DNA from: Risungbinella massiliensis
GTDB taxonomy: Bacteria; Bacillota; Bacilli; Thermoactinomycetales; Thermoactinomycetaceae
DNA length: 64,000 nt
Reading direction: 5' to 3'
Assembly: GCF_000942395.1 (NCBI RefSeq)
Contig: NZ_LN812103.1
Location: 501,394-565,393, forward strand
Every line of letters starts with the position of its first letter. Position 1 is the stretch's first letter. The translations under genes and the position numbers were made by a program. Shown one piece after another: positions 1 to 64,000 of the stretch. The notes under the pieces are model-generated. The model searched no databases and was not told the DNA's origin. It saw only the letters and a program-made list of their open reading frames with translations.

Positions 1-2
1 TA

Positions 3-113
3 TTTGAAAAGGAACAGACAGAAGAAATTCCAGCCACCGTACTCAAAAGTCATCCCAATGTGACGGTTATTGCGGATGAGGAAGCATTGTCTTTGTTAAC
101 GGAAAAAGTATAA
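3..113 (+). CDS. C-terminal end of an unidentified protein (cut by window edge)
   Basis: An open frame enters from the left edge and stops at 111-113, giving 36 residues that end in [13 protein letters not shown]. It is followed by a terminator, so it is the last gene of its transcript. The fragment is too short to assign to a family. No start is visible. Confidence 0.55.
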
Positions 114-181
114 TCATTACATCATTTTTGGCTTTTAAGTTGGATGGTAAAAAGTTTCTACATTTATGCTAAATTCGAAAA

Positions 182-217
182 GATGACTTCTGAACAAATC
201 AGGAGTCATCTTTTTTT
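182..217 (+). terminator. Intrinsic terminator
   Basis: A 12-bp stem (GATGACTTCTGA with TCAGGAGTCATC, one G-U pair) around ACAAA is followed by a run of seven T. It closes the transcript that enters from the left and separates it from the germinant receptor operon. Confidence 0.85.
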
Positions 218-293
218 ATAAAAAACACCCATTTTTAGCATGAAATAACGATTGTAGATAAAAAATAAAGAATGCTTCAAAGAGGGGGCTAAT

Positions 294-1856
294 ATGAGAA
301 ATTTCATTAATCTAATAGAAAAGCTATCAAAAGACAAAGAACAAAAAATCAACGAACAACAACCAACAAAGTTAATTTACAAGAGTCTTTCTAAGAATTT
401 AGAGATTATTAAAATTACACTTGGGAATTGTAGCGACCTAATTGTCCGCGAATTTCAGCTCGGTAAAACCAATGTCAAAGCAGCAATCTTTTATTTAGAT
501 GGTTTGGTGAACATTAATTATATTCAAGAAAATATATTGAAATCATTAATGGCAGATGTAAAGAATGTCACAAATACAGACGGTGATCCAGATCAAACAA
601 ATATCATCGCGTATTTAAAAAATCATATACTGACAGTTGGAGAAACAAAAAAAGTTTTTGACTTTAAACTGTTGTATCATTCGCTTTTGTCTGGAGACAC
701 AATTTTATTAATTGATGGGCAAAACCAAGGTTTAATCTCTAGTACGAGAGAGTGGAAAGAGCGTGGAGTGCAAGAATCCAGTACGCAGAGTGTAGTAAAA
801 GGATCGAAAGAGAGCTTTACCGAAACAATGCGTACTAATACGGCTCTCGTTCGCCGGAGAATAAAAGATACACATTTGAGGATCGATACTAGACAGATTG
901 GTAGAGTTACCAAAACAGATGTTGCTGTTCTATATATAGACGGAATTGCCGATGAAAAAGTAGTCAAAGAAGTTTTCTCTCGCTTGGATTCTATTGATAT
1001 TGATGCCATTTTGGATAGTGGATATATCGAAGAGCTAATCGAAGATACGACATATACTCCATTTCCAACTACTTATTCTACGGAACTTCCTGATACAGTT
1101 GCAGCAGGGTTACTAGAAGGTCGGGTTGCCATCATGGTAGATGGGACTCCGTTTGCTCTTTTGGTTCCTGGACTATTTGTCCATTTTTTTCACTCCAATG
1201 AAGACTATTACCAACGATTTGATATTAGTACCTTTGTTCGCATTCTCCGTTTTATCGCTTTTGTGATGGCTCTGCTAGTTCCATCCATTTATATTGCAGT
1301 TACTACTTATCATCAAGAAATGATTCCCACTTCCCTCTTAATCAGTTTAGCTGCTCAACGTGATGGAGTACCTTTTCCGGCTCTTTTTGAGGCGATGATG
1401 ATGGAGTTTACCTTTGAAGTTTTGCGGGAGGCTGGACTGCGTCTGCCCAAAAACGTTGGTTCTGCCATTTCTATTGTGGGTGCATTAGTACTTGGTCAAG
1501 CCGCTGTACAGGCTGGTTTAATTTCAGCGGCAATGGTAATTGTCGTGTCCCTCACGGCGATTAGTAGCTTTATGTTTCCCTCTTATACGATGTCGTTTCC
1601 TGTAAGAATTCTAAGATTTATCTTTATGGGTCTAGCGGGTTTTATAGGTCTGTTGGGAGTTGGCTTGGGTTTGATTGCACTTATTTTTCACTTATGTAGT
1701 CTGCGGTCATTTGGAGTTCCGTATATGGCGCCCTTTGGCCCTTACATTCAAGAAGATCAAAAAGATGCTATCTTCCGTTTTCCTCGAGGGAAACTATTTT
1801 CTCGCCCTCGATTGATTAGTCATCAAAACCGAGTTCGAATTAAGATGAAGCACTAG
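294..1856 (+). CDS. gerKA: Spore germinant receptor A subunit (GerA/GerKA family)
   Basis: This 520-residue protein belongs to the GerA family of inner-membrane spore germinant receptor subunits, which sense nutrients and trigger germination. Residues 1 to about 300 are soluble and hydrophilic; from about 310 to 490 there are several hydrophobic segments, followed by a short basic tail, as in GerAA/GerKA. A good ribosome binding site (GAGGGGGC) precedes the ATG. It heads an A-C-D-B operon; the A-C-B order is that of gerK rather than gerA, which is why I use the gerK name. Operons of this type are normally read by sigma-G in the forespore, but I could not find a convincing sigma-G promoter. 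The ligand cannot be told from sequence. Confidence 0.95.
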   Translation: MRNFINLIEKLSKDKEQKINEQQPTKLIYKSLSKNLEIIKITLGNCSDLIVREFQLGKTNVKAAIFYLDGLVNINYIQENILKSLMADVKNVTNTDGDPDQTNIIAYLKNHILTVGETKKVFDFKLLYHSLLSGDTILLIDGQNQGLISSTREWKERGVQESSTQSVVKGSKESFTETMRTNTALVRRRIKDTHLRIDTRQIGRVTKTDVAVLYIDGIADEKVVKEVFSRLDSIDIDAILDSGYIEELIEDTTYTPFPTTYSTELPDTVAAGLLEGRVAIMVDGTPFALLVPGLFVHFFHSNEDYYQRFDISTFVRILRFIAFVMALLVPSIYIAVTTYHQEMIPTSLLISLAAQRDGVPFPALFEAMMMEFTFEVLREAGLRLPKNVGSAISIVGALVLGQAAVQAGLISAAMVIVVSLTAISSFMFPSYTMSFPVRILRFIFMGLAGFIGLLGVGLGLIALIFHLCSLRSFGVPYMAPFGPYIQEDQKDAIFRFPRGKLFSRPRLISHQNRVRIKMKH

Positions 1857-1871
1857 AAAGAAGGAAATGGA

Positions 1872-3068
1872 ATGAATCGAAGAAATCTATTCTTGTGTAT
1901 TCTGCTGCTTCTATTTATGACAACAGGGTGTTGGAGTAAAAAGGAACTAAATGAACTGGCAATCATGAGCGGAGTTGGGATTGACAAAACCGAAGATGGT
2001 GAATTTCAGCTAACGGCACAAGTGATATTACCTTCTGAAATAGCTACCCAAACAGGTGGAGGCAATCGTACTCCAGTTGTTATTTACAAGGAAACTGGCA
2101 AAACCATTTTTGAGACAGTGCGAAAATTAACCAAATACTCTCCGCGAAAACTATATTGGTCCCACTTGCGGGTTATTGTGTTTGGAGAGGCTTTGGCAAA
2201 AGAAGGAATTGCCAAAGCGATCGATTTTATATCAAGAGATCACGAAATGCGAACCGATTTTTATTTATTGGTAGCTAAAGGTACATCAGCTGAGCAAATA
2301 TTAAAAGTGCAAACGCCCTTGGAAAAAATCCCAGGTATGAAAGTATATAAGTCTCTTGAAACGTCTGAAAAGGTGTGGGCACCAACAAAAGGGACCAACT
2401 TGGATGAATTGATTTCTAATTTGTCAGGTGAAGGAAGGAATCCAGTCTTAACAGGAGTTCTCCTAAAAGGAGATCCATCTCAAGGGATGGAGCTTTCTAA
2501 TGTGGAAAGAACGGATCCTTCCGCTAAGATCCAGCTCGATGAATTAGCTGTATTTAAAAAAGATCGGCTAGTAGGTTATTTAAATGAGGAGGAAAGTAAA
2601 GGCTATAACTATATAGAGGGCAATGTGAAGAGTACGATTGTCAATGTACCATGTAATAGTGGAATCGCGGCAATCGAGATTATTCGTACCGATACGAAGG
2701 TAAAGGGAAAATATAACAATGGGAAGCCGTCCATTCAGATCGAAACGAAATTACAGGGAAATGTGGGCGAAGTAGAGTGTGATCTGGAATTTACTAATCC
2801 CAAAATCATGAGTGAGTTGGAAACAAAAGTAAAACAAGATATTCAAGAGAAAATGGAAGTAGCAGTTAAGAAAACGCAAACAGAATTTCAAAGCGATATC
2901 TTTGGTTTTGGAGATAAAATAGAACAGGCTGACCCAAAAGCATGGAAAAATCTACAGAAAAAATGGGAAAAAGAATTTCCTGATCTTGACGTCCAAATCA
3001 AGGTGACAGCCGAACTAGAACATACAGGAACCACTTCAGAATCAGTTTCGAAACAAAAACAGGAGTAA
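1872..3068 (+). CDS. gerKC: Spore germinant receptor C subunit, lipoprotein (Ger(x)C family)
   Basis: This 398-residue lipoprotein is the C subunit of the germinant receptor. The N-terminus has two arginines, a hydrophobic stretch and a lipobox MTTGC, so Cys20 should be the lipid-modified first residue of the mature protein. The rest is hydrophilic and of normal GerAC length, with the family-typical segment after the lipobox (KELNELAIMSGVGIDK). It begins 15 bases after gerKA and is followed within 5 bases by the small D gene, so the four genes are surely co-transcribed. It sits on the outer face of the spore inner membrane with the A and B subunits. Confidence 0.95.
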   Translation: MNRRNLFLCILLLLFMTTGCWSKKELNELAIMSGVGIDKTEDGEFQLTAQVILPSEIATQTGGGNRTPVVIYKETGKTIFETVRKLTKYSPRKLYWSHLRVIVFGEALAKEGIAKAIDFISRDHEMRTDFYLLVAKGTSAEQILKVQTPLEKIPGMKVYKSLETSEKVWAPTKGTNLDELISNLSGEGRNPVLTGVLLKGDPSQGMELSNVERTDPSAKIQLDELAVFKKDRLVGYLNEEESKGYNYIEGNVKSTIVNVPCNSGIAAIEIIRTDTKVKGKYNNGKPSIQIETKLQGNVGEVECDLEFTNPKIMSELETKVKQDIQEKMEVAVKKTQTEFQSDIFGFGDKIEQADPKAWKNLQKKWEKEFPDLDVQIKVTAELEHTGTTSESVSKQKQE

Positions 3069-3073
3069 TACTT

Positions 3074-3307
3074 ATGTGGGCGATCTTCGGAGTATTTATT
3101 GCTGCGTTAGGAATAATCTGGATCGAAGTTCCTACTCTACTACGGCAGAAGCAAACTAGAGAATTGGTGTTTTTTTCCCTTTTCCTTGGTGTAGCAGTTT
3201 TATCTGGGATAACGATGGCGATGGGAATGGATCTACCTAATCCATATGGTTTGATTGAGATAATCTATCGGCCTATTGGGGAATGGATCAATAATCTGTT
3301 TCGATAA
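3074..3307 (+). CDS. Small two-helix membrane protein of the germinant receptor operon (D-subunit type)
   Basis: This 77-residue protein has two hydrophobic helices, about residues 2-18 and 30-48, joined by a charged loop (RQKQTRELV). Small two-helix D proteins are known from germinant receptor operons, where they modulate receptor function. Position between the C and B genes and tight spacing on both sides support that role here. No strong ribosome binding site is visible, so translation may be coupled to the upstream gene. Assignment rests on architecture and context rather than on a clear motif. Confidence 0.8.
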   Translation: MWAIFGVFIAALGIIWIEVPTLLRQKQTRELVFFSLFLGVAVLSGITMAMGMDLPNPYGLIEIIYRPIGEWINNLFR

Positions 3308-3309
3308 AG

Positions 3310-4452
3310 ATGGTGAAAGTCAGTATGAAACAAATCGAAAAAGTGAATGTACGTCAAATGACGATCTTCGTTGTCCTATTTTTTATTGGGACAACGATTC
3401 TTGTCCAGCCTTCCACACTAGCATCGATAGCAAAACAAAATGCTTGGATTGCTGTTATTTTGGGAGTGTTTGTTAGCTTATGGATCGTCTGGTTATATTC
3501 AAGGATAGCCATGATTTTTCCGGATAAAAACTTTTCAGCTGGCTTAGAATGGCTCTTAGGGAAATGGATTGGAAAATTGGTTTCGATCCTATATATTTTT
3601 TACTTTATATGTGTTTCAGCTGATTTATTGTCGATTATTGGCAATTTTTTTACCACTCAAATGATACCTGAAACACCTGCGGTTGCAATCCATGTTGTTT
3701 TTATGACCGTTATTGCTTTTGGAGTTCGGCTTGGGATTAAAACCTTAGCTCGTTCAGCTGAAATCTTTTTCGTTGTATTTTTTTTCCTTTTTTTCATCAT
3801 TGTATTTACTCTATTTCCTGAGTTAGAAATAGATAAGATCCAACCCGTTTTAGAACAAGGGATAAAACCAACTATACATGCGATGTTAACTTTTATAAGT
3901 GGTTGTTCATTAACCATGTTTACGTTTCTATATATCTTATCTTCTATAAATAATGCCCAAGCAATCCAAAAGAGTCTGATGAAAGGCACGATCATCGGTG
4001 GAATAGTAATGCTCATCATCACTGCTTTATGTATCTTAGTTCTAGGAAGCTTTTTTACAGAAAGGAATATTTATCCTACTTATGTTTTAGCGAAGAAAAT
4101 TAGTATTGGAAATTTGGAGAGAATTGAGGTTATCATCGCGGGGATGTGGATGATTACGATCTTATTTAAAGCTTCCCTTTACTTTTATGCTTTAATGATG
4201 AGTATCAAACAGATGTTTAGATTAACAGACTATCGTCCAGTAGTACTTCCGATTAGTATGATTACAGTGGTTTTATCGCTTATTATTTTTCCAAATTATG
4301 TTTATATGAGCTATTTTAATACAACCGTTTGGATTCCTTATGTGTTAACACTTGGTTTTGTTGTTCCATTTTTGGTCTGGATTATAGGGAAACGAAAACA
4401 GATTCGAGAAAATAAGAAGGGGCTTCCTCGTGGAAAGGGGCTTAGTGGTTAA
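3310..4452 (+). CDS. gerKB: Spore germinant receptor B subunit (GerAB/GerKB, APC-type permease fold)
   Basis: This 380-residue integral membrane protein has about ten hydrophobic segments and belongs to the spore germination permease family (GerAB/GerKB) within the amino acid-polyamine-organocation superfamily. The B subunit is thought to bind the germinant. The start is two bases after the stop of the D gene; an internal ATG eight codons in (MKQIEKVN) is also possible. The C-terminus is short and basic. No terminator is visible on this strand just downstream; the next hairpin, at 4507-4540, is oriented for the opposite strand but may also stop this transcript. Confidence 0.94.
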   Translation: MVKVSMKQIEKVNVRQMTIFVVLFFIGTTILVQPSTLASIAKQNAWIAVILGVFVSLWIVWLYSRIAMIFPDKNFSAGLEWLLGKWIGKLVSILYIFYFICVSADLLSIIGNFFTTQMIPETPAVAIHVVFMTVIAFGVRLGIKTLARSAEIFFVVFFFLFFIIVFTLFPELEIDKIQPVLEQGIKPTIHAMLTFISGCSLTMFTFLYILSSINNAQAIQKSLMKGTIIGGIVMLIITALCILVLGSFFTERNIYPTYVLAKKISIGNLERIEVIIAGMWMITILFKASLYFYALMMSIKQMFRLTDYRPVVLPISMITVVLSLIIFPNYVYMSYFNTTVWIPYVLTLGFVVPFLVWIIGKRKQIRENKKGLPRGKGLSG

Positions 4453-4492
4453 AAAATACATGAAGGAAATCGTTGTTGAATATAGAGATGGT

Positions 4493-4540
4493 AAAAAAGA
4501 AAAAGACACATCTGCAAGAGACAAAGCTCTTGATGATGTG
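4493..4540 (-). terminator. Intrinsic terminator of the 56-residue membrane protein gene
   Basis: On the minus strand CACATC..CAAGAG pairs with CTCTTG..GATGTG across a 6-base loop, with one small internal loop, and is followed by a T-rich tract. It lies about 20 bases past the stop codon of the minus-strand gene at 4560. Confidence 0.8.
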
Positions 4541-4559
4541 CCAGCTGGTCAAAATTGTA

Positions 4560-4730
4560 TTAAGTGGTTAATTGTATTAGAGCGATAACTACTGCGAATC
4601 CTGCTGAATATATTGCATAGCGAAAATAATCCCAAGCGCGTTCGTCGTCTCTTTTTGCATCATAATGCTTAGAGATTTTGTGGAAAAAAATAGCTAATGC
4701 AATAAGCACAATATAAATTCCTAACATCAT
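4560..4730 (-). CDS. 56-residue membrane protein with structured leader
   Basis: A 56-codon frame, too short for usual ORF cut-offs, starts with MMLGIYIVLIALAIFF and ends IALIQLTT. It has two hydrophobic helices (about 2-16 and 39-54) separated by a strongly charged loop (KISKHYDAKRDDERAW). A perfect ribosome binding site AAGGAGGG lies six bases before the ATG, but it sits in the 3' arm of a hairpin. The gene has its own candidate promoter, leader and terminator. I do not recognise a family. Its layout matches the neighbouring 61-residue gene (5003-5188), and the two leaders are clearly related. Confidence 0.75.
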   Translation of the reverse strand: MMLGIYIVLIALAIFFHKISKHYDAKRDDERAWDYFRYAIYSAGFAVVIALIQLTT

Positions 4731-4842
4731 GCTAATCCCTCCTTATTGTAAGGGATTAGATGCTAGTGACCAGCTACACTGATCCTAGTTTCTAATCCCC
4801 AAGAAAGGCATGAATACAAGCCCTTCTTGGGGATTAGAAACG
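4731..4842 (-). promoter_or_regulatory. Structured mRNA leader of the 56-residue membrane protein
   Basis: Read on the minus strand, a perfect 17-bp stem (4789-4805 with 4824-4840) lies at the presumed 5' end. Next come the 9-mer CTGGTCACT (4765-4773) and a second hairpin in which CTAATCCCTTA pairs with TAAGG(AG)GGATTAG, hiding the ribosome binding site. A candidate promoter TTTACA-17-TAAGAT lies just upstream (near 4850-4880). The same 9-mer, spacing and CCTTACANNAAGGAGG element occur in the leader at 5189-5300. Confidence 0.65.
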
Positions 4843-4950
4843 ATCAGATGACTAAATCTTATGATAATATTTAAAGAGTGTAAAGTATTTTTTATCTTTC
4901 AAGTACCATGTTCCAAAGTATAGAGGCGTTCTAGAAAGAAACTTATATCC

Positions 4951-4995
4951 AAAAATAAAGAGCATCTATTCGCTCGTAATTCAGCAAATAGATGC
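4951..4995 (-). terminator. Intrinsic terminator of the 61-residue membrane protein gene
   Basis: GCATCTATT pairs with AATAGATGC; on the minus strand the hairpin is followed by TCTTTATTTTTGG. It lies just beyond the stop codon at 5003. Confidence 0.75.
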
Positions 4996-5002
4996 AAACT
5001 GG

Positions 5003-5188
5003 TCAAGAGAGATTTAGTAGTAGCACTAAGAGCATGGTGAATATGGCAGAAAGGATCAAAACTACCGTTTTTTCTAGTAACTTCTTTCTACGATAAGAAA
5101 GAGTATATCTAGATAAAATCCAACGCTCTAGGTGGATTGTCGCATAAAAAAAAGCAACCAAAAATAAAGTAAATAGTAATATAAACAT
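5003..5188 (-). CDS. 61-residue two-helix membrane protein with structured leader
   Basis: The protein starts MFILLFTLFLVAFFYATIH and has two hydrophobic helices (about 1-17 and 41-60) around a very basic loop (RYTLSYRRKKLLEK). I chose the ATG at 5188 because AAGGAGGTGG lies at the correct distance; an upstream in-frame ATG would read through that site. Leader and architecture are like those of the 56-residue gene at 4560-4730, though the sequences are not obviously homologous. No family is recognised. Small hydrophobic size, a hidden ribosome binding site and a stable 5' hairpin resemble type I toxins, but no antisense RNA was identified. Confidence 0.75.
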   Translation of the reverse strand: MFILLFTLFLVAFFYATIHLERWILSRYTLSYRRKKLLEKTVVLILSAIFTMLLVLLLNLS

Positions 5189-5300
5189 CTCGCCACCTCC
5201 TTGGTGTAAGGAAGACAACAAGAGTGACCAGTATTCAGTTACTCAAGTTGCCCACCTGAGAAAAGATCATCGAAATCTCCTCTCAGGTGGGCAACTTATG
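5189..5300 (-). promoter_or_regulatory. Structured mRNA leader of the 61-residue membrane protein
   Basis: A perfect 17-bp hairpin (5245-5261 with 5281-5297) is followed on the minus strand by CTGGTCACT (5223-5231) and by TCCTT-ACACC-AAGGA, which covers the ribosome binding site. The distance from the 9-mer to the start codon is exactly 34 bases in both this leader and the one at 4731-4842. Confidence 0.65.
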
Positions 5301-5353
5301 AGAAACTAACTTAATTTTATCATATTTCATAATGATTAGATATCGGGTATCAA

Positions 5354-5395
5354 ATAAAAACCCACCTCCGAAATGTTATATATAGGAGGTGGGTT
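5354..5395 (-). terminator. Intrinsic terminator of the yidC operon
   Basis: AACCCACCTCC pairs with GGAGGTGGGTT over a 15-base loop; on the minus strand it is followed by TTTTTATTTG. It lies directly after the YidC stop codon. Confidence 0.85.
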
Positions 5396-5404
5396 GATTT
5401 TTTA

Positions 5405-6079
5405 TCAAATAGTTGTTACTTCTTTATATAACAATTTTTTACCCCAAGCAGTCCGATAAAATCCACGTTCGACAATAGTGAAAATAGAATTAGAGATCCA
5501 ATATAATCCTATTGCGACTGGTGCTGACCACATCACAAACAAAAAGATAATTGAGATCAGCATAGGGAAACCAGCACGTTGGAGCATGGAACTAGCTACG
5601 ACCGCTTCTGAAGTTAATGGAATGCAAGAGGCGATCAGTGAAACAACAGCATAGACAATGGGTGTTATGTGAAGCGGGTCTGGCGAATGAAGAGAATCGA
5701 TCCATGGAAGAATGGCAGTAGAAACAAAAAATCCATGGGAAGTGAAGAGTTGATATAAAGAGAGAAATATAGGAGCTTGCACCAGCGCGATCCATAAGAA
5801 AGATACTGGCTTTACACCATATTTTGAGTAAAGCTCCGATGTTTTCTGAAAGAGTAGTGCAGAATCCTTTGCATAGTTCTCTCTTATTTTGCTAAGTAAT
5901 GGTTGAATTCGCGCCATTTTCACTTGTTGTCTTGCCGTTTTAAGATTGGTTGCGAACAATATAGAACGAATCAAAATGGTAAGTAAAATGATCGCAAATC
6001 CCCAATCTCCGGTAACCGAGAAAAACACTTGTAGTAACTCATCTAATAATTTAATGATTGGATCTAACCATGAAAACAT
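5405..6079 (-). CDS. yidC: Membrane protein insertase, YidC/Oxa1/SpoIIIJ family
   Basis: The 224-residue protein inserts proteins into the cytoplasmic membrane; Bacillus paralogues (SpoIIIJ, YqjG) also act in sporulation. The first conserved helix contains the hallmark arginine, Arg38 (LTILIRSILFAT), followed by the cytoplasmic charged region, the SFLWIALVQAPIFLSLYQLF helix and two further helices near the C-terminus. Compared with SpoIIIJ it is short: the usual N-terminal lipoprotein signal and lipobox cysteine are absent, and the protein starts almost directly at MFSWLDPIIK. GGGAGGAA precedes the ATG well. It follows a small membrane-protein gene (6108-6353) with 28 bases between them. It may be a second, specialised paralogue. 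Confidence 0.9.
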   Translation of the reverse strand: MFSWLDPIIKLLDELLQVFFSVTGDWGFAIILLTILIRSILFATNLKTARQQVKMARIQPLLSKIRENYAKDSALLFQKTSELYSKYGVKPVSFLWIALVQAPIFLSLYQLFTSHGFFVSTAILPWIDSLHSPDPLHITPIVYAVVSLIASCIPLTSEAVVASSMLQRAGFPMLISIIFLFVMWSAPVAIGLYWISNSIFTIVERGFYRTAWGKKLLYKEVTTI

Positions 6080-6107
6080 AGAATATTCCTCCCTAAATGA
6101 TATTTTA

Positions 6108-6353
6108 TTAGGAAAAAATATTCAAAGGATCTACTTCATCCTTCCCATTAACTGGTATTATTTTACGGCGAATCCAACGGAGTCTAGGACGAATGGCATT
6201 CGATTCGACTAGTACAGAACTTTTGAGCAGATATAATACCGAATACAGAGGAGAACCTGTATTGATTGTCCAATTGAACCGAATCAAACTAAATATAAGT
6301 GGGGAAAGACCTAATACGACAACAATGAGAGAATAGTCGATTGACCAATCCAT
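6108..6353 (-). CDS. 81-residue membrane-anchored protein upstream of yidC
   Basis: One hydrophobic segment (about residues 7-25, SLIVVVLGLSPLIFSLI) is followed by a basic stretch (RPRLRWIRRKI). A moderate ribosome binding site (ATGAGGT) precedes the ATG. The gene is 28 bases upstream of yidC and on the same strand, so they form a two-gene operon. I do not recognise the family; a role near the insertase is only a guess from position. Confidence 0.55.
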   Translation of the reverse strand: MDWSIDYSLIVVVLGLSPLIFSLIRFNWTINTGSPLYSVLYLLKSSVLVESNAIRPRLRWIRRKIIPVNGKDEVDPLNIFS

Positions 6354-6524
6354 ATATATACCTCATTAATAAGTGTTATATTTTTAACGAATTATTCCAA
6401 AAGATGATATATAAACATTATTACGATAAATAATAATGCTATCTTACCATAAAAAATCGGTTATTGAATGATTCTTCATTAGCAATCTAGTGACTATCAT
6501 TTTGAACCAAAAAGATCAGCATAG

Positions 6525-6554
6525 CAAAAACACCTCTTATGTAAGAGGTGTTTT
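6525..6554 (-). terminator. Intrinsic terminator of the fRMsr gene
   Basis: AACACCTCTTA pairs with TAAGAGGTGTT; on the minus strand the stem is followed by TTTTTGC. It lies 17 bases past the stop codon at 6571. Confidence 0.85.
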
Positions 6555-6570
6555 CAACAGCGTTCCTATT

Positions 6571-7083
6571 TTATCGAGTCAAAACGCCTGTCCAATCAGT
6601 CATTGAAATCAATGTATCGACGTATTGTTCTAGATATTTTTGATCCACTTGGTCAAAGCGACTTACGACTGGACTATCGATGTCTAGAACTCCAATAATT
6701 TCACCATTTACTTTAAGTGGAATGACGATCTCAGAGCGAGAAGCAGCATCGCAAGCGATATGTCCAGGAAAAGCGTGAACGTCTTCCACTAGCATTGTTT
6801 CTCCACGCTCTATTGCTGTACCACAGACTCCTTTTCCTACTGGAATGCGGACACAGGCCGCTTTTCCGATAAATGGCCCTAACACCAGCTCTCCCTGCTT
6901 CATAAGATAAAAACCAGACCAGTTGGTTTCACCCAACACTTCGGCAAGATGAGAGGCAGAGTTGGCTAAATTGGCAAGCCAATCTGTTTCGCCTTCTAAT
7001 AAGTATCGTAACTGTTTAATTGCTAACTCGTATTGTTCTTCTTTGGTTCCAGATGCTTGTTCGAATTGGAACATTTCGCTCAT
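6571..7083 (-). CDS. msrC: Free methionine-(R)-sulfoxide reductase (GAF domain, fRMsr)
   Basis: A single GAF domain fills this 170-residue protein. fRMsr reduces free methionine-R-sulfoxide to methionine using a cysteine relay. The three conserved cysteines are present as Cys77, Cys87 and Cys111 (KAACVRIPVGKGVCG and HIACD), with exactly the spacing of Cys84/94/118 in the Escherichia coli enzyme. The GVLDIDSP motif near the C-terminus is also typical. Bacillus homologues are called YtsP. The gene stands alone with its own terminator and is transcribed away from the aminopeptidase gene. Confidence 0.93.
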   Translation of the reverse strand: MSEMFQFEQASGTKEEQYELAIKQLRYLLEGETDWLANLANSASHLAEVLGETNWSGFYLMKQGELVLGPFIGKAACVRIPVGKGVCGTAIERGETMLVEDVHAFPGHIACDAASRSEIVIPLKVNGEIIGVLDIDSPVVSRFDQVDQKYLEQYVDTLISMTDWTGVLTR

Positions 7084-7089
7084 ACCTCC

Positions 7090-7430
7090 CGTAAATTCCT
7101 CTCCTTAGATTACCAGAATACAGTAAACAGGAAAGGGAAAAGGTGTTGTTTGCGTACCTAAAATTTTATCTAAGTCAAACTTTTTTCTCTTTTTCACAAA
7201 AAATGCATTTGTCATTTTAGGTACTCATGGTAAAATAATGCTTATACTCGTTATAACTTTAATTACTTACAGTATGTTCGTCAAATTTATTTTTGCACTA
7301 GATGATTGAAAAAACTAGTGTAGGCCTTAGATTTGCTTGTTTCAAATTGTTTAGTACAACAAAAAAAGCAAAACCTGGCTATACGAAGTTTTGCAACATC
7401 TGTTTTTATTAGAATAAAAAGAAGGGGATC
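7090..7430. other. Intergenic region between divergent fRMsr and aminopeptidase genes
   Basis: About 340 AT-rich bases carry the promoters for both divergent genes. I see one hairpin, GCAAAAC (7368-7374) with GTTTTGC (7388-7394), whose minus-strand side is followed by seven T, so it could stop transcription entering from the aminopeptidase side. I see no riboswitch motif. Confidence 0.5.
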
Positions 7431-7433
7431 ATT

Positions 7434-8552
7434 ATGCGTGACCAACGTGTGGAAAGACTAGCAAAGTTGTTGGTAACTCACTCAGTTCGTGTTCAAAGTG
7501 GAGAAAATGTATTAATCGACGTGTTTGGGGATGATCGTGATCTAGCTCGTGCCTTGATCGAAGAGGTATATCGAGCAGGTGGTTATCCCTTTATTCAATT
7601 GAACGATCCAAAATTGACCCGTGCGATGCTGCTTGGTACGTCAGAGGAGCAGATGAATCGCGTCACACAGTTGGCATTAGAGCAGATGAAGGCGATGGAT
7701 TGTTATATCGCGATTCGCGGTACGAATAATATCAATGAGTACAGCGATGTCCCAGATGAAAAACAGCGACTCTTTATGAGTATCTTTAACCACCGTGTTC
7801 ATAGCGAAGAACGGGTCAAAAATACCAAATGGTGTGTAATGCGTTATCCAAATGGTAGTATGGCTCAGTCTGCTCAAATGAGCACCGAGCAGTTTGAAGA
7901 CTTCTTCTTTGATGTTTGCTTGATCGATTACCGAAAAATGGAAGAAGCAATGCAGCCACTAAAAGAGCGGATGGAACGTACCGATCGAGTTCAGATCGTC
8001 GGTAGAGGAACAGATCTATCCTTTTCTATCAAAGGAATTCCTGCTATCCCTTGTGCAGGTAGCTGCAATATCCCAGATGGAGAGGTATATACAGCGCCTG
8101 TCCGCGATTCGGTTAATGGAATTATTAGTTACAATACTCCAACCGTTTACCAAGGTTTCACGTTTGAGAACATTGTCCTTCAATTTCGTGATGGACAAAT
8201 TGTAGAAGCAACCGCTGGAAATCAAACAGATCGTCTAAACCAAATTTTGAATACAGATGAAGGTGCACGTTTTATCGGAGAGTTTGCTATTGGAGTCAAC
8301 CCATACATTAATACCCCGATGAAAGATATCTTGTTTGATGAGAAGATCAACGGAAGCTTCCATTTTACACCAGGTCAAGCTTATGAGGAAGCAGACAATG
8401 GCAATCGATCTGCTGTTCACTGGGATATGGTATGTATCCAACGGGCTGATTATGGTGGTGGCGAAATGTACTTTGACGGTGAGCTGATCCGCAAAGATGG
8501 TCGCTTCATTCCAGAGTATTTACATGCCTTAAATCCAGAGAATCTTGGTTAA
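7434..8552 (+). CDS. M29 family aminopeptidase (AmpS/PepS type)
   Basis: The 372-residue enzyme is a thermophilic-type leucyl aminopeptidase of MEROPS family M29, which removes N-terminal residues from peptides in the cytoplasm with two metal ions. The family signature ligands are visible: Glu in CNIPDGEVYTAP, Glu in GEFAIGVN, His in FHFTPGQAY, and His/Asp in SAVHWDMV. A short N-terminal domain (MRDQRVERLAKLLV) starts the protein as in AmpS. AAGGGGATC precedes the ATG. The gene is single and closed by a strong terminator. It and the next gene (M42 peptidase) make a peptide-degrading neighbourhood, though they are not one operon. Confidence 0.94.
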   Translation: MRDQRVERLAKLLVTHSVRVQSGENVLIDVFGDDRDLARALIEEVYRAGGYPFIQLNDPKLTRAMLLGTSEEQMNRVTQLALEQMKAMDCYIAIRGTNNINEYSDVPDEKQRLFMSIFNHRVHSEERVKNTKWCVMRYPNGSMAQSAQMSTEQFEDFFFDVCLIDYRKMEEAMQPLKERMERTDRVQIVGRGTDLSFSIKGIPAIPCAGSCNIPDGEVYTAPVRDSVNGIISYNTPTVYQGFTFENIVLQFRDGQIVEATAGNQTDRLNQILNTDEGARFIGEFAIGVNPYINTPMKDILFDEKINGSFHFTPGQAYEEADNGNRSAVHWDMVCIQRADYGGGEMYFDGELIRKDGRFIPEYLHALNPENLG

Positions 8553-8565
8553 GATGAGCGCACAG

Positions 8566-8623
8566 AGAACCTTAGAGATCAGCATGAGCCCCCACTGATG
8601 CTGTGAGACTAAGGTTCTTTTTG
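8566..8623 (+). terminator. Intrinsic terminator after the M29 aminopeptidase gene
   Basis: AGAACCTTAG pairs with CTAAGGTTCT and encloses a second stem (CAGCAT with ATGCTG). TTTTT follows. Confidence 0.85.
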
Positions 8624-8657
8624 CTACAATAAACCATAAAAAAGGAGACAAAAAACT

Positions 8658-9701
8658 ATGAATACTTTTCCCGCCCAGCGAGTCGTTGAAACCTTAAAAA
8701 GATTATTGGAGTTTCGTAGTCCAACTGGTTACACCGATCAAATTATTGATTATATAGAACAAGAGCTACGAGATTATCCTATTCTTACTTTAGAACGAAC
8801 AACTAAGGGCGGATTGATCGCAACATATCCAGGAACAGCTATTAGCAAGCGAGTGGTCACAGCACATGTAGATACACTAGGAGCAATGGTCAAGGAGATC
8901 AATGGAGATGGAAAGATCAGACTGGCCAAAGTAGGTGGGTATGGTTGGTTTTCGGTGGACGGGGTATATTGCACCATCCATACCTCTTGTGGCAAAGAGT
9001 ACACTGGTACGATTTTGGACCAACATACATCTGTTCATGTTTATCGTGATGCGGATCGCAAAAAAGAACAACCAAATATGTTTGTTCGCTTAGATGAAAA
9101 GGCACATACTAAAGGGGAAGTAGAAAAACTAGGAATTTCCGTAGGAGATTTTGTATCGTTCGCCCCACAGGTAGAGGTAACAGATAGCGGATTTATTAAG
9201 TCTCGCCATCTTGATGATAAAGCTAGTGTTGCGGTATTGCTTGAATTGGCAAAATCGTTGTGTGTTGCCAAAGTGATTCTTCCTCATCCGGTCCAATTTT
9301 ACTTTTCCAATTGGGAAGAGGTTGGACACGGGACCAGTTCCTGTATTTCAGAACATGTAAGGGAATTTCTTGCAGTTGATATGGGAGCGATCGGAGAGGG
9401 ACAGAGCACTGATGAATACAGTGTATCGATCTGTGCGATGGATGGATCAGGTCCTTATCATTATGGTTTCAGGCAAAAACTAGTTCAGTTAGCCAAAGAA
9501 CATCAGATTCCGTATCAACTTGATCTATATCCATATTATGCTTCTGATGCAAGTGCATCTGTTCGTGCAGGAAATGATATTATTCATGGGTTGATAGGTC
9601 CTGGTGTGGATGCTTCTCATGCATATGAGCGAACACACCGAGACGCCTTGGAAAGTACATATCGCTTAGTTTCTCAATATTTATTAACACCAACGTTATA
9701 A
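8658..9701 (+). CDS. M42 family metallopeptidase (glutamyl aminopeptidase/endoglucanase-like)
   Basis: At 347 residues this is a normal-length M42 peptidase, a cytoplasmic dinuclear metal aminopeptidase that forms large tetrahedral complexes in studied members. Metal ligands expected for the family are present in order: TAHVDTLG, RHLDDKAS, the catalytic pair NWEEVGHG, AVDMGAIG and ASHAYERTH. Bacillus relatives are YsdC, YtoP and FrvX-like proteins; I cannot choose among them. AAGGAGAC precedes the ATG. No clear terminator separates it from the thioesterase gene 118 bases downstream. Confidence 0.93.
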   Translation: MNTFPAQRVVETLKRLLEFRSPTGYTDQIIDYIEQELRDYPILTLERTTKGGLIATYPGTAISKRVVTAHVDTLGAMVKEINGDGKIRLAKVGGYGWFSVDGVYCTIHTSCGKEYTGTILDQHTSVHVYRDADRKKEQPNMFVRLDEKAHTKGEVEKLGISVGDFVSFAPQVEVTDSGFIKSRHLDDKASVAVLLELAKSLCVAKVILPHPVQFYFSNWEEVGHGTSSCISEHVREFLAVDMGAIGEGQSTDEYSVSICAMDGSGPYHYGFRQKLVQLAKEHQIPYQLDLYPYYASDASASVRAGNDIIHGLIGPGVDASHAYERTHRDALESTYRLVSQYLLTPTL

Positions 9702-9819
9702 CCCATTTCAAAACGGAAAATGGAGACACTTAAAGATCTGAGGAGCAACTTTGCTAAAACCAATGGAGCGAGTCTCAATCATGGTTCTCGGAGAGTATTG
9801 TTTCAAAAGGAGCGAGTAG

Positions 9820-10305
9820 TTGGTGAAGTGGAAAGAACAACTAGAAGAAATCTGCGAAAATGGTAGCGAGGAAGAAAAGGAACTGCTTCAACTCACCGTA
9901 CAAGCAATTAAACAGAAACGATCGATGAATAGCGCTTATTTATCTGGGTTTATGGGTCTTTCTGGCACTTATACCAAAGATGGTTCATATGAATTTCGGA
10001 TTCCGATAACACCCTTTATGTTAAATCGTGCAGGCATTGTTCATGGTGGAATAACGGCATCGATCGCTGATTCCACGATTGGATCGCTAATTAATCAGAG
10101 TTTACCAGATGGTGGGCGAGCTGTTACGACAGACCTTCAGATGAAATATTTACGTCCTGGAGTGGGGAAAGAGCTAGTTTCTCGTGCCAAGATTTTGAGC
10201 AAAGGCCAGACTTTGATTCATGCGGAGTGTGTAATCTTAGATGATCGTGGGAAAAAGGTGGCTTTTGCGACAGCTACATTTTATGTACTACCAGCAAAAA
10301 GGTGA
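9820..10305 (+). CDS. PaaI/YdiI-type hotdog thioesterase
   Basis: The protein has 161 residues with a single hotdog fold. The PaaI-type motif HGGITASIADSTIGS, and a later strand MKYLRPGVGKEL, mark it as an acyl-CoA or aryl-CoA thioesterase. The first 40 residues form a charged helix (EQLEEICENGSEEEKELL) not seen in the shortest PaaI proteins. AAGGAG is followed after seven bases by TTG and three bases later by GTG; I use the TTG but the GTG is equally possible. The substrate is unknown. Confidence 0.85.
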   Translation: MVKWKEQLEEICENGSEEEKELLQLTVQAIKQKRSMNSAYLSGFMGLSGTYTKDGSYEFRIPITPFMLNRAGIVHGGITASIADSTIGSLINQSLPDGGRAVTTDLQMKYLRPGVGKELVSRAKILSKGQTLIHAECVILDDRGKKVAFATATFYVLPAKR

Positions 10306-10308
10306 AAA

Positions 10309-10347
10309 AAGAGCATCCCCAACAAAAAAAGTTTAGGGATGCTTTTA
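10309..10347. terminator. Bidirectional intrinsic terminator
   Basis: AAGAGCATCCC and GGGATGCTTTT form the stem, with A and T tracts on both sides. It serves the thioesterase gene (plus) and the 121-residue gene (minus) that converge here. Confidence 0.85.
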
Positions 10348-10348
10348 C

Positions 10349-10714
10349 TTAGCAAACTTCTAGTTTTTCTAGAAATCGAATTGGATCCGATTTATTAGAA
10401 CCGTCTGCTAGATAGAGATGAGCAGGTCCATCTTCTCTTAGTGGCTTTCCATCTTGTGCAAAGCAGAGAAATGCTTGTTTTGCTTGTTCTAAAGTAATGG
10501 TGATCGGTTCACCTTGTGATCGGTGGCAGATAACGGAGTGTGCGTCTTGATTTGGTTCCGATCGTTCCAAGATAGGACCTAATTCCATCGCTAAACCGGT
10601 AGTTTCTGGAAGGCGATCTGATAATGGGAAGTGGTTTTTGTCTACGATAAAAATAGATGGATCTACGTTTATTACATACTGTACATTGCCTATTATGAGA
10701 ATAATATCGGACAT
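10349..10714 (-). CDS. 121-residue conserved-looking protein of unknown function
   Basis: I set the start at 10714 because AAAAGGAG precedes that ATG correctly; an upstream start adds 17 residues with no binding site. The protein is soluble, begins MSDIILIIGNVQYVINVDPS and ends with DGPAHLYLADGSNKSDPI and a final cysteine. The middle contains two further cysteines (ICHRS, FLCFAQ). The pattern DGP.HLY..DGSN looks like a conserved family motif, but I cannot name the family. It is divergent from ylaN and may share a promoter region with it. Confidence 0.7.
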   Translation of the reverse strand: MSDIILIIGNVQYVINVDPSIFIVDKNHFPLSDRLPETTGLAMELGPILERSEPNQDAHSVICHRSQGEPITITLEQAKQAFLCFAQDGKPLREDGPAHLYLADGSNKSDPIRFLEKLEVC

Positions 10715-10858
10715 GTTGTAATCTCCTTTTCGTCTGCTTTCCTTTTGCAAAGGTTTATCACTCATGATAAACTATTTTTAGCATAAAAGGATCTTATAGG
10801 CTACTTGTTGGCTGATTTGCTAATTCAACCGTGATCTACGGTCGATGGGGGGTTACCT

Positions 10859-11140
10859 ATGACCACGCCAATCCAGACCGATTTGCAAACAAAAGCTCTT
10901 GAACAACTCCAAATAGACGCACAAAAAATTGAACAGTTGATTGCTTTACAACTAGGCAACCTAACACTTCCGAAATGTCCTTTATATGAGGAGGTTTTGG
11001 ATACACAAATGTTCGGCTTGTCTCGAGAAATTGATTTTGCTGTACGTCTCGGTCTCATCGATCAAGAGTCAGGAAAAAAAATTCTCCATGAATTGGAGCG
11101 CAAATTGGCTGAACTGTATTCGACCATTCTATCGAATTAG
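10859..11140 (+). CDS. ylaN: YlaN family protein (UPF0358/DUF1507)
   Basis: This 93-residue protein carries the near-invariant YlaN core [20 protein letters not shown] followed by AVRLGLI. It is small, helical and cytoplasmic. Published work on Bacillus subtilis and Staphylococcus aureus connects YlaN with iron homeostasis and the Fur repressor; the same role here is inferred by homology. GGGGGTTACCT before the ATG gives a fair ribosome binding site. It is a single gene ended by a bidirectional terminator. Confidence 0.95.
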
Positions 11141-11178
11141 AAAAACCCTGCTACTCCTAAGAGAGTTGCAGGGTTTTA
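11141..11178. terminator. Bidirectional intrinsic terminator
   Basis: AAAACCCTGC and GCAGGGTTTT form the stem; ylaN ends into it from the left and the minus-strand coiled-coil gene ends into it from the right. Confidence 0.85.
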
Positions 11179-11180
11179 CT

Positions 11181-11429
11181 TTATCTTTCTTTGTTTTCTC
11201 TCCACGCTTGTAATTTCCGTTGTGTCAGAATAAATTCTCTCGTTAGTAGACGAATCTTCTCATCGATCAGTAATTGTTCTTTTCGATATTGGCGAGCTTC
11301 CGAAATTGCTCCTCTTCGTGTGGCGCGTTGGAAGTCATCTTGCTTTTCAAAAGATAATCGCTCAAATCGATCAAGCTCTATTCGAAGGTTTTCGAGTGTT
11401 CGTTCATATAACCAGACGGACATGTCCAT
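11181..11429 (-). CDS. 82-residue charged coiled-coil protein
   Basis: The protein is almost all predicted helix with heptad-like leucines and very high charge (LENLRIELDRFERLSFEKQD). No cysteine, signal or membrane segment is present. AGAGGGAG lies five bases before the ATG, and the stop lies right at the shared terminator, both signs of a real gene. I do not recognise the family; coiled-coil prediction would also fit a small structural or regulatory partner. Confidence 0.65.
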   Translation of the reverse strand: MDMSVWLYERTLENLRIELDRFERLSFEKQDDFQRATRRGAISEARQYRKEQLLIDEKIRLLTREFILTQRKLQAWRENKER

Positions 11430-11721
11430 TTACTCCCTCTGATAAGATAATTACCATTTCTTGGTTGATGAATATAATTCCTACCAAAAAAACTTTTTTT
11501 CTCCACAAAAGATACTGTCGCTTTTTGCGTTCGTTGTTAGTTGGGAAAGAAAGAGCCTCTCATCAATAGGGCTTCGACAGGCTTCGTAGTAGTATGACTT
11601 GAAATGGGGGCGAAAAAAACCAGTTCTGACAAGGGTAGACAGAGTTCGAAAAAAGGAAAAAGAAGGGAATAAGAGAATACACCATAAGGCAAGATGATAA
11701 GAGAGGAAAGGAGGAAGACAA
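11430..11721. other. Intergenic region upstream of the NYN gene
   Basis: About 290 bases separate the divergent coiled-coil and NYN genes. The stretch is purine-rich near the NYN start. I see no strong hairpin, no T-box and no repeat; it presumably holds both promoters. Confidence 0.4.
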
Positions 11722-12537
11722 GTGGAACAGCAAAAAGATACCGCAGTCTTTGTTGATTTAGAAAATGTTTATTATGGGTTAAAGAAATACCATATGGATC
11801 CGGATCATCCGGATGAACAACATAACCTATTTCTTCGTTTGCAAGAACATTATGGGAAGGATTCTATTCGTATGATTGAGGCTTATGCTGATTTTGAACA
11901 ATTGGATCTCTCCATGATGAGTCTTCAGAAAAAGCGTGTTCACGTGAATCAAGTATATGGTAATGGACGAGATGGGAAAGAAAGAAAAAATGCTTCTGAT
12001 ATACAACTATGTCTTGATGCCATGGAGGTACTTTATCAAATTCCGGAGATCGAGCGTTTTGTGGTCGTTAGTGCAGACCAAGATATGATCCCTCTATTAG
12101 ATCGATTATGGTCAAAAGGAAAACGGGTGGAACTCTTTTGTTTATGGGATGAAAGTTTATCTAGGACAGCGCAACTTCAAGAGTTCTGTGATGAATCCTA
12201 TAACTTGTTAGAATTTCTTCATATGGAAGAGATGGATGATTTTTCACAACTAGATCGACTTATCCACAATTCAGTAATTCAAGTTTATGAATGGTATCGT
12301 GACCCCAATAACATTGGCAAAAGTTATGGTAGTACATGGATCAAAAATGATTTTGCTCGTAAGTTTCAGTTAAGTGAAATGGAAGCAGGGCACCTTTTTA
12401 CTAGGTTAGTAAAAGGAAAATATTTATTACCTTATGAGATTACCGTTTCAGACAAGGTTTATTATGGGTATAAGGTAAACCTAGAGCAGCCACAAGCTCA
12501 AATGATGATCAAAATTGCCGGATATAAGGTGAGCTAG
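11722..12537 (+). CDS. NYN (PIN-like) domain protein with C-terminal winged-helix-like region
   Basis: Residues 1 to about 155 form a NYN domain, a PIN-fold ribonuclease domain: FVDLENVY gives the first acidic residue, NASDIQLCLDAMEVLY the central Asp, and VVSADQDMIPLLDRL the third acidic cluster. The remaining 110 residues look like a winged helix (GKSYGSTWIKNDFARKF, FTRLVKGKYLLPYEI), a combination seen in DUF88/LabA-like proteins. All NYN acidic positions are kept, so it should be an active metal-dependent RNase, but its RNA target is unknown. It starts with GTG after AAAGGAGGAAG. It stands alone, with a 290-base promoter-side gap. Confidence 0.85.
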   Translation: MEQQKDTAVFVDLENVYYGLKKYHMDPDHPDEQHNLFLRLQEHYGKDSIRMIEAYADFEQLDLSMMSLQKKRVHVNQVYGNGRDGKERKNASDIQLCLDAMEVLYQIPEIERFVVVSADQDMIPLLDRLWSKGKRVELFCLWDESLSRTAQLQEFCDESYNLLEFLHMEEMDDFSQLDRLIHNSVIQVYEWYRDPNNIGKSYGSTWIKNDFARKFQLSEMEAGHLFTRLVKGKYLLPYEITVSDKVYYGYKVNLEQPQAQMMIKIAGYKVS

Positions 12538-12588
12538 GAAACAGTTGTTTGAAAAGAACATTCTCCTTCGTTAAAATGAAAGAGAAGT

Positions 12589-12616
12589 CAGATTGACAAT
12601 TCATTGTCAGAATCTG
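12589..12616. promoter_or_regulatory. Inverted repeat upstream of the Asp23 gene
   Basis: CAGATTGACAAT and ATTGTCAGAATCTG form two nested dyads: the inner GACAAT-TC-ATTGTC is perfect, and the outer CAGATT/AATCTG is offset by two bases. It lies 35 to 62 bases before the chosen ATG. It could be an operator or a short mRNA hairpin; there is no T-run. Confidence 0.5.
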
Positions 12617-12650
12617 AAAAATGTTTGGCGAAAAGGGAGAGATCTGCTAC

Positions 12651-13031
12651 ATGGCAGAAAATTTAGGGGTAGTACGTATAGCGGATGATGTTGTGGCTCT
12701 AATTGCCGGTTTAACTGCTAGCAAAGCCAAAGGGATTGCGAGTATGTCTGGTGGTATTACAGAAGGCTGGGCCAAAAGAGTAAGTGGAAAGAACTTAACC
12801 AAAGGAGTAACGGTGGAAGTAGGTTCGGTAGAGACTGCCATCGATCTAAAGGTGATTGTGGAATATGGTATTCCGATTGATGAGGTGTGTCGGAATCTCC
12901 AATACGAGGTTAAAGAAGCTATTGAGCTCATGACAGGACTGCATGTAGTAGAAGTAAATATCAAGGTGGAAGGTGTCGAGTTTAAACAAGAGGAAACGGA
13001 CACTTCTGCTAACACACCACGTCTTCGCTAG
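12651..13031 (+). CDS. Asp23/Gls24 family envelope stress-response protein
   Basis: The 126-residue protein belongs to Asp23/Gls24 (DUF322, Bacillus YloU/YqhY). Family-typical features are VRIADDVVALIAGLTASKA, GGITEGWAKR, VEVGSVETAIDLKVIVEYG and the C-terminal TGLHVVEVNIKVEGV. These proteins are linked to cell-envelope or lipid homeostasis in Firmicutes. I use the ATG at 12651 because the residues before it are not conserved and GGGAG lies upstream; an in-frame ATG at 12621 has no binding site. The gene is single, and yloV/fakA is not adjacent. A strong terminator follows. Confidence 0.9.
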   Translation: MAENLGVVRIADDVVALIAGLTASKAKGIASMSGGITEGWAKRVSGKNLTKGVTVEVGSVETAIDLKVIVEYGIPIDEVCRNLQYEVKEAIELMTGLHVVEVNIKVEGVEFKQEETDTSANTPRLR

Positions 13032-13037
13032 AAAGAG

Positions 13038-13079
13038 AATCCGCGACTTAGGGTAAACTTAAGTTGCGGATTTTTTTTG
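13038..13079 (+). terminator. Intrinsic terminator after the Asp23 gene
   Basis: AATCCGC..GACTTA pairs with TAAGTT..GCGGATT and is followed by eight T. Confidence 0.9.
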
Positions 13080-13151
13080 TTTTGGGGATTTTGTGTGAAT
13101 GATAATCTAAATATTGACTACTAAGTGGTACTTTGCTTAATAAAAAGTTGA

Positions 13152-13646
13152 CTATCTGAACTCTTTCCTAGAGACATCTTCAAGAAATTTAACAATGGTT
13201 AATAGTTCCTTTTGATTGTATTGTGATAAGACAGCTTCCCAACGTTTTTCTATTTCTGCATGTAAAGAAGCGTGAATGGAAAAAATCTGTTGTCCTAACG
13301 GTGTAAGACGAAAGAAGATTTCTTTTTTATTATCTGGAAGCATCTCTTTATCAATTAATTTCATGGTAAGTAGTTTTTTGGTTATTTTAGAAACTGCACC
13401 TTTGGTAATCTCCAAGCATCGGGAAATAGCAATTCCATTAATCGGCTCTGAATTTCCGATCACATCTAATACATGAAACATAGTAATAGTCATTTCTTTG
13501 CATATTTGAGAAATGGCTGTTCCTTGAGTTTGTTGGATCATTTCTAGTTGTTGTTCTTCGGAATGTTCTATTTGATGATATGTTTTTATTAGCAAATCGA
13601 TAATTTGTGAACTGGATAATATATTTTCATTATTCATATTTTTCAT
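13152..13646 (-). CDS. MarR family transcriptional regulator
   Basis: The 164-residue protein has a MarR winged helix: INGIAISRCLEITKGAVSKI (helix-turn-helix), LLTMKLIDKEMLPDNKKEIF (beta wing) and RLTPLGQQIFSIH. Two cysteines occur (Cys49 region ICKEMT and RCLEIT), but not in an OhrR-like position I can be sure of. It is divergent from an 89-residue gene whose promoter contains a perfect 19-bp inverted repeat, a very likely binding site. No effector or efflux pump gene is adjacent. Confidence 0.9.
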   Translation of the reverse strand: MKNMNNENILSSSQIIDLLIKTYHQIEHSEEQQLEMIQQTQGTAISQICKEMTITMFHVLDVIGNSEPINGIAISRCLEITKGAVSKITKKLLTMKLIDKEMLPDNKKEIFFRLTPLGQQIFSIHASLHAEIEKRWEAVLSQYNQKELLTIVKFLEDVSRKEFR

Positions 13647-13729
13647 ACCTAAACCTACTTTATATATTTTTTATACATACACTATCAAAAGAAAAGAGGG
13701 AGAGTAGCATGGTATCCGAGGAAACTATT

Positions 13730-13789
13730 TTGACAAAATGCTCCCTTTTCACTTAATATAGTTTACATGGAAACTATATTAAGTGAAAA
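13730..13789 (+). promoter_or_regulatory. Promoter with perfect 19-bp inverted-repeat operator (likely MarR site)
   Basis: TTGACA (13730-13735) and TAATAT (13754-13759) form a sigma-A-like promoter with 18-base spacing. Overlapping the -10 is a perfect inverted repeat: 13746-13764 (TTTTCACTTAATATAGTTT) with 13771-13789, around ACATGG. The core TAGTTTACATGGAAACTA resembles MarR-type operators. A bound repressor would cover the -10 and start site. If transcribed in full it would also form a stable hairpin just before the ribosome binding site. Confidence 0.75.
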
Positions 13790-13799
13790 GGGGATAAAG

Positions 13800-14069
13800 A
13801 TGAAACCACAAGATCTTTTTCCAGATGGCTTAGAAGGTCTAGTAATGAATGGTCAATATGTACGGAAAGGTAGTGTAGGCTCTTTTATACATAATGTGAT
13901 GGTTATGGAAAAAACGAATCCTGACTCGTCAGAATACAAAGAAGCATTAACCGATATTGCAGAAATTCTTCCGAATCTAAAACACCTCAATGTTTTTGAA
14001 GTGTTCACTGTTAAATCAGAGTCTTTAAAAAAGATACTTTTAGAGATCAACCCTGACTTACCCCTATAA
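13800..14069 (+). CDS. 89-residue protein of unknown function, putative MarR target
   Basis: I place the start at 13800 (MKPQDLFPDGLEGLVMNGQY) because AAAGGGGAT precedes it well; an upstream in-frame ATG lies inside the operator palindrome. The protein is soluble and mixed-charge, with VRKGSVGSFIHNVMVMEK and a C-terminal region ending NPDLPL. I do not recognise the family. Its promoter overlaps a perfect palindrome next to a divergent MarR gene, so repression by that protein is the simplest reading. No terminator is evident downstream. Confidence 0.7.
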   Translation: MKPQDLFPDGLEGLVMNGQYVRKGSVGSFIHNVMVMEKTNPDSSEYKEALTDIAEILPNLKHLNVFEVFTVKSESLKKILLEINPDLPL

Positions 14070-14289
14070 TTTCAGAGAACCTCCTAAAATAGATGGCACT
14101 GAAAAATGTTTAAAATAACTGTAAATTTAGCTGCCGAGAAATCAGTAGCTTTTTTTGCCTAATTACTTTACAAATTCTCAGGTCTGTTTATTTACTAAAT
14201 ATCAGGAGAGTCGAATTTTTAACCTGAAATGCGTTTATACCTCTACTCAGCGGAGCCTGCTCGTGGAAGGAAAACGAGGTCTAACTGTT

Positions 14290-14660
14290 TGAGTTGATCA
14301 GTTAGAAAAAAGATTCGTGCCAAAAATCTAGCGATTAATACCTATACTCAACTGGGTAAAATTCATCTTCAACAAGGAGAATATGATCTAGCAGAGGGAA
14401 CACTTCAGCAAACATTCCACTTGGTAGATAGCAGCAAGATGATTACCGAAATTGCAAAGCTCTTATGGCTCTTGGTGAATGTTATTACCTACAAAAACGG
14501 ATCAAGAAGGCTCTGTGTACATTGGAACAGGCTTATGAGTAGCGCAAAAATTATTCTTTGACGAGCTTACAGAAGATATTCTACTCTTATTGACAGAAAT
14601 ATCATTCTGTTCAATTATCGGGATATAGAAAATGCACAAATCTTTTACTTTAAGTGTTAA
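14290..14660 (+). pseudogene. Decayed TPR-protein gene (probably from an XRE-TPR or Rap-like regulator)
   Basis: The frame 14301-14561 has no start but encodes a clear TPR helix pair, TYTQLGKIHLQQGEYDLAEG. The next TPR is in another frame (ALMALGECYYLQKRIKKAL, from about 14459) and a third frame continues with EDILLLLTEISF. So at least two frameshifts and several stops break one former TPR array. The upstream part to about 14200 is not readable in any frame. Such TPR repeats occur in peptide-sensing regulators of Bacillales. This is a remnant, not a functional gene. Confidence 0.7.
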
Positions 14661-14689
14661 AGAACAGTTCATAACAGAGATTTATCCTA

Positions 14690-14734
14690 TACGAAAAGAC
14701 CTCTCCGAATAAAACGAAACGGAGAGGTCTTTTC
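14690..14734 (-). terminator. Intrinsic terminator of yugN
   Basis: GAAAAGACCTCTCCG and CGGAGAGGTCTTTTC form a perfect 15-bp stem over a 12-base loop just after the yugN stop codon; the minus-strand side ends in TCTTTTC. Confidence 0.85.
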
Positions 14735-14735
14735 T

Positions 14736-15092
14736 TTAAGCTTCTACTGAAACACCCAGTGCTTCTACTACTTCAGCAATCTTTTTGGATACTTCGTCCT
14801 GTAGTTCTGCTGGGATCTCCACATTATTATCTAAGCCATGTGGATGGAAATGACGGGTAAAGATAGGGGATTTCATCTCGAGAACTGCTTTTGGATTCTC
14901 AAGTTGTTTGCCACTTACGACGTAACCTGGTACACGCAGATAATATTCTGCATCGCTAGTCGTATATTTGAGATCATAGTATGCCATCGTGTAATCCCAA
15001 GTCCAGCGGTCAAAACCTAAATTTAGCAATGCTTTTTCCAATTCATGAAACTCTTTACGGATTCCTTCGATTTGAGTATCTGTTATAATCAT
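14736..15092 (-). CDS. yugN: YugN-like family protein
   Basis: The 118-residue protein matches the YugN-like family known in Bacillales: LNLGFDRWTWDYTMAYYDLK, YYLRVPGYVV, and the end FHPHGLDNNVEIPAELQD. Its function is unknown. I use the ATG at 15092, which follows AAAAGGAGG by 11 bases; the longer frame begins within that site. It is cytoplasmic, with no cysteines and no membrane segment. The gene is single and ends in a strong terminator. Confidence 0.85.
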   Translation of the reverse strand: MIITDTQIEGIRKEFHELEKALLNLGFDRWTWDYTMAYYDLKYTTSDAEYYLRVPGYVVSGKQLENPKAVLEMKSPIFTRHFHPHGLDNNVEIPAELQDEVSKKIAEVVEALGVSVEA

Positions 15093-15240
15093 CCGAAAAA
15101 GTGCCTCCTTTTCAAAAAGGGCAAATTGCATTCCTATTAATATTAGTATGATCTTCTTTTGGGTGCAACCTTGGCCAGTGTATAAAGAAAATCTGTTTAG
15201 GAGATTCTTACGATGAAATGAAAAGGAGGGAACTTTTTAA

Positions 15241-15690
15241 ATGGGACCAAATGTAGGAGAATTGATGTCACAAGACCTTTACTTTCTAACACCTGATGAT
15301 ACTATTTTCGAGGCAGCTGTTATGATGAAACAACACGATATTGGGATTGTACCTATTTGCGAAGAAGGCAAAGTCACAGGTGTAGTGACGGATCGTGATC
15401 TAGTACTAAGAGGAATTGCAGATAAAAAGCCTAATTCTGGGCGTCTCCAAGAGGTCATGTCCCAAAACCTAATATTTGCTGCACCAGAAATGGATCTAAT
15501 GGAGGCGGCAGAGATAATGGCAGAGGCACAGATTCGCCGTTTACCTGTCGTACAAGAAAATCAATTGATAGGTATGCTGTCTATAGGAGATTTGGCTACA
15601 GAGGAAATGTCTGATCAGAAAGCAGGAGGCGCTTTATCAGAGATTTCCGTAAGGAAACATGAACATTTTGACACAAATAACGTAATGTAG
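15241..15690 (+). CDS. Tandem CBS-domain protein
   Basis: The 149-residue protein consists of two CBS domains: residues about 8-58 (VGELMSQDLYFLTPDDTIFE to GVVTDRDLVLRGIA) and 70-125 (VMSQNLIFAAPEMDLMEAAE to GMLSIGDLA). Stand-alone CBS pairs bind adenosyl nucleotides and usually regulate a partner; Bacillus YhcV is similar. AAAAGGAGGG precedes the ATG. After the stop codon the GC content rises sharply and the hairpin RNA region begins within about 50 bases. No terminator separates the two, so co-transcription cannot be excluded. Confidence 0.88.
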   Translation: MGPNVGELMSQDLYFLTPDDTIFEAAVMMKQHDIGIVPICEEGKVTGVVTDRDLVLRGIADKKPNSGRLQEVMSQNLIFAAPEMDLMEAAEIMAEAQIRRLPVVQENQLIGMLSIGDLATEEMSDQKAGGALSEISVRKHEHFDTNNVM

Positions 15691-15734
15691 ATGTTTTTAT
15701 ATTCAAAATAGTAATGGTTGTGTTAAGATATATT

Positions 15735-16714
15735 TGACGGGTAGTCCCCGGGTCCCCAAAATGTGGGGGGTATTGTTTTCGCTATCGAACGGTAGACGCT
15801 TTTCTGTAGAAAGATTCATTCACCCTTTTTGGGGAGTCTAATCATATTTGGCTTTGGCCTTCATTTATAGAAGAAGAGATTTCTCTTTTTCGAAAAAATG
15901 AAGTCAAACCAATTATGGTTAGCGAGTGAATCTGATACAGAGAGTGTCTATCTAGTAGATGTGGCGGAGATGATACTCCTTGCATGGAGGGGGCCGGGGG
16001 GCTGCCTGTCAGAGGGTTTGTAAATTCCCATTAAAAATTTACAGTTGAGCGCAGTTTCTACTAGAGTGAGACTGCAAACCGAGCGGCAGGTAGCCGCAAA
16101 AACACATCCCTGGGAGTTATCTCCCTAGGGGTGTGACCCCTGAGTGCCCGCTTTGCGGGTGCCTCTTAGGAGGCGAAGGGGTGTGCTCCCCTTACCACCT
16201 AGTGGTCAGGGGAACATGCCCCTGATCAGTCTTCCCATCTTGCATGGGGAGACTGTGGCTGGGGTTCTTTTAGAGAAACCCCAGCAATCAGGGAGCACGC
16301 CCTAACAGTCTCTCATCTTGTATGAGAGACTGTAGCCGGAGTTCTTTTAGAGAAACTCTGGCATCATGGGCGAACCATTACAGTTTTCTCATCTTGTATG
16401 GGAAGACTGTAAGCCGGAGTTCTTTTAGAGAAACTCTGGCATCATGGACGAACCATTACAGTTTTCTCATCTTGTATGGGAAGACTGTAAGCCGGAGTTC
16501 TTTTAGAGAAACTCTGGCACTATGGACGAATCATTACAGTTTTCTCATCTTGTATGAGAAGACTGTAAGCTGGAGTTCACTCAGAACTCTAGCAAAGGAA
16601 AAATGTGTACGGTGGCTTATTTGTCATCGTGAACAACCCCAGGTCGTAGACTTGGCCTGGGGTAAATAAACGAATACAGAGTAGCTCCTGTTATCTAGGG
16701 AGGTACTCTTTTTT
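15735..16714 (+). ncRNA. Large, highly structured RNA of unknown class (about 980 nt)
   Basis: Between the CBS gene and spoVAC there is no credible gene but a nearly unbroken series of over 20 hairpins, closed by an intrinsic terminator (16678-16714). Examples are TTTGGCCTTCATTT with AAATGAAGTCAAA (15849-15908), a three-way junction at 16000-16095, GCCTC-TTAG-GAGGC (16161-16174), ACCAC-CTA-GTGGT (16194-16206), CAGGGG..CCCCTG (16207-16224), five copies of a three-hairpin module (16227-16593) and ACCCCAGG..CCTGGGGT (16636-16663). Stems in the repeats differ by compensatory changes, which argues for selection on RNA structure. GC content is clearly above its surroundings. The strand is inferred from the terminator; the 5' end and promoter are uncertain (weak TTCAAA-16-TAAGAT near 15702-15729). 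It does not obviously match OLE, GOLLD, ROOL or HEARO RNA as I remember them, but I could not search Rfam. Confidence 0.7.
16227..16593 (+). repeat. Tandem array of a 75-79 nt three-hairpin module (about 4.7 copies)
   Basis: Each unit has hairpin A (CAGT..ACTG, starts at 16227, 16306, 16381, 16459, 16537), hairpin B (GCYGGRGTT..AACYCYRGC, starts 16258, 16335, 16413, 16491, 16569) and a short hairpin C (16290, 16366, 16444, 16522). Copies 3 to 5 are nearly identical; copies 1 and 2 differ at several positions but keep pairing. The fifth copy lacks hairpin C and has a shorter B loop. Confidence 0.9.
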
Positions 16715-16716
16715 AA
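16678..16716 (+). terminator. Intrinsic terminator of the structured RNA
   Basis: AGAGTAGCTCC pairs with GGAGGTACTCT (one mismatch) over a loop of about 10 bases and is followed by TTTTTT. It marks the 3' end of the hairpin RNA upstream of spoVAC. Confidence 0.85.
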
Positions 16717-16780
16717 TTTATTCTTTGATTAGTTTCCCATGAGTGGTTGAAAACTGATGGAAGTTTCACTTAATCGCATG

Positions 16781-16833
16781 AAAAAACTCTCCTCCGTACA
16801 GTCTAAAGAGTACAAAGAGCGGAGGGTTTTTTA
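16781..16833 (+). promoter_or_regulatory. Terminator-like hairpin covering the spoVAC ribosome binding site
   Basis: AAAAAAC..CTCCG at 16781-16796 pairs with CGGAGGGTTTTTT at 16820-16832; the stem encloses GTAC/GTAC. The right arm contains GGAGGG, the only ribosome binding site for spoVAC, eight bases before its ATG. The form is that of an intrinsic terminator or attenuator placed in the leader. Confidence 0.65.
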
Positions 16834-16834
16834 T

Positions 16835-17314
16835 ATGGATCAAATGAAAACAGATATTAAACAACAAATAAAATCCAAAGAATATGAAGATCTTGCCAAA
16901 AAGTATCAGCCAAAACCCAAAGTCTTAATAAACTGTTTAAAGGCTTTTCTAGTGGGTGGGTTGATCTGTTTATTTGGGCAAGGTTTGATGACTGCGTATC
17001 AGTTAGGTTTCGGGTTGCCAAAAGATATGGCGAATAATTTGACCGTAGCTACTGTAGTTTTTATCTCTTGTTTACTAACTGGTTTTGGGATCTATGACAA
17101 CATAGGACAGTGGGCAGGAGCTGGCACCGCAGTTCCGGTTACAGGATTTGCTAACTCCATCGCATCTGCAGCATTGGAACACCAAGCAGAAGGATATGTA
17201 CTCGGTGTAGGGGGAAATATGTTTAAATTAGCTGGTTCTGTCATCGTTTTTGGAGTCGTATCCGCATTTTTTGTCAGTTTAATCCACACACTTGTTACTA
17301 TGTGGTTGCTGTAA
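16835..17314 (+). CDS. spoVAC: Stage V sporulation protein AC (DPA channel component)
   Basis: The 159-residue membrane protein has four to five hydrophobic segments (about 33-55, 64-88, 92-110 and 130-157) and the SpoVAC family pattern with conserved Gly-rich loops (GTAVPVTGFANSIASAALEH, GVGGNMFKLAGSVI). SpoVAC is a membrane channel of the SpoVA complex, which moves Ca-dipicolinate into and out of spores. I use the ATG at 16835, where homologous sequence begins and GGAGGG precedes; the longer frame starts within a hairpin. spoVAA and spoVAB do not precede it, and spoVAD follows by 15 bases. Confidence 0.95.
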   Translation: MDQMKTDIKQQIKSKEYEDLAKKYQPKPKVLINCLKAFLVGGLICLFGQGLMTAYQLGFGLPKDMANNLTVATVVFISCLLTGFGIYDNIGQWAGAGTAVPVTGFANSIASAALEHQAEGYVLGVGGNMFKLAGSVIVFGVVSAFFVSLIHTLVTMWLL

Positions 17315-17329
17315 GGAGGAGGGAGTTTT

Positions 17330-18346
17330 TTGCAAACAAGACATCTTGGCAGTAGTACTTGGGAGTATCTGCAACCTGTCGCCCTCCTTTCTAGTGCAGC
17401 AGTAGGAGGTCCAATGGAGGGAGAGGGGAAAATTGGTTCGGAATTGGATCAAGTATACCCTGATCTTTACATGGGACAGGACACATGGGAAAAAGCGGAA
17501 CGACAGATGATGCAGGATGCAGTTTTTACTTCCATTAAGAAAGCGAACTTAAAATTAGATCAGATAGGAGTCTATCTAGCGGGGGATCTACTTAATCAAA
17601 ACATAACAGCCTCTTTCACAGCGGAAGCTTCTCAAATCCCTTTTATGGGTGTATACGGTGCTTGCTCTACCTCGATGCTTTCGTTATCGCTATCTGCTGC
17701 CTTAGTAGATGCCGGATTTGTGCAATATGCTGTGGCTGGAGTTTCTAGTCACAATTGTACGGCAGAAAAACAATACCGGTATCCGACAGAATATGGTGGA
17801 CAGAAGCCAGATACAGCACAGTGGACAGTAACGGGAGCGGGAGCAGCAGTTTTAGGAATTGATGAGACGAAACCACGTATTCGTTACGCTACGATTGGAC
17901 GCGTAACAGATCTAGGGATTAAAAATCCTTTTGATATGGGTTCAGCAATGGCTCCAGCAGCAGCGCAAACGATTGCAACCCATTTCCAAGACACTGGAAG
18001 AACGCCAGCTGATTACGACCTAATTGTTACGGGTGATTTAGCTTCTGTTGGGCATCCCATCTGTAAAGAGCTTTTACAAAAGCAAGGGTATGTGATGGGA
18101 GAGCAATTCCAAGATTGCGGTATGATGGTGTATCATCCAGATCAAAATGTATTTGCCGGAGGGAGTGGGTGTGCTTCTAGTGCGGTCGTTACCTACGGGC
18201 ATCTAGTAAAAGAGCTAGAAAAAGGTACCTATAAGAAAATACTTGTTGTTGCAACAGGGGCATTGCTCAGTCCAATCTCGTATCAACAAGGTGAAGTAAT
18301 ACCATGTGTCGCTCACGCAGTTGCAATGGAACATCCACATGCATAG
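17330..18346 (+). CDS. spoVAD: Stage V sporulation protein AD (thiolase-fold DPA-binding protein)
   Basis: The 338-residue protein has the thiolase-like fold of SpoVAD, which binds dipicolinic acid and sits on the spore inner membrane. The degenerate active-site region is visible as YGACSTSMLSL, with GGSGCASSAVVTYGHLV near the C-terminus; length is normal. It starts with TTG (MQTRHLGSSTWEYLQPVALL) after AAGGAGGAGGG. The expected partner spoVAE (AEb) does not follow. Instead an SGNH hydrolase gene begins 13 bases after the stop, apparently within the same transcript. Confidence 0.95.
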   Translation: MQTRHLGSSTWEYLQPVALLSSAAVGGPMEGEGKIGSELDQVYPDLYMGQDTWEKAERQMMQDAVFTSIKKANLKLDQIGVYLAGDLLNQNITASFTAEASQIPFMGVYGACSTSMLSLSLSAALVDAGFVQYAVAGVSSHNCTAEKQYRYPTEYGGQKPDTAQWTVTGAGAAVLGIDETKPRIRYATIGRVTDLGIKNPFDMGSAMAPAAAQTIATHFQDTGRTPADYDLIVTGDLASVGHPICKELLQKQGYVMGEQFQDCGMMVYHPDQNVFAGGSGCASSAVVTYGHLVKELEKGTYKKILVVATGALLSPISYQQGEVIPCVAHAVAMEHPHA

Positions 18347-18358
18347 GAGGTGATTAGC

Positions 18359-18991
18359 ATGGAAATAAAACCTACTTGTTATTTAGCATTTGGAGATTCT
18401 CTTACCGAAGGTTGTGGAGCAGACTATCCAGATCAACATTGGGTAGCTCAGTTGTTCCAGCATTTGAAACACTCGGACCAATGTTGTTTGAGAAATTTTG
18501 GTGTATCAGGTACTAGGTCTTCAGAGTTACTAGAACTAATGCAAAATCCCGCTATCACTCGTATGATTTCTCGTGCCACTCATTTATCTGTAAGCACTGG
18601 TGGCTGTGATTTTATTGAACTGTGGGAAAGTGGTCCTATTACATTTGGTGGACTATATAAGACGATGAGAAAAGTAAAACAAAATGCCCAGAACATATTG
18701 CACCATTTACGTGCTCATAATCCAAAAGCAGAAATTTATGTATTGGGCTTTTATATTCCATTGCCTCTCTATCAATTAGGTATTAAGCGGGCAAGTTGGC
18801 TAGTACGCACGTTAAACCACTTTTATGCAGGTATGTGTCAAAGAGTGGAAGCCAAATTTTTTGATCCCTTTTCTTTATTCCTAGACCAAAAGGAATTATT
18901 TTCTGATGAAGTACATCCTAATCAGCAAGGGTATAATGCTATCTCAGAGCAGTTGATTCAGCGGTTATTTCGCCCAATCTCTATTTCTTAG
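18359..18991 (+). CDS. SGNH/GDSL-type hydrolase in the spoVA operon
   Basis: The 210-residue protein is a GDSL-type esterase or lipase: block I AFGDSLTEGCG carries the nucleophile Ser, block II is NFGVSGTRSSEL, and block V is DEVHPNQQGY with the catalytic Asp and His. Block III, usually GxND, reads TGGCDF here, so the Asn that stabilises the oxyanion is replaced by Cys. No signal peptide is seen, so it acts inside the mother cell or forespore. AGGAGGTGA precedes the ATG at 18359. Its place right after spoVAD suggests a sporulation role, perhaps acting on a lipid or cortex ester; this is inference. Confidence 0.85.
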   Translation: MEIKPTCYLAFGDSLTEGCGADYPDQHWVAQLFQHLKHSDQCCLRNFGVSGTRSSELLELMQNPAITRMISRATHLSVSTGGCDFIELWESGPITFGGLYKTMRKVKQNAQNILHHLRAHNPKAEIYVLGFYIPLPLYQLGIKRASWLVRTLNHFYAGMCQRVEAKFFDPFSLFLDQKELFSDEVHPNQQGYNAISEQLIQRLFRPISIS

Positions 18992-19004
18992 TTCCGAAAT
19001 CCAA

Positions 19005-19048
19005 GCCAAATCACCTCCTTTTTCATAGATAAAAGGGAGGTGGTTTAT
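19005..19048 (+). promoter_or_regulatory. Hairpin hiding the ribosome binding site of the first subtilase gene
   Basis: AAATCACCTCCTTTTT pairs with AAAAGGGAGGTGGTTT, leaving only CATAGAT as loop. The right arm contains GGGAGG, the binding site for the ATG at 19049. There is no following T-run, so it looks like a translational rather than a transcriptional block. Confidence 0.6.
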
Positions 19049-20155
19049 ATGCCTGAATGGAAAACACCAAGACGATATACTTGGATCTACCGGAGCCCCT
19101 ATACAGTACAGGAGATGAGACAGAAGGGGATAATTCCCGCTTATCAAAGTAATATTTTTCCGATGTACAGTCTCTTAATCCCAAATGAACGGGTAATGAA
19201 ACAGATTATATTAGACCCTCGTACTATTTTTTTAGAACGAGATATGTTTTTTTCATTACCTCAATATTCCATTGTAAGAATGCGAGAGTCTGAGAAAGGA
19301 TATCGGAAGAAAAGGAAAATTGATTTAAAAGAAAAACAGATAGTTCCATGGAATATCCGACGTATCATGAGAGATGTTCCGTTTAACAAAGGTCAAGGTG
19401 TACGTGTAGGGGTTATTGATACAGGGATTGACCTTCATCACCCGGATTTAGCTGCAAATATAAAAGGTGGGATAAATATCCTTTCCCCCTCTGAATCTCC
19501 CCAAGACCAAAATGGTCATGGTACTCATATAGCAGGAGTTATTGGTGCTATCCATAATGGTATGGGAGTAGTAGGGATCGCTCCTAGAGTCTCTCTTTAT
19601 GCAATCAAAATATTGGACCATTTAGGAGTAGGCTCATTAGGTAATCTGATTCAAGGTATTGAGTGGGGTGTTCTTCATCGAATGCATATACTGAATATAA
19701 GTATGTGTGGGGGACAGAATATTCCCAAATCATTATCCTATATTGTTGGGCATGCTTTAAGACAAGGGACGATTATTGTAGCAGCTTCGGGCAACTCTGG
19801 TAACCCAGCAGGAGATAAAGATACAGTACAAGTACCTGCTCGAGTTGAATCCGCTATTTCTGTTGCTGCAGTAGGGAAAAGTAATCGTCGACTGCCTTTT
19901 TCGGCAACAGGGGAAAAAGTAGATATTGCTGCTCCTGGTGGAGGTATTTTAAGTACTTATTTAGGTAATTCCTATGCGACTTTAAATGGTACTTCTATGG
20001 CGACAGCTCATGTTTCTGGTGTGTTAGCGATCTATCGTCAGCTCTTCCCACATAAGAGTGCAATAGAGTTAAAGCAATTAGTTTTAAAGCGGGCTATTGA
20101 TCTACCACCGACTGGAAAGGACCGTTGGACAGGAGCAGGTCTTGTTCGAATATGA
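19049..20155 (+). CDS. S8 subtilisin-like protease without signal peptide (spore-region)
   Basis: The 368-residue protein has a complete subtilase domain with catalytic Asp (VGVIDTGIDLHHPD), His (NGHGTHIAG), oxyanion Asn (AASGNSGNPAG) and Ser (NGTSMATAHVSG). About 110 residues precede it (PEWKTPRRYTWIYRS..), rich in Arg and Lys, with no signal peptide and no obvious I9 propeptide. It should thus be intracellular. Position directly after spoVAC-spoVAD and the SGNH gene suggests expression during sporulation; clostridial Csp proteases that activate cortex lytic enzymes are a possible parallel. The ribosome binding site lies in a hairpin. Substrate unknown. Confidence 0.88.
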   Translation: MPEWKTPRRYTWIYRSPYTVQEMRQKGIIPAYQSNIFPMYSLLIPNERVMKQIILDPRTIFLERDMFFSLPQYSIVRMRESEKGYRKKRKIDLKEKQIVPWNIRRIMRDVPFNKGQGVRVGVIDTGIDLHHPDLAANIKGGINILSPSESPQDQNGHGTHIAGVIGAIHNGMGVVGIAPRVSLYAIKILDHLGVGSLGNLIQGIEWGVLHRMHILNISMCGGQNIPKSLSYIVGHALRQGTIIVAASGNSGNPAGDKDTVQVPARVESAISVAAVGKSNRRLPFSATGEKVDIAAPGGGILSTYLGNSYATLNGTSMATAHVSGVLAIYRQLFPHKSAIELKQLVLKRAIDLPPTGKDRWTGAGLVRI

Positions 20156-20192
20156 AAATACCTTGTCTTTCGTTTAAGACAAGGTATTTTCA
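20155..20192 (+). terminator. Intrinsic terminator of the spoVAC-subtilase operon
   Basis: AAAATACCTTGTCTT and AAGACAAGGTATTTT form a perfect 15-bp stem over a 6-base loop, starting at the stop codon. Confidence 0.9.
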
Positions 20193-20343
20193 TAAATAGG
20201 TTTATTAATTACTCAATATTAGGTCGACTCATATGTTTTTGTCTGCTAGTTATCAAGTAAAAACTGCTAATCTGATGAATACGAGTTTCCTTTTTTTTTA
20301 AGAGTTAGAAACCTTCATTGCCTCTTGTGAAAAAATATATAAA

Positions 20344-21714
20344 TTATCCCGAACTAGGGATGGCTTTTGATAAAAAGAGATCTTTATTTTCTGTTGAAAG
20401 AGTATTTTGATTAGGTAACTTCTCAGCAATAATTCGAGTGACACTGTTTTGTTTCATTTCTGATACATGGAAACAATAGGAGTCAAAATAGATTACATCA
20501 TTAATCTGAGGCACCTCTTGGAATTGAGAGAAGAACCAACCACCAAGCGTATCATTATTCTCATCCAAAATCTCGATCTGCAGTTGTTCATTTACTTCTT
20601 TTAAAAGTAATCTAGCATCGATGGAGATTAGATTTCCGACATGTTCAACAAAAGGACGTTCATCGTCAAATTCGTCTTGTATTTCGCCAACGATCTCCTC
20701 AATGATATCCTCCATTGTAACCAACCCAGAAGTACCTCCATACTCATCTACGACGATTGCCATCTCTGTATGATTAGATTGTAGAATCTTCAGTATATCT
20801 TGAATCTCCATCGTTTCCGGAACATGAACAGCCGGACGAGCAATTTGTTGTAGATTAGGAATTTCTCCATCTAGAATTTTCTTGAAAAAGTCCCGTGTAT
20901 GAATAATCCCTAATATATGATCCTTGTCTTCACCACAGAGGGGAAAGCGAGTAAATTTGCTTCCCTTAATGGAAGTCAAAATTTCTTCCATGGTATCGTC
21001 TAGAAAGATACATGACATGTTAATTCTTGGAACCATTACTTCTCGCCCAACGCGATTGGAGAAGTCAAAAATATTATCAAATAGAGCAAGTTCCACTTGA
21101 TCAATCATCCCGCTCTTATGACTTTGTTCTACTAACATGCGAATTTCTTTTTCTGTATGAGCCTGTTGATGGTCAGATTGTATTTTAATTCCCATAATTC
21201 GTAGTACTCTGTTAGAAAAATAGTTTATTAGCCAAATAGCGGGTCGGAATAAGACGGAAAACAGATGCAACGGCTTGGAAATCCAAAGAGAAGTGGCTTC
21301 TGGATTCCGTATTGCGAGGGATTTGGGTACGATTTCTCCTAATACAATATGTAAGATAGTGACCAGACTGAAGGCGATCCCAAATGAAATGAGGTAATGA
21401 ACAGATGTAGGTGTAGGGATTAGCGTCCAAATTGGACCAATGAGTTTTGCAACAACTCGCTCGCCGAACCATCCTAATACCAAAGATGAAAGTGTAATAC
21501 CTAACTGAGTGGCAGAAAGATATGGTTCTAGATTGGAGATGATTTTTTGCGTAGATTGAGCTTGTTGATTTCCCTCATCGGTGAGCTGTGCAATACGGGT
21601 AGATCGTACTCGACCAATTGCATGTTCGGAAGCTACAAAAAAGCCATTCAATAGGACCAAAAGAAAAATTACGAGCAGTTGTAAAAACATGCTAAGTAAT
21701 TCGTCGCTTTCCAA
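20344..21714 (-). CDS. CNNM/CBS-domain membrane transporter (HlyC/CorC family)
   Basis: The 456-residue protein has an N-terminal CNNM (DUF21) membrane domain with four hydrophobic helices (starting LLVIFLLVLLNGFFVASEHA), two CBS domains around residues 215-340 (MVPRINMSCIFLDDTMEEIL, GLVTMEDIIEEIVGEIQDEF) and a C-terminal CorC/HlyC domain. Bacillus relatives include YhdP/MpfA, which exports magnesium. It starts with TTG after AGGAGGTTGTACGCTG; the next ATG lies too far. A short leader of about 90 bases with a TATAAT upstream precedes it, but I do not recognise an M-box. No clear terminator is seen downstream. Confidence 0.9.
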   Translation of the reverse strand: MESDELLSMFLQLLVIFLLVLLNGFFVASEHAIGRVRSTRIAQLTDEGNQQAQSTQKIISNLEPYLSATQLGITLSSLVLGWFGERVVAKLIGPIWTLIPTPTSVHYLISFGIAFSLVTILHIVLGEIVPKSLAIRNPEATSLWISKPLHLFSVLFRPAIWLINYFSNRVLRIMGIKIQSDHQQAHTEKEIRMLVEQSHKSGMIDQVELALFDNIFDFSNRVGREVMVPRINMSCIFLDDTMEEILTSIKGSKFTRFPLCGEDKDHILGIIHTRDFFKKILDGEIPNLQQIARPAVHVPETMEIQDILKILQSNHTEMAIVVDEYGGTSGLVTMEDIIEEIVGEIQDEFDDERPFVEHVGNLISIDARLLLKEVNEQLQIEILDENNDTLGGWFFSQFQEVPQINDVIYFDSYCFHVSEMKQNSVTRIIAEKLPNQNTLSTENKDLFLSKAIPSSG

Positions 21715-21882
21715 CAGCGTACAACCTCCTAATTCGCTTCTTTTTTTGTTACTACCACCATTACGCAGGCTCTAAGCTTGAAATACATTATATCTGATTA
21801 TAACTTCTATATGGAATCGTTCGAATAGGAAAGAGAAAGCTCTCATAAGTATGAGAAAAGGCGAAAAAAGGAGGCGATTTCA

Positions 21883-22200
21883 TTGAGTTATCCTTACCCA
21901 TATTTTCCACCAGTATCACCATTACAGTTAGCAAATCAACCGACTCATACAGCGGGACCGTATCAAGTTCCCTATCCAGGTCCCTATTCTTTTTTATATC
22001 CATGGCGTCCGATGCCTAGCTTCTATCCTCCCGCTCCTCCTATTGCTTACGATATGGAGAATGAGGTGTTTTCTCAAACACAGGAGGAGATTGATTACCA
22101 AAAACAATGGAATCCACCAGAATCACCACAAGCTCCTTGGATCGAAGCATATCACCAAGAATTTGGTTTGTCAGAATCTGAAGAGACAGAAGTAGATTAA
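21883..22200 (+). CDS. Proline/tyrosine-rich small protein, possibly spore-coat associated
   Basis: The 105-residue protein begins MSYPYPYFPPVSPLQLANQP and is full of Pro and Tyr in its first 55 residues (PYPGPYSFLYPWRPMPSFYP), then acidic and Gln/Glu-rich to the end. It starts with TTG after AAAGGAGGC. Such composition is common in spore-coat and crust proteins of Bacillales, but no named family fits. No signal or membrane segment is present. It is a single gene with a good terminator. Confidence 0.7.
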   Translation: MSYPYPYFPPVSPLQLANQPTHTAGPYQVPYPGPYSFLYPWRPMPSFYPPAPPIAYDMENEVFSQTQEEIDYQKQWNPPESPQAPWIEAYHQEFGLSESEETEVD

Positions 22201-22216
22201 TCGAGTGGGTACCTTT

Positions 22217-22248
22217 AAGTCTTCCAAACAGGGAAGGCTTTTTTTTTA
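22217..22248 (+). terminator. Intrinsic terminator after the Pro/Tyr-rich gene
   Basis: AAGTCTTCC and GGAAGGCTT (one G-U) with a loop of about six bases, followed by seven more T. Confidence 0.85.
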
Positions 22249-22285
22249 GTATATGGTAAGATGGTGTTGGGAGGGGAGTAAAATT

Positions 22286-22696
22286 ATGAAGTCGATTGAT
22301 ATGGCAGAACTAATTTTAGACGCTTATCAATTGGCAGATGAGTTAAAAGAAAGTCCAGAAGTGCAAGAGTATCTGATTCGTAAGAAACAGATGGAGCAGT
22401 GCTCAGCAGCGCAAAAGTTGATTCAGGAGTTTCAGCAAGCAAAGTTACTATTTGAAGAGACAAGGCGCTTTGGAATCTTCCATCCCAACTATCACGAAGC
22501 AAAAGAAAGAGCAGAAGCTCTTCAGCGATATATGAACGAACAGGCTGAGATCGGAGCTTTTCAGGAAGCCGAAAAGCGACTAGATCAGTTACTCTTTCAA
22601 ATCTCCAATATGTTGGCCAAAGCGGTTTCCAATTCTATTAAGGTGCCAAATGATTTTGCTTTAACCGCAGGCAAGAAAAAGGCATGTAGCATCTAA
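22286..22696 (+). CDS. ylbF: YlbF/YmcA family protein (RicF-like)
   Basis: The 136-residue helical protein belongs to the YlbF/YmcA family. In Bacillus subtilis RicF (YlbF), RicA and RicT form a complex that directs RNase Y and promotes competence, biofilm and sporulation. The family core is clear: RRFGIFHPNYHEAKERAEAL and AVSNSIKVPNDF. ylbG lies next downstream, as in Bacillus, supporting YlbF rather than YmcA. The Cys-rich C-terminal tail of Bacillus YlbF, which takes part in [4Fe-4S] cluster binding, is reduced to a single Cys in GKKKACSI. GAGGGGAG precedes the ATG at 22286. Confidence 0.88.
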   Translation: MKSIDMAELILDAYQLADELKESPEVQEYLIRKKQMEQCSAAQKLIQEFQQAKLLFEETRRFGIFHPNYHEAKERAEALQRYMNEQAEIGAFQEAEKRLDQLLFQISNMLAKAVSNSIKVPNDFALTAGKKKACSI

Positions 22697-23025
22697 TAGT
22701 TTCGTTAAAGTCATTGCTTGTCCATTGGATGCCCAATTGAATTGGATCATTAGAGTATATCTGATTTTCTAGACATGCTGGAACACCAACCTGGAAAAGG
22801 CCCTTTCTAAAACTTATCTGCCAAATTGATTGATTTGCATCCACTTGCTCTATACAAGTGGATGTTTTTTAATATTAGTTCCAACTTTGTTAGCACATCA
22901 TATCTTAGTGCCGCATGTTGCGATAATTGTCACACAATGGTAACATGTGTTTATGAGCGTATTTACACTCATTTGGTGATAAGCGCCATATAATTCTCTT
23001 TTGGGTAAAGGAGTTCTGGTGCTTT
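22697..23025. other. Intergenic region between ylbF and ylbG
   Basis: About 330 bases hold a strong terminator (22838-22870) and then the ylbG promoter region. The first 140 bases contain a small palindrome CCAATTGAATTGG but nothing else I can name. Confidence 0.45.
22838..22870 (+). terminator. Intrinsic terminator of ylbF
   Basis: CATCCACTTG and CAAGTGGATG form a perfect 10-bp stem over seven bases, followed by six T. Confidence 0.9.
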
Positions 23026-23283
23026 ATGAATATAGTGGCTAGGCTAGGATTAGCTGTCTGGGTCAAAGATTTAAAAGCTGCACGCTCATCGCTAAGTAGA
23101 CTTGGCAATGTTCACTACATTTCAAAGCGACTGAAGTATATATATATCTATATTGACTTCCATTCTGCTGAGCAAATGATTAAGCGCATTGAGCGAATGC
23201 CTTTTGTATTAAAAGTGGAACCATCCAAACGAAAAGATATTTCTTTGGATTTTGAGCATAATCAATTAGATGCTATGGGCTGA
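23026..23283 (+). CDS. ylbG: YlbG family protein (DUF2129)
   Basis: The 85-residue protein fits YlbG (DUF2129): RLGLAVWVKDLKAARSSLSR, the strand YIYIYIDFHSAEQMIKRI and the C-terminal FVLKVEPSKRKDISLDF. It is cytoplasmic and its function is unknown. It follows ylbF as in Bacillus, but here a terminator and a 330-base gap separate them, so the pair is no longer one operon. No canonical ribosome binding site is obvious; GGTGCTTT lies before the ATG. Confidence 0.85.
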   Translation: MNIVARLGLAVWVKDLKAARSSLSRLGNVHYISKRLKYIYIYIDFHSAEQMIKRIERMPFVLKVEPSKRKDISLDFEHNQLDAMG

Positions 23284-23291
23284 TTGATCTG

Positions 23292-23319
23292 AAAGCTGTC
23301 AAGACGTTGACAGCTTTTT
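23292..23319 (+). terminator. Intrinsic terminator of ylbG
   Basis: AAAGCTGTCAA and TTGACAGCTTT form a perfect 11-bp stem over GACG, followed by more T. Confidence 0.9.
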
Positions 23320-23384
23320 GTGTTGAGAAAATGAAGGACTCTTCTTACAATAGAAATATGAAAGAGAATGAAGGGATGGAGCGA

Positions 23385-23948
23385 ATGAGCTTTTTAGATG
23401 ATATAAAAAAGACGATTAATCGTGGAGTAAATCAAGCAAACCAAAACACACAAAGAGTAATTGGGAGTGGCAAACTTACTTTTAAAATAAAGGGAAAAAA
23501 AGAAGAGTTGGAACAGGTTTATCAACAACTGGGAAAAGCTGCTTACCAGAGTTGGTCTTCCAATAAAGGATGGGTACAGACCGAGGAAATCTCTCGTATT
23601 TTGCAACAAATAAGTCAATTAGATTCAGAAATCACTGCATCTGAGCAAGAATTAGCGAACTTGAAAGGACAGTTACCAACTATAGCTGGCCCTTCTCCTG
23701 TGCTACCTCCTACTCAAGTAAACCCAAATGTACAAATGCCAAATCATACTACACCTCCACCGGTGGCGGAACCTGTACCATCAAATAATCACCAGCCCAT
23801 TTTGCCACCAAACCAGGTCACTCCATCAGTGAGTCCAATCGTCGAAAGAGGGCCAGTCGCAAGCGTTGTCTATATCTGTCCATTCTGCGCCCATCAAGTA
23901 GCAGAACAAGATTCTTCTTGCAAGCATTGTAATCAACGCTTCTATTAA
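23385..23948 (+). CDS. Coiled-coil protein with Pro-rich linker and C-terminal zinc ribbon
   Basis: The 187-residue protein has a helical N-terminal region (about 1-95, including an EELEQVYQQLGKAAYQSW segment), a Pro/Asn/Gln-rich linker (about 95-155) and a zinc ribbon at the end (CPFCAHQVAEQDSSCKHCN). I start at 23385 because GAAGGGATGG precedes that ATG at seven bases. No membrane helix is present. Similar zinc-ribbon proteins occur next to division genes, but no named family fits. It is followed by minD in the same direction after 150 bases. Confidence 0.75.
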   Translation: MSFLDDIKKTINRGVNQANQNTQRVIGSGKLTFKIKGKKEELEQVYQQLGKAAYQSWSSNKGWVQTEEISRILQQISQLDSEITASEQELANLKGQLPTIAGPSPVLPPTQVNPNVQMPNHTTPPPVAEPVPSNNHQPILPPNQVTPSVSPIVERGPVASVVYICPFCAHQVAEQDSSCKHCNQRFY

Positions 23949-24098
23949 GGAAAAATGGATATTTTTAGAAAATAAACTTTTTCCGAGCCGTTGCTTTTGG
24001 TAGAATGATAGTACGTGTTGGATAAGATTGGATGATTTTTTGGAATATGGATTAGAGAAAGAATTACATAATGTAGGAATGAGGGGAGCTATATCACG

Positions 24099-24899
24099 AT
24101 GAACCATCAAGCAGTAGCCATTACAGTAACGAGTGGTAAGGGTGGCGTAGGAAAGAGCACCACTGTCGCTTCTGTTGGCCTAGGTCTTGCTCAGCTTGGT
24201 TTTAAAGTATGTTTAGTTGATACCGATATTGGCCTTCGTAAACTTGATTTAATGTTAGGTCTAGAAAATCGAATTGTGTATGATTTGGTAGATGTAATCG
24301 AGGGAAATAGTAAACTTCGTCAAGCTCTGGTTCGTCATAAAGAGTATCCAGAGTTAGCACTTCTACCAGCTGCTCAGACTCGTTATAAAGAAGAAGTTAG
24401 CCCAGCACAAGTAAAACTGCTTGTTAATGAACTTCGAAAAGAGTTTGATTATATCATTATTGATTCTCCTGCTGGAATTGAAGGTGGTTTCCGTAATGCC
24501 ATTGCCGCAGCAGATCGCGCAATTTTAATCGTAAATCCAGAAATCCCTTCTGTAAGGGATTCAGATCGAGTCATTGGATTATTAGAATCTGCTAACTTGG
24601 ATCAGATTGACCTAATTGTTAATCGAGTACAGCCTGGGATGGTCAAAGATGGAGATATGCTGAGTGTGGAGAGAGTACAAAATCACTTAGCAATAAACCT
24701 TTTAGGTATAATTCCAGAAGATCGACGAATTATTCGTTCTTCAAATACAGGAGAACCAGTTATTTTGGACGATAAATCGGTTGCGGGACAGGCTTTTTCT
24801 AACATTGCGAGAAGAATTGCAGGGGAAGAAGTGCCCTTCTTAGAGTTAGAGTCCGCTACCCTTATCTCGAAGATCAAGCGACTCTTTCACATTGCATAA
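24099..24899 (+). CDS. minD: Septum site-determining protein MinD
   Basis: The 266-residue ATPase has the deviant Walker A KGGVGKST at residues 14-21, then LVDTDIGLRKLDLMLGLENR and IIIDSPAGIEGGF. The amphipathic membrane-targeting helix at the C-terminus is present (SKIKRLFHIA). MinD recruits MinC to the membrane to block polar division and moves with MinE. minE follows by 12 bases. minC, which normally precedes minD, is not here; the preceding gene is the zinc-ribbon protein. AGGGGAGC gives a good ribosome binding site. Confidence 0.97.
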   Translation: MNHQAVAITVTSGKGGVGKSTTVASVGLGLAQLGFKVCLVDTDIGLRKLDLMLGLENRIVYDLVDVIEGNSKLRQALVRHKEYPELALLPAAQTRYKEEVSPAQVKLLVNELRKEFDYIIIDSPAGIEGGFRNAIAAADRAILIVNPEIPSVRDSDRVIGLLESANLDQIDLIVNRVQPGMVKDGDMLSVERVQNHLAINLLGIIPEDRRIIRSSNTGEPVILDDKSVAGQAFSNIARRIAGEEVPFLELESATLISKIKRLFHIA

Positions 24900-24911
24900 A
24901 GGGGTGAATCT

Positions 24912-25172
24912 ATGTCTTTCCTAAACAATATGTTTGGAAATAAAGAAGAGCCGACCGCTATGAAAGCAGACGACCGACTATCCCTTGTATTAAGTTTCCA
25001 ACGCTCTGATATTGATGAGAAAAAATTAAAACAGTTTCAGTCTAAGTTAATTGAACTCTGCGATGACTTTGGATACGATGTTGTAGGTCAAGTTACCGTA
25101 ATTCCCCAGTCCAAAGAGAGAACAACGATTTTGAATGCAAGTATCCCCGTGCGATTAAAAGACCCTGTTTAA
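24912..25172 (+). CDS. minE: Cell division topological specificity factor MinE
   Basis: The 86-residue protein has the MinE layout: an amphipathic N-terminus (MSFLNNMFGNK), the anti-MinCD strand region (ADDRLSLVLSFQRSD) and a C-terminal dimerisation domain (VVGQVTVIPQSKERTTILNA). Identity to model MinE is modest, so this is a divergent member, but place and length fit. MinE displaces MinC and drives MinD from the membrane, producing pole-to-pole waves. Bacillus subtilis lacks MinE and uses DivIVA/MinJ, so its presence here is informative about the lineage. Confidence 0.9.
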   Translation: MSFLNNMFGNKEEPTAMKADDRLSLVLSFQRSDIDEKKLKQFQSKLIELCDDFGYDVVGQVTVIPQSKERTTILNASIPVRLKDPV

Positions 25173-25200
25173 CACGTCTCTCTTTTAGAGGCGTTTTTAT
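25172..25200 (+). terminator. Intrinsic terminator of minDE
   Basis: ACGTCTCT and AGAGGCGT (one G-U) over five bases, followed by TTTTATTTTTG. The minus-strand gene ends within it. Confidence 0.8.
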
Positions 25201-25991
25201 TTTTGAAGTTTTCGATGTAATAACTCTAATATTAAAGGAGAAAATTCGCTTTCCTCATGTAATGTTAACAAGGAGATCGAGACACGAGTACAACCATACT
25301 GTCTCATTAGCTCTGTAAGTTTTTCTCTACCACTAAGCGGAAGTCGACCATATCGTTCTTCGTAGGCTTGATAGACCATTTGTTCTTCTTGAATGGATTC
25401 GGATTCTTCGAGATTCCAGTTCATATTAGAATAATAGTTAAGTGAGTTGGATGGAAAAGGTTGTGGATTCAAACTAGGGATTGGTTGAGAGAAGTTTTCG
25501 TCTAAGTTACGAATGACTGGTCGTTGAAATTGCCATTCTGGTAATTTCCGAGGACGTCTGGGACGTTGAGTGGGTAAATGGGTAAATTTATCAGGATACT
25601 TTCGGCGAAGAGTATAAATACGCTGGTAAATAGCTCCTTGCGTTCGGTTTAGACTTTTTTCTAGAGTTTGGATTGCAACAGAAAGAGACTTATTTTCTTT
25701 TAATGTTTCATTTACAGTTTCTATCAATAATTCCTCTTCTTTTTCATCCCAACTATTTAGCCTTTTTGCCCCATCCTCCCCATCGGATTCAGGAACGATA
25801 AATTTATCGGGATATTGTGTACGAAGTTTACGAACATGAGACATGATTCCCGCAAATCCCCGATTTAAATGTTCGGAAATCTCCTTCATGACAGCTCGCT
25901 CGTTCCCTCCTTTTTCAACTGAGGCATTGATTTGTTGGATGATGTAAGCATCTTCTTCAGATGAATATTTCCCTTTTTTTGGATCGTACAT
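25197..25991 (-). CDS. RsfA-like Myb/SANT-type two-repeat DNA-binding protein
   Basis: The 264-residue protein has two Myb-like modules: residues about 8-62 (YSSEEDAYIIQQI..EHLNRGFAGIMSHVRKL) and 80-137 (WDEKEEELLIETV..KSLNRTQGAIYQRIYTLR). This matches the RsfA/YlbO family of prespore-specific regulators, in which a split Myb-like domain precedes a C-terminal region. The second half is Pro/Asn/Ser-rich and ends in a helical region (GREKLTELMRQYGC). It lies beside several sporulation genes. GGAGCGAAAATATG gives its binding site. A sporulation role is inferred. Confidence 0.8.
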   Translation of the reverse strand: MYDPKKGKYSSEEDAYIIQQINASVEKGGNERAVMKEISEHLNRGFAGIMSHVRKLRTQYPDKFIVPESDGEDGAKRLNSWDEKEEELLIETVNETLKENKSLSVAIQTLEKSLNRTQGAIYQRIYTLRRKYPDKFTHLPTQRPRRPRKLPEWQFQRPVIRNLDENFSQPIPSLNPQPFPSNSLNYYSNMNWNLEESESIQEEQMVYQAYEERYGRLPLSGREKLTELMRQYGCTRVSISLLTLHEESEFSPLILELLHRKLQK

Positions 25992-26181
25992 ATTTTCGCT
26001 CCTTCTATAAAATTAAATTGTCGCAAAAGCATTATTAATTAATATAACAAAAGATATAATCTTTTCGCTACACTTTGAAAGTGGAAGAATGATGGATAAT
26101 GTTGCTAAGTATTGATTAGGAATAGTTTGGTAGGTGCATAATAATAACAATCAGTGAAAAGCTTAGATGGAGAGAGTTAAC

Positions 26182-26529
26182 ATGACAGCATCTAACGATT
26201 TCCAAGATTGGGTTCATCAATCTTGGTCTTTGCGTGAACAGACCCAACTTATTATCTTATGGGGACATTTAGTTTTTCCTTTGGTGCATCAGTCGATTGC
26301 CAAAGGATTGAAACCCACCATCGATATAACAAAATTAGCAAATGACTTCTCAGATTACTTTTCGGAGCGGGATCTAAAAGAAACATTGCGGAAATATTGT
26401 TCTTATGATTACATACGATTTCAATCCGAAACGGAAATAGTGGCAGGGACCAAATTATTTTGTGCATTTGATGCTAAAAAGTTGTATGAGATGTATGAGC
26501 AACAGCAAAAAAGAACTAACCTACAATGA
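26182..26529 (+). CDS. 115-residue protein of unknown function
   Basis: The protein starts MTASNDFQDWVHQSWSLREQ and is soluble and helical, with two Cys (KYCSYDY, KLFCAFDA). I choose the ATG at 26182 because GGAGAG lies seven bases upstream; another ATG five codons earlier lacks a site. The sequence SYDYIRFQSETEIVAGTKLF looks conserved but I recognise no family. It is divergent from the RsfA-like gene and ends in a strong terminator. Confidence 0.65.
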   Translation: MTASNDFQDWVHQSWSLREQTQLIILWGHLVFPLVHQSIAKGLKPTIDITKLANDFSDYFSERDLKETLRKYCSYDYIRFQSETEIVAGTKLFCAFDAKKLYEMYEQQQKRTNLQ

Positions 26530-26549
26530 TAATAGGTTAGTTCTTTTTC
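26509..26549 (+). terminator. Intrinsic terminator overlapping the end of the 115-residue gene
   Basis: AAAGAACTAACCTA and TAGGTTAGTTCTTT form a perfect 14-bp stem; the left arm lies in the last codons. TT follows. Confidence 0.85.
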
Positions 26550-26590
26550 AGGAATGGCACGGTAAGAAACTACCTTAAATTAGATTCGAC

Positions 26591-26743
26591 TTAATGTCTT
26601 TCTTTCAAGATCTGCTCAATTTCTTTTTGGATCAGATCTAGTTCTTCTGGAGTGCATTTATGGAGATCACGAAGCATGCTATCTAATTTCATGGATCGGA
26701 ATTCTTCCAAGAATGCGGGCATATGTTGTGTATTGATCGCCAT
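26591..26743 (-). CDS. 50-residue charged protein
   Basis: A 50-codon frame below usual cut-offs begins MAINTQHMPAFLEEFRSMKL and ends EIEQILKERH. GAAAGGAG lies nine bases before the ATG. The peptide is helical and charged, with one Cys. The phrase TPEELDLIQKEIEQI is typical of a small helical hairpin. No family is recognised. It converges on the previous gene's terminator. Confidence 0.6.
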   Translation of the reverse strand: MAINTQHMPAFLEEFRSMKLDSMLRDLHKCTPEELDLIQKEIEQILKERH

Positions 26744-27058
26744 CGGAAGTACTCCTTTCAAGTTAATAGTAAACGAATGACTGTGTTGTATATTTTACCA
26801 AAATACTATATAAGATAGTATCTACCATATAAAATATACAAATATATTTAATAATTTTCTAACTTGTTACAATACATGTAAGTATATTAAACCTACGAAT
26901 TGGTACAATATGAACGTTATAAGGAACACAATTTTTCTTTTGAACAATAAAAGGAAAAATTCATTATCTTTTTTGGTTTCATTTTCTTACCACAGGGTAA
27001 TACATAAAGAGCTAACGCTAGTCGTATTTAGAAACTAGAAAACGATTGGGGTGCTTAT
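26744..27058. other. AT-rich intergenic region
   Basis: About 315 very AT-rich bases separate two divergent small genes. It contains several short AT palindromes (ACTATATAAGATAGT near 26806) and probably both promoters. I see no gene or riboswitch. Confidence 0.4.
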
Positions 27059-27235
27059 ATGTTAGAACAGTTAAGAGCACTGGAAGAACGGATTGCTTTC
27101 CTGAAGGATGAGTTTACGTTGGCAAAGGAGCGCCATGAGTTTTTACAACAATATGAGCTTTATGAAGAATGGAAAGAGCTTCGTAAAAAACGCCGTGAAT
27201 TATTGTCTAAAGGTAAAAATCGACAAGCAAGTTAG
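27059..27235 (+). CDS. 58-residue coiled-coil protein
   Basis: The frame begins MLEQLRALEERIAFLKDEFT and ends KGKNRQAS. It is a single amphipathic helix with heptad leucines, then a basic tail (KKRRELLSKGKN). GGGGTG lies eight bases before the ATG. A perfect terminator follows the stop by 25 bases. No family is recognised; small helical proteins of this sort are common among minor sporulation genes, but that is only a suggestion. Confidence 0.6.
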   Translation: MLEQLRALEERIAFLKDEFTLAKERHEFLQQYELYEEWKELRKKRRELLSKGKNRQAS

Positions 27236-27259
27236 AGTATAAATATAGATATTAGCAGT

Positions 27260-27296
27260 AAGCGAGCTATCCTAATTTGGATAGCTCGCTTTTATG
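27260..27296 (+). terminator. Intrinsic terminator
   Basis: AAGCGAGCTATCC and GGATAGCTCGCTT form a perfect 13-bp stem over six bases, followed by TTA. Confidence 0.9.
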
Positions 27297-27334
27297 TGCT
27301 TAAAAAATAAATTTTCTCTACCAGTTTTTCACAC

Positions 27335-27364
27335 GAATTAGCTGATCCGATTCGACACATGATA
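27335..27364 (+). promoter_or_regulatory. Candidate sigma-G promoter of the alpha/beta SASP gene
   Basis: GAATTA (27335-27340) and CATGATA (27358-27364) are 17 bases apart, close to the sigma-G consensus for forespore genes (-10 near CATACTA). It lies 30 bases before the SASP start codon, a sensible distance. Confidence 0.55.
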
Positions 27365-27393
27365 CTAGTACAAACAACAAGGAGGTGAAAAAC

Positions 27394-27606
27394 ATGGCGC
27401 AAAACAATCGCTCTGGTGGTCGTAACAGATTGTTAGTTCAAGGTGCTGAACAAGCACTAGGTCAATTGAAATTTGAGATCGCTCAAGAGTTTGGTGTACA
27501 ACTTGGTCCTGATACTACTTCTCGTGCAAACGGTTCTGTAGGAGGAGAAATCACCAAACGTCTTGTAGCATTGGCTGAGCAATCTCTTGGTGGTACTCTT
27601 CAATAA
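27394..27606 (+). CDS. Alpha/beta-type small acid-soluble spore protein (SASP)
   Basis: The 70-residue protein coats and protects spore DNA and is degraded by GPR protease at germination. Family motifs are present: [20 protein letters not shown] and [14 protein letters not shown]. The GPR cut is expected between Glu28 and Ile29 in FEIAQEF. I start at MAQNNRSGG because AAGGAGGTG precedes it at the best spacing. The gene is monocistronic, with a candidate sigma-G promoter and a strong terminator, as is usual for ssp genes. Confidence 0.96.
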
Positions 27607-27628
27607 TAAGAATTAAATATCTGGTAAC

Positions 27629-27660
27629 TAGGCAGCAACTACGGTTGCTGCCTATTTTTA
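27629..27660 (+). terminator. Intrinsic terminator of the SASP gene
   Basis: TAGGCAGCAAC and GTTGCTGCCTA form a perfect 11-bp stem over TACG, followed by TTTTTA. Confidence 0.92.
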
Positions 27661-27743
27661 TTGCCAAGAGGGGTAGAGAAAGGTTAATCTTGCGGTAGAA
27701 TAAAAAGCAGGTAAGATAAGGGTAATCAGGGGGAACCGATCGT

Positions 27744-28292
27744 ATGCGTATACTTACACATGGAAGTAACATTAATTTTCATTGTTCATCAAAAGAGATG
27801 GATTTTACAAAGCTTCATGCTTTTTTGGAAAGCAAAATAGATGAAACAGTACATCTATCCATTGGCATTTTACAACCTGAAAAAGAACGTTTAGAGGTAT
27901 TAGGAGATCTAAGAGAGCTTCACATTAATGAATTAAAAGAAGAGTTTATTTTCCAAGTCTCGTATCTTGATGGAGAAGATGTACAACGATCTGAAAGAAT
28001 TTTCCACGCTACTGAAGATTTCATTATCTCTCATGAAGCGATTTTTGATATTCACGATGAAAAGAATGGGACGGTTTCTTATGCTATACAATACTTAACC
28101 TTTTGGGGAGAAAACGGAGAAGAAATCACGTACTTTTTAGTGGATATGTTGAGTGTAGAACATCCCTTGGCCTGTGTAGTCCAATTTTGGGATAAAGTGA
28201 AAGATGTTGGACGTGATGTGGATTTTACTATAACAGGTTGTGCCGCAAATGAATATCAAGAGGTGCTAAAAAGACTACGAAGTAATCAGTAG
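27744..28292 (+). CDS. 182-residue protein of unknown function
   Basis: The protein is soluble and acidic, starting MRILTHGSNINFHCSSKEMD. It holds alternating strands and helices (RLEVLGDLRELHINELKEEF, YAIQYLTFWGENGEEITYF) and two Cys near the end (HPLACVVQF, GCAANEY). CAGGGGGAACC precedes the ATG. No signal or membrane segment is seen and no family is recognised. It is a single gene. Confidence 0.65.
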   Translation: MRILTHGSNINFHCSSKEMDFTKLHAFLESKIDETVHLSIGILQPEKERLEVLGDLRELHINELKEEFIFQVSYLDGEDVQRSERIFHATEDFIISHEAIFDIHDEKNGTVSYAIQYLTFWGENGEEITYFLVDMLSVEHPLACVVQFWDKVKDVGRDVDFTITGCAANEYQEVLKRLRSNQ

Positions 28293-28457
28293 CTACAATT
28301 CCATTTTTCATTAATCTTAGAATGATAACGTTTTTTATATATCGACTATGTTTCATGGCATGGTTATTTATCAACATTATCTAATTTTTTATCTTCGTTA
28401 GGAACTCTACAGACAATAGTCGTAAGTCAAACTAAACTATTTACATATTCTTTAACG

Positions 28458-28500
28458 AGAAAGGAGTAAGGTCTCTATCTAAGAGACTTTACTCCTTTCT
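28458..28500. repeat. Long inverted repeat (19-bp stem)
   Basis: AGAAAGGAGTAAGGTCTCT pairs with AGAGACTTTACTCCTTTCT (one G-U) over five bases. It lies between two converging genes but has no T-run on either strand, so it may be a processed or rho-independent-like end of unusual form. About 165 bases before it (28293-28457) show nothing else. Confidence 0.6.
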
Positions 28501-28583
28501 ATATTGAGATGCCTTTTTATCAAATATATAGGTGTTTGACGTGGACAATAAGCGGATATGTTCATACAACTATTAAAAAAGAG

Positions 28584-28940
28584 TTATTTTTTACCGCGTT
28601 TTTTCATGACTTCTTTTACAATCCCTATCATATTAGGCGAGTTAAAAATGTCATAAAAGGGATCGCCAGTTACTTTTGTTTTTTCAGGGGTTTTAGGAGT
28701 AGAAGTGGTTGGTACAGCATTACTAGTCCCCTTTTCTTTTGTTTTTCCGGTAGACGGGATATTTAATTTGCTTAGGTTTTGCAAGATATCCTTCATCTGG
28801 CTTGGATTATCCATTGCAGATGAAAAAAGTTGAAAGGTCCGAAGAAGCTGGTCCAATTGACTGGATCGTTTGCTTACATCACTTAGCATTTTACTCACTT
28901 GGCTTATTTCATCTAGCCAATTTTTGGATTGGTCACTCAT
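28584..28940 (-). CDS. 118-residue protein with Pro/Thr-rich linker
   Basis: Residues 1-60 form a helical region (DEISQVSKMLSDVSKRSSQL), residues 65-92 a Pro/Thr/Lys-rich linker (PTTSTPKTPEKTKVT), and the end is a basic helix (GIVKEVMKKRGKK). ACGGGAGGTG precedes the ATG. No membrane segment or signal is present. The layout recalls small spore or cell-wall associated proteins, but I cannot name a family. Confidence 0.65.
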   Translation of the reverse strand: MSDQSKNWLDEISQVSKMLSDVSKRSSQLDQLLRTFQLFSSAMDNPSQMKDILQNLSKLNIPSTGKTKEKGTSNAVPTTSTPKTPEKTKVTGDPFYDIFNSPNMIGIVKEVMKKRGKK

Positions 28941-29020
28941 GATAGCACCTCCCGTTTAATCAGACTTACATTATGTTATGAAAAGTCCTTGCGATTGGAG
29001 AGCTAGAGAGGGGGAGAAAT

Positions 29021-30157
29021 GTGTTGAATTGGGTTCATAAGGACTCCCCAACAAAGCGGAACGAGAAAATTAAATTCGTTCGCCATATCTACAACCTAAA
29101 GAATGGAAATCATTTTGTTCGTTATGTGAATGAATCGACTCACTTAGGAATACGCCCGATAAAATATCTGAAACAATTAGGAATTTTAATCGCCGAAGGA
29201 CCAGCTGAAAGTGTAGCTTTGATCGAGCAACATCCAGATGTGGAACATGCTGAGGCAGATGTACGAATCCATATTACAGAACCTCAGGTAGAATCAAAAA
29301 TATTACGCCTACAAGAAGTACCTTGGGGAATTGATCGAATTGAGGCTCGGAGAGTTTGGAAGAGAACTTCTGGTGCAGGAGTAAAAGTTGCTGTAGTAGA
29401 TACTGGTATTTCTACTCAACATCCTGCGTTTGCCGCTAATTATCGTGGCGGCGTAAATGTATTATCACCGATGTTCCCTCCAGAAGACTACAATGGTCAT
29501 GGCACACATGTTGCAGGAATTATTGGCGGAAATGCGTTGGATTTAGGTGTGATAGGAGTTGCTCCCAGCTGTTCTTTATATGCGGTAAAAGCTTTTAATC
29601 GGAAAGGTTCAGCTAACTTATCTGACCTATTAACAGCTATAAACTGGTGTATAAAGAATAAAATGAATATTATCAATATGAGCTTTGGGATGGAGAAACT
29701 TAGTGAAGCCCTAAAACAAGCCATTCAAATAGCTTATGCAAAAGGTATTATCATGGTAGCAGCTACTGGGAATAAAGGATTAATCGGACATGTGGACTTT
29801 CCTGCCCGTTATGAAGAAACGATTGCAGTGACTTCTGTTTCTCCTCAAGATGCAATGTCTTCTTTTAGTAATCAAGGTACTCGAATGGACTTGGCTGCTC
29901 CAGGTGAAAAAATCTTATCTGCTTGGTTAAATCAGAGTAGAAAAGAGATGAGTGGAACTTCTATGGCAGTCCCTCATGTTTCTGGAACTATTGCCTTGAT
30001 GCTTTCGTTGTCATCGAAACTATCTCCTGAAGAAATAAGGTCTATTTTACGCCGTACTTCACAAAAGATGGAGAGTTTGGCTCGTGTGGGTGTTGTAAAT
30101 GCATATCAAGCAATTCGATACTTGGAAAACACAAAAAGCAAATCAAATTTTCGCTAA
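29021..30157 (+). CDS. S8 subtilisin-like protease, intracellular type, with I9-like prodomain
   Basis: The 378-residue protein has an N-terminal domain (about 15-95) ending ESVALIEQHPDVEHAEADVR, which looks like an inhibitor I9 prodomain, then a complete subtilase domain: Asp in VAVVDTGISTQHP, His in NGHGTHVAG, Asn in AATGNKG, and Ser in SGTSMAVPHVSG. There is no signal peptide, so it stays inside the cell. It starts with GTG after GAGGGGGAG. It is the second unsecreted subtilase in this window, and both lie among sporulation genes. A paralogue relation to 19049-20155 is likely. Confidence 0.88.
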   Translation: MLNWVHKDSPTKRNEKIKFVRHIYNLKNGNHFVRYVNESTHLGIRPIKYLKQLGILIAEGPAESVALIEQHPDVEHAEADVRIHITEPQVESKILRLQEVPWGIDRIEARRVWKRTSGAGVKVAVVDTGISTQHPAFAANYRGGVNVLSPMFPPEDYNGHGTHVAGIIGGNALDLGVIGVAPSCSLYAVKAFNRKGSANLSDLLTAINWCIKNKMNIINMSFGMEKLSEALKQAIQIAYAKGIIMVAATGNKGLIGHVDFPARYEETIAVTSVSPQDAMSSFSNQGTRMDLAAPGEKILSAWLNQSRKEMSGTSMAVPHVSGTIALMLSLSSKLSPEEIRSILRRTSQKMESLARVGVVNAYQAIRYLENTKSKSNFR

Positions 30158-30198
30158 TTTTATTTTTATTTTGTGTTAAAATGGTGAACATATGAACG

Positions 30199-30234
30199 AA
30201 AAAATCCCATCCTACCAAAGGTCGGATGGGATTT
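30199..30234 (-). terminator. Intrinsic terminator of the gamma-type SASP gene
   Basis: AAATCCCATCC and GGATGGGATTT pair over eleven bases; on the minus strand TTTTTTCG follows. It may also serve the subtilase gene on the other strand. Confidence 0.85.
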
Positions 30235-30258
30235 GTGAGTATAAACTCGTTAGTTCAA

Positions 30259-30540
30259 TTATTGTTGTTGTTGATTTTGTTGCATGTTTTGCATGCCTTG
30301 TTGGTTTTTCTTTGCCATTGATTGAGCGTTTTGCTGACGTACTTCTTGTACGTTTGTTTCGGAAGCAAATTCATTAGCAGAGTTTGCCAAACCAGCAGCA
30401 CCAGCTAGACCAGCGGAATTTGTTAAACCGCTTTGAGATGCATATCCGCCTTGGCTTTGTGCTGATTGTTGGTTCTGTTGACGTACTTCAGCAGCATTGG
30501 TTTGAGATTCTTGTGGCATGTTGTTTTTTAAGTTTGCCAT
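30259..30540 (-). CDS. sspE: Gamma-type small acid-soluble spore protein (SspE-like)
   Basis: The 93-residue protein is Gln, Asn and Ala-rich with two related segments, AAEVRQQNQQSAQ and VQEVRQQNAQSMAKKNQQG, separated by a Gly/Ala/Ser region. It lacks Cys, Trp and large hydrophobic clusters. Gamma-type SASPs are amino-acid stores in the spore core, degraded at germination. I start at MANLKNNMPQ because ACAGGAGGTGAG precedes it. The gene is monocistronic with its own terminator. Confidence 0.9.
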   Translation of the reverse strand: MANLKNNMPQESQTNAAEVRQQNQQSAQSQGGYASQSGLTNSAGLAGAAGLANSANEFASETNVQEVRQQNAQSMAKKNQQGMQNMQQNQQQQ

Positions 30541-30672
30541 GTGTGTCTCACCTCCTGTTAAAGATAGTGTGTCCATGTAACTTGTTTTCTTGCATCCGTT
30601 TTTTTCTAAATATCAATTGTGTATAAATATGTATGTCGTTTTGTCTTTGTTATTTTGATCTTGGAGGATACT

Positions 30673-31515
30673 ATGAAACAACGATTTGTTGGACTCTTGT
30701 GGAAATACTTGCCTAAAAAGAAGATGTCTCGTATTGTTGGAAACTTTTCCAGAAAACCAATTAGTAAGAAGTTAATTCCTCATTACGTTCGTTATTTTAA
30801 AATTGATTTACAACCTGTCAAACAAGATCTGCATGAGTTCAATTCGCTGTTGGATTTCTTTGTTCGAGAGTTGGAACCTGATGCTAGACCTATCCACCCA
30901 GACCCTAATACCATCATTAGTCCGGTAGATGGTACCGTTTCTCAGTTTGGTACAATGGAAGACGGAGCTATATTACAAGCAAAAGGTGTTTCGTATTCGT
31001 TATTGGAATTGTTAGGAAATGATGAAGAAAAAGCAAAGCGTTATGTAGGTGGAACCTTTGTCACGATTTATCTTAGTCCCCGAGATTACCACCGAATCCA
31101 TATGCCAGTTCAAGGTAAAGTAACGGAGTGTGACTATTTACCAGGCAATCTATATCCTGTGAACAAGTGGGGAGTTCGTCATGTTCCAGCGCTTTTTGCT
31201 CGGAATGAACGTGTGATTTCCTATATTGATTCACCGAGAGGTTCATTAGCTTTGATAAAAGTAGGAGCTACCAATGTAGGGAGCATCAAGGTAACCTATG
31301 AGCCAGAATTGAGCACCAATACCAAAAATCCAGCGAGAAATCAAAAGAAATATCAAGAATGTCCTGCTTTAGAAAAAGGGGAAGAGATAGGGCGATTTGA
31401 ATTTGGTTCTACTGTCATTCTTTTATTTGAGAAAGATACAATGGAATGGACAATTCCAATGGATGTTGGAACCTATATGCAAATGGGACAACCTATCGCT
31501 CAATGGAATACCTAA
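30673..31515 (+). CDS. psd: Phosphatidylserine decarboxylase
   Basis: The 280-residue proenzyme makes phosphatidylethanolamine from phosphatidylserine. The self-cleavage motif is EFGST, with cutting expected between Gly245 and Ser246 to form the pyruvoyl group. SPVDGTVSQFG and DYHRIHMPVQGKV carry the Asp and His needed for activation. GGAGGATACT precedes the ATG at 30673; a longer frame has no site. pssA is not adjacent. The next gene, an MFS permease, follows after a terminator. Confidence 0.95.
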   Translation: MKQRFVGLLWKYLPKKKMSRIVGNFSRKPISKKLIPHYVRYFKIDLQPVKQDLHEFNSLLDFFVRELEPDARPIHPDPNTIISPVDGTVSQFGTMEDGAILQAKGVSYSLLELLGNDEEKAKRYVGGTFVTIYLSPRDYHRIHMPVQGKVTECDYLPGNLYPVNKWGVRHVPALFARNERVISYIDSPRGSLALIKVGATNVGSIKVTYEPELSTNTKNPARNQKKYQECPALEKGEEIGRFEFGSTVILLFEKDTMEWTIPMDVGTYMQMGQPIAQWNT

Positions 31516-31543
31516 GTCACTGTTATTCAGTGGCTTTTTTTAT
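31515..31543 (+). terminator. Intrinsic terminator of psd
   Basis: AGTCACTG and CAGTGGCT (one G-U) over TTATT, followed by seven T. Confidence 0.85.
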
Positions 31544-31619
31544 TTGGTTTGGAAGAACACTAAAATGAATGAAGTGTTACTTTATTATTTATTGGGCACG
31601 CTACTGTTGGGTGAGAAAA

Positions 31620-32855
31620 ATGAAATGGAAATGGTTTCGCAACGTGGACCGTCTTGATCGTCAAGCATGGTTATTATTAGTTGCCGGAGGTTTACATACA
31701 TTCTCCACTTCGCTCTCCAATACGTTTGTCAATGTGTACCTCTGGAAACTTAAAAAAGATTTTGTGTTAATTGGCTGGTATAACTTTGCTCATTTTGCAG
31801 CTAGTGCAATCACTTTTATTCTTGCAGGTTGGCTAATCAAACGAGTGGATCGAGTTATCTCTATTCGAATAGGAGTGATTTTACAAGCGCTCTTCTTTTT
31901 AACCGTTCTATTTCTTGGAGACCGTTCTGCTGATTATGTTATTTTGCTTGGTGTGTTTTTGGGGATTGGCTCTGGATTTTATTGGCTTGCTTATAACGTA
32001 TTGTATTTTGAAATTACGGAGAGAGATAATCGGGATGTGTTTAATGGGGTAAATGGTTTATTGTCTGCAGGAGCAGGGATCATTGCACCGTTACTTTCTG
32101 GTTTTATTATTACTAGATTCCGATATCTGGTAGGTTATCGGATTGTATTTGCTCTTTCGTTGACGGTATTTGTTATTGCCATTGTAATTTCATTTTTGTT
32201 AAAAGCAAGAAATGCAGGTGGCGAGTATCGGCTTAAAGAAGTTTTAATGTCTCTTCGGAAGAAAGATGATTGGTACTGGGTTTCCTGGGCAGTATTTGGG
32301 CAAGGATTGCGAGAGGGAGTCTTTATTTTTTTAATTGGTCTACTCATTTATTTGTCAACCAAAAATGAATTGACCTTAGGTACTTATTACACGGTTTGTT
32401 CGATCATCTCACTGTTTTCCTATTATATTGTAGGACGGTATTTACGTTATCAACAACGAAATAACTTTCTGTTATTTGGAGCCATCATGATGTTTTTGAT
32501 CATGCTCCCATACGTCCTCACTTTGAAATCATGGGCTATTTTATTTACAGGACTTGGCATTTTCCTCTTTTTCCCTTTTTATTATAATCCTCTTACTTCC
32601 ACTGTGTTTGATGTAATTGGAAGGTCGCAAGTTACGGCAACACTGCGAGTGGAATATGTGGTTGCAAGGGAAATTGCCATGAATTTAGGAAGAATGGTCA
32701 GTTCCTTTTCGTTTATTATGTATGCTTCCTATACACAAAGAGTGGAAGACCTTCGTTGGATTTTACTTGTTTTTGGTTCTGCTCAATTATTATCTTGGTA
32801 CTTTATACGTAGAGTACCCCTCAAACGAAAAACACCTACCGTTTTAAGGTCATAA
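31620..32855 (+). CDS. Major facilitator superfamily transporter
   Basis: The 411-residue membrane protein has about 12 hydrophobic segments with the usual central break near residue 195-210. A charged loop between helices 2 and 3 (AGWLIKRVDRVISIRIG) is the MFS motif A position. Family members without close relatives cannot be assigned a substrate. I start at MKWKWFRNVD, where GGGTGAG lies upstream; earlier start codons lack a site. It lies between psd and an aldehyde dehydrogenase gene, with terminators on both sides. Confidence 0.85.
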   Translation: MKWKWFRNVDRLDRQAWLLLVAGGLHTFSTSLSNTFVNVYLWKLKKDFVLIGWYNFAHFAASAITFILAGWLIKRVDRVISIRIGVILQALFFLTVLFLGDRSADYVILLGVFLGIGSGFYWLAYNVLYFEITERDNRDVFNGVNGLLSAGAGIIAPLLSGFIITRFRYLVGYRIVFALSLTVFVIAIVISFLLKARNAGGEYRLKEVLMSLRKKDDWYWVSWAVFGQGLREGVFIFLIGLLIYLSTKNELTLGTYYTVCSIISLFSYYIVGRYLRYQQRNNFLLFGAIMMFLIMLPYVLTLKSWAILFTGLGIFLFFPFYYNPLTSTVFDVIGRSQVTATLRVEYVVAREIAMNLGRMVSSFSFIMYASYTQRVEDLRWILLVFGSAQLLSWYFIRRVPLKRKTPTVLRS

Positions 32856-32872
32856 GACGGTAGGTGTTTTTT
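32828..32872 (+). terminator. Intrinsic terminator of the MFS gene
   Basis: AAAAACACCTACCGT and ACGGTAGGTGTTTTT form a perfect 15-bp stem over 14 bases. Confidence 0.9.
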
Positions 32873-32949
32873 GTGCAAAGTTTTTATTGTGATTCTAAAG
32901 GAAAAATTAGATGATTGGGATAGAAGATAAAACTGGAGGAATGAGGTTG

Positions 32950-34320
32950 ATGATGAAAATTGCCGAATTATTACAGAATCAGCGAACGTTCTTTCATACT
33001 GGCAAAACCAAAGACCTTGCTTTCCGACTAGAGAATCTAGCAAAACTGAAAGAGGCAATCAAACGGTATGAACCAGATATTTTGAATGCCCTTCAAAAAG
33101 ATTTAGCTAGACATGAAACGGATGCATACCTTACAGAGATTGGTATCTTATATGAAGAGATAAAATTTGCTCAAAAACATCTAAAGAAGTGGGCAAAACC
33201 TAAGTCAGTAAAATCAGGCAAGCTGGTTTTCGGAGCAAAAAGCGAAATACGTTATGAACCTTATGGAGTAGGACTTATTATTGCTCCGTGGAATTATCCT
33301 TTTCAATTATTGATTAGTCCTCTAATTGGAGCAATGGCGGCTGGCAATTGTGCCATTCTAAAACCATCAGAACTGTCTCCACATGTTTCCAAGGTGGTTT
33401 ATCAGATGATCGAAGGGATTTTTCCAAAAGAGTACATCACTGTAGTAGAAGGTGGTGTAGAAATCAGTCAGGAGTTATTGAAACAGCCATTTGACCATAT
33501 TTTTTATACTGGTGGGGAAAAAGTTGGCAAGATGGTAATGAAAGCAGCAGCGAAACATTTGACTCCAGTAGTGTTAGAATTGGGTGGCAAAAGCCCTACT
33601 ATTGTGGACAAAGATGCAGACTTGGATCTTGCTGCTAAACGAATTTTATGGGGTAAGTTTATTAACGCTGGACAAACCTGTATTGCTCCTGATTATGTAA
33701 TGGTTCAAGAAGAAGTAAAAGAAGTATTTGTAAGAAAACTACAACATTATCTTTTAGAATTCTATGGAGAAGATCCTTTAGAAAATGTCCGGTTAGGTAA
33801 AATTGTGAATGATCGACATTTTGAACGTCTCCAAGGTTACTTAGATGAAGGGGTAATTTTGTATGGAGGACAATCTGACCCAGATAGTAGAAAAATCGCA
33901 CCAACACTTTTAGATGGAATCACTTGGGATAATTCAGTGATGAAAGAAGAAATCTTTGGCCCGATTCTTCCTATTTTGCCTTTTGTCCATTTAAAAGAAG
34001 TGATTGAACAAGTAACAAATCAACCCAAACCCTTAGCATGTTACTTTTTCTCTACAGACAATTCCAAACAAGAACTGATCGTGGATACAATCTCTTGTGG
34101 TGGGATGACGATAAATGATTGTGTTGTTCACATTAGCAATCCTAACTTGCCATTTGGTGGAGTCGGTGCCAGTGGAATGGGCAGTTATCATGGAGAGCAT
34201 GGATTTCATTGTTTTTCTCATGCAAAGAGTGTAGTATATCAGACAAATCGCTTTGATTTTTCTTTTCGGTATCCTAATTACAAAAATGCAGCAAGAATCA
34301 TTCGAGCTATATTTAAATAA
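32950..34320 (+). CDS. Aldehyde dehydrogenase (class 3, YwdH-like)
   Basis: The 456-residue enzyme oxidises aldehydes with NAD(P). Family motifs are visible: APWNYPFQLL (coenzyme site), VVLELGGKSPTIV with the general base Glu, and NAGQTCIAPDYV with the catalytic Cys. The C-terminus has a hydrophobic basic tail (AARIIRAIFK), as in class 3 enzymes acting on fatty aldehydes. Length equals Bacillus YwdH. GGAGGAATGAGG precedes the ATG at 32950; the adjacent ATG at 32953 is also possible. Confidence 0.93.
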   Translation: MMKIAELLQNQRTFFHTGKTKDLAFRLENLAKLKEAIKRYEPDILNALQKDLARHETDAYLTEIGILYEEIKFAQKHLKKWAKPKSVKSGKLVFGAKSEIRYEPYGVGLIIAPWNYPFQLLISPLIGAMAAGNCAILKPSELSPHVSKVVYQMIEGIFPKEYITVVEGGVEISQELLKQPFDHIFYTGGEKVGKMVMKAAAKHLTPVVLELGGKSPTIVDKDADLDLAAKRILWGKFINAGQTCIAPDYVMVQEEVKEVFVRKLQHYLLEFYGEDPLENVRLGKIVNDRHFERLQGYLDEGVILYGGQSDPDSRKIAPTLLDGITWDNSVMKEEIFGPILPILPFVHLKEVIEQVTNQPKPLACYFFSTDNSKQELIVDTISCGGMTINDCVVHISNPNLPFGGVGASGMGSYHGEHGFHCFSHAKSVVYQTNRFDFSFRYPNYKNAARIIRAIFK

Positions 34321-34356
34321 CAAGAAAAGGAGATGCTATCATCTCCTTTTCTTGTT
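34319..34356. terminator. Bidirectional intrinsic terminator
   Basis: AACAAGAAAAGGAGAT and ATCTCCTTTTCTTGTT form a perfect 16-bp stem over six bases, between two converging genes. Confidence 0.9.
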
Positions 34357-35572
34357 AAGATCCACTTTCTACTATTATTTTATTCGTTAGAGGATGAACA
34401 CGTACCATAGGAGACTTCTTCTTACTGATTGTTTTCTTTTGAGTACTACTTTTCATGCTTGTTTTTTTGGTGGTGCTTTTCTTACTATTGCTACTGCTTT
34501 TGGTGACGATACTCTTTTTGGTTGTTTTCTTCACTACTTTTTTCTTCACTACTTTTTTCTTGCCACTTTTTTTGGTCACGGTCTTTTTGGATGATTGAAT
34601 CGTTGGCGATTTTTTGGTAGAGGTACTCTTTTTCTTTGTAACAGTCTTTTTGTTAGATTTTGAAGAGGTTTTCGACTCTGTCTTTTTCACTGAACTTGTA
34701 GAAGTATTGGAAACTTGTTGTTGTGTTTTAGACGGAGTTTGCTTTTTCTCATTAACCTGAGTTTGCTTGACTTGTTCTTTCTTTTGAGTAGGTAGATTGT
34801 CCTTTTTTAAAGTAGAGGAATTGGATCTATTATTTGAATCTTTTCCCACTACCATTGAAGATTTCGGCTGGGATTTGGCCTTAGGTGTTTGGACGGTTGG
34901 CTTCTCTTTCGTATGTGTTGTGTTGTGTTGTTTTGTTGAAGTAGAAGATTTGGATTTAGTTGATTTACTTTGATTGGTTGAAGTAGAAGATTTGGATTTA
35001 GTTGATTTGCTTTGATTGGTTGAAGTAGAAGACTTAGATTTTGTTGTTTGTTGTTTGTTTCCTGAGACGTTCTTTGACTTAGAAGAACTAGAACTATTTT
35101 TTGGGGTATTAGTTTTGGCTGAGCTATTTGTTTTTGAAGATGATTTAGGCGAGACTGGTTTTAATTTGACCTCTGTCGCTATTGCACCACTAGCAGTAGA
35201 TTGAGATTGCCTTGGTAAATTTTCGATAGGTTTATCAGGTGGTGTTGTATTACTAGGCATTTTCTCATCCGGTAAAAAATAAGTCTTAGGTGCTTTGGGT
35301 GTAGAAGGAGGTGGTACTAGATTCGAAATGGGTTCATCAGGGGTGTGCTCCCTAGATGGATAATATTTTTCTGAATTAGTAGCACCTAAGGAAATGCTAG
35401 TTGAGGTAAGAGCTAATGCAGTAGAAAGTCCTATTAGAAATTTAGGTAACTTACGCTCACGTAAAGGATGGATCGGTTGGATGGTGCTTTTTTTAGGCGT
35501 ATGAGTAATAGATTGTTTTTTTGTTGGAACTACAGCAAAAGAATCTAACATTAATCGTTCATCATATCTCAA
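34355..35572 (-). CDS. Lys/Ser/Thr-rich repeat protein with one membrane or signal segment
   Basis: The 405-residue protein has a basic N-terminus of about 45 residues, one hydrophobic stretch (KFLIGLSTALALTSTSISLG) and then about 340 residues of low complexity. The unit KSTKSKSSTSTNQS is repeated three times around residues 175-220, and the final 130 residues are very Lys-rich (KKKVVKKKVVKKTTKKS). The estimated charge is strongly positive. GGAGGTGAATGATA precedes TTG at 35572; an ATG two codons earlier is too close. Such proteins occur in spore coats and cell walls; a binding role to DNA, phosphate-rich polymers or coat is inference. Confidence 0.75.
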   Translation of the reverse strand: MRYDERLMLDSFAVVPTKKQSITHTPKKSTIQPIHPLRERKLPKFLIGLSTALALTSTSISLGATNSEKYYPSREHTPDEPISNLVPPPSTPKAPKTYFLPDEKMPSNTTPPDKPIENLPRQSQSTASGAIATEVKLKPVSPKSSSKTNSSAKTNTPKNSSSSSKSKNVSGNKQQTTKSKSSTSTNQSKSTKSKSSTSTNQSKSTKSKSSTSTKQHNTTHTKEKPTVQTPKAKSQPKSSMVVGKDSNNRSNSSTLKKDNLPTQKKEQVKQTQVNEKKQTPSKTQQQVSNTSTSSVKKTESKTSSKSNKKTVTKKKSTSTKKSPTIQSSKKTVTKKSGKKKVVKKKVVKKTTKKSIVTKSSSNSKKSTTKKTSMKSSTQKKTISKKKSPMVRVHPLTNKIIVESGS

Positions 35573-35793
35573 TATCATTCACCTCCAGAGGGAAAATATT
35601 CCTTCCCTTTTATTAAAACAAATTTTCTGTCATCAGAAAAGGGAAACTCCCCATTTATAAAGATGGAGAGTGTAGATTTCGTAGGACGGAATGTTCGAAA
35701 TTTTGTTTGCGGCTAATAAAAGCCACGAGCGTGCATAATTTAAGTTAGAAATTTAGCTTTGGGATTAGCCAATCACAAAAGGAAAGTGGATCG

Positions 35794-36666
35794 TTAATAT
35801 TTAGGAGCTACTTCGGTCAGAAACGATTTCCCATCTCGTAAGAATCGTGGGTCATAAATCCCTATTTCGGACTCATTTTCAAATATTACAACAAATGGAG
35901 ACCAAGTATAAAGTACCTCGGCTTTTGGATTTTTGCGGAATAAAGTAGCTAAGTCTACATTTTCTGCTGAAGTTACTTCCGCAATCTTTCTTGGAGCAGT
36001 GAAAAGAGAATCCTCCCAAATTTCTACTTTTGATCCATTTTTTCCGATTACTTGGAAAACGCCAGGGATGAATGATGCAGACAGTTCCGTCTCTTGAAAA
36101 GTCTTTTTGGCGTTTTGTTCAATCAGAAACCCTTGAACAGATTGAAGGCTAACATAACCAATCATCAGGCATCCAACGACCTGAAAAACAAAACGAGGTG
36201 TTCGCCATTTTTTCCAATGGGCAACCAAAACTCCAGTGATAAAGATGATCCAGATAACCACGTCTAAAATAGGCATATATCCTAATGTAATACGAACAGA
36301 AGAAAATGGTTCCAAATAGCCTGTTCCCCAAGCATTAAATAAATCGATCGTGTCATGAATAAAGACTGCTAAAAAAGATAACCAAAAGAATTTGACATCT
36401 TTTTCTTTAAAGAAAAGTCGAATGACTCCGTATAGGAAAATAGCCCATAATGGAACCAAAAAAACAGAATGGGTTATTCCGCGATGCCACATTTGTTCCA
36501 TGATTTGTCCCTGCTCAGTAAGACCAGCCAACACATCTATATCGGGTATTTGACTTGCTCCAACTGCAGTTGTGAGCAGAGCGTATTTCCAGCGTTTTGA
36601 TCGATCCGGTTCAGAGAATGCTTGGTAGAGGGTATAGCCAATTAAACCATGTGTTACGGTATCCAT
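35794..36666 (-). CDS. yfhP: YfhP-like membrane-bound metal-dependent hydrolase (YdjM family)
   Basis: The 290-residue protein has the YdjM/YfhP family's metal-binding motifs: His6 (MDTVTHGLIGY), SQIPDID, MWHRGITHS and FIHDTIDLFNAWG. There are five hydrophobic segments in the first 190 residues (the last about 165-185), then a soluble C-terminal domain (about 195-290). In Bacillus YfhP is a membrane protein of unknown substrate. AAAAGGAGAA precedes the ATG. The following 210 bases downstream contain an imperfect hairpin (35712-35769) with no T-run. Confidence 0.88.
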   Translation of the reverse strand: MDTVTHGLIGYTLYQAFSEPDRSKRWKYALLTTAVGASQIPDIDVLAGLTEQGQIMEQMWHRGITHSVFLVPLWAIFLYGVIRLFFKEKDVKFFWLSFLAVFIHDTIDLFNAWGTGYLEPFSSVRITLGYMPILDVVIWIIFITGVLVAHWKKWRTPRFVFQVVGCLMIGYVSLQSVQGFLIEQNAKKTFQETELSASFIPGVFQVIGKNGSKVEIWEDSLFTAPRKIAEVTSAENVDLATLFRKNPKAEVLYTWSPFVVIFENESEIGIYDPRFLRDGKSFLTEVAPKY

Positions 36667-37194
36667 GTTGTTGTTCTCCTTTTGCTATGCTCCTCGTCAT
36701 TATAGAAAAAATCGAATAAGAACAAAAGAGTATTATACACATTAGGTCGTATGATCGACTAAGAAAAAAATTTTCGGATAGAATAGTCTCTTGTATAACA
36801 ATCAGTTGATAATTAATACTTGCAGTTCCTGTCTGGTTTGCTTAAAATATCAGGAGTTACGCAAAAAAGGCATAATGGAAATAGATTGGAAAAAACAACT
36901 TGGATGAAATTGATAAATGTGCTAATATATTCGTCAGTTCCTGATTTCACTAGTGTTGTTCTGGGGAGTGACTATACATTTTTGTAAGTTAAATTTAAAT
37001 GAAATCGTTTTCGTTATGCTTGTTTATGTTGCATAAATATAGGGTATATAGTTAGGAATCGTGGAAACTTGGGACGAACTAACTTGTATAGATAAAAATG
37101 GATATAGATGCTGCATGGACTTAACAAAATTCCACGCGTGATTTATCCGTCACAATAGAAAGAGTATCGTATGATCATTTGGGAGGAATCGGTG
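36667..37194. other. Intergenic region upstream of greA
   Basis: About 530 AT-rich bases lie between divergent yfhP and greA. Two copies of CAGTTCCTG occur (near 36826 and 36936) and CAGGAGTTACG near 36851; these could be traces of an old insertion, but no transposase or clear terminal repeat is present. I see no gene. Confidence 0.4.
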
Positions 37195-37674
37195 ATGTCA
37201 AGCAATAATAAAGAAGTATTGCTCACCCAAGAAGGATTAGAAAAGGTAAAAGAAGAGCTAGAAATGCTAAAGACGCAAAAGCGTCATGAAGTAGCTGAAC
37301 GTTTAAAAGAAGCGATTGCACAAGGGGATTTAAGCGAAAACTCCGAGTATGACGCTGCAAAAGACGAACAGGCTTTTATCGAAGCTCGTATCGTGACATT
37401 GGAAAATATGATTCGTAACGCCAAAATTATCTCTTCTGATTCCATTGATAAAGAAAAGGTACAAGTTGGCGCACAAGTAACTATTCAAGAAGTTCCAGAT
37501 GGAGATGTAGAAGTGTACACGATTGTAGGTAGTGCGGAAACCGATCCAGACTCTGGTAAAATTTCCAATGAATCGCCCATCGGGGCTCAATTAATTGGGA
37601 AACGAGTAGGAGAGACAGTAAACGTACCAATTCCATCTGGGAGTATTCAATTTAAAATCGTCAGTATCGATTAA
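37195..37674 (+). CDS. greA: Transcription elongation factor GreA
   Basis: The 159-residue protein is of normal GreA length. The N-terminal coiled coil carries the acidic tip (GDLSENSEYDAAKDEQ), which enters the RNA polymerase channel and stimulates RNA cleavage in stalled complexes. The C-terminal FKBP-like domain includes SPIGAQLIGKRVGETVNVPI. I use the ATG at 37195 after GGGAGGAATC; the longer frame adds eight unconserved residues. It is a single gene. Confidence 0.96.
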   Translation: MSSNNKEVLLTQEGLEKVKEELEMLKTQKRHEVAERLKEAIAQGDLSENSEYDAAKDEQAFIEARIVTLENMIRNAKIISSDSIDKEKVQVGAQVTIQEVPDGDVEVYTIVGSAETDPDSGKISNESPIGAQLIGKRVGETVNVPIPSGSIQFKIVSID

Positions 37675-37693
37675 TACTTCATGAGTTACGTAT

Positions 37694-37740
37694 AAAAGCG
37701 ATCCCTTTTTAAGCAACTGCTAATAAGGGATCGCTTTTTC
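37694..37740 (+). terminator. Intrinsic terminator of greA
   Basis: AAAGCGATCCCTT and AAGGGATCGCTTT form a stem of 13 bp over about 17 bases, followed by TTC. Confidence 0.85.
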
Positions 37741-37763
37741 TTATTTCAAAAGGGAGCAAAAAT

Positions 37764-38549
37764 ATGAGTCAACTTATTTTAGATTATTTGGATCATTGGA
37801 AAGAAAAAGAAGGGATTCAAATCTTTTATGCTGTTGAATCAGGAAGCAGAGTTTGGGGATTTGCAACTGAGGACAGTGACTATGATGTGAGATTTCTCTT
37901 TCATCGAGAACTGAAGGATTATGTCGGGATTGGTGAATTTCCAGCTACAATTACCGGTAATCATGATGGAAGATTAGATGGACATGGCTGGGATATACGA
38001 AAAATGGCTGGATTGCTATCAAAATCAAACCCGTCTATTATGGAATGGCTTTTTTCTCCGATCGTTTATATCGAAAAAGGAGTAATAATACAAGAACTCA
38101 GACGATTAGCAAGGGAACATTTTTCAGCACGGCGATTAGCATATCACCATTTCTCAATGGTTCGCTCTCATTTTAAGAGCCATATTCAACAGCAAACGAA
38201 AATGAATCCAAAAGCTTACTTACATACATTACGTTCTCTTTTCACCGTATTGTATTTAGAAGAGCGTCCTCTGTTGTTACCTCCTTATTCAATTGAAAAG
38301 TTAGCACGAGAAGTAAAGATGTCGGATCATTGGTATGAAGTTATCAATCATCTAATCGAAGCAAAACAAAATATAGAGTTGAAGTGGATTAAACCGCTCT
38401 CTGATTTAGATCAGTTCATTTCTGACTTCCTAGAAAAATCGAAACAGAGGGTTCAACATATTCCAGATCGAGCTTTTCCCAGTGATCAATTAAATGAATT
38501 AGTGTATCAGCAACTACTAACTACCATAACAAAGCCGCCTAGTTACTAG
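37764..38549 (+). CDS. ycgL: YcgL-like nucleotidyltransferase
   Basis: The 261-residue protein has the nucleotidyltransferase motif GSRVWGFATEDSDYDVRF near residue 27, where the two Asp bind metal. The rest is helical (ARRLAYHHFSMVRSHFKSHI). It matches Bacillus YcgL (COG3541), whose substrate is unknown; phage relatives act on RNA ends. AAAAGGGAGC precedes the ATG. No HEPN partner gene is adjacent, so a toxin-antitoxin role is not supported. Confidence 0.85.
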   Translation: MSQLILDYLDHWKEKEGIQIFYAVESGSRVWGFATEDSDYDVRFLFHRELKDYVGIGEFPATITGNHDGRLDGHGWDIRKMAGLLSKSNPSIMEWLFSPIVYIEKGVIIQELRRLAREHFSARRLAYHHFSMVRSHFKSHIQQQTKMNPKAYLHTLRSLFTVLYLEERPLLLPPYSIEKLAREVKMSDHWYEVINHLIEAKQNIELKWIKPLSDLDQFISDFLEKSKQRVQHIPDRAFPSDQLNELVYQQLLTTITKPPSY

Positions 38550-38559
38550 GCGGCTTTGT
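38529..38559. terminator. Bidirectional intrinsic terminator
   Basis: ACAAAGCCGCCTAG and CTAGGCGGCTTTGT form a perfect 14-bp stem over three bases, between converging genes. Confidence 0.85.
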
Positions 38560-38572
38560 CTTATAAACCAGG

Positions 38573-39034
38573 TCAAGATGTTATGTTTTCTTGCAATTGA
38601 GCCAACAAAATGGAAAGGGATCTGGTAGTGCGATACTCAATCCACTGATTTTGCGTGTTTCGAATATAGAGTCGTGTTGGTTCAAATCTAGTTTGAGGAA
38701 CACTCACGATCATCTCTTGGATTGGATGACCAATAGGTGAGATGGGGGGCATTACTACTGCTGGTGAAAAATGAAATTGAAAATACTGGCTTGGAAGCTG
38801 TATGGAAGTAAGTCCGCCCAATTGATATACATTACGAAGTATTTCTTGAATTTCATACTGTACAGGGGCAGGTGTCTTGATTAGATCGATCTTATTACTT
38901 TGATGATAGGAAATTTCCACTTCTTGAATGGAGATTACCTGATCAGGTGGAGCTGCATGAACCAAACCTCCCTTAATTAGAAAAAGAAGGAAAATCAAAT
39001 AAGGAAATAGAATGTATTTTCTACTAAATAGCAT
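38573..39034 (-). CDS. Exported protein of unknown function
   Basis: The 153-residue protein begins MLFSRKYILFPYLIFLLFLI, a clear signal peptide likely cut after VHA. The mature part has no Cys and no Lys cluster, but several short Pro-rich stretches (SPAVVMPPISPIGHPI) and a final helix. AGTAGGTGAT precedes the ATG at 39034. It is divergent from yhaO with 70 bases between. I recognise no family. Confidence 0.7.
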   Translation of the reverse strand: MLFSRKYILFPYLIFLLFLIKGGLVHAAPPDQVISIQEVEISYHQSNKIDLIKTPAPVQYEIQEILRNVYQLGGLTSIQLPSQYFQFHFSPAVVMPPISPIGHPIQEMIVSVPQTRFEPTRLYIRNTQNQWIEYRTTRSLSILLAQLQENITS

Positions 39035-39113
39035 GTAAATCACCTACTAGATGGAAATATTGTCATTAGTTTGTCCCTAATCTTGCATCTAAAAACAGGA
39101 GGATATCGAACAG

Positions 39114-40253
39114 ATGGAGACGGTTCCCTTTTTACACACAGCGGATCTGCATTTAGATGAACCGGTCAAAGGCTGGAAGGGTTCACAAGAGGATCTATGG
39201 CGAAGACATGAAGAACATCGAAATACATTTCGAAAGATAGTCGATCTGGTACAAGAACGAAATCTTCCTTTTCTCCTGATAGCAGGAGATTTTTTGGAAC
39301 ATGGATACGCTTCTCATCAGACAGTCGAATTTGTAATGGATCAGTTTGCACGAATTCCCCAGACGAAAGTACTTATTTCACCAGGGAATCATGACCCGTA
39401 TAAGGATGGCTCTTGGTATAAGAAGCCTATTTGGCCAGAACATGTCCATATATTTTCTAGTAAGTGGGAAAAGCATCGATTTTCGGAGTGGAATTTGGAG
39501 ATCCACGGAAAGGGGTTCTCTGATTTTGCAGAACGAGATGGAAGTCTTCCGGAGTTTGAAGATTCTCCTTATCACAAATTGATGTTGGTACATGGTGAAT
39601 TTCAGAAAAAGTCGATGAAATCGGACTATTTTCCAATCCAAGAAAAAGAGTTAGCAGCACTTAATTATGACTATGTAGCACTAGGACATATCCATAAAAC
39701 GAGTCAATATGATCTAGCTAATGAACGAAATACAATAGTTCGGTATCCTGGTTCACCAGAAGCATTGAATTGGAAAGAACTAGGGGAGAGGACGGTTACT
39801 ATCGGTGAGATCTCCTCTAAAGGGATCCAGACCGAAATAATCCCTATTCATACTAGAAGGTATCTGTTGCAAGAAATAAACGTAGATGATTGTACTACAC
39901 GTGAGAAGTTGTTGGAACGAATCCTCCAGAACAGCCATTTGGAGTGCAAAAATAGCTACATTACAATCCGATTAGTAGGTAGACGCTACCCAGACCTTCC
40001 AGTTGGAGAAGAACGAGGATGGTTGCTCGAACAAATACGTAGTGCTGGGTATCGCGACTTATACCTAGAGGATGAGACCATCCCGGATTTTGACTTGGAG
40101 CGATTAAAAAGAAAAGATAGGCTGATTTGTGCCTTCATTGAAAAGATGGAGTCGCGAATGGATCAAGTTCAACAGCCGAAACAACAAGAGCTTATTCAAA
40201 AAGCTTTGTACAAAGGTTTAGAAGCCCTCATACAAAAGGGGATAAAAGAGTAG
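39114..40253 (+). CDS. yhaO: Metallophosphoesterase, YhaO/SbcD-like DNA repair nuclease
   Basis: The 379-residue protein has the SbcD/Mre11-type phosphoesterase motifs in order: TADLHLDE, LLIAGDFLEHG, ISPGNHDPY, LVHGEF and ALGHIHKTS. The C-terminal 150 residues are the partner-binding domain. YhaO forms a complex with the SMC-like ATPase YhaN and is thought to process DNA ends. It ends one base before yhaN begins (TAG|ATG), so the two are made together. GGAGGATATC lies before the ATG. Confidence 0.92.
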   Translation: METVPFLHTADLHLDEPVKGWKGSQEDLWRRHEEHRNTFRKIVDLVQERNLPFLLIAGDFLEHGYASHQTVEFVMDQFARIPQTKVLISPGNHDPYKDGSWYKKPIWPEHVHIFSSKWEKHRFSEWNLEIHGKGFSDFAERDGSLPEFEDSPYHKLMLVHGEFQKKSMKSDYFPIQEKELAALNYDYVALGHIHKTSQYDLANERNTIVRYPGSPEALNWKELGERTVTIGEISSKGIQTEIIPIHTRRYLLQEINVDDCTTREKLLERILQNSHLECKNSYITIRLVGRRYPDLPVGEERGWLLEQIRSAGYRDLYLEDETIPDFDLERLKRKDRLICAFIEKMESRMDQVQQPKQQELIQKALYKGLEALIQKGIKE

Positions 40254-43079
40254 ATGAAAATTAATCGGATTAAATATCGTGGATTCGGTCGTTATGTAGA
40301 TCAAGAGTTTCTGTTTCATGAGGGGTTAAACTTGTTGGAAGCTCCTAATGAAGCAGGGAAAACTACGATGATTTATGGTCTGTTAGGACTTTTATATGGT
40401 GGCAAAAAAGAGGGGTATCGCGTTAGACGTGAACAAGAGTGGGTAACTCAGTATCTTCCTTGGAAAACAGAAGAATATGGTGGAGAGTTAGATTATGAAG
40501 TGTTAGGCAAAAAGTATCGTTTAATTCGTGATCTTCAACCAAAGCAAGAATATGAACAAGTAATTGATTTGGATACAGGGAGAGATTTGTCTGAGAGTTT
40601 CCCAATGGATAAAAAAAAGGACCGCTTTATAGTGGAACGTCAAATTGGAATATCGGGTGATACGTACAAACGGATAGGGTATTTTCATGCAGGCTCTCTT
40701 TTGGCAGCTCAACACAATAAAGAAGATGAAAAGAAGAACCGTCAATTAGTAGATAAGATGACCCAACTGTTAAAGCAAGGTGCAGAATTAGATGTTACCC
40801 CGATCATGGAGTGTTTAGACAAAGGGATTGACACGATTGGGAAGACGGAACATGCAAAAAACAAACCGTTCGGTATATTGTCTGAGACTAAGAAAAAATT
40901 AGAAGCGGATATTGCTCAGTTACGCAATAGACGTCAGGCGCTAGATCAGGAAGAGCAAAAATTTGAGCAAGCATTACATGAGAAGGATGAGTTACTCATT
41001 GCATTAGAAGAATTAGAAACAGAGCTCGAAACTTTAGAATCAGAAAATATAGAGCAACAAAAGTTTGCGCTTGCATATGAACAATTTAAAAAGATTTTAC
41101 TTGAAGAGACCATGTACAAACGGAATTACCAAAAGTTACAGATAGCTCAGGAAGAGAAAAGAGATTTGGACGAGAAGTTAGAGCGATGGAATAAGGTTCC
41201 GATTACAGAGAAAGAGCTACAAGATATCGAAATTTGGAATCAGAGGAAAGTCCAAATTCAAGCTGATCAACAAGCAAGTAAAGAGCAACTAGAACTAGTT
41301 CAATTAGAAAAAGAAGCAATATATGAAAATCAAATCTTTCCACGTGAAGAGAGTGAAATTACTTGGAATCTCGCAAAATTACGAGAATATGAGGAAATTG
41401 AATTACAAGCAAAAAACTTAGGAGAGCCAAAGCATTTAGAGAAACGAGCCACCTTACAACGTTTAGAACAAGATCATATTCAGTTTCAACAGTTAGAAAA
41501 AAAAGAGGTAACACTTCATGAAAAGAAAGAACAATTAAAAAAAGATGCACTACTCTTACCAACTCCAAAAGATAGCCAAATGGAGCGACTTCTATGGATT
41601 GCGACAGGTGTATTTGGAATAGTTAGTATATGCACTCTTTTCTTTTCCCTCTGGTTTACAGTAGGATCTTTGGCCATTACCTTTGGTAGTGCTTGGTTTG
41701 CGACAAAACAAACTGAGACAAAACGGATCCGAAATCGGAAGATTAGCCAACAACGAAATGAAGTCGAGAATAATCTGGAGATAATGAATCAAGATCTAAC
41801 TAAATTGACGCAACGTAAAACCTTGATTTTAAATATGTGGCAAGTAGAGTCTTTGGCAGAATTATTTGCAAGAAGAGAAGAGTACCAAGCAATTGTATCG
41901 AAAGAAGAAGAGTATTTTCGAGAGTGGGAGTATCTTCAAAAGCAAATGAACCAAATAGAAAGAGAAGTAGGAAATTGGCTCAGCTCTTACCTAGAGGATG
42001 TCCCTCCTTTTCATATTCCTACTTGGCGACAACGAATTTATCAATTGCAAAAACAGCATGCGATCTATAAAGAGCAAGATTATAAATTGGATTTACAAAT
42101 TCATAGCTTAAAAAGGGATTTAGAGAAAGGGGAGCAAGAGTGGGAGAAAATAAATCTCTTGTTAGAAGAGATACAAAAAAAATTTGGTTTTGATAGTATC
42201 GAAACACTGGGAAATTGGATTCAATCATCAGGAGAGCGTAAACAAATAGAATGGAGACGACAAGAGGTAAAAAAGAAAATTCAGCAACTTGAGATGGCGG
42301 AAGTGGAAGAAAGCTGGCAACAAAATTTGGTTGAATTGATCAGTCAACGAGAGCAATTAATTAGTAGTTGGAGAGGAAAAACGAGCTTACTAGCACAGAA
42401 ATCACTGGATGAGGAGATCGCTATTATAAAACAAAAAAGGGTTGATCTCATTTCTTCCTTACAGAAATTAGAGAATGAAATAGGGAAAGTAGAAGGTGCT
42501 TTAGAAGAGAAACAGGAAATTGTTACTCGGTTAAGCCAACTAGAGACGCAGTGGGAAATGACAGTTCGAAAGATGTCAGAACTAAAAGCAGAAAAGGAAG
42601 CATTTGAGCTTGCGAAAGAAGTTCTACAGGAATCAGCTCAAGAGATTCAAGAGGATCTATCCCCACGCTTGTCTCCGATTGCTTCTCATTGGATCAATCG
42701 AATTACAGAATCAAGATACGAGAAGATCTTGATAGATCCAACGGAAGGAATGCAAATTAGTGTGTTTGCACCCGAAACAGGCAAGAGAGAACCAGTGGAA
42801 TCGCTTAGTACGGGTACAATAGACCAAATGTACCTTGCACTTCGGGTAGCATTAGTACAATTTTATTCCAATGAGGCAAGTCATCGACTTCCTATGATTT
42901 TGGATGATTGTTTTGTTCATTTTGATAACAAGAGATTAAGAAAAACCCTTGGATTATTATCAGAGTTAGCCAAAGATCATCAAATTATCATTTGTACTTG
43001 TCAACCACGGGAAAGACAAATGATGAGAGATTCCAAGATTCCTTTTCATCAAATTAGTTTGGATAAGAATAATAATTAG
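40254..43079 (+). CDS. yhaN: SMC/Rad50-like ATPase YhaN
   Basis: The 941-residue protein has Walker A APNEAGKTT near residue 32, long coiled coils (about 165-440 and 500-800), and C-terminal signature ESLSTGTIDQMYLALR with Walker B PMILDDCFVHFD. Between the coils lie two hydrophobic helices (LLWIATGVFGIVSICTLFF and FTVGSLAITFGSAWFAT, about residues 445-485), as in Bacillus YhaN; this makes it a membrane-anchored relative of SbcC. With YhaO it probably forms a DNA-end processing complex. A third partner (yhaM exonuclease) is not nearby. Confidence 0.93.
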   Translation: MKINRIKYRGFGRYVDQEFLFHEGLNLLEAPNEAGKTTMIYGLLGLLYGGKKEGYRVRREQEWVTQYLPWKTEEYGGELDYEVLGKKYRLIRDLQPKQEYEQVIDLDTGRDLSESFPMDKKKDRFIVERQIGISGDTYKRIGYFHAGSLLAAQHNKEDEKKNRQLVDKMTQLLKQGAELDVTPIMECLDKGIDTIGKTEHAKNKPFGILSETKKKLEADIAQLRNRRQALDQEEQKFEQALHEKDELLIALEELETELETLESENIEQQKFALAYEQFKKILLEETMYKRNYQKLQIAQEEKRDLDEKLERWNKVPITEKELQDIEIWNQRKVQIQADQQASKEQLELVQLEKEAIYENQIFPREESEITWNLAKLREYEEIELQAKNLGEPKHLEKRATLQRLEQDHIQFQQLEKKEVTLHEKKEQLKKDALLLPTPKDSQMERLLWIATGVFGIVSICTLFFSLWFTVGSLAITFGSAWFATKQTETKRIRNRKISQQRNEVENNLEIMNQDLTKLTQRKTLILNMWQVESLAELFARREEYQAIVSKEEEYFREWEYLQKQMNQIEREVGNWLSSYLEDVPPFHIPTWRQRIYQLQKQHAIYKEQDYKLDLQIHSLKRDLEKGEQEWEKINLLLEEIQKKFGFDSIETLGNWIQSSGERKQIEWRRQEVKKKIQQLEMAEVEESWQQNLVELISQREQLISSWRGKTSLLAQKSLDEEIAIIKQKRVDLISSLQKLENEIGKVEGALEEKQEIVTRLSQLETQWEMTVRKMSELKAEKEAFELAKEVLQESAQEIQEDLSPRLSPIASHWINRITESRYEKILIDPTEGMQISVFAPETGKREPVESLSTGTIDQMYLALRVALVQFYSNEASHRLPMILDDCFVHFDNKRLRKTLGLLSELAKDHQIIICTCQPRERQMMRDSKIPFHQISLDKNNN

Positions 43080-43122
43080 AAAAAACGAACCCCATTCCTT
43101 TACGGAGTAGGGTTCGTTTTTT
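43080..43122. terminator. Bidirectional intrinsic terminator
   Basis: AAAAAACGAACCC and GGGTTCGTTTTTT form a perfect 13-bp stem over about 17 bases between yhaN and the globin gene. Confidence 0.92.
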
Positions 43123-43501
43123 ACTTGTTGATAATATGTGGTTTGACGCTACGCAGGAAAGCCTCTACTTTTGCAATATCTTCAATTTCCACGTTATATT
43201 TACGAAGAGCTTGGTTGAGTAGCTTGATAGCCACTTCATACTCTTCTGCAGTGACGTTTAGGCCACTATGGGCAGTCCGTAAGTTATTCCCGTTGTATTT
43301 ACGAGGACCCCCTAAGGCAAAGCCGATAAAGAAAGTAATTTGGTGTCTGCGTAGTGACTCCATGTTGATACCAATAAAATGATGATTAACTCTTTCATCA
43401 GATAACATTCGATGATAGAAGTCTGAAATCACCGCAGCAATAGCCTGCTCTCCCCCGATCTTATCGTAGAGAGACTCTTTCGTTCGTTGAGGAAGTGACA
43501 C
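43121..43501 (-). CDS. Truncated hemoglobin (group I-like)
   Basis: The 126-residue globin starts at GTG (MSLPQRTKESLYDKIGGEQA) after GGAGG at eight bases; the longer frame is unconserved. Truncated globin motifs are YDKIGG, FIGFALGGPRKYNGNNL and RTAHSGLNV, with the proximal His in the last. The final helix is VEAFLRSVKPHI. The FALGGP pattern fits group I (GlbN). These bind O2 or NO. It is a single gene. Confidence 0.9.
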   Translation of the reverse strand: MSLPQRTKESLYDKIGGEQAIAAVISDFYHRMLSDERVNHHFIGINMESLRRHQITFFIGFALGGPRKYNGNNLRTAHSGLNVTAEEYEVAIKLLNQALRKYNVEIEDIAKVEAFLRSVKPHIINK

Positions 43502-43659
43502 TGGAGCAACCTCCATTTCACAAATTAAGTTCTTATCTGTTAGTAATAATGGTAAAATTATTGCATTTGGAGATTGTTGATGAAGTCCAAAAATGATATA
43601 TCTCCTATTATACAAAGAGTCTATTGTATTTTAGCAGATTGCGCAATGATTTCAGAGGT

Positions 43660-43704
43660 AGAAAGCAAAAAGTCCTCGAACATTTCGAGGACTTTTTGCT
43701 TTCT
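43660..43704. terminator. Very long perfect hairpin (21-bp stem) after the 57-residue gene
   Basis: AGAAAGCAAAAAGTCCTCGA(A) at 43660-43680 pairs perfectly with 43684-43704; the loop is only CAT. It is directly after the stop codon at 43706 and probably ends that transcript, although the T-runs lie within the stem. Confidence 0.7.
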
Positions 43705-43705
43705 A

Positions 43706-43879
43706 CTAGTTCAGTTCTTCATCTGGTTCTAATGATGAATCATAGTCTCCTGCTTGACTGTACATCTGCTGAATGGCGTTCATTACTGGATTTGCGGCTG
43801 GATCTGGATCAGCGGTGGGGGATAACTCATCTGCAAATTCTGTTTGATACTGTTGTTTTTGTTTTGGTTCTTTTTTCAT
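43706..43879 (-). CDS. 57-residue acidic protein
   Basis: The peptide begins MKKEPKQKQQYQTEFADELS and ends DSSLEPDEELN. GGAGGTGAAATGG precedes the ATG, and a strong hairpin follows. It is hydrophilic with a QYQTEFADE segment that loosely resembles minor SASPs or gamma-type SASPs, but this is too weak to name. No membrane or signal segment is present. Confidence 0.6.
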   Translation of the reverse strand: MKKEPKQKQQYQTEFADELSPTADPDPAANPVMNAIQQMYSQAGDYDSSLEPDEELN

Positions 43880-44055
43880 CCATTTCACCTCCAATAAGGT
43901 ATTCTTAAGATTTCTTACTATTGGTGTTTCTATACAGAGATAATGATCTGTACGAACAGCTGTTTTTTTAGTACACTATGTGATTAGATTTATACTTGCG
44001 AAGTAGTATCTAGTAGGTTATGAAACAGGATTATAGATAGTAAGGAGAGAAAAAA

Positions 44056-44415
44056 TTGGACTGGCTTTCAGAAGCTTTTAGCGCATTTCTGCGGGGATTT
44101 GCCATGATATTTCTCACTTCACTCGTTTTGTGGATGGCAGGTTTGCTCTTCCTCTTATTTCGGGAGTTATTTAGTTCTATCAACTTTGTCTTAAAAGCCT
44201 ACCTCCAACGAGTGTGGAGAATGTTGATTCTATGTTTTGAATACACACCATATGGTTTTGTCCTAGTTGGCCCTATTTTATTGTTCATTACAAAAGAGTA
44301 TCTGGTATATTCCTTTTTGACGATCGATGCAGTCATACTAACTATTCTGTTCTTCATGTTGCGAAAACGACTCAAGCCAAACTCTTCATCCTCTGATGGG
44401 CGATGGTCAAGATAG
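44056..44415 (+). CDS. 119-residue membrane protein of unknown function
   Basis: The protein starts with TTG (MDWLSEAFSAFLRGFAMIFL) after AAGGAGAG. It has three hydrophobic helices (about 12-36, 60-80 and 83-101) and a basic tail. I recognise no family. It is followed by a terminator and then relA in the same direction. Confidence 0.65.
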   Translation: MDWLSEAFSAFLRGFAMIFLTSLVLWMAGLLFLLFRELFSSINFVLKAYLQRVWRMLILCFEYTPYGFVLVGPILLFITKEYLVYSFLTIDAVILTILFFMLRKRLKPNSSSSDGRWSR

Positions 44416-44424
44416 TAATCACAG

Positions 44425-44455
44425 AACACCGCATCCTTTTTATAGCGGTGTTTTT
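44425..44455 (+). terminator. Intrinsic terminator
   Basis: AACACCGC and GCGGTGTT pair over about 12 bases, followed by TTTG. Confidence 0.8.
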
Positions 44456-44568
44456 GTTATAGATGGTAAATTATTTTTTCAGGCTATATAATCCCCATCT
44501 TTACTTTTTTAATAGCCTCATAGATAATGATAGATAAAACTATTTTTGGGTATGGTGATGATACTTAT

Positions 44569-46713
44569 ATGTTAAAAGAGAGGTTGTTGGAAAAGACATC
44601 CTACTTAACATCCGAAGATCAAGCAGAGATTGCTCGTGCTTATGATTATGCAGAAAAAGCTCATGAAGGCCAGTTTCGACGGTCTGGTGAGCCTTATATT
44701 ATACATCCAGTTGAAGTAACGATCATCCTGACGGAGTTAAGTATGGATCGTGAGACATTGATAGCTGGTCTGTTACACGATGTAGTAGAAGATACTGGAG
44801 TTACGTTAGAGGAAATTGGCCAAGAGTTTGGAGACACCATTGCACATTTGGTTGATGGAGTGACAAAGTTAAAGAATTTGAAGTTTCGTTCAAGTGCAGA
44901 AAACCAAGCAGAGAACTTTCGGAAAATGTTCTTGGCGATGGCAAAAGATGACCGGGTTATTATTTGCAAACTAGCGGACCGTTTGCATAATTTACGTACA
45001 CTCCAACATATGCCAGAAGAGAAACAAAAGAAAAAAGCCAAAGAGACACTTGAGATCTTTGCGCCACTCGCACACCGTTTGGGGATTTCTAAAATTAAGT
45101 GGGAGATGGAAGATCTCTCTTTGCGTTATTTGGACTCTCCTCAGTATTATCGAATTGTTTCTCTCATGAAGAAGAAACGGGCGGAACGTGAACGATTGGT
45201 TCAAGAAATTATTGGTGTTTTGTCGGAAAAGTTAGCAGAACAAAATGTAGAAGTAGAGTCGATCTCAGGTAGACCAAAACATATTTATAGTATCTATCGA
45301 AAGATGAAATCACAGCATAAGCAATTCAATGAGATTTTTGATTTACTTGCCATTCGGGTCATAGTACGGGAAACCTCTAGTTGTTACGCTGCTCTGGGTC
45401 TAGTGCATACCATCTGGAAACCGATGCCAGGTCGCTTCAAAGACTATATTGCTATGCCCAAACCAAATGATTACCAATCCTTACACACAACCGTTTTAGG
45501 ACCACGTGGAGAGCCGGTTGAGGTACAGATTCGAACAGTCAAAATGCATCGAACGGCTGAATACGGGATTGCTGCACATTGGATCTACAAGGAATTGGGA
45601 AATGGAAATACTCAACGCAAAAAATATTGGATTAATAAAATGGTGGAAGAACAAGAAGGTCGAGATGCACAAGAATTTGTAGAAGGCGTCAAGATGGACT
45701 GGTTTACGGACACCGTTTTTGTGTTTACTCCAAAAACAGATGTAATCGAATTACCAAATGGGGCATGTCCGCTTGATTTTGCTTATCGGATTCATACAGA
45801 GATCGGAAACAAATGCATCGGAGCGATGGTAAATGACAAGATCGTCCCACTTGATTACAAACTGAAAACGGGAGATAAGGTCCATATTATTACGTCCAAG
45901 CATAGTTATGGTCCTTCCAAGGATTGGATCAAAATTGTTGGAACCTCTCATGCTCGCCATAAGATTCGCAGTTGGTTCAAAAACCAAGTAAAAGAAGATA
46001 ATTTCCTCAAAGGCAAAGAGATGTTAGAAAAACAAATCCTCCAAACCAGACCGAGTGTTAACCTGACAGACATTCTCTCCTCCAAAAATTTGCAACAAGT
46101 GATTCAGAAGTTTAAATCACAAGATGTGAATGAACTGTATTCAGGGATCGCATTTAGTGTTTACTCCGTTCAGTCCGTTGCGGACTACCTTTTGGAGTTA
46201 GCTGGATTTGAAGTGGATATGGTGGAAAAAATTGTGAAGAATCCACCGAAAAAGTCGAAATCTAAGATCGGCATCCATGTAAAAGGAATTGATAATGTAC
46301 TTGTGCGGCTTTCACGTTGTTGTAATCCCGTACCAGGTGAAAGCATTGGTGGGTTTATCACACGTGGTCGAGGAGTTACCGTTCACCGATTAGATTGCCC
46401 TAACTTATCTGCTGTTGAGCCCGAACGGCTGGTTGACGTGGATTGGGAAGAACCTGATGGAGATGGAAAGAAATCTTATCAGGTAGATATAGAGGTTGCA
46501 GGACTGGATCGAAATGGTTTACTAAATGAAGTGTTACGAGTTGTAGAAAATACTCGAGCAGCTTGTTATGCTGTTAATGCAAAAGTGCAACCTAAAGGCT
46601 TTGCACATATCAATCTCACGGTTGCCATTCATAACCGAAACCATTTAGACTCGCTTGTTGATCGCGTCAAAGGGGTACGAGATGTACACAGCGTAAGAAG
46701 GATCATTCAATAA
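44569..46713 (+). CDS. relA: Bifunctional (p)ppGpp synthetase/hydrolase RelA/SpoT
   Basis: The 714-residue enzyme makes and degrades the alarmone (p)ppGpp. The HD hydrolase motif is LLHDVVEDT; the synthetase region includes SGRPKHIYSIYRKM and DYIAMPKPNDYQSLHTT; a TGS domain (DVIELPNGACPLDFAYRIHT), a zinc-finger-like segment (LSRCCNPVPGESIGGFITRG) and an ACT domain follow. Both activities appear intact. I use the ATG at 44569, which aligns with known RelA; an upstream in-frame ATG has no binding site. A thioesterase gene follows by nine bases, then dtd. Confidence 0.96.
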   Translation: MLKERLLEKTSYLTSEDQAEIARAYDYAEKAHEGQFRRSGEPYIIHPVEVTIILTELSMDRETLIAGLLHDVVEDTGVTLEEIGQEFGDTIAHLVDGVTKLKNLKFRSSAENQAENFRKMFLAMAKDDRVIICKLADRLHNLRTLQHMPEEKQKKKAKETLEIFAPLAHRLGISKIKWEMEDLSLRYLDSPQYYRIVSLMKKKRAERERLVQEIIGVLSEKLAEQNVEVESISGRPKHIYSIYRKMKSQHKQFNEIFDLLAIRVIVRETSSCYAALGLVHTIWKPMPGRFKDYIAMPKPNDYQSLHTTVLGPRGEPVEVQIRTVKMHRTAEYGIAAHWIYKELGNGNTQRKKYWINKMVEEQEGRDAQEFVEGVKMDWFTDTVFVFTPKTDVIELPNGACPLDFAYRIHTEIGNKCIGAMVNDKIVPLDYKLKTGDKVHIITSKHSYGPSKDWIKIVGTSHARHKIRSWFKNQVKEDNFLKGKEMLEKQILQTRPSVNLTDILSSKNLQQVIQKFKSQDVNELYSGIAFSVYSVQSVADYLLELAGFEVDMVEKIVKNPPKKSKSKIGIHVKGIDNVLVRLSRCCNPVPGESIGGFITRGRGVTVHRLDCPNLSAVEPERLVDVDWEEPDGDGKKSYQVDIEVAGLDRNGLLNEVLRVVENTRAACYAVNAKVQPKGFAHINLTVAIHNRNHLDSLVDRVKGVRDVHSVRRIIQ

Positions 46714-46722
46714 GGAGGGCAT

Positions 46723-47145
46723 ATGTTTAAAAACGACATTATCGTACGCTTCAATGAGTGTGATGCTTTAGGACATGTCAACAATGCCACTTATTTTACG
46801 TATTTTGAAGAAGCTAGAACAGAATTATTTCGATTGTTCAACCCGGAATTAGATACAAACTCTTGGAATCTCATTGTTGCTTCCACCTACTGTGATTTTT
46901 TACGTGAGGTGGCTTATGCTTCCAAAATTACTGTTTACACGTGGATTAGCAGACTGGGAAACTCGAGCTTCGAGGTGGAGCACGCTATACAAGATCATCA
47001 GAAGAATTGGGTCGCGCGAGGAAAGGCTACGTTGTTAGGCTTTGATTTTAATCAAAAAAAAGCTATTCCTTTGACAGAAGAGATCAGAGACGCGCTACTA
47101 CAACATACCGAAGGTCCTGAAAATGTCCCTGATTTAAGGAACTAG
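46723..47145 (+). CDS. Hotdog acyl-CoA thioesterase (YbgC/4HBT type)
   Basis: The 140-residue protein has the 4-hydroxybenzoyl-CoA thioesterase pattern: RFNECDALGHVNNATYFTYF, with the catalytic acidic residue (Asp) in NECDALGHV. A small N-terminal lid and a C-terminal acidic tail complete it. AAGGAGGGCAT precedes the ATG and overlaps the end of relA's transcript, nine bases from its stop. In Bacillus dtd follows relA directly, so this gene appears inserted. The substrate is unknown. Confidence 0.88.
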   Translation: MFKNDIIVRFNECDALGHVNNATYFTYFEEARTELFRLFNPELDTNSWNLIVASTYCDFLREVAYASKITVYTWISRLGNSSFEVEHAIQDHQKNWVARGKATLLGFDFNQKKAIPLTEEIRDALLQHTEGPENVPDLRN

Positions 47146-47308
47146 CAGCGAAAACGGAAATTTAGAAGTAAAGCTTAATTTTAATCAGTTCCGTGATTCT
47201 TGCTCGTACAAAGGCACAGCAGGAAACAGAGATCCCACCTAAGAGAATTTAGTTCTGTTTTGTTGCTTCATATTAGAAATAGAGAAAAACACCAGAGGAG
47301 ATTCAGTA

Positions 47309-47773
47309 ATGAGAGTACTTGTACAGCGTGTAAATCAAGCAAATGTGACTGTAGCAGGAGAAATAACAGGGGCGATCCATCAGGGGCTCCTGTTATTTGT
47401 TGGTTTTAGTGAAGGAGATACAGAACATGAAGTGGAGCAACTAGCAGAAAAAGTAGTTCACTTACGGATCTTCGAAGATGAAGAAGAGAAAATGAACCAT
47501 TCTTTGTTAGATGTAGGTGGATCGATTCTGTCGGTGTCTCAGTTCACTTTGTATGGGGATTGTCGAAAAGGTCGTCGCCCTAACTTTATGAAAGCACTTT
47601 GCCCTACAGAAGCAGAAGGTTTATGGGAGCGATTTAATCAAATACTAAGGGACAAAGGAGTACAGGTAGAGACAGGACGATTTGGTGCTGCGATGGAAGT
47701 AACGCTAACCAACAATGGACCAGTCACCCTTTGGCTTGATTCTAGTGATTTCGCATCACGATCAAATAAGTAA
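47309..47773 (+). CDS. dtd: D-aminoacyl-tRNA deacylase
   Basis: The 154-residue enzyme removes D-amino acids wrongly attached to tRNA. Both family signatures are present: [20 protein letters not shown] and [11 protein letters not shown], the latter with the Gly-Pro motif that gives chiral proofreading. AGAGGAGATTCA precedes the ATG. It lies in the relA neighbourhood as in Bacillus, 160 bases after the thioesterase gene. Confidence 0.96.
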
Positions 47774-47839
47774 TGAATTGGAAGGTTATGCTATAATTGG
47801 TCTTGTATTTGGCGAACAATTGGCAGGAGGAATTAGTGT

Positions 47840-49837
47840 ATGAAAATAGATCAAAAAATGGTTAATACACTTCGTGTACTCTCCATAGATCAAATTGAAA
47901 AAGCAAAATCAGGACATCCTGGTTTACCGATGGGTGCTGCACCGATGGCATATACGGTTTGGGCCAAACATTTGAAGCATAATCCACAAAATCCAAATTG
48001 GATGAACCGTGATCGCTTTGTACTCTCTGCCGGTCATGGCTCTGCATTGCTTTATAGTTTACTTCACCTGTTTGGCTATGATTTATCAATTGAAGATCTA
48101 AAGCAATTCCGTCAATGGGATAGTAAAACTCCAGGTCACCCTGAATACGGTCACACAGTTGGAGTAGAGGCAACGACTGGTCCACTTGGACAAGGTATTT
48201 CTAATGCTGTTGGGATGGCGATGGCTGAGACCCATTTGGCTGCTACATATAATCGTGATGGATATCCTATAATGGACCATTTTACTTATGTGCTTTGTAG
48301 TGATGGAGATCTAATGGAAGGTGTTTCAGCAGAAGCAGCTTCCTTGGCAGGACATCTTAAACTTGGCAAATTGATTTGTCTATATGATTCAAATGATATC
48401 TCCTTAGATGGCGAATTAGCACATTCTTTTACTGAAAATACGTTACAACGCTTTGAATCCTATGGCTGGCAAGTAATTAAGGTAGAAGATGGGAATGACA
48501 TTGAAGCGATCCATCAGGCGATGGAAGAGGCGAAAAAAGAGACTGCTCGTCCTACGATGATTGAAGTACGCACTGTGATTGGGTATGGTAGCCCAAATCG
48601 TGCTGGATCTTCAGAAGCACATGGGAAACCACTCGGTGCAGAAGAGTCCAAATTGACCCGTCAAAGCTATGAGTGGGAGCATGAGGAAGATTTCCATGTA
48701 CCAGAAGAAGTACAGCAAGAATCTAAGCGTCTGGTCGAAGCTGGTAAACAGGCAGAGGCACAATGGAATCAATTGTGGGCTTCTTATCAAGAAAAATATC
48801 CGCAGGAAGCAAAAAGTTTAGAAGATGCTTTTGCAGGAGTTTTACCAGCAGGATGGGAAGAATCTCTTCCTACTTATCAACCGACTGATAAAGCGATCGC
48901 AACTCGGGTAGCTTCTGGAAATGCCCTGCAAGCTCTAACTAAAAGCGTTCCTTCCCTCTTTGGTGGTTCCGCTGACTTGGCTTCATCCAATAACACAGAG
49001 ATGAAAGGCGCAGGGGTTTACCATGCAGAAGACTATGCAGGACGTAATGTTTGGTTTGGTGTTCGGGAGCATGGTATGGGCGCTGCTTTAAATGGCATGA
49101 TGTACCATGGTGGGGTAAAAGCTTTTGGTGCTACCTTCCTGGTCTTCTCTGACTATCTACGTCCATCTATTCGTTTGGCTGCAATCTCCAAACTTCCTGC
49201 GATTTATGTTTTTACACATGATAGCGTGGCAGTAGGGGAAGATGGGCCTACTCATGAGCCAGTTGAGCAAATTCCATCATTGCGCCTTATTCCAGGACTG
49301 AAAGTGCTTCGTCCCGCTGATGCCAATGAGACTAGTGCTGCCTGGGCGTATGCTCTTTCTCAAACAGAACATCCATCTGCGCTCATTTTAACTCGTCAAA
49401 ATTTGCCAATTTTGCCAGGGACGGTCGGCATAGATAAAGAAACAATTGCCAAAGGGGCATATATTGTTTCACCAGAGAAGAGTCGATTAGATGGGATTTT
49501 AATTGCAACAGGTTCGGAAGTTAGTTTAGCGGTAGCTGCACAAGCAGAATTGGAGAAAGAAGGGATCGATGTTCGAGTAGTTAGCATGCCATCGGTTGAA
49601 AACTTCCAAGCCCAAGATGCGAGCTATCAAGAAGAGATACTACCATCTCACATAACAACAAGAGTGGCGCTCGAAGCTACTCATCCAGCTGGATGGTATC
49701 GTTATGTTGGAACCAAAGGTGAAGTGATCGGCATTGATCGCTTTGGTGCTTCTGCTCCTGGAGATCTTGTAATGAAAGAGTATGGTTTTCATGTGGAGAA
49801 TGTGGTCGCTACGCTCAAACGTGTAAAACAGAAGTAA
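47840..49837 (+). CDS. tkt: Transketolase
   Basis: The 665-residue enzyme transfers two-carbon units in the pentose phosphate pathway using thiamine diphosphate. The cofactor site is [20 protein letters not shown] followed by [10 protein letters not shown]; earlier [13 protein letters not shown], and later [15 protein letters not shown] (catalytic Glu) and [18 protein letters not shown] (His) are all present. Length is normal. GGCAGGAGGAA precedes the ATG. It is closed by a perfect terminator 80 bases downstream. Confidence 0.97.
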
Positions 49838-49920
49838 AGTGAGATTTCATTTAATGGGGGACTTCTAGGATTTTTGTTCACTAAATGCAAGTTGACACTT
49901 ATTGGATAAATTATATTATT

Positions 49921-49955
49921 AGAGCCTTCTAACATCGGTTAGAAGGCTCTTTTTT
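49921..49955 (+). terminator. Intrinsic terminator of tkt
   Basis: AGAGCCTTCTAA and TTAGAAGGCTCT form a perfect 12-bp stem over six bases, followed by TTTTT. Confidence 0.92.
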
Positions 49956-49984
49956 GTATGAGAAAAAAGATTGGAGGAAAAGCT

Positions 49985-50173
49985 GTGGAAAAAAGTAGAG
50001 GTGATGAGATGCGATCTTCCAAAAGGATGCAGGAGAGAATAATCGAAAATATAGATCCAGAAGAGTACCCACTTCAAATGCTTTGTGACAAAGAGATAAT
50101 GGATCACGACAAAGAGCGATTTGATTGGGGGGGATTTTCTACTATACCAGTGGATTATTTGAAGAGAAGATAG
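49985..50173 (+). CDS. 62-residue charged protein
   Basis: The peptide starts with GTG (MEKSRGDEMRSSKRMQERII) after TTGGAGGAAAAGCT and ends DWGGFSTIPVDYLKRR. A second start, ATG at 50009, also has a good site (GAGGTGAG). It is hydrophilic with one Cys. No family is recognised, but the tail WGGFSTIPVDYLKR looks specific. The gene sits between the tkt terminator and a terminator for the opposite strand. Confidence 0.6.
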   Translation: MEKSRGDEMRSSKRMQERIIENIDPEEYPLQMLCDKEIMDHDKERFDWGGFSTIPVDYLKRR

Positions 50174-50192
50174 AGGTCAGAGGTTGGGATAT

Positions 50193-50221
50193 AAAAAAGC
50201 CTGTAGCCAGATCAGCTACAG
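50193..50221 (-). terminator. Intrinsic terminator of ywdK
   Basis: CTGTAGC and GCTACAG pair over seven bases; on the minus strand GCTTTTTT follows. Confidence 0.85.
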
Positions 50222-50257
50222 ACTAAGGAATACTCAACATGATAATTTTGATATTTT

Positions 50258-50638
50258 CTAAGATGTACTCGATTTTACTGCGGCAATGGTAACCAAAATC
50301 CAGCCGATAATAAAAGAGAGCCCACCTAGGGGAGTTACTGCACCTAATTTGGTTACACCTGTTACAACCAAAGTATAAAGGCTGCCAGAGAATAAAACGA
50401 TCCCAGCAAATAAAAACCATCCAGCTGTTTGCAATAAAGAAGCTTGATCATGGAATTTGGCAATCAAAAGTCCAATGGCAACAAGAGCTATGGCGTGAAT
50501 AATATGGTAGTGAGCACCTGTGGCCCAACGGTCTACCATCTTTTCTGAAACGCGTCCTTCTAAACCATGTGCTCCAAATGCACCGATGGCAACTGCTAAT
50601 GCCATATTAATGGCTCCTAACACAACAAATAGTTTCAT
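50258..50638 (-). CDS. ywdK: DUF423 family membrane protein (YwdK)
   Basis: The 126-residue protein has four hydrophobic helices and DUF423 motifs: GAINMALAVAIGAFGAHGLE and the later LFSGSLYTLVVTGVTKLGAV TPLGG region. Function is unknown. A GGGATTTG before the ATG gives a weak site. It is divergent from the hisS T-box transcript, with the two promoters within the 160 bases between. Confidence 0.92.
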   Translation of the reverse strand: MKLFVVLGAINMALAVAIGAFGAHGLEGRVSEKMVDRWATGAHYHIIHAIALVAIGLLIAKFHDQASLLQTAGWFLFAGIVLFSGSLYTLVVTGVTKLGAVTPLGGLSFIIGWILVTIAAVKSSTS

Positions 50639-50761
50639 GACAAATCCCTTCTTTTGCTTATGTAAATATTATGTTTGATTATAACATATGCTCTCCTAAG
50701 AAGCAGAATGGACCCTTCCTCGGTACTGTAAGCGTTTCCTATTTCTTTACAAGCAGGATTA

Positions 50762-50790
50762 TTGACGCAAAACTTTGGGGAAACTATAAT
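50762..50790 (+). promoter_or_regulatory. Sigma-A promoter of the hisS-aspS T-box transcript
   Basis: TTGACG (50762-50767) and TATAAT (50785-50790) are exactly 17 bases apart. Transcription should start near 50797, just before the T-box stem I. Confidence 0.85.
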
Positions 50791-50796
50791 CAAACA

Positions 50797-51100
50797 TAAC
50801 ACTTCTTAATCACATCTTTACATAGCCACCTATGAAAGGAAAGTAATCAAGTGTTACGGGCATAAAGAGAAGAGGACTCACCGGCTGCAAGGTTCTCTAT
50901 GCTCCCCTTGATGAAAGACACCTGGAGGTTCTCATTTGAAAAGCGATTTCGCTTAGTAAGGTGAGACGCAGCCCCCTGCGTTATGGGTAATGAAGTGGGA
51001 AAAGCTGTAATCTAGGCTTTCCAATTAGGGTGGAACCACGGGAATTGATACCAATCTCTCGTCCCTGACAATTTGTGTCAGTGGCGGGGGATTTTTTATT
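50797..51100 (+). promoter_or_regulatory. T-box riboswitch controlling hisS-aspS
   Basis: The leader has the T-box sequence AGGGTGGAACCACGG (51027-51041) and a terminator at 51055-51097. In stem I, ATCAAG pairs with CTTGAT; the 5' loop strand AAAGTA (AGTA, loop E) faces GAAAGACA on the 3' strand. By analogy with other T-boxes the specifier is GAC (Asp, 50917-50919), followed by a purine; an overlapping CAC (His) begins at 50919. Uncharged tRNA would favour the antiterminator and readthrough into hisS-aspS. The base after TGG is A, which would pair with U73, not the G73 or C73 expected for tRNA-Asp or tRNA-His. Confidence 0.9.
51055..51097 (+). terminator. Regulated terminator of the T-box
   Basis: TCTCTCGTCCCTGACA pairs with TGTCAGTGGCGGGGGA (one mismatch, three G-U) over ATTTG, followed by six T. 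Confidence 0.88.
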
Positions 51101-51124
51101 TGCAATAAAGGAGGTTATTATTAC

Positions 51125-52387
51125 ATGACTATTAATATTCCACGCGGAACGGTTGATATTTTGCCTGGTGAAGTAGAGTTATGGAGTTGGATGGAACAAG
51201 TAGCTCGTGAAGTAACACAGCGTAATCGCTATCGAGAGATTCGTACCCCTATCTTTGAACACACTGAACTTTTTGTTCGGGGTGTGGGTGACACCACAGA
51301 TATTGTAGAAAAAGAGATGTACACCTTTGCCGATCGCAAAGATCGCTCTCTCACATTACGACCAGAAGGAACAGCAGGTGTCATCCGCAGTTTGGTAGAG
51401 AACAAACTATACAGCCAGTCTCCATTAGTAAAGCTTTCTTATATGGGGCCAATGTTCCGCTATGAGCGACCACAAGCGGGGAGACAACGGCAATTTCACC
51501 AGTTTGGGATTGAGGCAGTAGGGAGTACCGATCCTGCTATCGATGCCGAAGTGATTGCCCTTGGGATGAGCTTTTTTGACGAACTGGGGCTTCAAGGGAT
51601 TCGAGCCGAAATCAATAATGTAGGGAACAAAGAAGAACGCCAAACTTATTTCCAACGACTGATAGAGTATTTTCTCCCATTCGAAGCCGAGTTAGCGGCA
51701 GATGCACGTTCACGACTACACCGCAACCCTATGAGAATCTTGGATAGCAAAGATCCTCGAACGAAGGAGATAGCGGCAGGTGCTCCTTCTATTCTAGATT
51801 TTCTCAGTTCGGAGAGTTTAGCGGATTATGAGACGATTCAACGCTATCTGACGGATATGGGTGTCAACTATGTCTTAAATGACCGTATTGTACGAGGTCT
51901 TGATTATTATACCCAAGTAGCTTTTGAGTACATGATTGACTTACCGGGTGCCCAAGCTAGTACGCTTGGAGGTGGTGGTCGCTACAATGGTCTCGTTCAA
52001 GAGCTCGGTGGTCCAGAACTACCAGGTGTTGGATTTGGGATTGGATTGGAGCGGATTATTCTGGCACTTCAAGATCAAAAATTACAACCTCCTTATCCTA
52101 CCGGAATCGATTGCTATTTAATCGCAATGGGCGAGAAAGCAAAAGAGAAAGTGGTACCACTCCTGAACCAATTACGTAAAATGGGGCTTCTGGCAGAAAT
52201 GGATTATCTTGACCGGAAAATGAAAGCACAATTTAAAGCAGCAGACCGAGAAAATGCCAAATACGTCGCAATTTTAGGTGACGATGAACTAGCACGCCAA
52301 GAGATTCAAGTGAAGAACTTGGCAACGGGAGAGCAAGAAAGTATCGCAATCGAACAATTAGGGTCTTATTTAACAACAAAGAAGTAG
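51125..52387 (+). CDS. hisS: Histidine-tRNA ligase
   Basis: The 420-residue class II enzyme charges tRNA-His. Motif 2 is [19 protein letters not shown]; the histidine-specific motifs are [12 protein letters not shown] and [20 protein letters not shown]; motif 3 is GFGIGLERI. The C-terminal anticodon-binding domain is complete. AAAGGAGGTTATT precedes the ATG. It is the first gene of the T-box transcript, and aspS follows by 13 bases. Confidence 0.97.
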
Positions 52388-52400
52388 GAGAGTGAACAAG

Positions 52401-54173
52401 ATGTCGGTATACCGCACCCATTTTTGTGGGGAGCTAACCAAAGAACATCAAGAATCTCAGGTTACGATTAACGGTTGGGTACATAGTCGTCGTGACTTAG
52501 GTGGACTTATCTTTTTAGATATTCGGGACCGTAGCGGGGTTGTCCAAGTGGTATTTCATCCAGAAAACACTCCAGAAGCAGCTGCGATTGCAGATCAAGT
52601 ACGGACAGAGTATGTAGTATCCATCACAGGAAAAGTAGTGGCACGTTCAGAGAAAACGGTCAATCCTCAGATGAAAACAGGAGAGATTGAGATCATCGCC
52701 TCTGATATTCATGTGTTCAATAGTGCCAAGACACCACCATTTCAGATAAAAGATCGTGTTGAAGTGGACGAATCAATTCGTCTTAAACATCGTTACCTTG
52801 ACCTTCGACGTCCCAAAATGCAAGATTCCATGATAATTCGCCATAAAGCGATGCAGTCGTTCCGCCGTTTCTTGGATCAACGTGGGTTCTTGGAGATGGA
52901 GACCCCAATTCTGACCAAGAGTACACCAGAGGGAGCTAGAGATTATCTCGTACCAAGTCGGGTACACGCAGGGGAGTTTTATGCACTTCCTCAATCGCCA
53001 CAGCTTTTTAAACAATTGTTTATGGTTGCAGGTATGGAGCGTTATTTCCAAATTGCCCGTTGTTTCCGCGATGAAGACTTACGCGCAGACCGTCAGCCGG
53101 AGTTTACTCAGTTGGACATGGAAGTTTCCTTCCTGCCATTAGATGAGTTTTTCTCCCTATTGGAAGAAATGATTGCTACCTTATTCCAAGACGTGCTCGG
53201 TGTGCAAATTCCGACACCATTCCCACGGATGCCTTATCAAGAAGCAATGGATCGTTATGGCTCAGACAAACCAGACATCCGGTTTGGCATGGAGTTGATT
53301 GATCTATCTGACGTTTTCCAAGCAACAGAGTTCAAAGTATTCCGCAGTACGTTGGACAACGCAGGACAGATCAAAGCGATCAATGTAAAAGGGCAGGATG
53401 GCTGGTCTCGTAAAGAAATCGATGAGTGGGGCAAAGTAGCAAATCACCTTGGAGCAAAAGGTCTTGCTTGGCTCGCTTTCAAAGAGGAGGAAGTAAAAGG
53501 GTCGATTGCCAAGTTTGTTACTCCAGAGGAATTAGCTAGGCTAAAGGAAAAAACAGGAGCAGAAACTGGAGACCTCCTCTTCTTTGTGGCGGACAAACCG
53601 GCAGTAGTAGCTGATGTCCTCGGCGGACTGCGTTTGCGTCTGGGGAAAGAGCTTGATCTGATCGATCAGAGCCAATTTGCTTTTACCTGGATCACGGAGT
53701 TCCCTCTACTGGAATACTCAGAAGAAGATGGACGCTATTATGCTATGCATCATCCATTTACGATGCCGATGGTAGAAGATATTCCTCTTCTAAAAACAGA
53801 GCCAGGTCGTGTCCGCGCCCAAGCCTACGATATGGTATTAAATGGTTATGAAATTGGTGGGGGAAGCCAACGTATCTATCAGCGAGAAGTTCAAGAAATG
53901 ATGTTTGAAGCGCTAGGCATTACTCCTGAAGAGGCGAAAGAGAAGTTTGGATTCTTGCTGGAAGCATTTGAATATGGGGCACCACCACATTTGGGCGTCG
54001 CATTTGGTGTAGACCGGATTGTGATGATTATGGCTGGACGCAACAATCTACGAGAAGTAATCGCCTTCCCTAAAACAGCGAGTGCTACAGACCTTATGAC
54101 AGAGGCTCCATCAGTAGTAGCGGAAGATCAATTGGAAGATCTTCACATTGCAATCCGTCCACAAAATAAATAA
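52401..54173 (+). CDS. aspS: Aspartate-tRNA ligase
   Basis: The 590-residue class II enzyme has an N-terminal OB-fold anticodon-binding domain ([20 protein letters not shown]), motif 2 [20 protein letters not shown], a bacterial GAD insertion (about 300-420) and motif 3 [16 protein letters not shown] use the ATG at 52401 ([12 protein letters not shown]), eight bases after GGAGAG; an upstream GTG lies within that site. It is the second gene of the T-box operon. No clear terminator is seen before the 6S RNA promoter. Confidence 0.97.
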
Positions 54174-54290
54174 ACTAAAAAGCCATGTTAAACGGAGAGA
54201 ATCTTATCTAGAGAGCGACTTTGTCAAATCAATATTACGTTCTGATTCAAGATTGTATCGGAGTTCAGCGATGTTTCGTTTCTCCCCTTC

Positions 54291-54319
54291 TTGTCTTTTT
54301 ATCTAGATTATGGTAATAT
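54291..54319 (+). promoter_or_regulatory. Candidate promoter of 6S RNA
   Basis: TTGTCT (54291-54296) and TAATAT (54314-54319) with 17-base spacing lie just before the 6S RNA. Both boxes match consensus in four of six positions. Confidence 0.55.
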
Positions 54320-54329
54320 GGTGTCATAT

Positions 54330-54549
54330 TAAAAGGAAGTCCTGAGATGTACGTGTATCTCCTTCTTGTTTTTAACCAACATTTTTTCTTCGGGAGCTCG
54401 AGTCATTTTTCGGAAGAGATGCCGCTTGTCGGACCTCTGAAAAAAAGTGTAGAGCACCCACCTGCACACTGCAGGTTGAAAACAATGGAGACACGGCATA
54501 ATGGGGCTTCTATCTTTTGGTTCTTCCAATTTGGGAAGGGCTTTTTTTT
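54330..54549 (+). ncRNA. ssrS: 6S RNA (ssrS/bsrA-type)
   Basis: The RNA begins near AAGTCCTGAGATG, ends in GGGAAGGGCTTTTTTTT, and its ends pair (AAGTCCT with AGGGCTT), as in Bacillus 6S RNA, which starts AAGUCCUGA. The interior is mostly self-complementary. The place between aspS and rarA is the same as for bsrA in Bacillus. 6S RNA binds the housekeeping RNA polymerase and lowers its activity in stationary phase. I cannot fix the central bubble precisely. Length is about 210-220 nt. A 3' hairpin CTTCC..GGAAG with eight T terminates it. Confidence 0.8.
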
Positions 54550-54613
54550 GTATGCGAGAGTTTTTAAAGTTAGAGTAGTATACAATAAGTTTGAAAGAGA
54601 AGGAGGGAATGAC

Positions 54614-55213
54614 TTGCGACATTTGACATTAGGCGTAGATATTGATGGTACGATTAAGGATACTCATACTGCAGCAGTCCAAGTCTTCAACAGAGAGTTT
54701 CAAAAATCCTATCAACCTGAGGAAATTAAGGAATTTTATTTAGACCGTCCCTATGGTTTGACCAGAGAAGAAGGTTTTTCTGCTTGGTCACGATTGGAGA
54801 CGGAGATATACGATATTGGGCTTCCTTTACAAAATGCTCCTAATGTTCTCCAAAAGTTAGCAGAACAAGGACATCAGATCTATTACATAACTGCACGTCC
54901 AGATCGTGATGACATTCGCGAAGTAACTTCTAGATGGCTACAGCGTCATGGCTTTCCTTTTCAAGCTGATCGGCTTCTCATGGGTTCGCACCAAAAAGAA
55001 AAAGTAGCGAAAAAAGTAGGAGTTGACCTCTTTTTTGAAGATGCCCCTGATTATCTAGAGAATCTGATTCGAGACGAAGTGGACGTGATTATTTCGGATT
55101 GCGTTTATAATCGGGACTATAAACCAGAACATCGTCGGTTTACAGATTGGAATCAGGTATATGAAATCGTGGAACAGAAAATGCAAGAGCTTGAAGGGAA
55201 AGAGACGAAATAG
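54614..55213 (+). CDS. HAD-family 5'-nucleotidase (NT5C/YqfW-like)
   Basis: The 199-residue protein has the HAD nucleophile motif GVDIDGTIKDT at the N-terminus, the second motif YYITARPDRDD, and the third region KKVGVDLFFEDAPDYLENLI with the acidic pair. This matches the 5'-deoxyribonucleotidase NT5C / YqfW-type family. I start at TTG 54614 (MRHLTLGVDID) after AAGGAGGGAATGAC; any longer frame would run into the 6S RNA. It occupies the place of yrvM/tcdA in Bacillus. Confidence 0.88.
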   Translation: MRHLTLGVDIDGTIKDTHTAAVQVFNREFQKSYQPEEIKEFYLDRPYGLTREEGFSAWSRLETEIYDIGLPLQNAPNVLQKLAEQGHQIYYITARPDRDDIREVTSRWLQRHGFPFQADRLLMGSHQKEKVAKKVGVDLFFEDAPDYLENLIRDEVDVIISDCVYNRDYKPEHRRFTDWNQVYEIVEQKMQELEGKETK

Positions 55214-55312
55214 AGTAGTAGATGAAAAAAGCGGATGGGGTCTGTTGGAAAGTAGCTAAAAGTAGCTTCGAAAGCAGTGTCCTATCCTAAAATGGAATAA
55301 AGAATAATACAG

Positions 55313-55342
55313 GACACCCAATCATTCTGTGGTGTCTTTTTA
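55313..55342 (+). terminator. Intrinsic terminator after the nucleotidase gene
   Basis: GACACC and GGTGTC pair over about 12 bases, followed by TTTTTA. Confidence 0.75.
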
Positions 55343-55440
55343 CTATTTTCAAATGAGAACTTGTCCCTTTAATAGTGGATAGTGTCGATATATTAACAAC
55401 ATAATAATCTAGATACTACTCAGACAAAAGGGTGCAAACT

Positions 55441-56262
55441 ATGTTTCGAATCATGACTCAAATATTCACTATTTTTCTCGCTTCTGTTTTGTTAGGTGTT
55501 GCTTATAATATGTTTTTCATCCCTAATAAAATTCTGAGCGGTGGAGTAACCGGTTTAGCAATGATCATAGCGAATTTCTTCCCGGTAAATACCGGAGTCA
55601 TGATTTTTCTTTTAAACATTCCTATATTTCTTTTGGGATATTTCAAACTTGGGAGAAAGTTTATCCTGTATAGTGCGTTTTCAGTCGCTGTCACAACCAT
55701 TGCCATGCAATATATTCCAAATTACAATGTTACATCAGATCAGCTTCTCGCTTCGGTGTTTGGTGGTGTTCTTGGAGGAATCGCTATCGGACTCATTTTC
55801 CGTTCGTCAGGTTCGACAGGAGGATTTGATATTATCTCCTTGATCATTCGAAAAAAATGGGATTTCCCGATAGGAACTTTAAGTTTTACTTTTAATTTAG
55901 TAGTGATTGTACTTTCTGGTTTCTTTTATGGATGGGAAAATGCGTTATATACGATTATTGGAATATATGCTTTGGGTCGATTGATTGATGTAGTTCATAC
56001 TGGACAATTAAAGGTTACGATTACGATTATTTCTGCTAAAGCAGACCTAATCAAACAGCAATTGCTCAGTACATTACATCGTGGGATGACGATTTGGGAA
56101 GCGGAAGGGGCATATACAGAGGAAAAACGAGAAGTTATTATGATGGTGGTAACACGATATGAATTATCGGATATAAAGAATCTTGTTCGGAAAACGGATT
56201 CACATGCATTTATGAATATCACAGAAACAATAGATGTAGTGGGATCTTTTCGTAGAGACTAA
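55441..56262 (+). CDS. YitT family membrane protein (DUF161/DUF2179)
   Basis: The 273-residue protein has five or six hydrophobic segments in its first 190 residues with YitT motifs NKILSGGVTGLAMI and SSGSTGGFDIISLII, then a soluble DUF2179 domain (about 195-273: LHRGMTIWEAEGAYTEEKRE, FMNITETIDVVGSF). Its transport substrate is unknown. I prefer the ATG at 55441, nine bases after AAAAGGG, to the GTG at 55432. It converges with cdaS; the stop codons overlap by four bases. Confidence 0.9.
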   Translation: MFRIMTQIFTIFLASVLLGVAYNMFFIPNKILSGGVTGLAMIIANFFPVNTGVMIFLLNIPIFLLGYFKLGRKFILYSAFSVAVTTIAMQYIPNYNVTSDQLLASVFGGVLGGIAIGLIFRSSGSTGGFDIISLIIRKKWDFPIGTLSFTFNLVVIVLSGFFYGWENALYTIIGIYALGRLIDVVHTGQLKVTITIISAKADLIKQQLLSTLHRGMTIWEAEGAYTEEKREVIMMVVTRYELSDIKNLVRKTDSHAFMNITETIDVVGSFRRD

Positions 56263-56882
56263 ACAAGCCCTCCAGGGTGTACTGGAAATAGTTCTCCTTT
56301 AAACGAAAACGAGATTCTCCCTGTTTCTTCTGAAACGATTAGTACGAGGGCATCACTGATCTCGGATAAACCAATTGCCGCTCTATGTCTTGTTCCGAGC
56401 TTCTGCTTACCTGTATAAGCTCTTGATAATGGAAGTACATTTCCGGCTGACACCAGGTTATTCTTTTTAACTAATACTGCACCATCGTGAAGAGGGCTGC
56501 CAGGATAAAAAATAGACTCTAATAAAGGACATGAAAGCGTTGCATTAATATGTGTTCCAGAATGAATCAATGAATCCAATGAGTCATTCCTTTCAATTGC
56601 AATGATTGCACCATGATTACGCTCCGAAAGATGCTGAACCGCTGTAGATATCTCGTTAAATTGATCAGTGAAAGGGGATAAATATGCATTTAGATAGTAA
56701 GATCCAGCTGTCATATGTAGATCGCTAAATACACGATGAACCTGTTCAAATTCATTTAAAATGCAACAGCCTTTATGTTCAATCTTTCCCATAATTTGTT
56801 GAATGTCTAGCGTAATTTGGTTTAGGTTTTTGATTAAATCTGATTTGATTGAATTGGATAATTCAAGTTCAATGGAATCCAT
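56259..56882 (-). CDS. cdaS: Sporulation diadenylate cyclase CdaS
   Basis: The 207-residue protein has an N-terminal helical YojJ-type domain (about 1-65), which is autoinhibitory in Bacillus CdaS, and a DisA_N cyclase domain with SPLHDGAVLV (DGA motif) and GTRHRAAIG (RHR motif). It makes c-di-AMP in the forespore. The catalytic motifs are intact. GGGAGGTATAATACGAT precedes the ATG. It lacks membrane helices, unlike CdaA, and DNA-binding domain, unlike DisA. Its end overlaps by four bases with the converging yitT-like gene. Confidence 0.94.
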   Translation of the reverse strand: MDSIELELSNSIKSDLIKNLNQITLDIQQIMGKIEHKGCCILNEFEQVHRVFSDLHMTAGSYYLNAYLSPFTDQFNEISTAVQHLSERNHGAIIAIERNDSLDSLIHSGTHINATLSCPLLESIFYPGSPLHDGAVLVKKNNLVSAGNVLPLSRAYTGKQKLGTRHRAAIGLSEISDALVLIVSEETGRISFSFKGELFPVHPGGLV

Positions 56883-56954
56883 ATCGTATTATACCTCCCA
56901 TCCCTTTTAATTTCTCCTTTGTTTCGTAATGTATCCCTAACTTTCTAGATATAC

Positions 56955-57001
56955 GTAAAAGAAAAGGCATTACCATAGCAAATTGCTATTGATAATACCT
57001 T
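56955..57001 (-). terminator. Intrinsic terminator of the ferritin-like gene
   Basis: AAGGCATTA and TAATACCTT pair and enclose ATAGCAA/TTGCTAT; on the minus strand GCCTTTTCTTTT follows. Confidence 0.75.
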
Positions 57002-57033
57002 ATGCTGACCTTGTATGTTTAGTTAGTTCGCCT

Positions 57034-57465
57034 CTATAGTCTCGAGTCTTCCAATAAACGACCTATTTCTTCTTTGTGTTTCGTCTCGTCGGCAACCATA
57101 TCTTCTAGCTTAATCTTTAGTTCGATTTCACCGCATTCATCGGCCTGCGCAATCCGCTTGATATAGCGCTCAATCGTATCAGCTTCTTGCTGCCTCGTAT
57201 TTTCTAGCATCTCTTTTACATTATGGGAGGGGGTGATGGGATTAGCTTGAACAATAGGTTCTCCCCCGATATTGACTATTTTCTCAGCTAAATATTGAGC
57301 ATGTCCCATTTCATCTTGAGCTTCTGTCATAAAAAAATCTTTCAGGGTAAGTCTAGCTAGACCCGAAACCACGGAAGCATTGTAAATGTATTGTTGAATG
57401 GCAGTCAGTTCCCAAGCGAGATCTTCATTTAGTCCCTCAATTAGTTGTTGTTTCTTTGCGTCCAT
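57034..57465 (-). CDS. Ferritin-like protein (bacterioferritin/Dps-type four-helix)
   Basis: The 143-residue protein is a four-helix ferritin-like fold with iron-binding acidic residues at expected places: DLAWELTAIQQYIYN (helix A), TEAQDEMGHAQYLAE (helix B), RQQEADTIERYIKR (helix C) and MVADETKHKEEIG (helix D). This spacing (ExxH pairs) is that of the bacterioferritin-like family. GAGGTGATTTTG precedes the ATG at 57465. Heme-binding Met cannot be confirmed. It probably stores iron or protects from peroxide. Confidence 0.85.
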   Translation of the reverse strand: MDAKKQQLIEGLNEDLAWELTAIQQYIYNASVVSGLARLTLKDFFMTEAQDEMGHAQYLAEKIVNIGGEPIVQANPITPSHNVKEMLENTRQQEADTIERYIKRIAQADECGEIELKIKLEDMVADETKHKEEIGRLLEDSRL

Positions 57466-57555
57466 CAAAATCACCTCATCAGGTTATGCTTGGTACATAA
57501 TTTACCCTAGCAATAGAAAGAAGAATCATGAAGCAATTAACCAAGTTCTGGTACT

Positions 57556-58896
57556 CTACGATTCAGATGAATTTAGATCGCTTTCTTTGCGCCATTGATC
57601 CAGCTTCTCAAGCTTGGCTTCATATCCATATCCTGATGAACGATAAAAGATTTTATCTTGATGAGGGTCTGGGAGATACTGTTGAGCTACATATCCACGA
57701 GGATAGGAATGTGGATATAGATAACCTTGTCCATATCCTAATTCTTTGGCTACTTTAGAAGGAGCATTACGGATTGCCAATGGGATCTCTCCTGATAGTT
57801 CCTTTTCTACTAGTGCCAATGCCTCGTTAATGCCGTTATAGACGGAGTTGCTTTTGGGTGCAGTAGCAATATAAACCGCTGCTTCTGCAAGTGGTAATCT
57901 CGCTTCTGGCATACCTAGTTTTTCTACTGCATGGGATGCTGAGGTAGCAATGACAAGAGCTTGGGGATCAGCTAAACCAACATCTTCGGCTGCATGTACC
58001 ATGATCCTTCTGGCGATAAAACGGGGATCTTCCCCAGCATGAAGCATCCGTGCGAGATAATATAGAGTAGCATTGGGATCAGAGCCACGCATACTTTTAA
58101 TGAAGGCAGAAATGGTGTCATAGTGGTGATCACCTAGTTTGTCATATCGCACCATTTTACGGACAGTGGCTTGTTCCATTTGGGATAGAGTGATAATACG
58201 AGTGCCATCTGCTTGGATGGGAGCAGTCAAGACCGCAATTTCAAGTGCATGAAGTGCTCTGCGTACATCTCCTTCACAGATCTGGACAAGATGCTGGGTC
58301 GCTTCCGATTCTAATTGTGCATGATAGATTCCAAGCCCCATCTCCTGATCACGTAAAGCACGAAAGAGTAGAGTAGTTAATTCCTCTTCTGACAAAGAAT
58401 AGAGAGGGACGACAGCAGCACGTGATAGTAAAGCATTGTTGACAGAATAGGAAGGGTTTTCTGTAGTCGCTCCTATCAGAATAACGGTTCCGTCCTCAAC
58501 ATGTGGAAGTAAAGCGTCTTGTTGTGTACGATTTAAGCGGTGAATTTCATCTATAAAAAGGATTGTGCGATCTTGATAAAGACGTAAACGCTCTTTTGCC
58601 CCTTGGATCACTTCACGAATTTCTGGTATACCAGAAGTAACAGCATTGAGTGGAACAAATTGACTTCGTGTTCGTTTGGCGATCAGTTCAGCGAGTGTGG
58701 TCTTTCCAGTTCCAGGTGGTCCAAATAAAATGAGCGAGGTCAACTGGTCTTTTTCCAACATTTCACGTAGCCATTTTCCTTTGGCCAAGATATGTTCCTG
58801 ACCCACATATTCCTCTAAACTTGTAGGACGCATTCGATACGCAAGAGGGCGATTTGATTGGTTATTTTGTTCATCTGCAAAGCTAAATAAATCCAT
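57556..58896 (-). CDS. rarA: Replication-associated recombination protein RarA
   Basis: The 446-residue AAA+ ATPase acts at stalled replication forks. Walker A is GPPGTGKTT (59-67), Walker B FIDEIHRLNRTQQDALLPHV, sensor region LIGATTENPSYSVNNALLSR, and the C-terminal tetramerisation domain includes MRGSDPNATLYYLARMLHAG. The gene corresponds to Bacillus yrvN and lies divergent from cymR, as there. AAGGAGCC precedes the ATG. Confidence 0.96.
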   Translation of the reverse strand: MDLFSFADEQNNQSNRPLAYRMRPTSLEEYVGQEHILAKGKWLREMLEKDQLTSLILFGPPGTGKTTLAELIAKRTRSQFVPLNAVTSGIPEIREVIQGAKERLRLYQDRTILFIDEIHRLNRTQQDALLPHVEDGTVILIGATTENPSYSVNNALLSRAAVVPLYSLSEEELTTLLFRALRDQEMGLGIYHAQLESEATQHLVQICEGDVRRALHALEIAVLTAPIQADGTRIITLSQMEQATVRKMVRYDKLGDHHYDTISAFIKSMRGSDPNATLYYLARMLHAGEDPRFIARRIMVHAAEDVGLADPQALVIATSASHAVEKLGMPEARLPLAEAAVYIATAPKSNSVYNGINEALALVEKELSGEIPLAIRNAPSKVAKELGYGQGYLYPHSYPRGYVAQQYLPDPHQDKIFYRSSGYGYEAKLEKLDQWRKESDLNSSES

Positions 58897-59025
58897 AAAA
58901 AAGGCTCCTTTCTAGGAACAGTCAAACAAAGGTATTCTCATCATTTCTATCTATGATACACTCTAAAAAGGGTTTTCGTAACAGATAGCGGAAATAGTAA
59001 GTTTGGTTAGAAAAGAGGTGTAAGT

Positions 59026-59445
59026 TTGAAAATCTCCACAAAAGGCCGTTATGGCCTTACCATTATGATGGATTTGGCAACCCGTTTTGGTCAAGGTCCC
59101 ATTCCGCTCAAACGAGTAGCAGAGCGGCACAGTTTATCCGAGCATTACTTGGAACAACTAATTGCCCCTTTGCGAAACGCAGGACTCGTCCAGAGTATAC
59201 GTGGGGCTTATGGTGGATATAAATTGTCAAAAACACCAGAAGAGATTACGGCAGGAGATGTAATCCGAATCTTGGAAGGGCCGATTAGTCCAGTTGAATT
59301 TCAAGATGAAGACAACGCAGCTCGTCGAGATCTATGGAAACGAATTCGGGATGCCATTGCCAAAGAGCTGGACTCTACCACTTTGGCACAATTGATAAAT
59401 TTTACTCATGATGGTAACAATGATCAGTATATGTTCTATATTTAA
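59026..59445 (+). CDS. cymR: Rrf2 family regulator CymR (cysteine metabolism)
   Basis: The 139-residue protein has the Rrf2 winged helix: MKISTKGRYGLTIMMDLATR, LSEHYLEQLIAPLRNAGLVQ and RGAYGGYKLSKTPEEITAGD. It has no Cys at all, so it cannot hold an Fe-S cluster like IscR; with its place next to iscS and rarA this fits CymR, the repressor of cysteine and sulfur genes that works with CysK. It starts with TTG after AGAGGTGT. iscS follows by 16 bases. Confidence 0.93.
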   Translation: MKISTKGRYGLTIMMDLATRFGQGPIPLKRVAERHSLSEHYLEQLIAPLRNAGLVQSIRGAYGGYKLSKTPEEITAGDVIRILEGPISPVEFQDEDNAARRDLWKRIRDAIAKELDSTTLAQLINFTHDGNNDQYMFYI

Positions 59446-59461
59446 TAGGAAGTGACCGAAG

Positions 59462-60625
59462 ATGGCGATTTACTTAGACCATGCAGCAACTACTCCCATC
59501 GACCCACAGGTCCGAGAGGAAATGCTGCCTTTTTTGTCGGAATCATTTGGCAATCCATCCAGTATTCATCAGTTTGGCAGGGAGGTACGACTTGCAATTG
59601 ATACTGCAAGACAGCGAATCGCTACTGCCATTGGAGCCCAGAGACAGGAAATTATTTTTACTAGCGGTGGTACAGAAGCGGATAATACCGCTCTAATGGG
59701 AGTAATTGCTCCCTTACGTGCCCTTGGTAAAAATCATCTTATCACGACAGAAGTGGAACATCATGCTGTTTTGGATGCATGTGCTTATCTAGAGCAGATG
59801 GGAACGGAGGTTACCTATCTTCCGGTAGACTCAACGGGGCGAGTGTCTTTGGAAGATGTAAAGCAAGCGATTCGCCCAGACACAGCCTTAGTTTCGATTA
59901 TGTATGGCAACAATGAAGTTGGTACGATCCAACCTATAGAAGAGATCGGGAGTTATCTGCGACAAGAAGGGATTTTGTTTCACACCGATGCGGTACAAGC
60001 TTTTGGATTAGAAGAGATGAATGTTCGTACATTACCAGTTGATCTTGTATCCTTATCTAGCCACAAGATTTATGGCCCAAAAGGAGTGGGAGCACTCTAC
60101 GTACGCCAAAACGTGATGCTTCATCCAAGATTTTTTGGTGGTTCACAAGAGCGTAGAAAACGTGCAGGTACGGAGAATGTGCCTGGTATCATTGGGTTTG
60201 GAAAAGCTGCGATGTTAGCTGTTTCCAGTCGTATGGAAGAACGTTCTCATCTTTTGGAACTAAGGAAGGCATTTTTAGAGGCATTAGAGAAAAAAGAGAT
60301 AGAGTTTGTAGTAAATGGAAATCAACAGTATTTCTTGCCTCATATATTAAACATTAGTTTTCCAGGCACCCATACGGAAACGATGTTGATGAATCTAGAT
60401 ATAGAAGGAATTGCTTGCGCGAGTGGGTCTGCTTGTACATCAGGTACGCTTTCCGTATCGCATGTATTAAAAGCGATGAAACTCCCAGAACGTCTGATGC
60501 ACTCAGCAATTCGTTTCAGTTTTGGCAAGGGAAATACCAAAGAACAAGTAATCCAAACAGCAGAGACTATCGCCCGTATAGTACAACGAATAATTGCTTC
60601 TGATCGGGAGAAAAGGAGAGTTTGA
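59462..60625 (+). CDS. iscS: Cysteine desulfurase (IscS/NifS family, YrvO)
   Basis: The 387-residue PLP enzyme releases sulfur from cysteine for tRNA thiolation and Fe-S assembly. It has HAATTPIDPQVREEM at the N-terminus, the PLP lysine in LSSHKIYGPKGVGAL near residue 203, and the catalytic Cys loop ACASGSACTSGTLSVSHVL. Bacillus YrvO sits in the same position and works with MnmA, but mnmA (trmU) does not follow here. The following gene begins two bases after its stop. Confidence 0.95.
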   Translation: MAIYLDHAATTPIDPQVREEMLPFLSESFGNPSSIHQFGREVRLAIDTARQRIATAIGAQRQEIIFTSGGTEADNTALMGVIAPLRALGKNHLITTEVEHHAVLDACAYLEQMGTEVTYLPVDSTGRVSLEDVKQAIRPDTALVSIMYGNNEVGTIQPIEEIGSYLRQEGILFHTDAVQAFGLEEMNVRTLPVDLVSLSSHKIYGPKGVGALYVRQNVMLHPRFFGGSQERRKRAGTENVPGIIGFGKAAMLAVSSRMEERSHLLELRKAFLEALEKKEIEFVVNGNQQYFLPHILNISFPGTHTETMLMNLDIEGIACASGSACTSGTLSVSHVLKAMKLPERLMHSAIRFSFGKGNTKEQVIQTAETIARIVQRIIASDREKRRV

Positions 60626-60626
60626 G

Positions 60627-61127
60627 TTGAAACCCAAATTTCTGAACGAGATGGATAGTTGGGAAGAAGAGGTAGATAACATCAATTGGCGGAATATCTC
60701 AGAAGAGATTGATCAGGCGCTAATTGATCATTTAGCAGCTGAAGTTGGTTTTCCATCCTATGACAAATTAGAACAGGCTTCTGAGCTAGTAGTCGATGAT
60801 TACTATATCTGTCATCGTTCTGATGGAATGTGGATTTGGTGGAATCCCCAAACTTATGCCAGTGAGGATCCAAAATACTTCAACTCACAAAGTGAAGCAA
60901 TGCACTTTGTAGCAGACTTCTTGGATTTAAACGAAGAGAAAAGACAGCATTTGAAAGTTGGTTTTGATCAAGTAAACCAAACGAAGCAATGTAATTATTG
61001 TGATCATGAATTCAATCCACATGACCCATCTAGACACGAGTGGGATCGTGAAGCAGGAAAGCTCGCTTATTGCTCACCAGAATGTGCAATGGATGCAGTC
61101 ATGGAAGAGATGAAAGAGAAATCCTAG
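60627..61127 (+). CDS. 166-residue protein with C-terminal Cys motif between iscS and recD2
   Basis: I start at TTG 60627 (MKPKFLNEMDSWEEEVDNIN) after AAAAGGAGAG; it lies one base past the iscS stop, so translation is coupled. The first 115 residues are acidic and aromatic (YYICHRSDGMWIWWNPQTYA). The end has CNYCDHEF and YCSPECAMDAV, likely one zinc site of four Cys. No family is recognised. It occupies the place of mnmA in Bacillus gene order. Confidence 0.75.
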   Translation: MKPKFLNEMDSWEEEVDNINWRNISEEIDQALIDHLAAEVGFPSYDKLEQASELVVDDYYICHRSDGMWIWWNPQTYASEDPKYFNSQSEAMHFVADFLDLNEEKRQHLKVGFDQVNQTKQCNYCDHEFNPHDPSRHEWDREAGKLAYCSPECAMDAVMEEMKEKS

Positions 61128-61163
61128 TTCTTCAAAGTTTGCAAAAGAGTAAGGTGTGTTCCC

Positions 61164-63428
61164 ATGAAACAAGAGAATCTCGTAACTCAAGAGCAGACCT
61201 TTGTCCGCGGTAAATTTATCCAAGAGTTGTTTTATAACGAAGACAATGGATATGGTGTCTATCTCTTAGAGGTGGAAGAATCAGTACCCGCTGTAGAACA
61301 GACGACCGTTACCATAGTTGGACATTTTATAAGACCACAGACAGAAGAGACCTATCTTTGTGAGGGAGAATGGCGAAAACATCCTCGTTTTGGTCAACAG
61401 TTCTTTACACATTTTGTAAAACGAGAAATGCCTACCACCACCAGCTCGGTAGTGAAATACCTATCGAGCGGGCTTTTTCGTGGTGTGGGAAAAAAGACTG
61501 CACAAAAAATAGTAGAGGCACTTGGAGACCAAGCGCTTCATCGTATCTATGAGAACCCAGAACTTCTTCAAAATATAGAAGGTGTCAATCAAAAGCAGGC
61601 TGCTTCGATCCAAAAAGGGCTTTCGGATTATCATGCCTTGGAGGAAGCAATGCTTTTTTTGTATTCACTCGGTTTTGGATCTACACTGGCGATGAAGATT
61701 CTACAGTTGTACAAAGAAGATACGATCGCTCATATCAGGGAAAATCCGTATCGTTTGACAGAAGAGATTGAAGGGATCGGGTTTCAAAAAGCAGACGAGA
61801 TCGCACGTAAACAGGGGATAGAACTAGATTCTCCAATGCGACTAAAAGCGGGGATTTATCATGCTTTGCAAGAATCTGCGTACCAAAAAGGTCATGTTTA
61901 TTTAGCTCATGAGGAACTATTGCAGCAAGTTGCTTTATTATTGGAGCAAAAAAGGCAACTAACCTTGTTCTCCCAAGAGGTGTTAAAGGTAGCATGCAAT
62001 GAGCTAGTCCAACAAAAAAAGCTGATGATCGATGAAGATCGCTATTATTTACCCAAGCTCTACTATGCAGAACTACATCTTTCTCTTACGTTTAAAAAGA
62101 TGTTGCTCACGCCTTGGGAAGAAGAAAAAGAAACTTCTATTAGTGAATGGTACCGGTTACTCGGAGAGTTAGAAGAAGAACGGGAAGTGGTTTATGCTGA
62201 GCACCAACGAGAGGCAATTTTTCAAGGATTACGTTCACGTGTGATGATATTGACTGGGGGACCAGGTACTGGGAAAACGACTGTGATCCGGGGAATTTGC
62301 GAAATGTTTGGCAAGATTCATGAGTGTTCTCTCGATCCTGATTATTATAAAGAAGAGGACAAACCATTTCCGATTCGACTTGTTGCGCCAACAGGTAGAG
62401 CTGCCAAACGAATGTCAGAAGCTACTGGACTCCCGGCGATGACTATTCATCGCTTACTAGGTTGGCGTGGTGAGTTTTTTGAACATGATCAGGACAACCC
62501 CATCACTGGCTCGCTTTTGATCGTGGATGAATTTTCCATGGTCGATATCCAGCTCGCTTTTCAGCTTTTTCGATCCCTACCAGATGAGATACAAGTTATT
62601 TTGGTAGGAGATCAAGATCAATTACCTTCTGTAGGTCCTGGGCAAGTTTTGTCCCATCTATTATCGGTATCTTCGATTCCAAGGGTAGAACTCAAGCAGG
62701 TGTTTCGTCAGGAACAGCATTCGTCGATTATCGACTTAGCTCATGCGATGAAAACAGGTAGCTCCCCTGAGGACTTACTCGTTCCTCAAGCAGATCGTCG
62801 GTTTTTTGTAAGTGATGTAGAACAGTCTCTTTCGATTATCTCTCAAACATATGAGAATGCAATGCGTCGTGGGTATGAAGCTTTTCAAGTTCAAGTGCTA
62901 GCTCCTATGTACAAAGGCCCGTTGGGAGTCGATCGTATTAATCAGGAGATCCAAGAACGGATGAATCCAAAACATCCAGGCAAAAAGGAGTTTACATGGG
63001 GAGAGGTCACATTCCGTCATGGCGATAAAGTCCTCCAATTAGCCAATCATACTGAATTTCCTGTTTATAACGGAGATATGGGATTGATCATTGCAGTAGA
63101 AGCAGATGCTTCAGCAGAAGATCCCATATTGTGGGTGCAGTTTGATCAGCAGGAAGTTCCTTATCGGCGTAAAGATATTTCCCAACTATCCCATGCTTAC
63201 TGTTGCTCTATTCACAAATCTCAAGGAAGCGAGTTTGATATCGTTATATTGCCCATTGTCCCTGCTTATCGCCGAATGTTAAAACGTAACCTTCTTTATA
63301 CGGGTATCACCCGAGCCAAGCAGTATCTTATTTTGTGTGGAGACCCTAAAGCATTTTCCTATGGTATTGAACAATCACAGGCAGAGCATCGCAACAGTCA
63401 ACTTCGGAATCTGATTGAAGATTATTAG
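61164..63428 (+). CDS. recD2: ATP-dependent RecD2-like DNA helicase
   Basis: The 754-residue SF1B helicase matches Bacillus YrrC/RecD2. An N-terminal OB-like region (VRGKFIQELFYNEDNGYGVY) and a helix-hairpin-helix pair (LFRGVGKKTAQKIVEALGDQ) precede the helicase core: motif I MILTGGPGTGKTTVI, motif II LLIVDEFSMVD, motif III VILVGDQDQLPSVGPGQVL, and motif VI LLYTGITRAKQYLILCGD. RecD2 acts in mismatch repair and fork progress. AAGGTGTGTTCCC precedes the ATG. Confidence 0.95.
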   Translation: MKQENLVTQEQTFVRGKFIQELFYNEDNGYGVYLLEVEESVPAVEQTTVTIVGHFIRPQTEETYLCEGEWRKHPRFGQQFFTHFVKREMPTTTSSVVKYLSSGLFRGVGKKTAQKIVEALGDQALHRIYENPELLQNIEGVNQKQAASIQKGLSDYHALEEAMLFLYSLGFGSTLAMKILQLYKEDTIAHIRENPYRLTEEIEGIGFQKADEIARKQGIELDSPMRLKAGIYHALQESAYQKGHVYLAHEELLQQVALLLEQKRQLTLFSQEVLKVACNELVQQKKLMIDEDRYYLPKLYYAELHLSLTFKKMLLTPWEEEKETSISEWYRLLGELEEEREVVYAEHQREAIFQGLRSRVMILTGGPGTGKTTVIRGICEMFGKIHECSLDPDYYKEEDKPFPIRLVAPTGRAAKRMSEATGLPAMTIHRLLGWRGEFFEHDQDNPITGSLLIVDEFSMVDIQLAFQLFRSLPDEIQVILVGDQDQLPSVGPGQVLSHLLSVSSIPRVELKQVFRQEQHSSIIDLAHAMKTGSSPEDLLVPQADRRFFVSDVEQSLSIISQTYENAMRRGYEAFQVQVLAPMYKGPLGVDRINQEIQERMNPKHPGKKEFTWGEVTFRHGDKVLQLANHTEFPVYNGDMGLIIAVEADASAEDPILWVQFDQQEVPYRRKDISQLSHAYCCSIHKSQGSEFDIVILPIVPAYRRMLKRNLLYTGITRAKQYLILCGDPKAFSYGIEQSQAEHRNSQLRNLIEDY

Positions 63429-63439
63429 GGGGAACACCA

Positions 63440-63916
63440 TTGCAGGAGCTATGCCAAATTCGTCCTTTTCATGAAAGTGATCAAGTATTTTTGCTAGAAG
63501 TATCGAAACGATTTGCTCAGTTTCCTTTAATGAACTGGCGTACCAAGGAACGAATGGAGCAAGCTAACTACCACTTAGCGGAGCAAGCAACGATAAATCT
63601 AAATGTAGACAATGAGATCTATCTAGCTGTTGATACTACAGGTAAACGCTTAGGTTATCTACATATTCGGAAGCAAAAGGAATTCTTCACGCAGCTAGAT
63701 CAAGCTTTTATTCTGTCACTAGTTGTTATAGAAGAGGCACAAGGAAAAGGGATTGCCCAAAAACTAATGAAATTTGCCGAAGACTGGGCGAGAAAAAGAG
63801 GTCTCGAACAAATTTGTCTTAATGTATTTCGAAGTAATGATAGAGCATATGACTTATATCGTTATTTAGGATATGAGGTAGAGACGGTCAAGATGGTGAA
63901 AGAATTGAGCGAATAG
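63440..63916 (+). CDS. GNAT family N-acetyltransferase
   Basis: The 158-residue protein has a single GNAT fold with the acetyl-CoA motif VVIEEAQGKGIAQKLMKFAE and the C-terminal strand-helix QICLNVFRSNDRAYDLYRYL. The substrate cannot be told. It starts with TTG after AGGGGGAAC, 11 bases after recD2, so it belongs to that operon. Confidence 0.88.
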   Translation: MQELCQIRPFHESDQVFLLEVSKRFAQFPLMNWRTKERMEQANYHLAEQATINLNVDNEIYLAVDTTGKRLGYLHIRKQKEFFTQLDQAFILSLVVIEEAQGKGIAQKLMKFAEDWARKRGLEQICLNVFRSNDRAYDLYRYLGYEVETVKMVKELSE

Positions 63917-63985
63917 AACCCATCCTTTGCCAGTATGATGCAGCCGACCTGATCCATACTATAGATAGCGAGGGGAGGCGGGGAA

Positions 63986-64000
63986 GTGCGCAGATCGCAA
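63986..64000 (+). CDS. First five codons of a further gene (cut by window edge)
   Basis: GAGGGGAGGCGGGGAA is a strong ribosome binding site followed by GTG CGC AGA TCG CAA, which runs off the window. Nothing can be said about the product. Confidence 0.35.

Follow-up and report, generated by a model that had tools for sequence, protein, structure and literature searches.

Very large structured RNAs are few in bacteria, and most of them have no assigned function. One of these, the OLE RNA, binds OapA. The precise function of OLE is still unsettled (PMC12054373), ROOL and GOLLD form RNA-only cages (PMC12286853), and behaviour as a scaffold or self-assembling particle has been described for all three RNAs (PMC12286853). 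Here we analysed a 64,000-nucleotide stretch of Risungbinella massiliensis DNA (the window), in which an earlier note had pointed to about 1 kb of back-to-back hairpins upstream of spoVAC as a candidate new large structured RNA. We confirmed that this structured kilobase is real and found that it had been understated.

Folded as RNA, the sequence that runs from the putative promoter through the terminator (995 nt) reaches a free energy of −518 kcal/mol, as compared to −309 ± 9 kcal/mol for dinucleotide-preserving shuffles (z = −23). After correction for GC content, the six most extreme 250-nt segments on the + strand of the 64 kb all fall within this locus. Furthermore, a structure scan covering ~75% of the genome (~2.56 of 3.42 Mb) identified it as the most structured 1 kb, with a mean z of −5.4 on the + strand; the runner-up, at G000:C7:35201-36000, is unrelated and has a mean z of −2.5. 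Elsewhere in the window, near-perfect long hairpins of 22-24 bp on the − strand (4601-4850 and 5201-5400) are among the strongest local structures in the scanned genome; they lie in noncoding sequence after an ORF for a YidC-like membrane protein (5405-6079, −). The window also contains a T-box leader (50823-51069) and a 6S RNA (54336-54511), both matching Rfam above the cut-off.

We interpret the locus, with a probability of about 0.8, as a single-copy gene for an independent RNA of ~980 nt that is not translated and is predicted to span positions 15734-16715 on the + strand. Its features and flanking genes are listed in Table 1.

Table 1. Features of the predicted RNA gene and its neighbours, in window coordinates
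Feature	Position	Strand	Evidence
CBS-domain protein gene	15241-15690	+	upstream neighbour; Pfam CBS, E 7e-30
Putative extended −10 promoter, TGTTAAGAT	15721-15729	+	position matches the invariant TGATATACT of Shimazuella
5′ domain, single interrupted rod of ~112 bp, tip 15870-15891	15734-16012	+	pair probabilities
Two separate hairpins, 16051-16075 and 16083-16097	16051-16097	+	pair probabilities
GC-rich multi-hairpin junction	16103-16223	+	pair probabilities; R2 model match 16081-16231
Tandem array with 78-nt period, two-hairpin module in five copies	16227-16593	+	repeat searches
Two more hairpins ahead of the terminator	16604-16663	+	pair probabilities 0.94 and 0.98
Predicted intrinsic terminator, RNA end	16678-16715	+	stem 16678-16709 (pair probability 0.98), then TTTTTT; terminator scan match 16685-16702
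spoVAC	16836-17314	+	downstream neighbour; Pfam SpoVAC_SpoVAEB, E 4e-40; ATG 16836 the likely start

Pair probabilities give 29 helices of 4 bp or longer in the RNA interval, which bears out the at least 20 strong stems counted in the earlier note, and the intrinsic terminator that it had placed at 16678-16714 was likewise recovered, with the T tail behind its stem. The 5′ part had been read as a set of separate stems; instead, it forms one long rod, the main segments of which pair with probabilities of 0.93-1.0 and which has a z of −14.8 when folded alone. The bulged stem described at 15849-15908 is indeed paired, but rather than being a separate element it is the tip of this rod. Similarly, the picture of back-to-back modules holds for the 78-nt array but not for the 5′ third of the RNA, which is taken up by the rod. 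Pairing within the array is less certain (pair probabilities 0.45-1.0), because the near-identical copies are able to pair with each other. As for the three-way junction proposed earlier, a three-way or larger junction is possible in the predicted fold around 16103-16293, but its closing helix is ambiguous, with two pairings lying within 0.4 kcal/mol of each other (−51.3 versus −50.9 kcal/mol).

No protein-coding gene with a Pfam match is present inside the RNA interval. The sole ORF of more than 100 aa (115 aa, 16322-16669) has no Pfam match; it spans the 78-nt repeat and merely traverses the array, the repeat length being divisible by three. The earlier statement that there is no plausible gene here was thus correct, and so was the reported rise in GC content (0.40-0.56 inside the interval versus 0.35-0.44 in the surroundings, in 250-nt segments). 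The Pfam-annotated neighbours of the locus are YugN-like, CBS, spoVAC and spoVAD genes; spoVAC most likely begins at the ATG given in Table 1, ~120 nt past the predicted RNA terminator. The RNA gene is present as a single copy in its genome. Given the position of TGTTAAGAT, the 5′ end of the RNA is predicted to be near 15736; in a consensus promoter scan this element was not picked up, the match being no better than chance.

To place the RNA in a wider context, we compared the CBS/spoVAC loci of 22 other Thermoactinomycetaceae genomes. The two genes are adjacent in 15 of the 22, mostly separated by no more than a short spacer or by sequence that codes for protein; 12 of the 15 have no such RNA. 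The earlier note had proposed looking at this interval in relatives, and a structured RNA was found there in three species, Shimazuella soli, S. kribbensis and S. alba, which together with the window genome makes four carriers. The Shimazuella RNAs (650-840 nt) share the interval, direction and layout of the window RNA, which begins with the CBS terminator and the invariant TGATATACT box, continues with a rod (~250-314 nt), a hairpin junction rich in GC and a set of 3′ hairpins, and closes with a terminator. Their folds have z values of −12.6 to −17.5, and a bias towards G-U pairs on the + strand is seen in all four species. In two other genomes (G017 and G020) the interval is enlarged to ~1.25 kb without a structured RNA; that of G020 holds an apparent opposite-strand coding sequence flanked by two similar terminator-like hairpins.

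We built covariance models of the rod tip (R1, from S. soli and S. kribbensis) and of the junction (R2, from S. soli alone). R1, built without S. alba, finds this species with an E value of 6e-11, while R2 finds both S. kribbensis and S. alba, the latter with an E value of 1e-8. Across the three Shimazuella species, 97% of R1 pair cells remain paired, and both partners have changed in 9 of 37 pairs, a count that none of 500 shuffles reached and that is far above slid controls; for R2, both sides have changed in 10 of 39 pairs (again 0 of 500 shuffles as high). Such counts from three sequences are limited when taken alone, and they are consistent with the strand bias when taken together with it. 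Searches with R1 in 42 genomes of the order and 399 of the class, and with R2 in 42 genomes of the order, gave matches only in Shimazuella. A third model, R3, made from the 3′ hairpins, finds S. kribbensis but neither S. alba nor the window convincingly, and was set aside as evidence.

The window RNA and the Shimazuella RNAs can no longer be aligned by sequence, and the window RNA is not recognised by R1. R2 does recognise it, on the right strand, with 23.6 bits (E 0.003 in 95 kb, 0.04 in 1.2 Mb), and this is its only match in the 1.2-Mb contig of the window genome; the second of the two separate hairpins (16083-16097) is the first hairpin inside the match. We consider this match suggestive only, because a false match on the minus strand of S. 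soli reached 20.8 bits, close to the window value. The shared interval, direction and order of parts, together with the weak R2 match, make it likely that the RNAs of the two genera are of common descent and have undergone very fast sequence change. Position is a stronger argument here than R2, as the most structured kilobase of the scanned genome sits in the very interval that holds the RNA in Shimazuella. The combined CBS and SpoVAC tree does not settle how Shimazuella, g9 and the genus of the window branched (support 58), and one gain therefore cannot be told apart from a gain followed by a loss.

Folding of the window locus favours the + strand over the complement by 135 kcal/mol (47 ± 8.5 kcal/mol expected from shuffles), since the imperfect pairs of the locus are G-U on the + strand: 48 G-U pairs form when the + strand is folded versus 12 for the complement, and in the rod the numbers are 22 versus 2. 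Among the five repeat copies, 6 of 21 stem pairs vary, with pairing intact in every copy; three of the pairs have changed on both sides, one base pair has been deleted on both sides at once, and every one-sided state is G-U, not A-C. The G-U strand bias, the retention of pairs among the repeat copies and the covariation in Shimazuella show that it is the folded form of the + strand that is under selection. Conserved structure with compensatory changes, by which large structured non-coding RNAs are generally recognised, is thus seen in the Shimazuella models as well as among the window repeat copies; covariation had been one of the checks suggested in the earlier note. With its 78-nt units in tandem and its numerous inverted repeats, the locus could also be a palindrome cluster that acts at the DNA level and has no function as RNA, for instance a group of recombination sites, MITEs or selfish hairpin repeats. 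A DNA palindrome, however, is strandless, and G-T mismatches should be no more frequent in it than A-C mismatches, which is at odds with the bias described above, and the single copy in the genome and the shared place in two genera also argue against such an element, making it very unlikely.

The relation of the RNA to its neighbours allows two other interpretations. The lack of a terminator between the CBS gene and the RNA in the window would fit a 3′ untranslated end of the CBS mRNA, serving as a stabilising or regulatory tail, but S. soli and S. alba have a T-run hairpin downstream of the CBS gene, with the invariant extended −10 box behind it, while in S. kribbensis ~350 extra bases intervene between the gene and the RNA; we thus regard such a tail as improbable. 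A cis-acting leader or attenuator of spoVAC, and through it sporulation control, would account for the place of the RNA directly upstream of this gene on the same strand, and also for the hairpin CCTCC...GGAGG, which masks the ribosome-binding site ahead of spoVAC both in the window (16789-16829) and in Shimazuella. This role is unlikely, given that the RNA is closed by a terminator, that a sigma-G-like promoter (GNATA-N16-CANNNTA) follows the RNA in Shimazuella and precedes spoVAC in the majority of family members, and that CBS and spoVAC occur without such an RNA in most family genomes; the strict sigma-G-like pattern was not found ahead of spoVAC in the window itself. The tie to sporulation suggested earlier is unsupported, with the CBS-spoVAC adjacency being wider than the distribution of the RNA and spoVAC mostly having a sigma-G-like promoter of its own. 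At the spoVAC ribosome-binding site, GGAGGG can pair with an upstream CCTCC in the window (16783-16836), and in Shimazuella the corresponding position has AACCTCC...AGGAGGTT, which overlaps the spacer of the sigma-G-like promoter there. The RNA could also be a far-diverged relative of OLE, ROOL or GOLLD, known large RNAs of similar size. OLE is present in 9 of 23 family genomes, patchily and at ~500 bits, and absent from all four that carry the new RNA; this would fit a replacement, although with only two genera the absence could be due to chance (~0.14 by count, about 1 in 7). Against this descent, Rfam gave no match even at permissive thresholds, a drop from ~500 bits to nothing within one family would be unlikely, and no OapA gene, the OLE partner, is found among the neighbours at the locus; we consider it very unlikely.

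In Rfam 15, no family matches the window RNA or the Shimazuella RNAs, in line with the earlier reading as a new RNA. Two of the outcomes that the earlier note had named as refuting, membership of a known family and a lack of covariation, were looked for and not found. The permissive Rfam search returned only sub-threshold chance matches, mostly to microRNA and snoRNA models. A pattern scan of viral contigs found nothing, and DNA matches outside the RNA's own genome were limited to two weak ones of 26 and 34 nt, at chance level. No description was found in the main text of open-licence papers, and the RNA may have been listed earlier among unnamed motifs. The proposal of a large structured non-coding RNA outside the known families is supported, at the level of sequence, by the predicted fold, the Rfam result, the relatives and the covariation.

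According to the independent-RNA interpretation, transcription would begin at the RNA's own vegetative promoter right after the CBS gene and end at its own terminator, so that the RNA would be part of neither the CBS message nor that of spoVAC. It would fold into a stiff 5′ rod of ~112 bp, a GC-rich multi-hairpin junction and then a hairpin array, the copy number of which would shift through tandem duplication. A sequence that changes fast while its pairing is maintained, and a hairpin number that varies next to a constant rod, would fit an RNA in which geometry counts for more than sequence. By analogy, the RNA could possibly be a multi-arm protein scaffold or docking platform, or a self-assembling particle like OLE, ROOL and GOLLD, a suggestion that we put forward tentatively. 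We see about an even chance that these RNAs constitute a new class of stand-alone Thermoactinomycetaceae RNA of ~0.65-1 kb, with a dsRNA-like 5′ rod and an expandable hairpin array, which acts by shape as an RNA particle or protein scaffold, changes too fast in sequence for cross-genus alignment and may stand in for OLE where OLE is absent.

The RNA is chromosomal, single-copy and fixed in place in cultured named species (the three Shimazuella), which makes it amenable to probing, deletion and imaging. It also suggests that the layout of such RNAs can persist after the sequences of related genera have ceased to resemble one another. Family searches such as Rfam cannot follow conservation of layout alone, and more RNAs of this kind may be hidden.

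Several known systems share aspects of this architecture. Similar to CsrB/RsmX, the RNA has a row of short hairpins that could hold many copies of one binding motif, and rsmX gave a match in S. soli of 22.3 bits, below the cut-off of 56. However, the hairpin loops of the window RNA (CUUGU/CUUGC, UUU, AGGUA and others) contain no series of GGA motifs, and the 5′ rod has no counterpart in CsrB/RsmX; a role as a CsrA sponge was dropped in view of the GGA-free loops. ROOL and GOLLD are likewise large RNAs with many stems, but their covariance models match neither the window RNA nor the Shimazuella RNAs, DNA similarity searches of phage and plasmid records gave no match to the window RNA, and to our knowledge a 112-bp 5′ rod is not a feature of ROOL or GOLLD. 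OLE (RF01071), the covariance model of which does not match the window RNA, is also a large (~600 nt) structured RNA of Bacillota and occurs in this same family; unlike OLE, which is conserved in sequence across the family, the RNA of the window and of Shimazuella changes fast.
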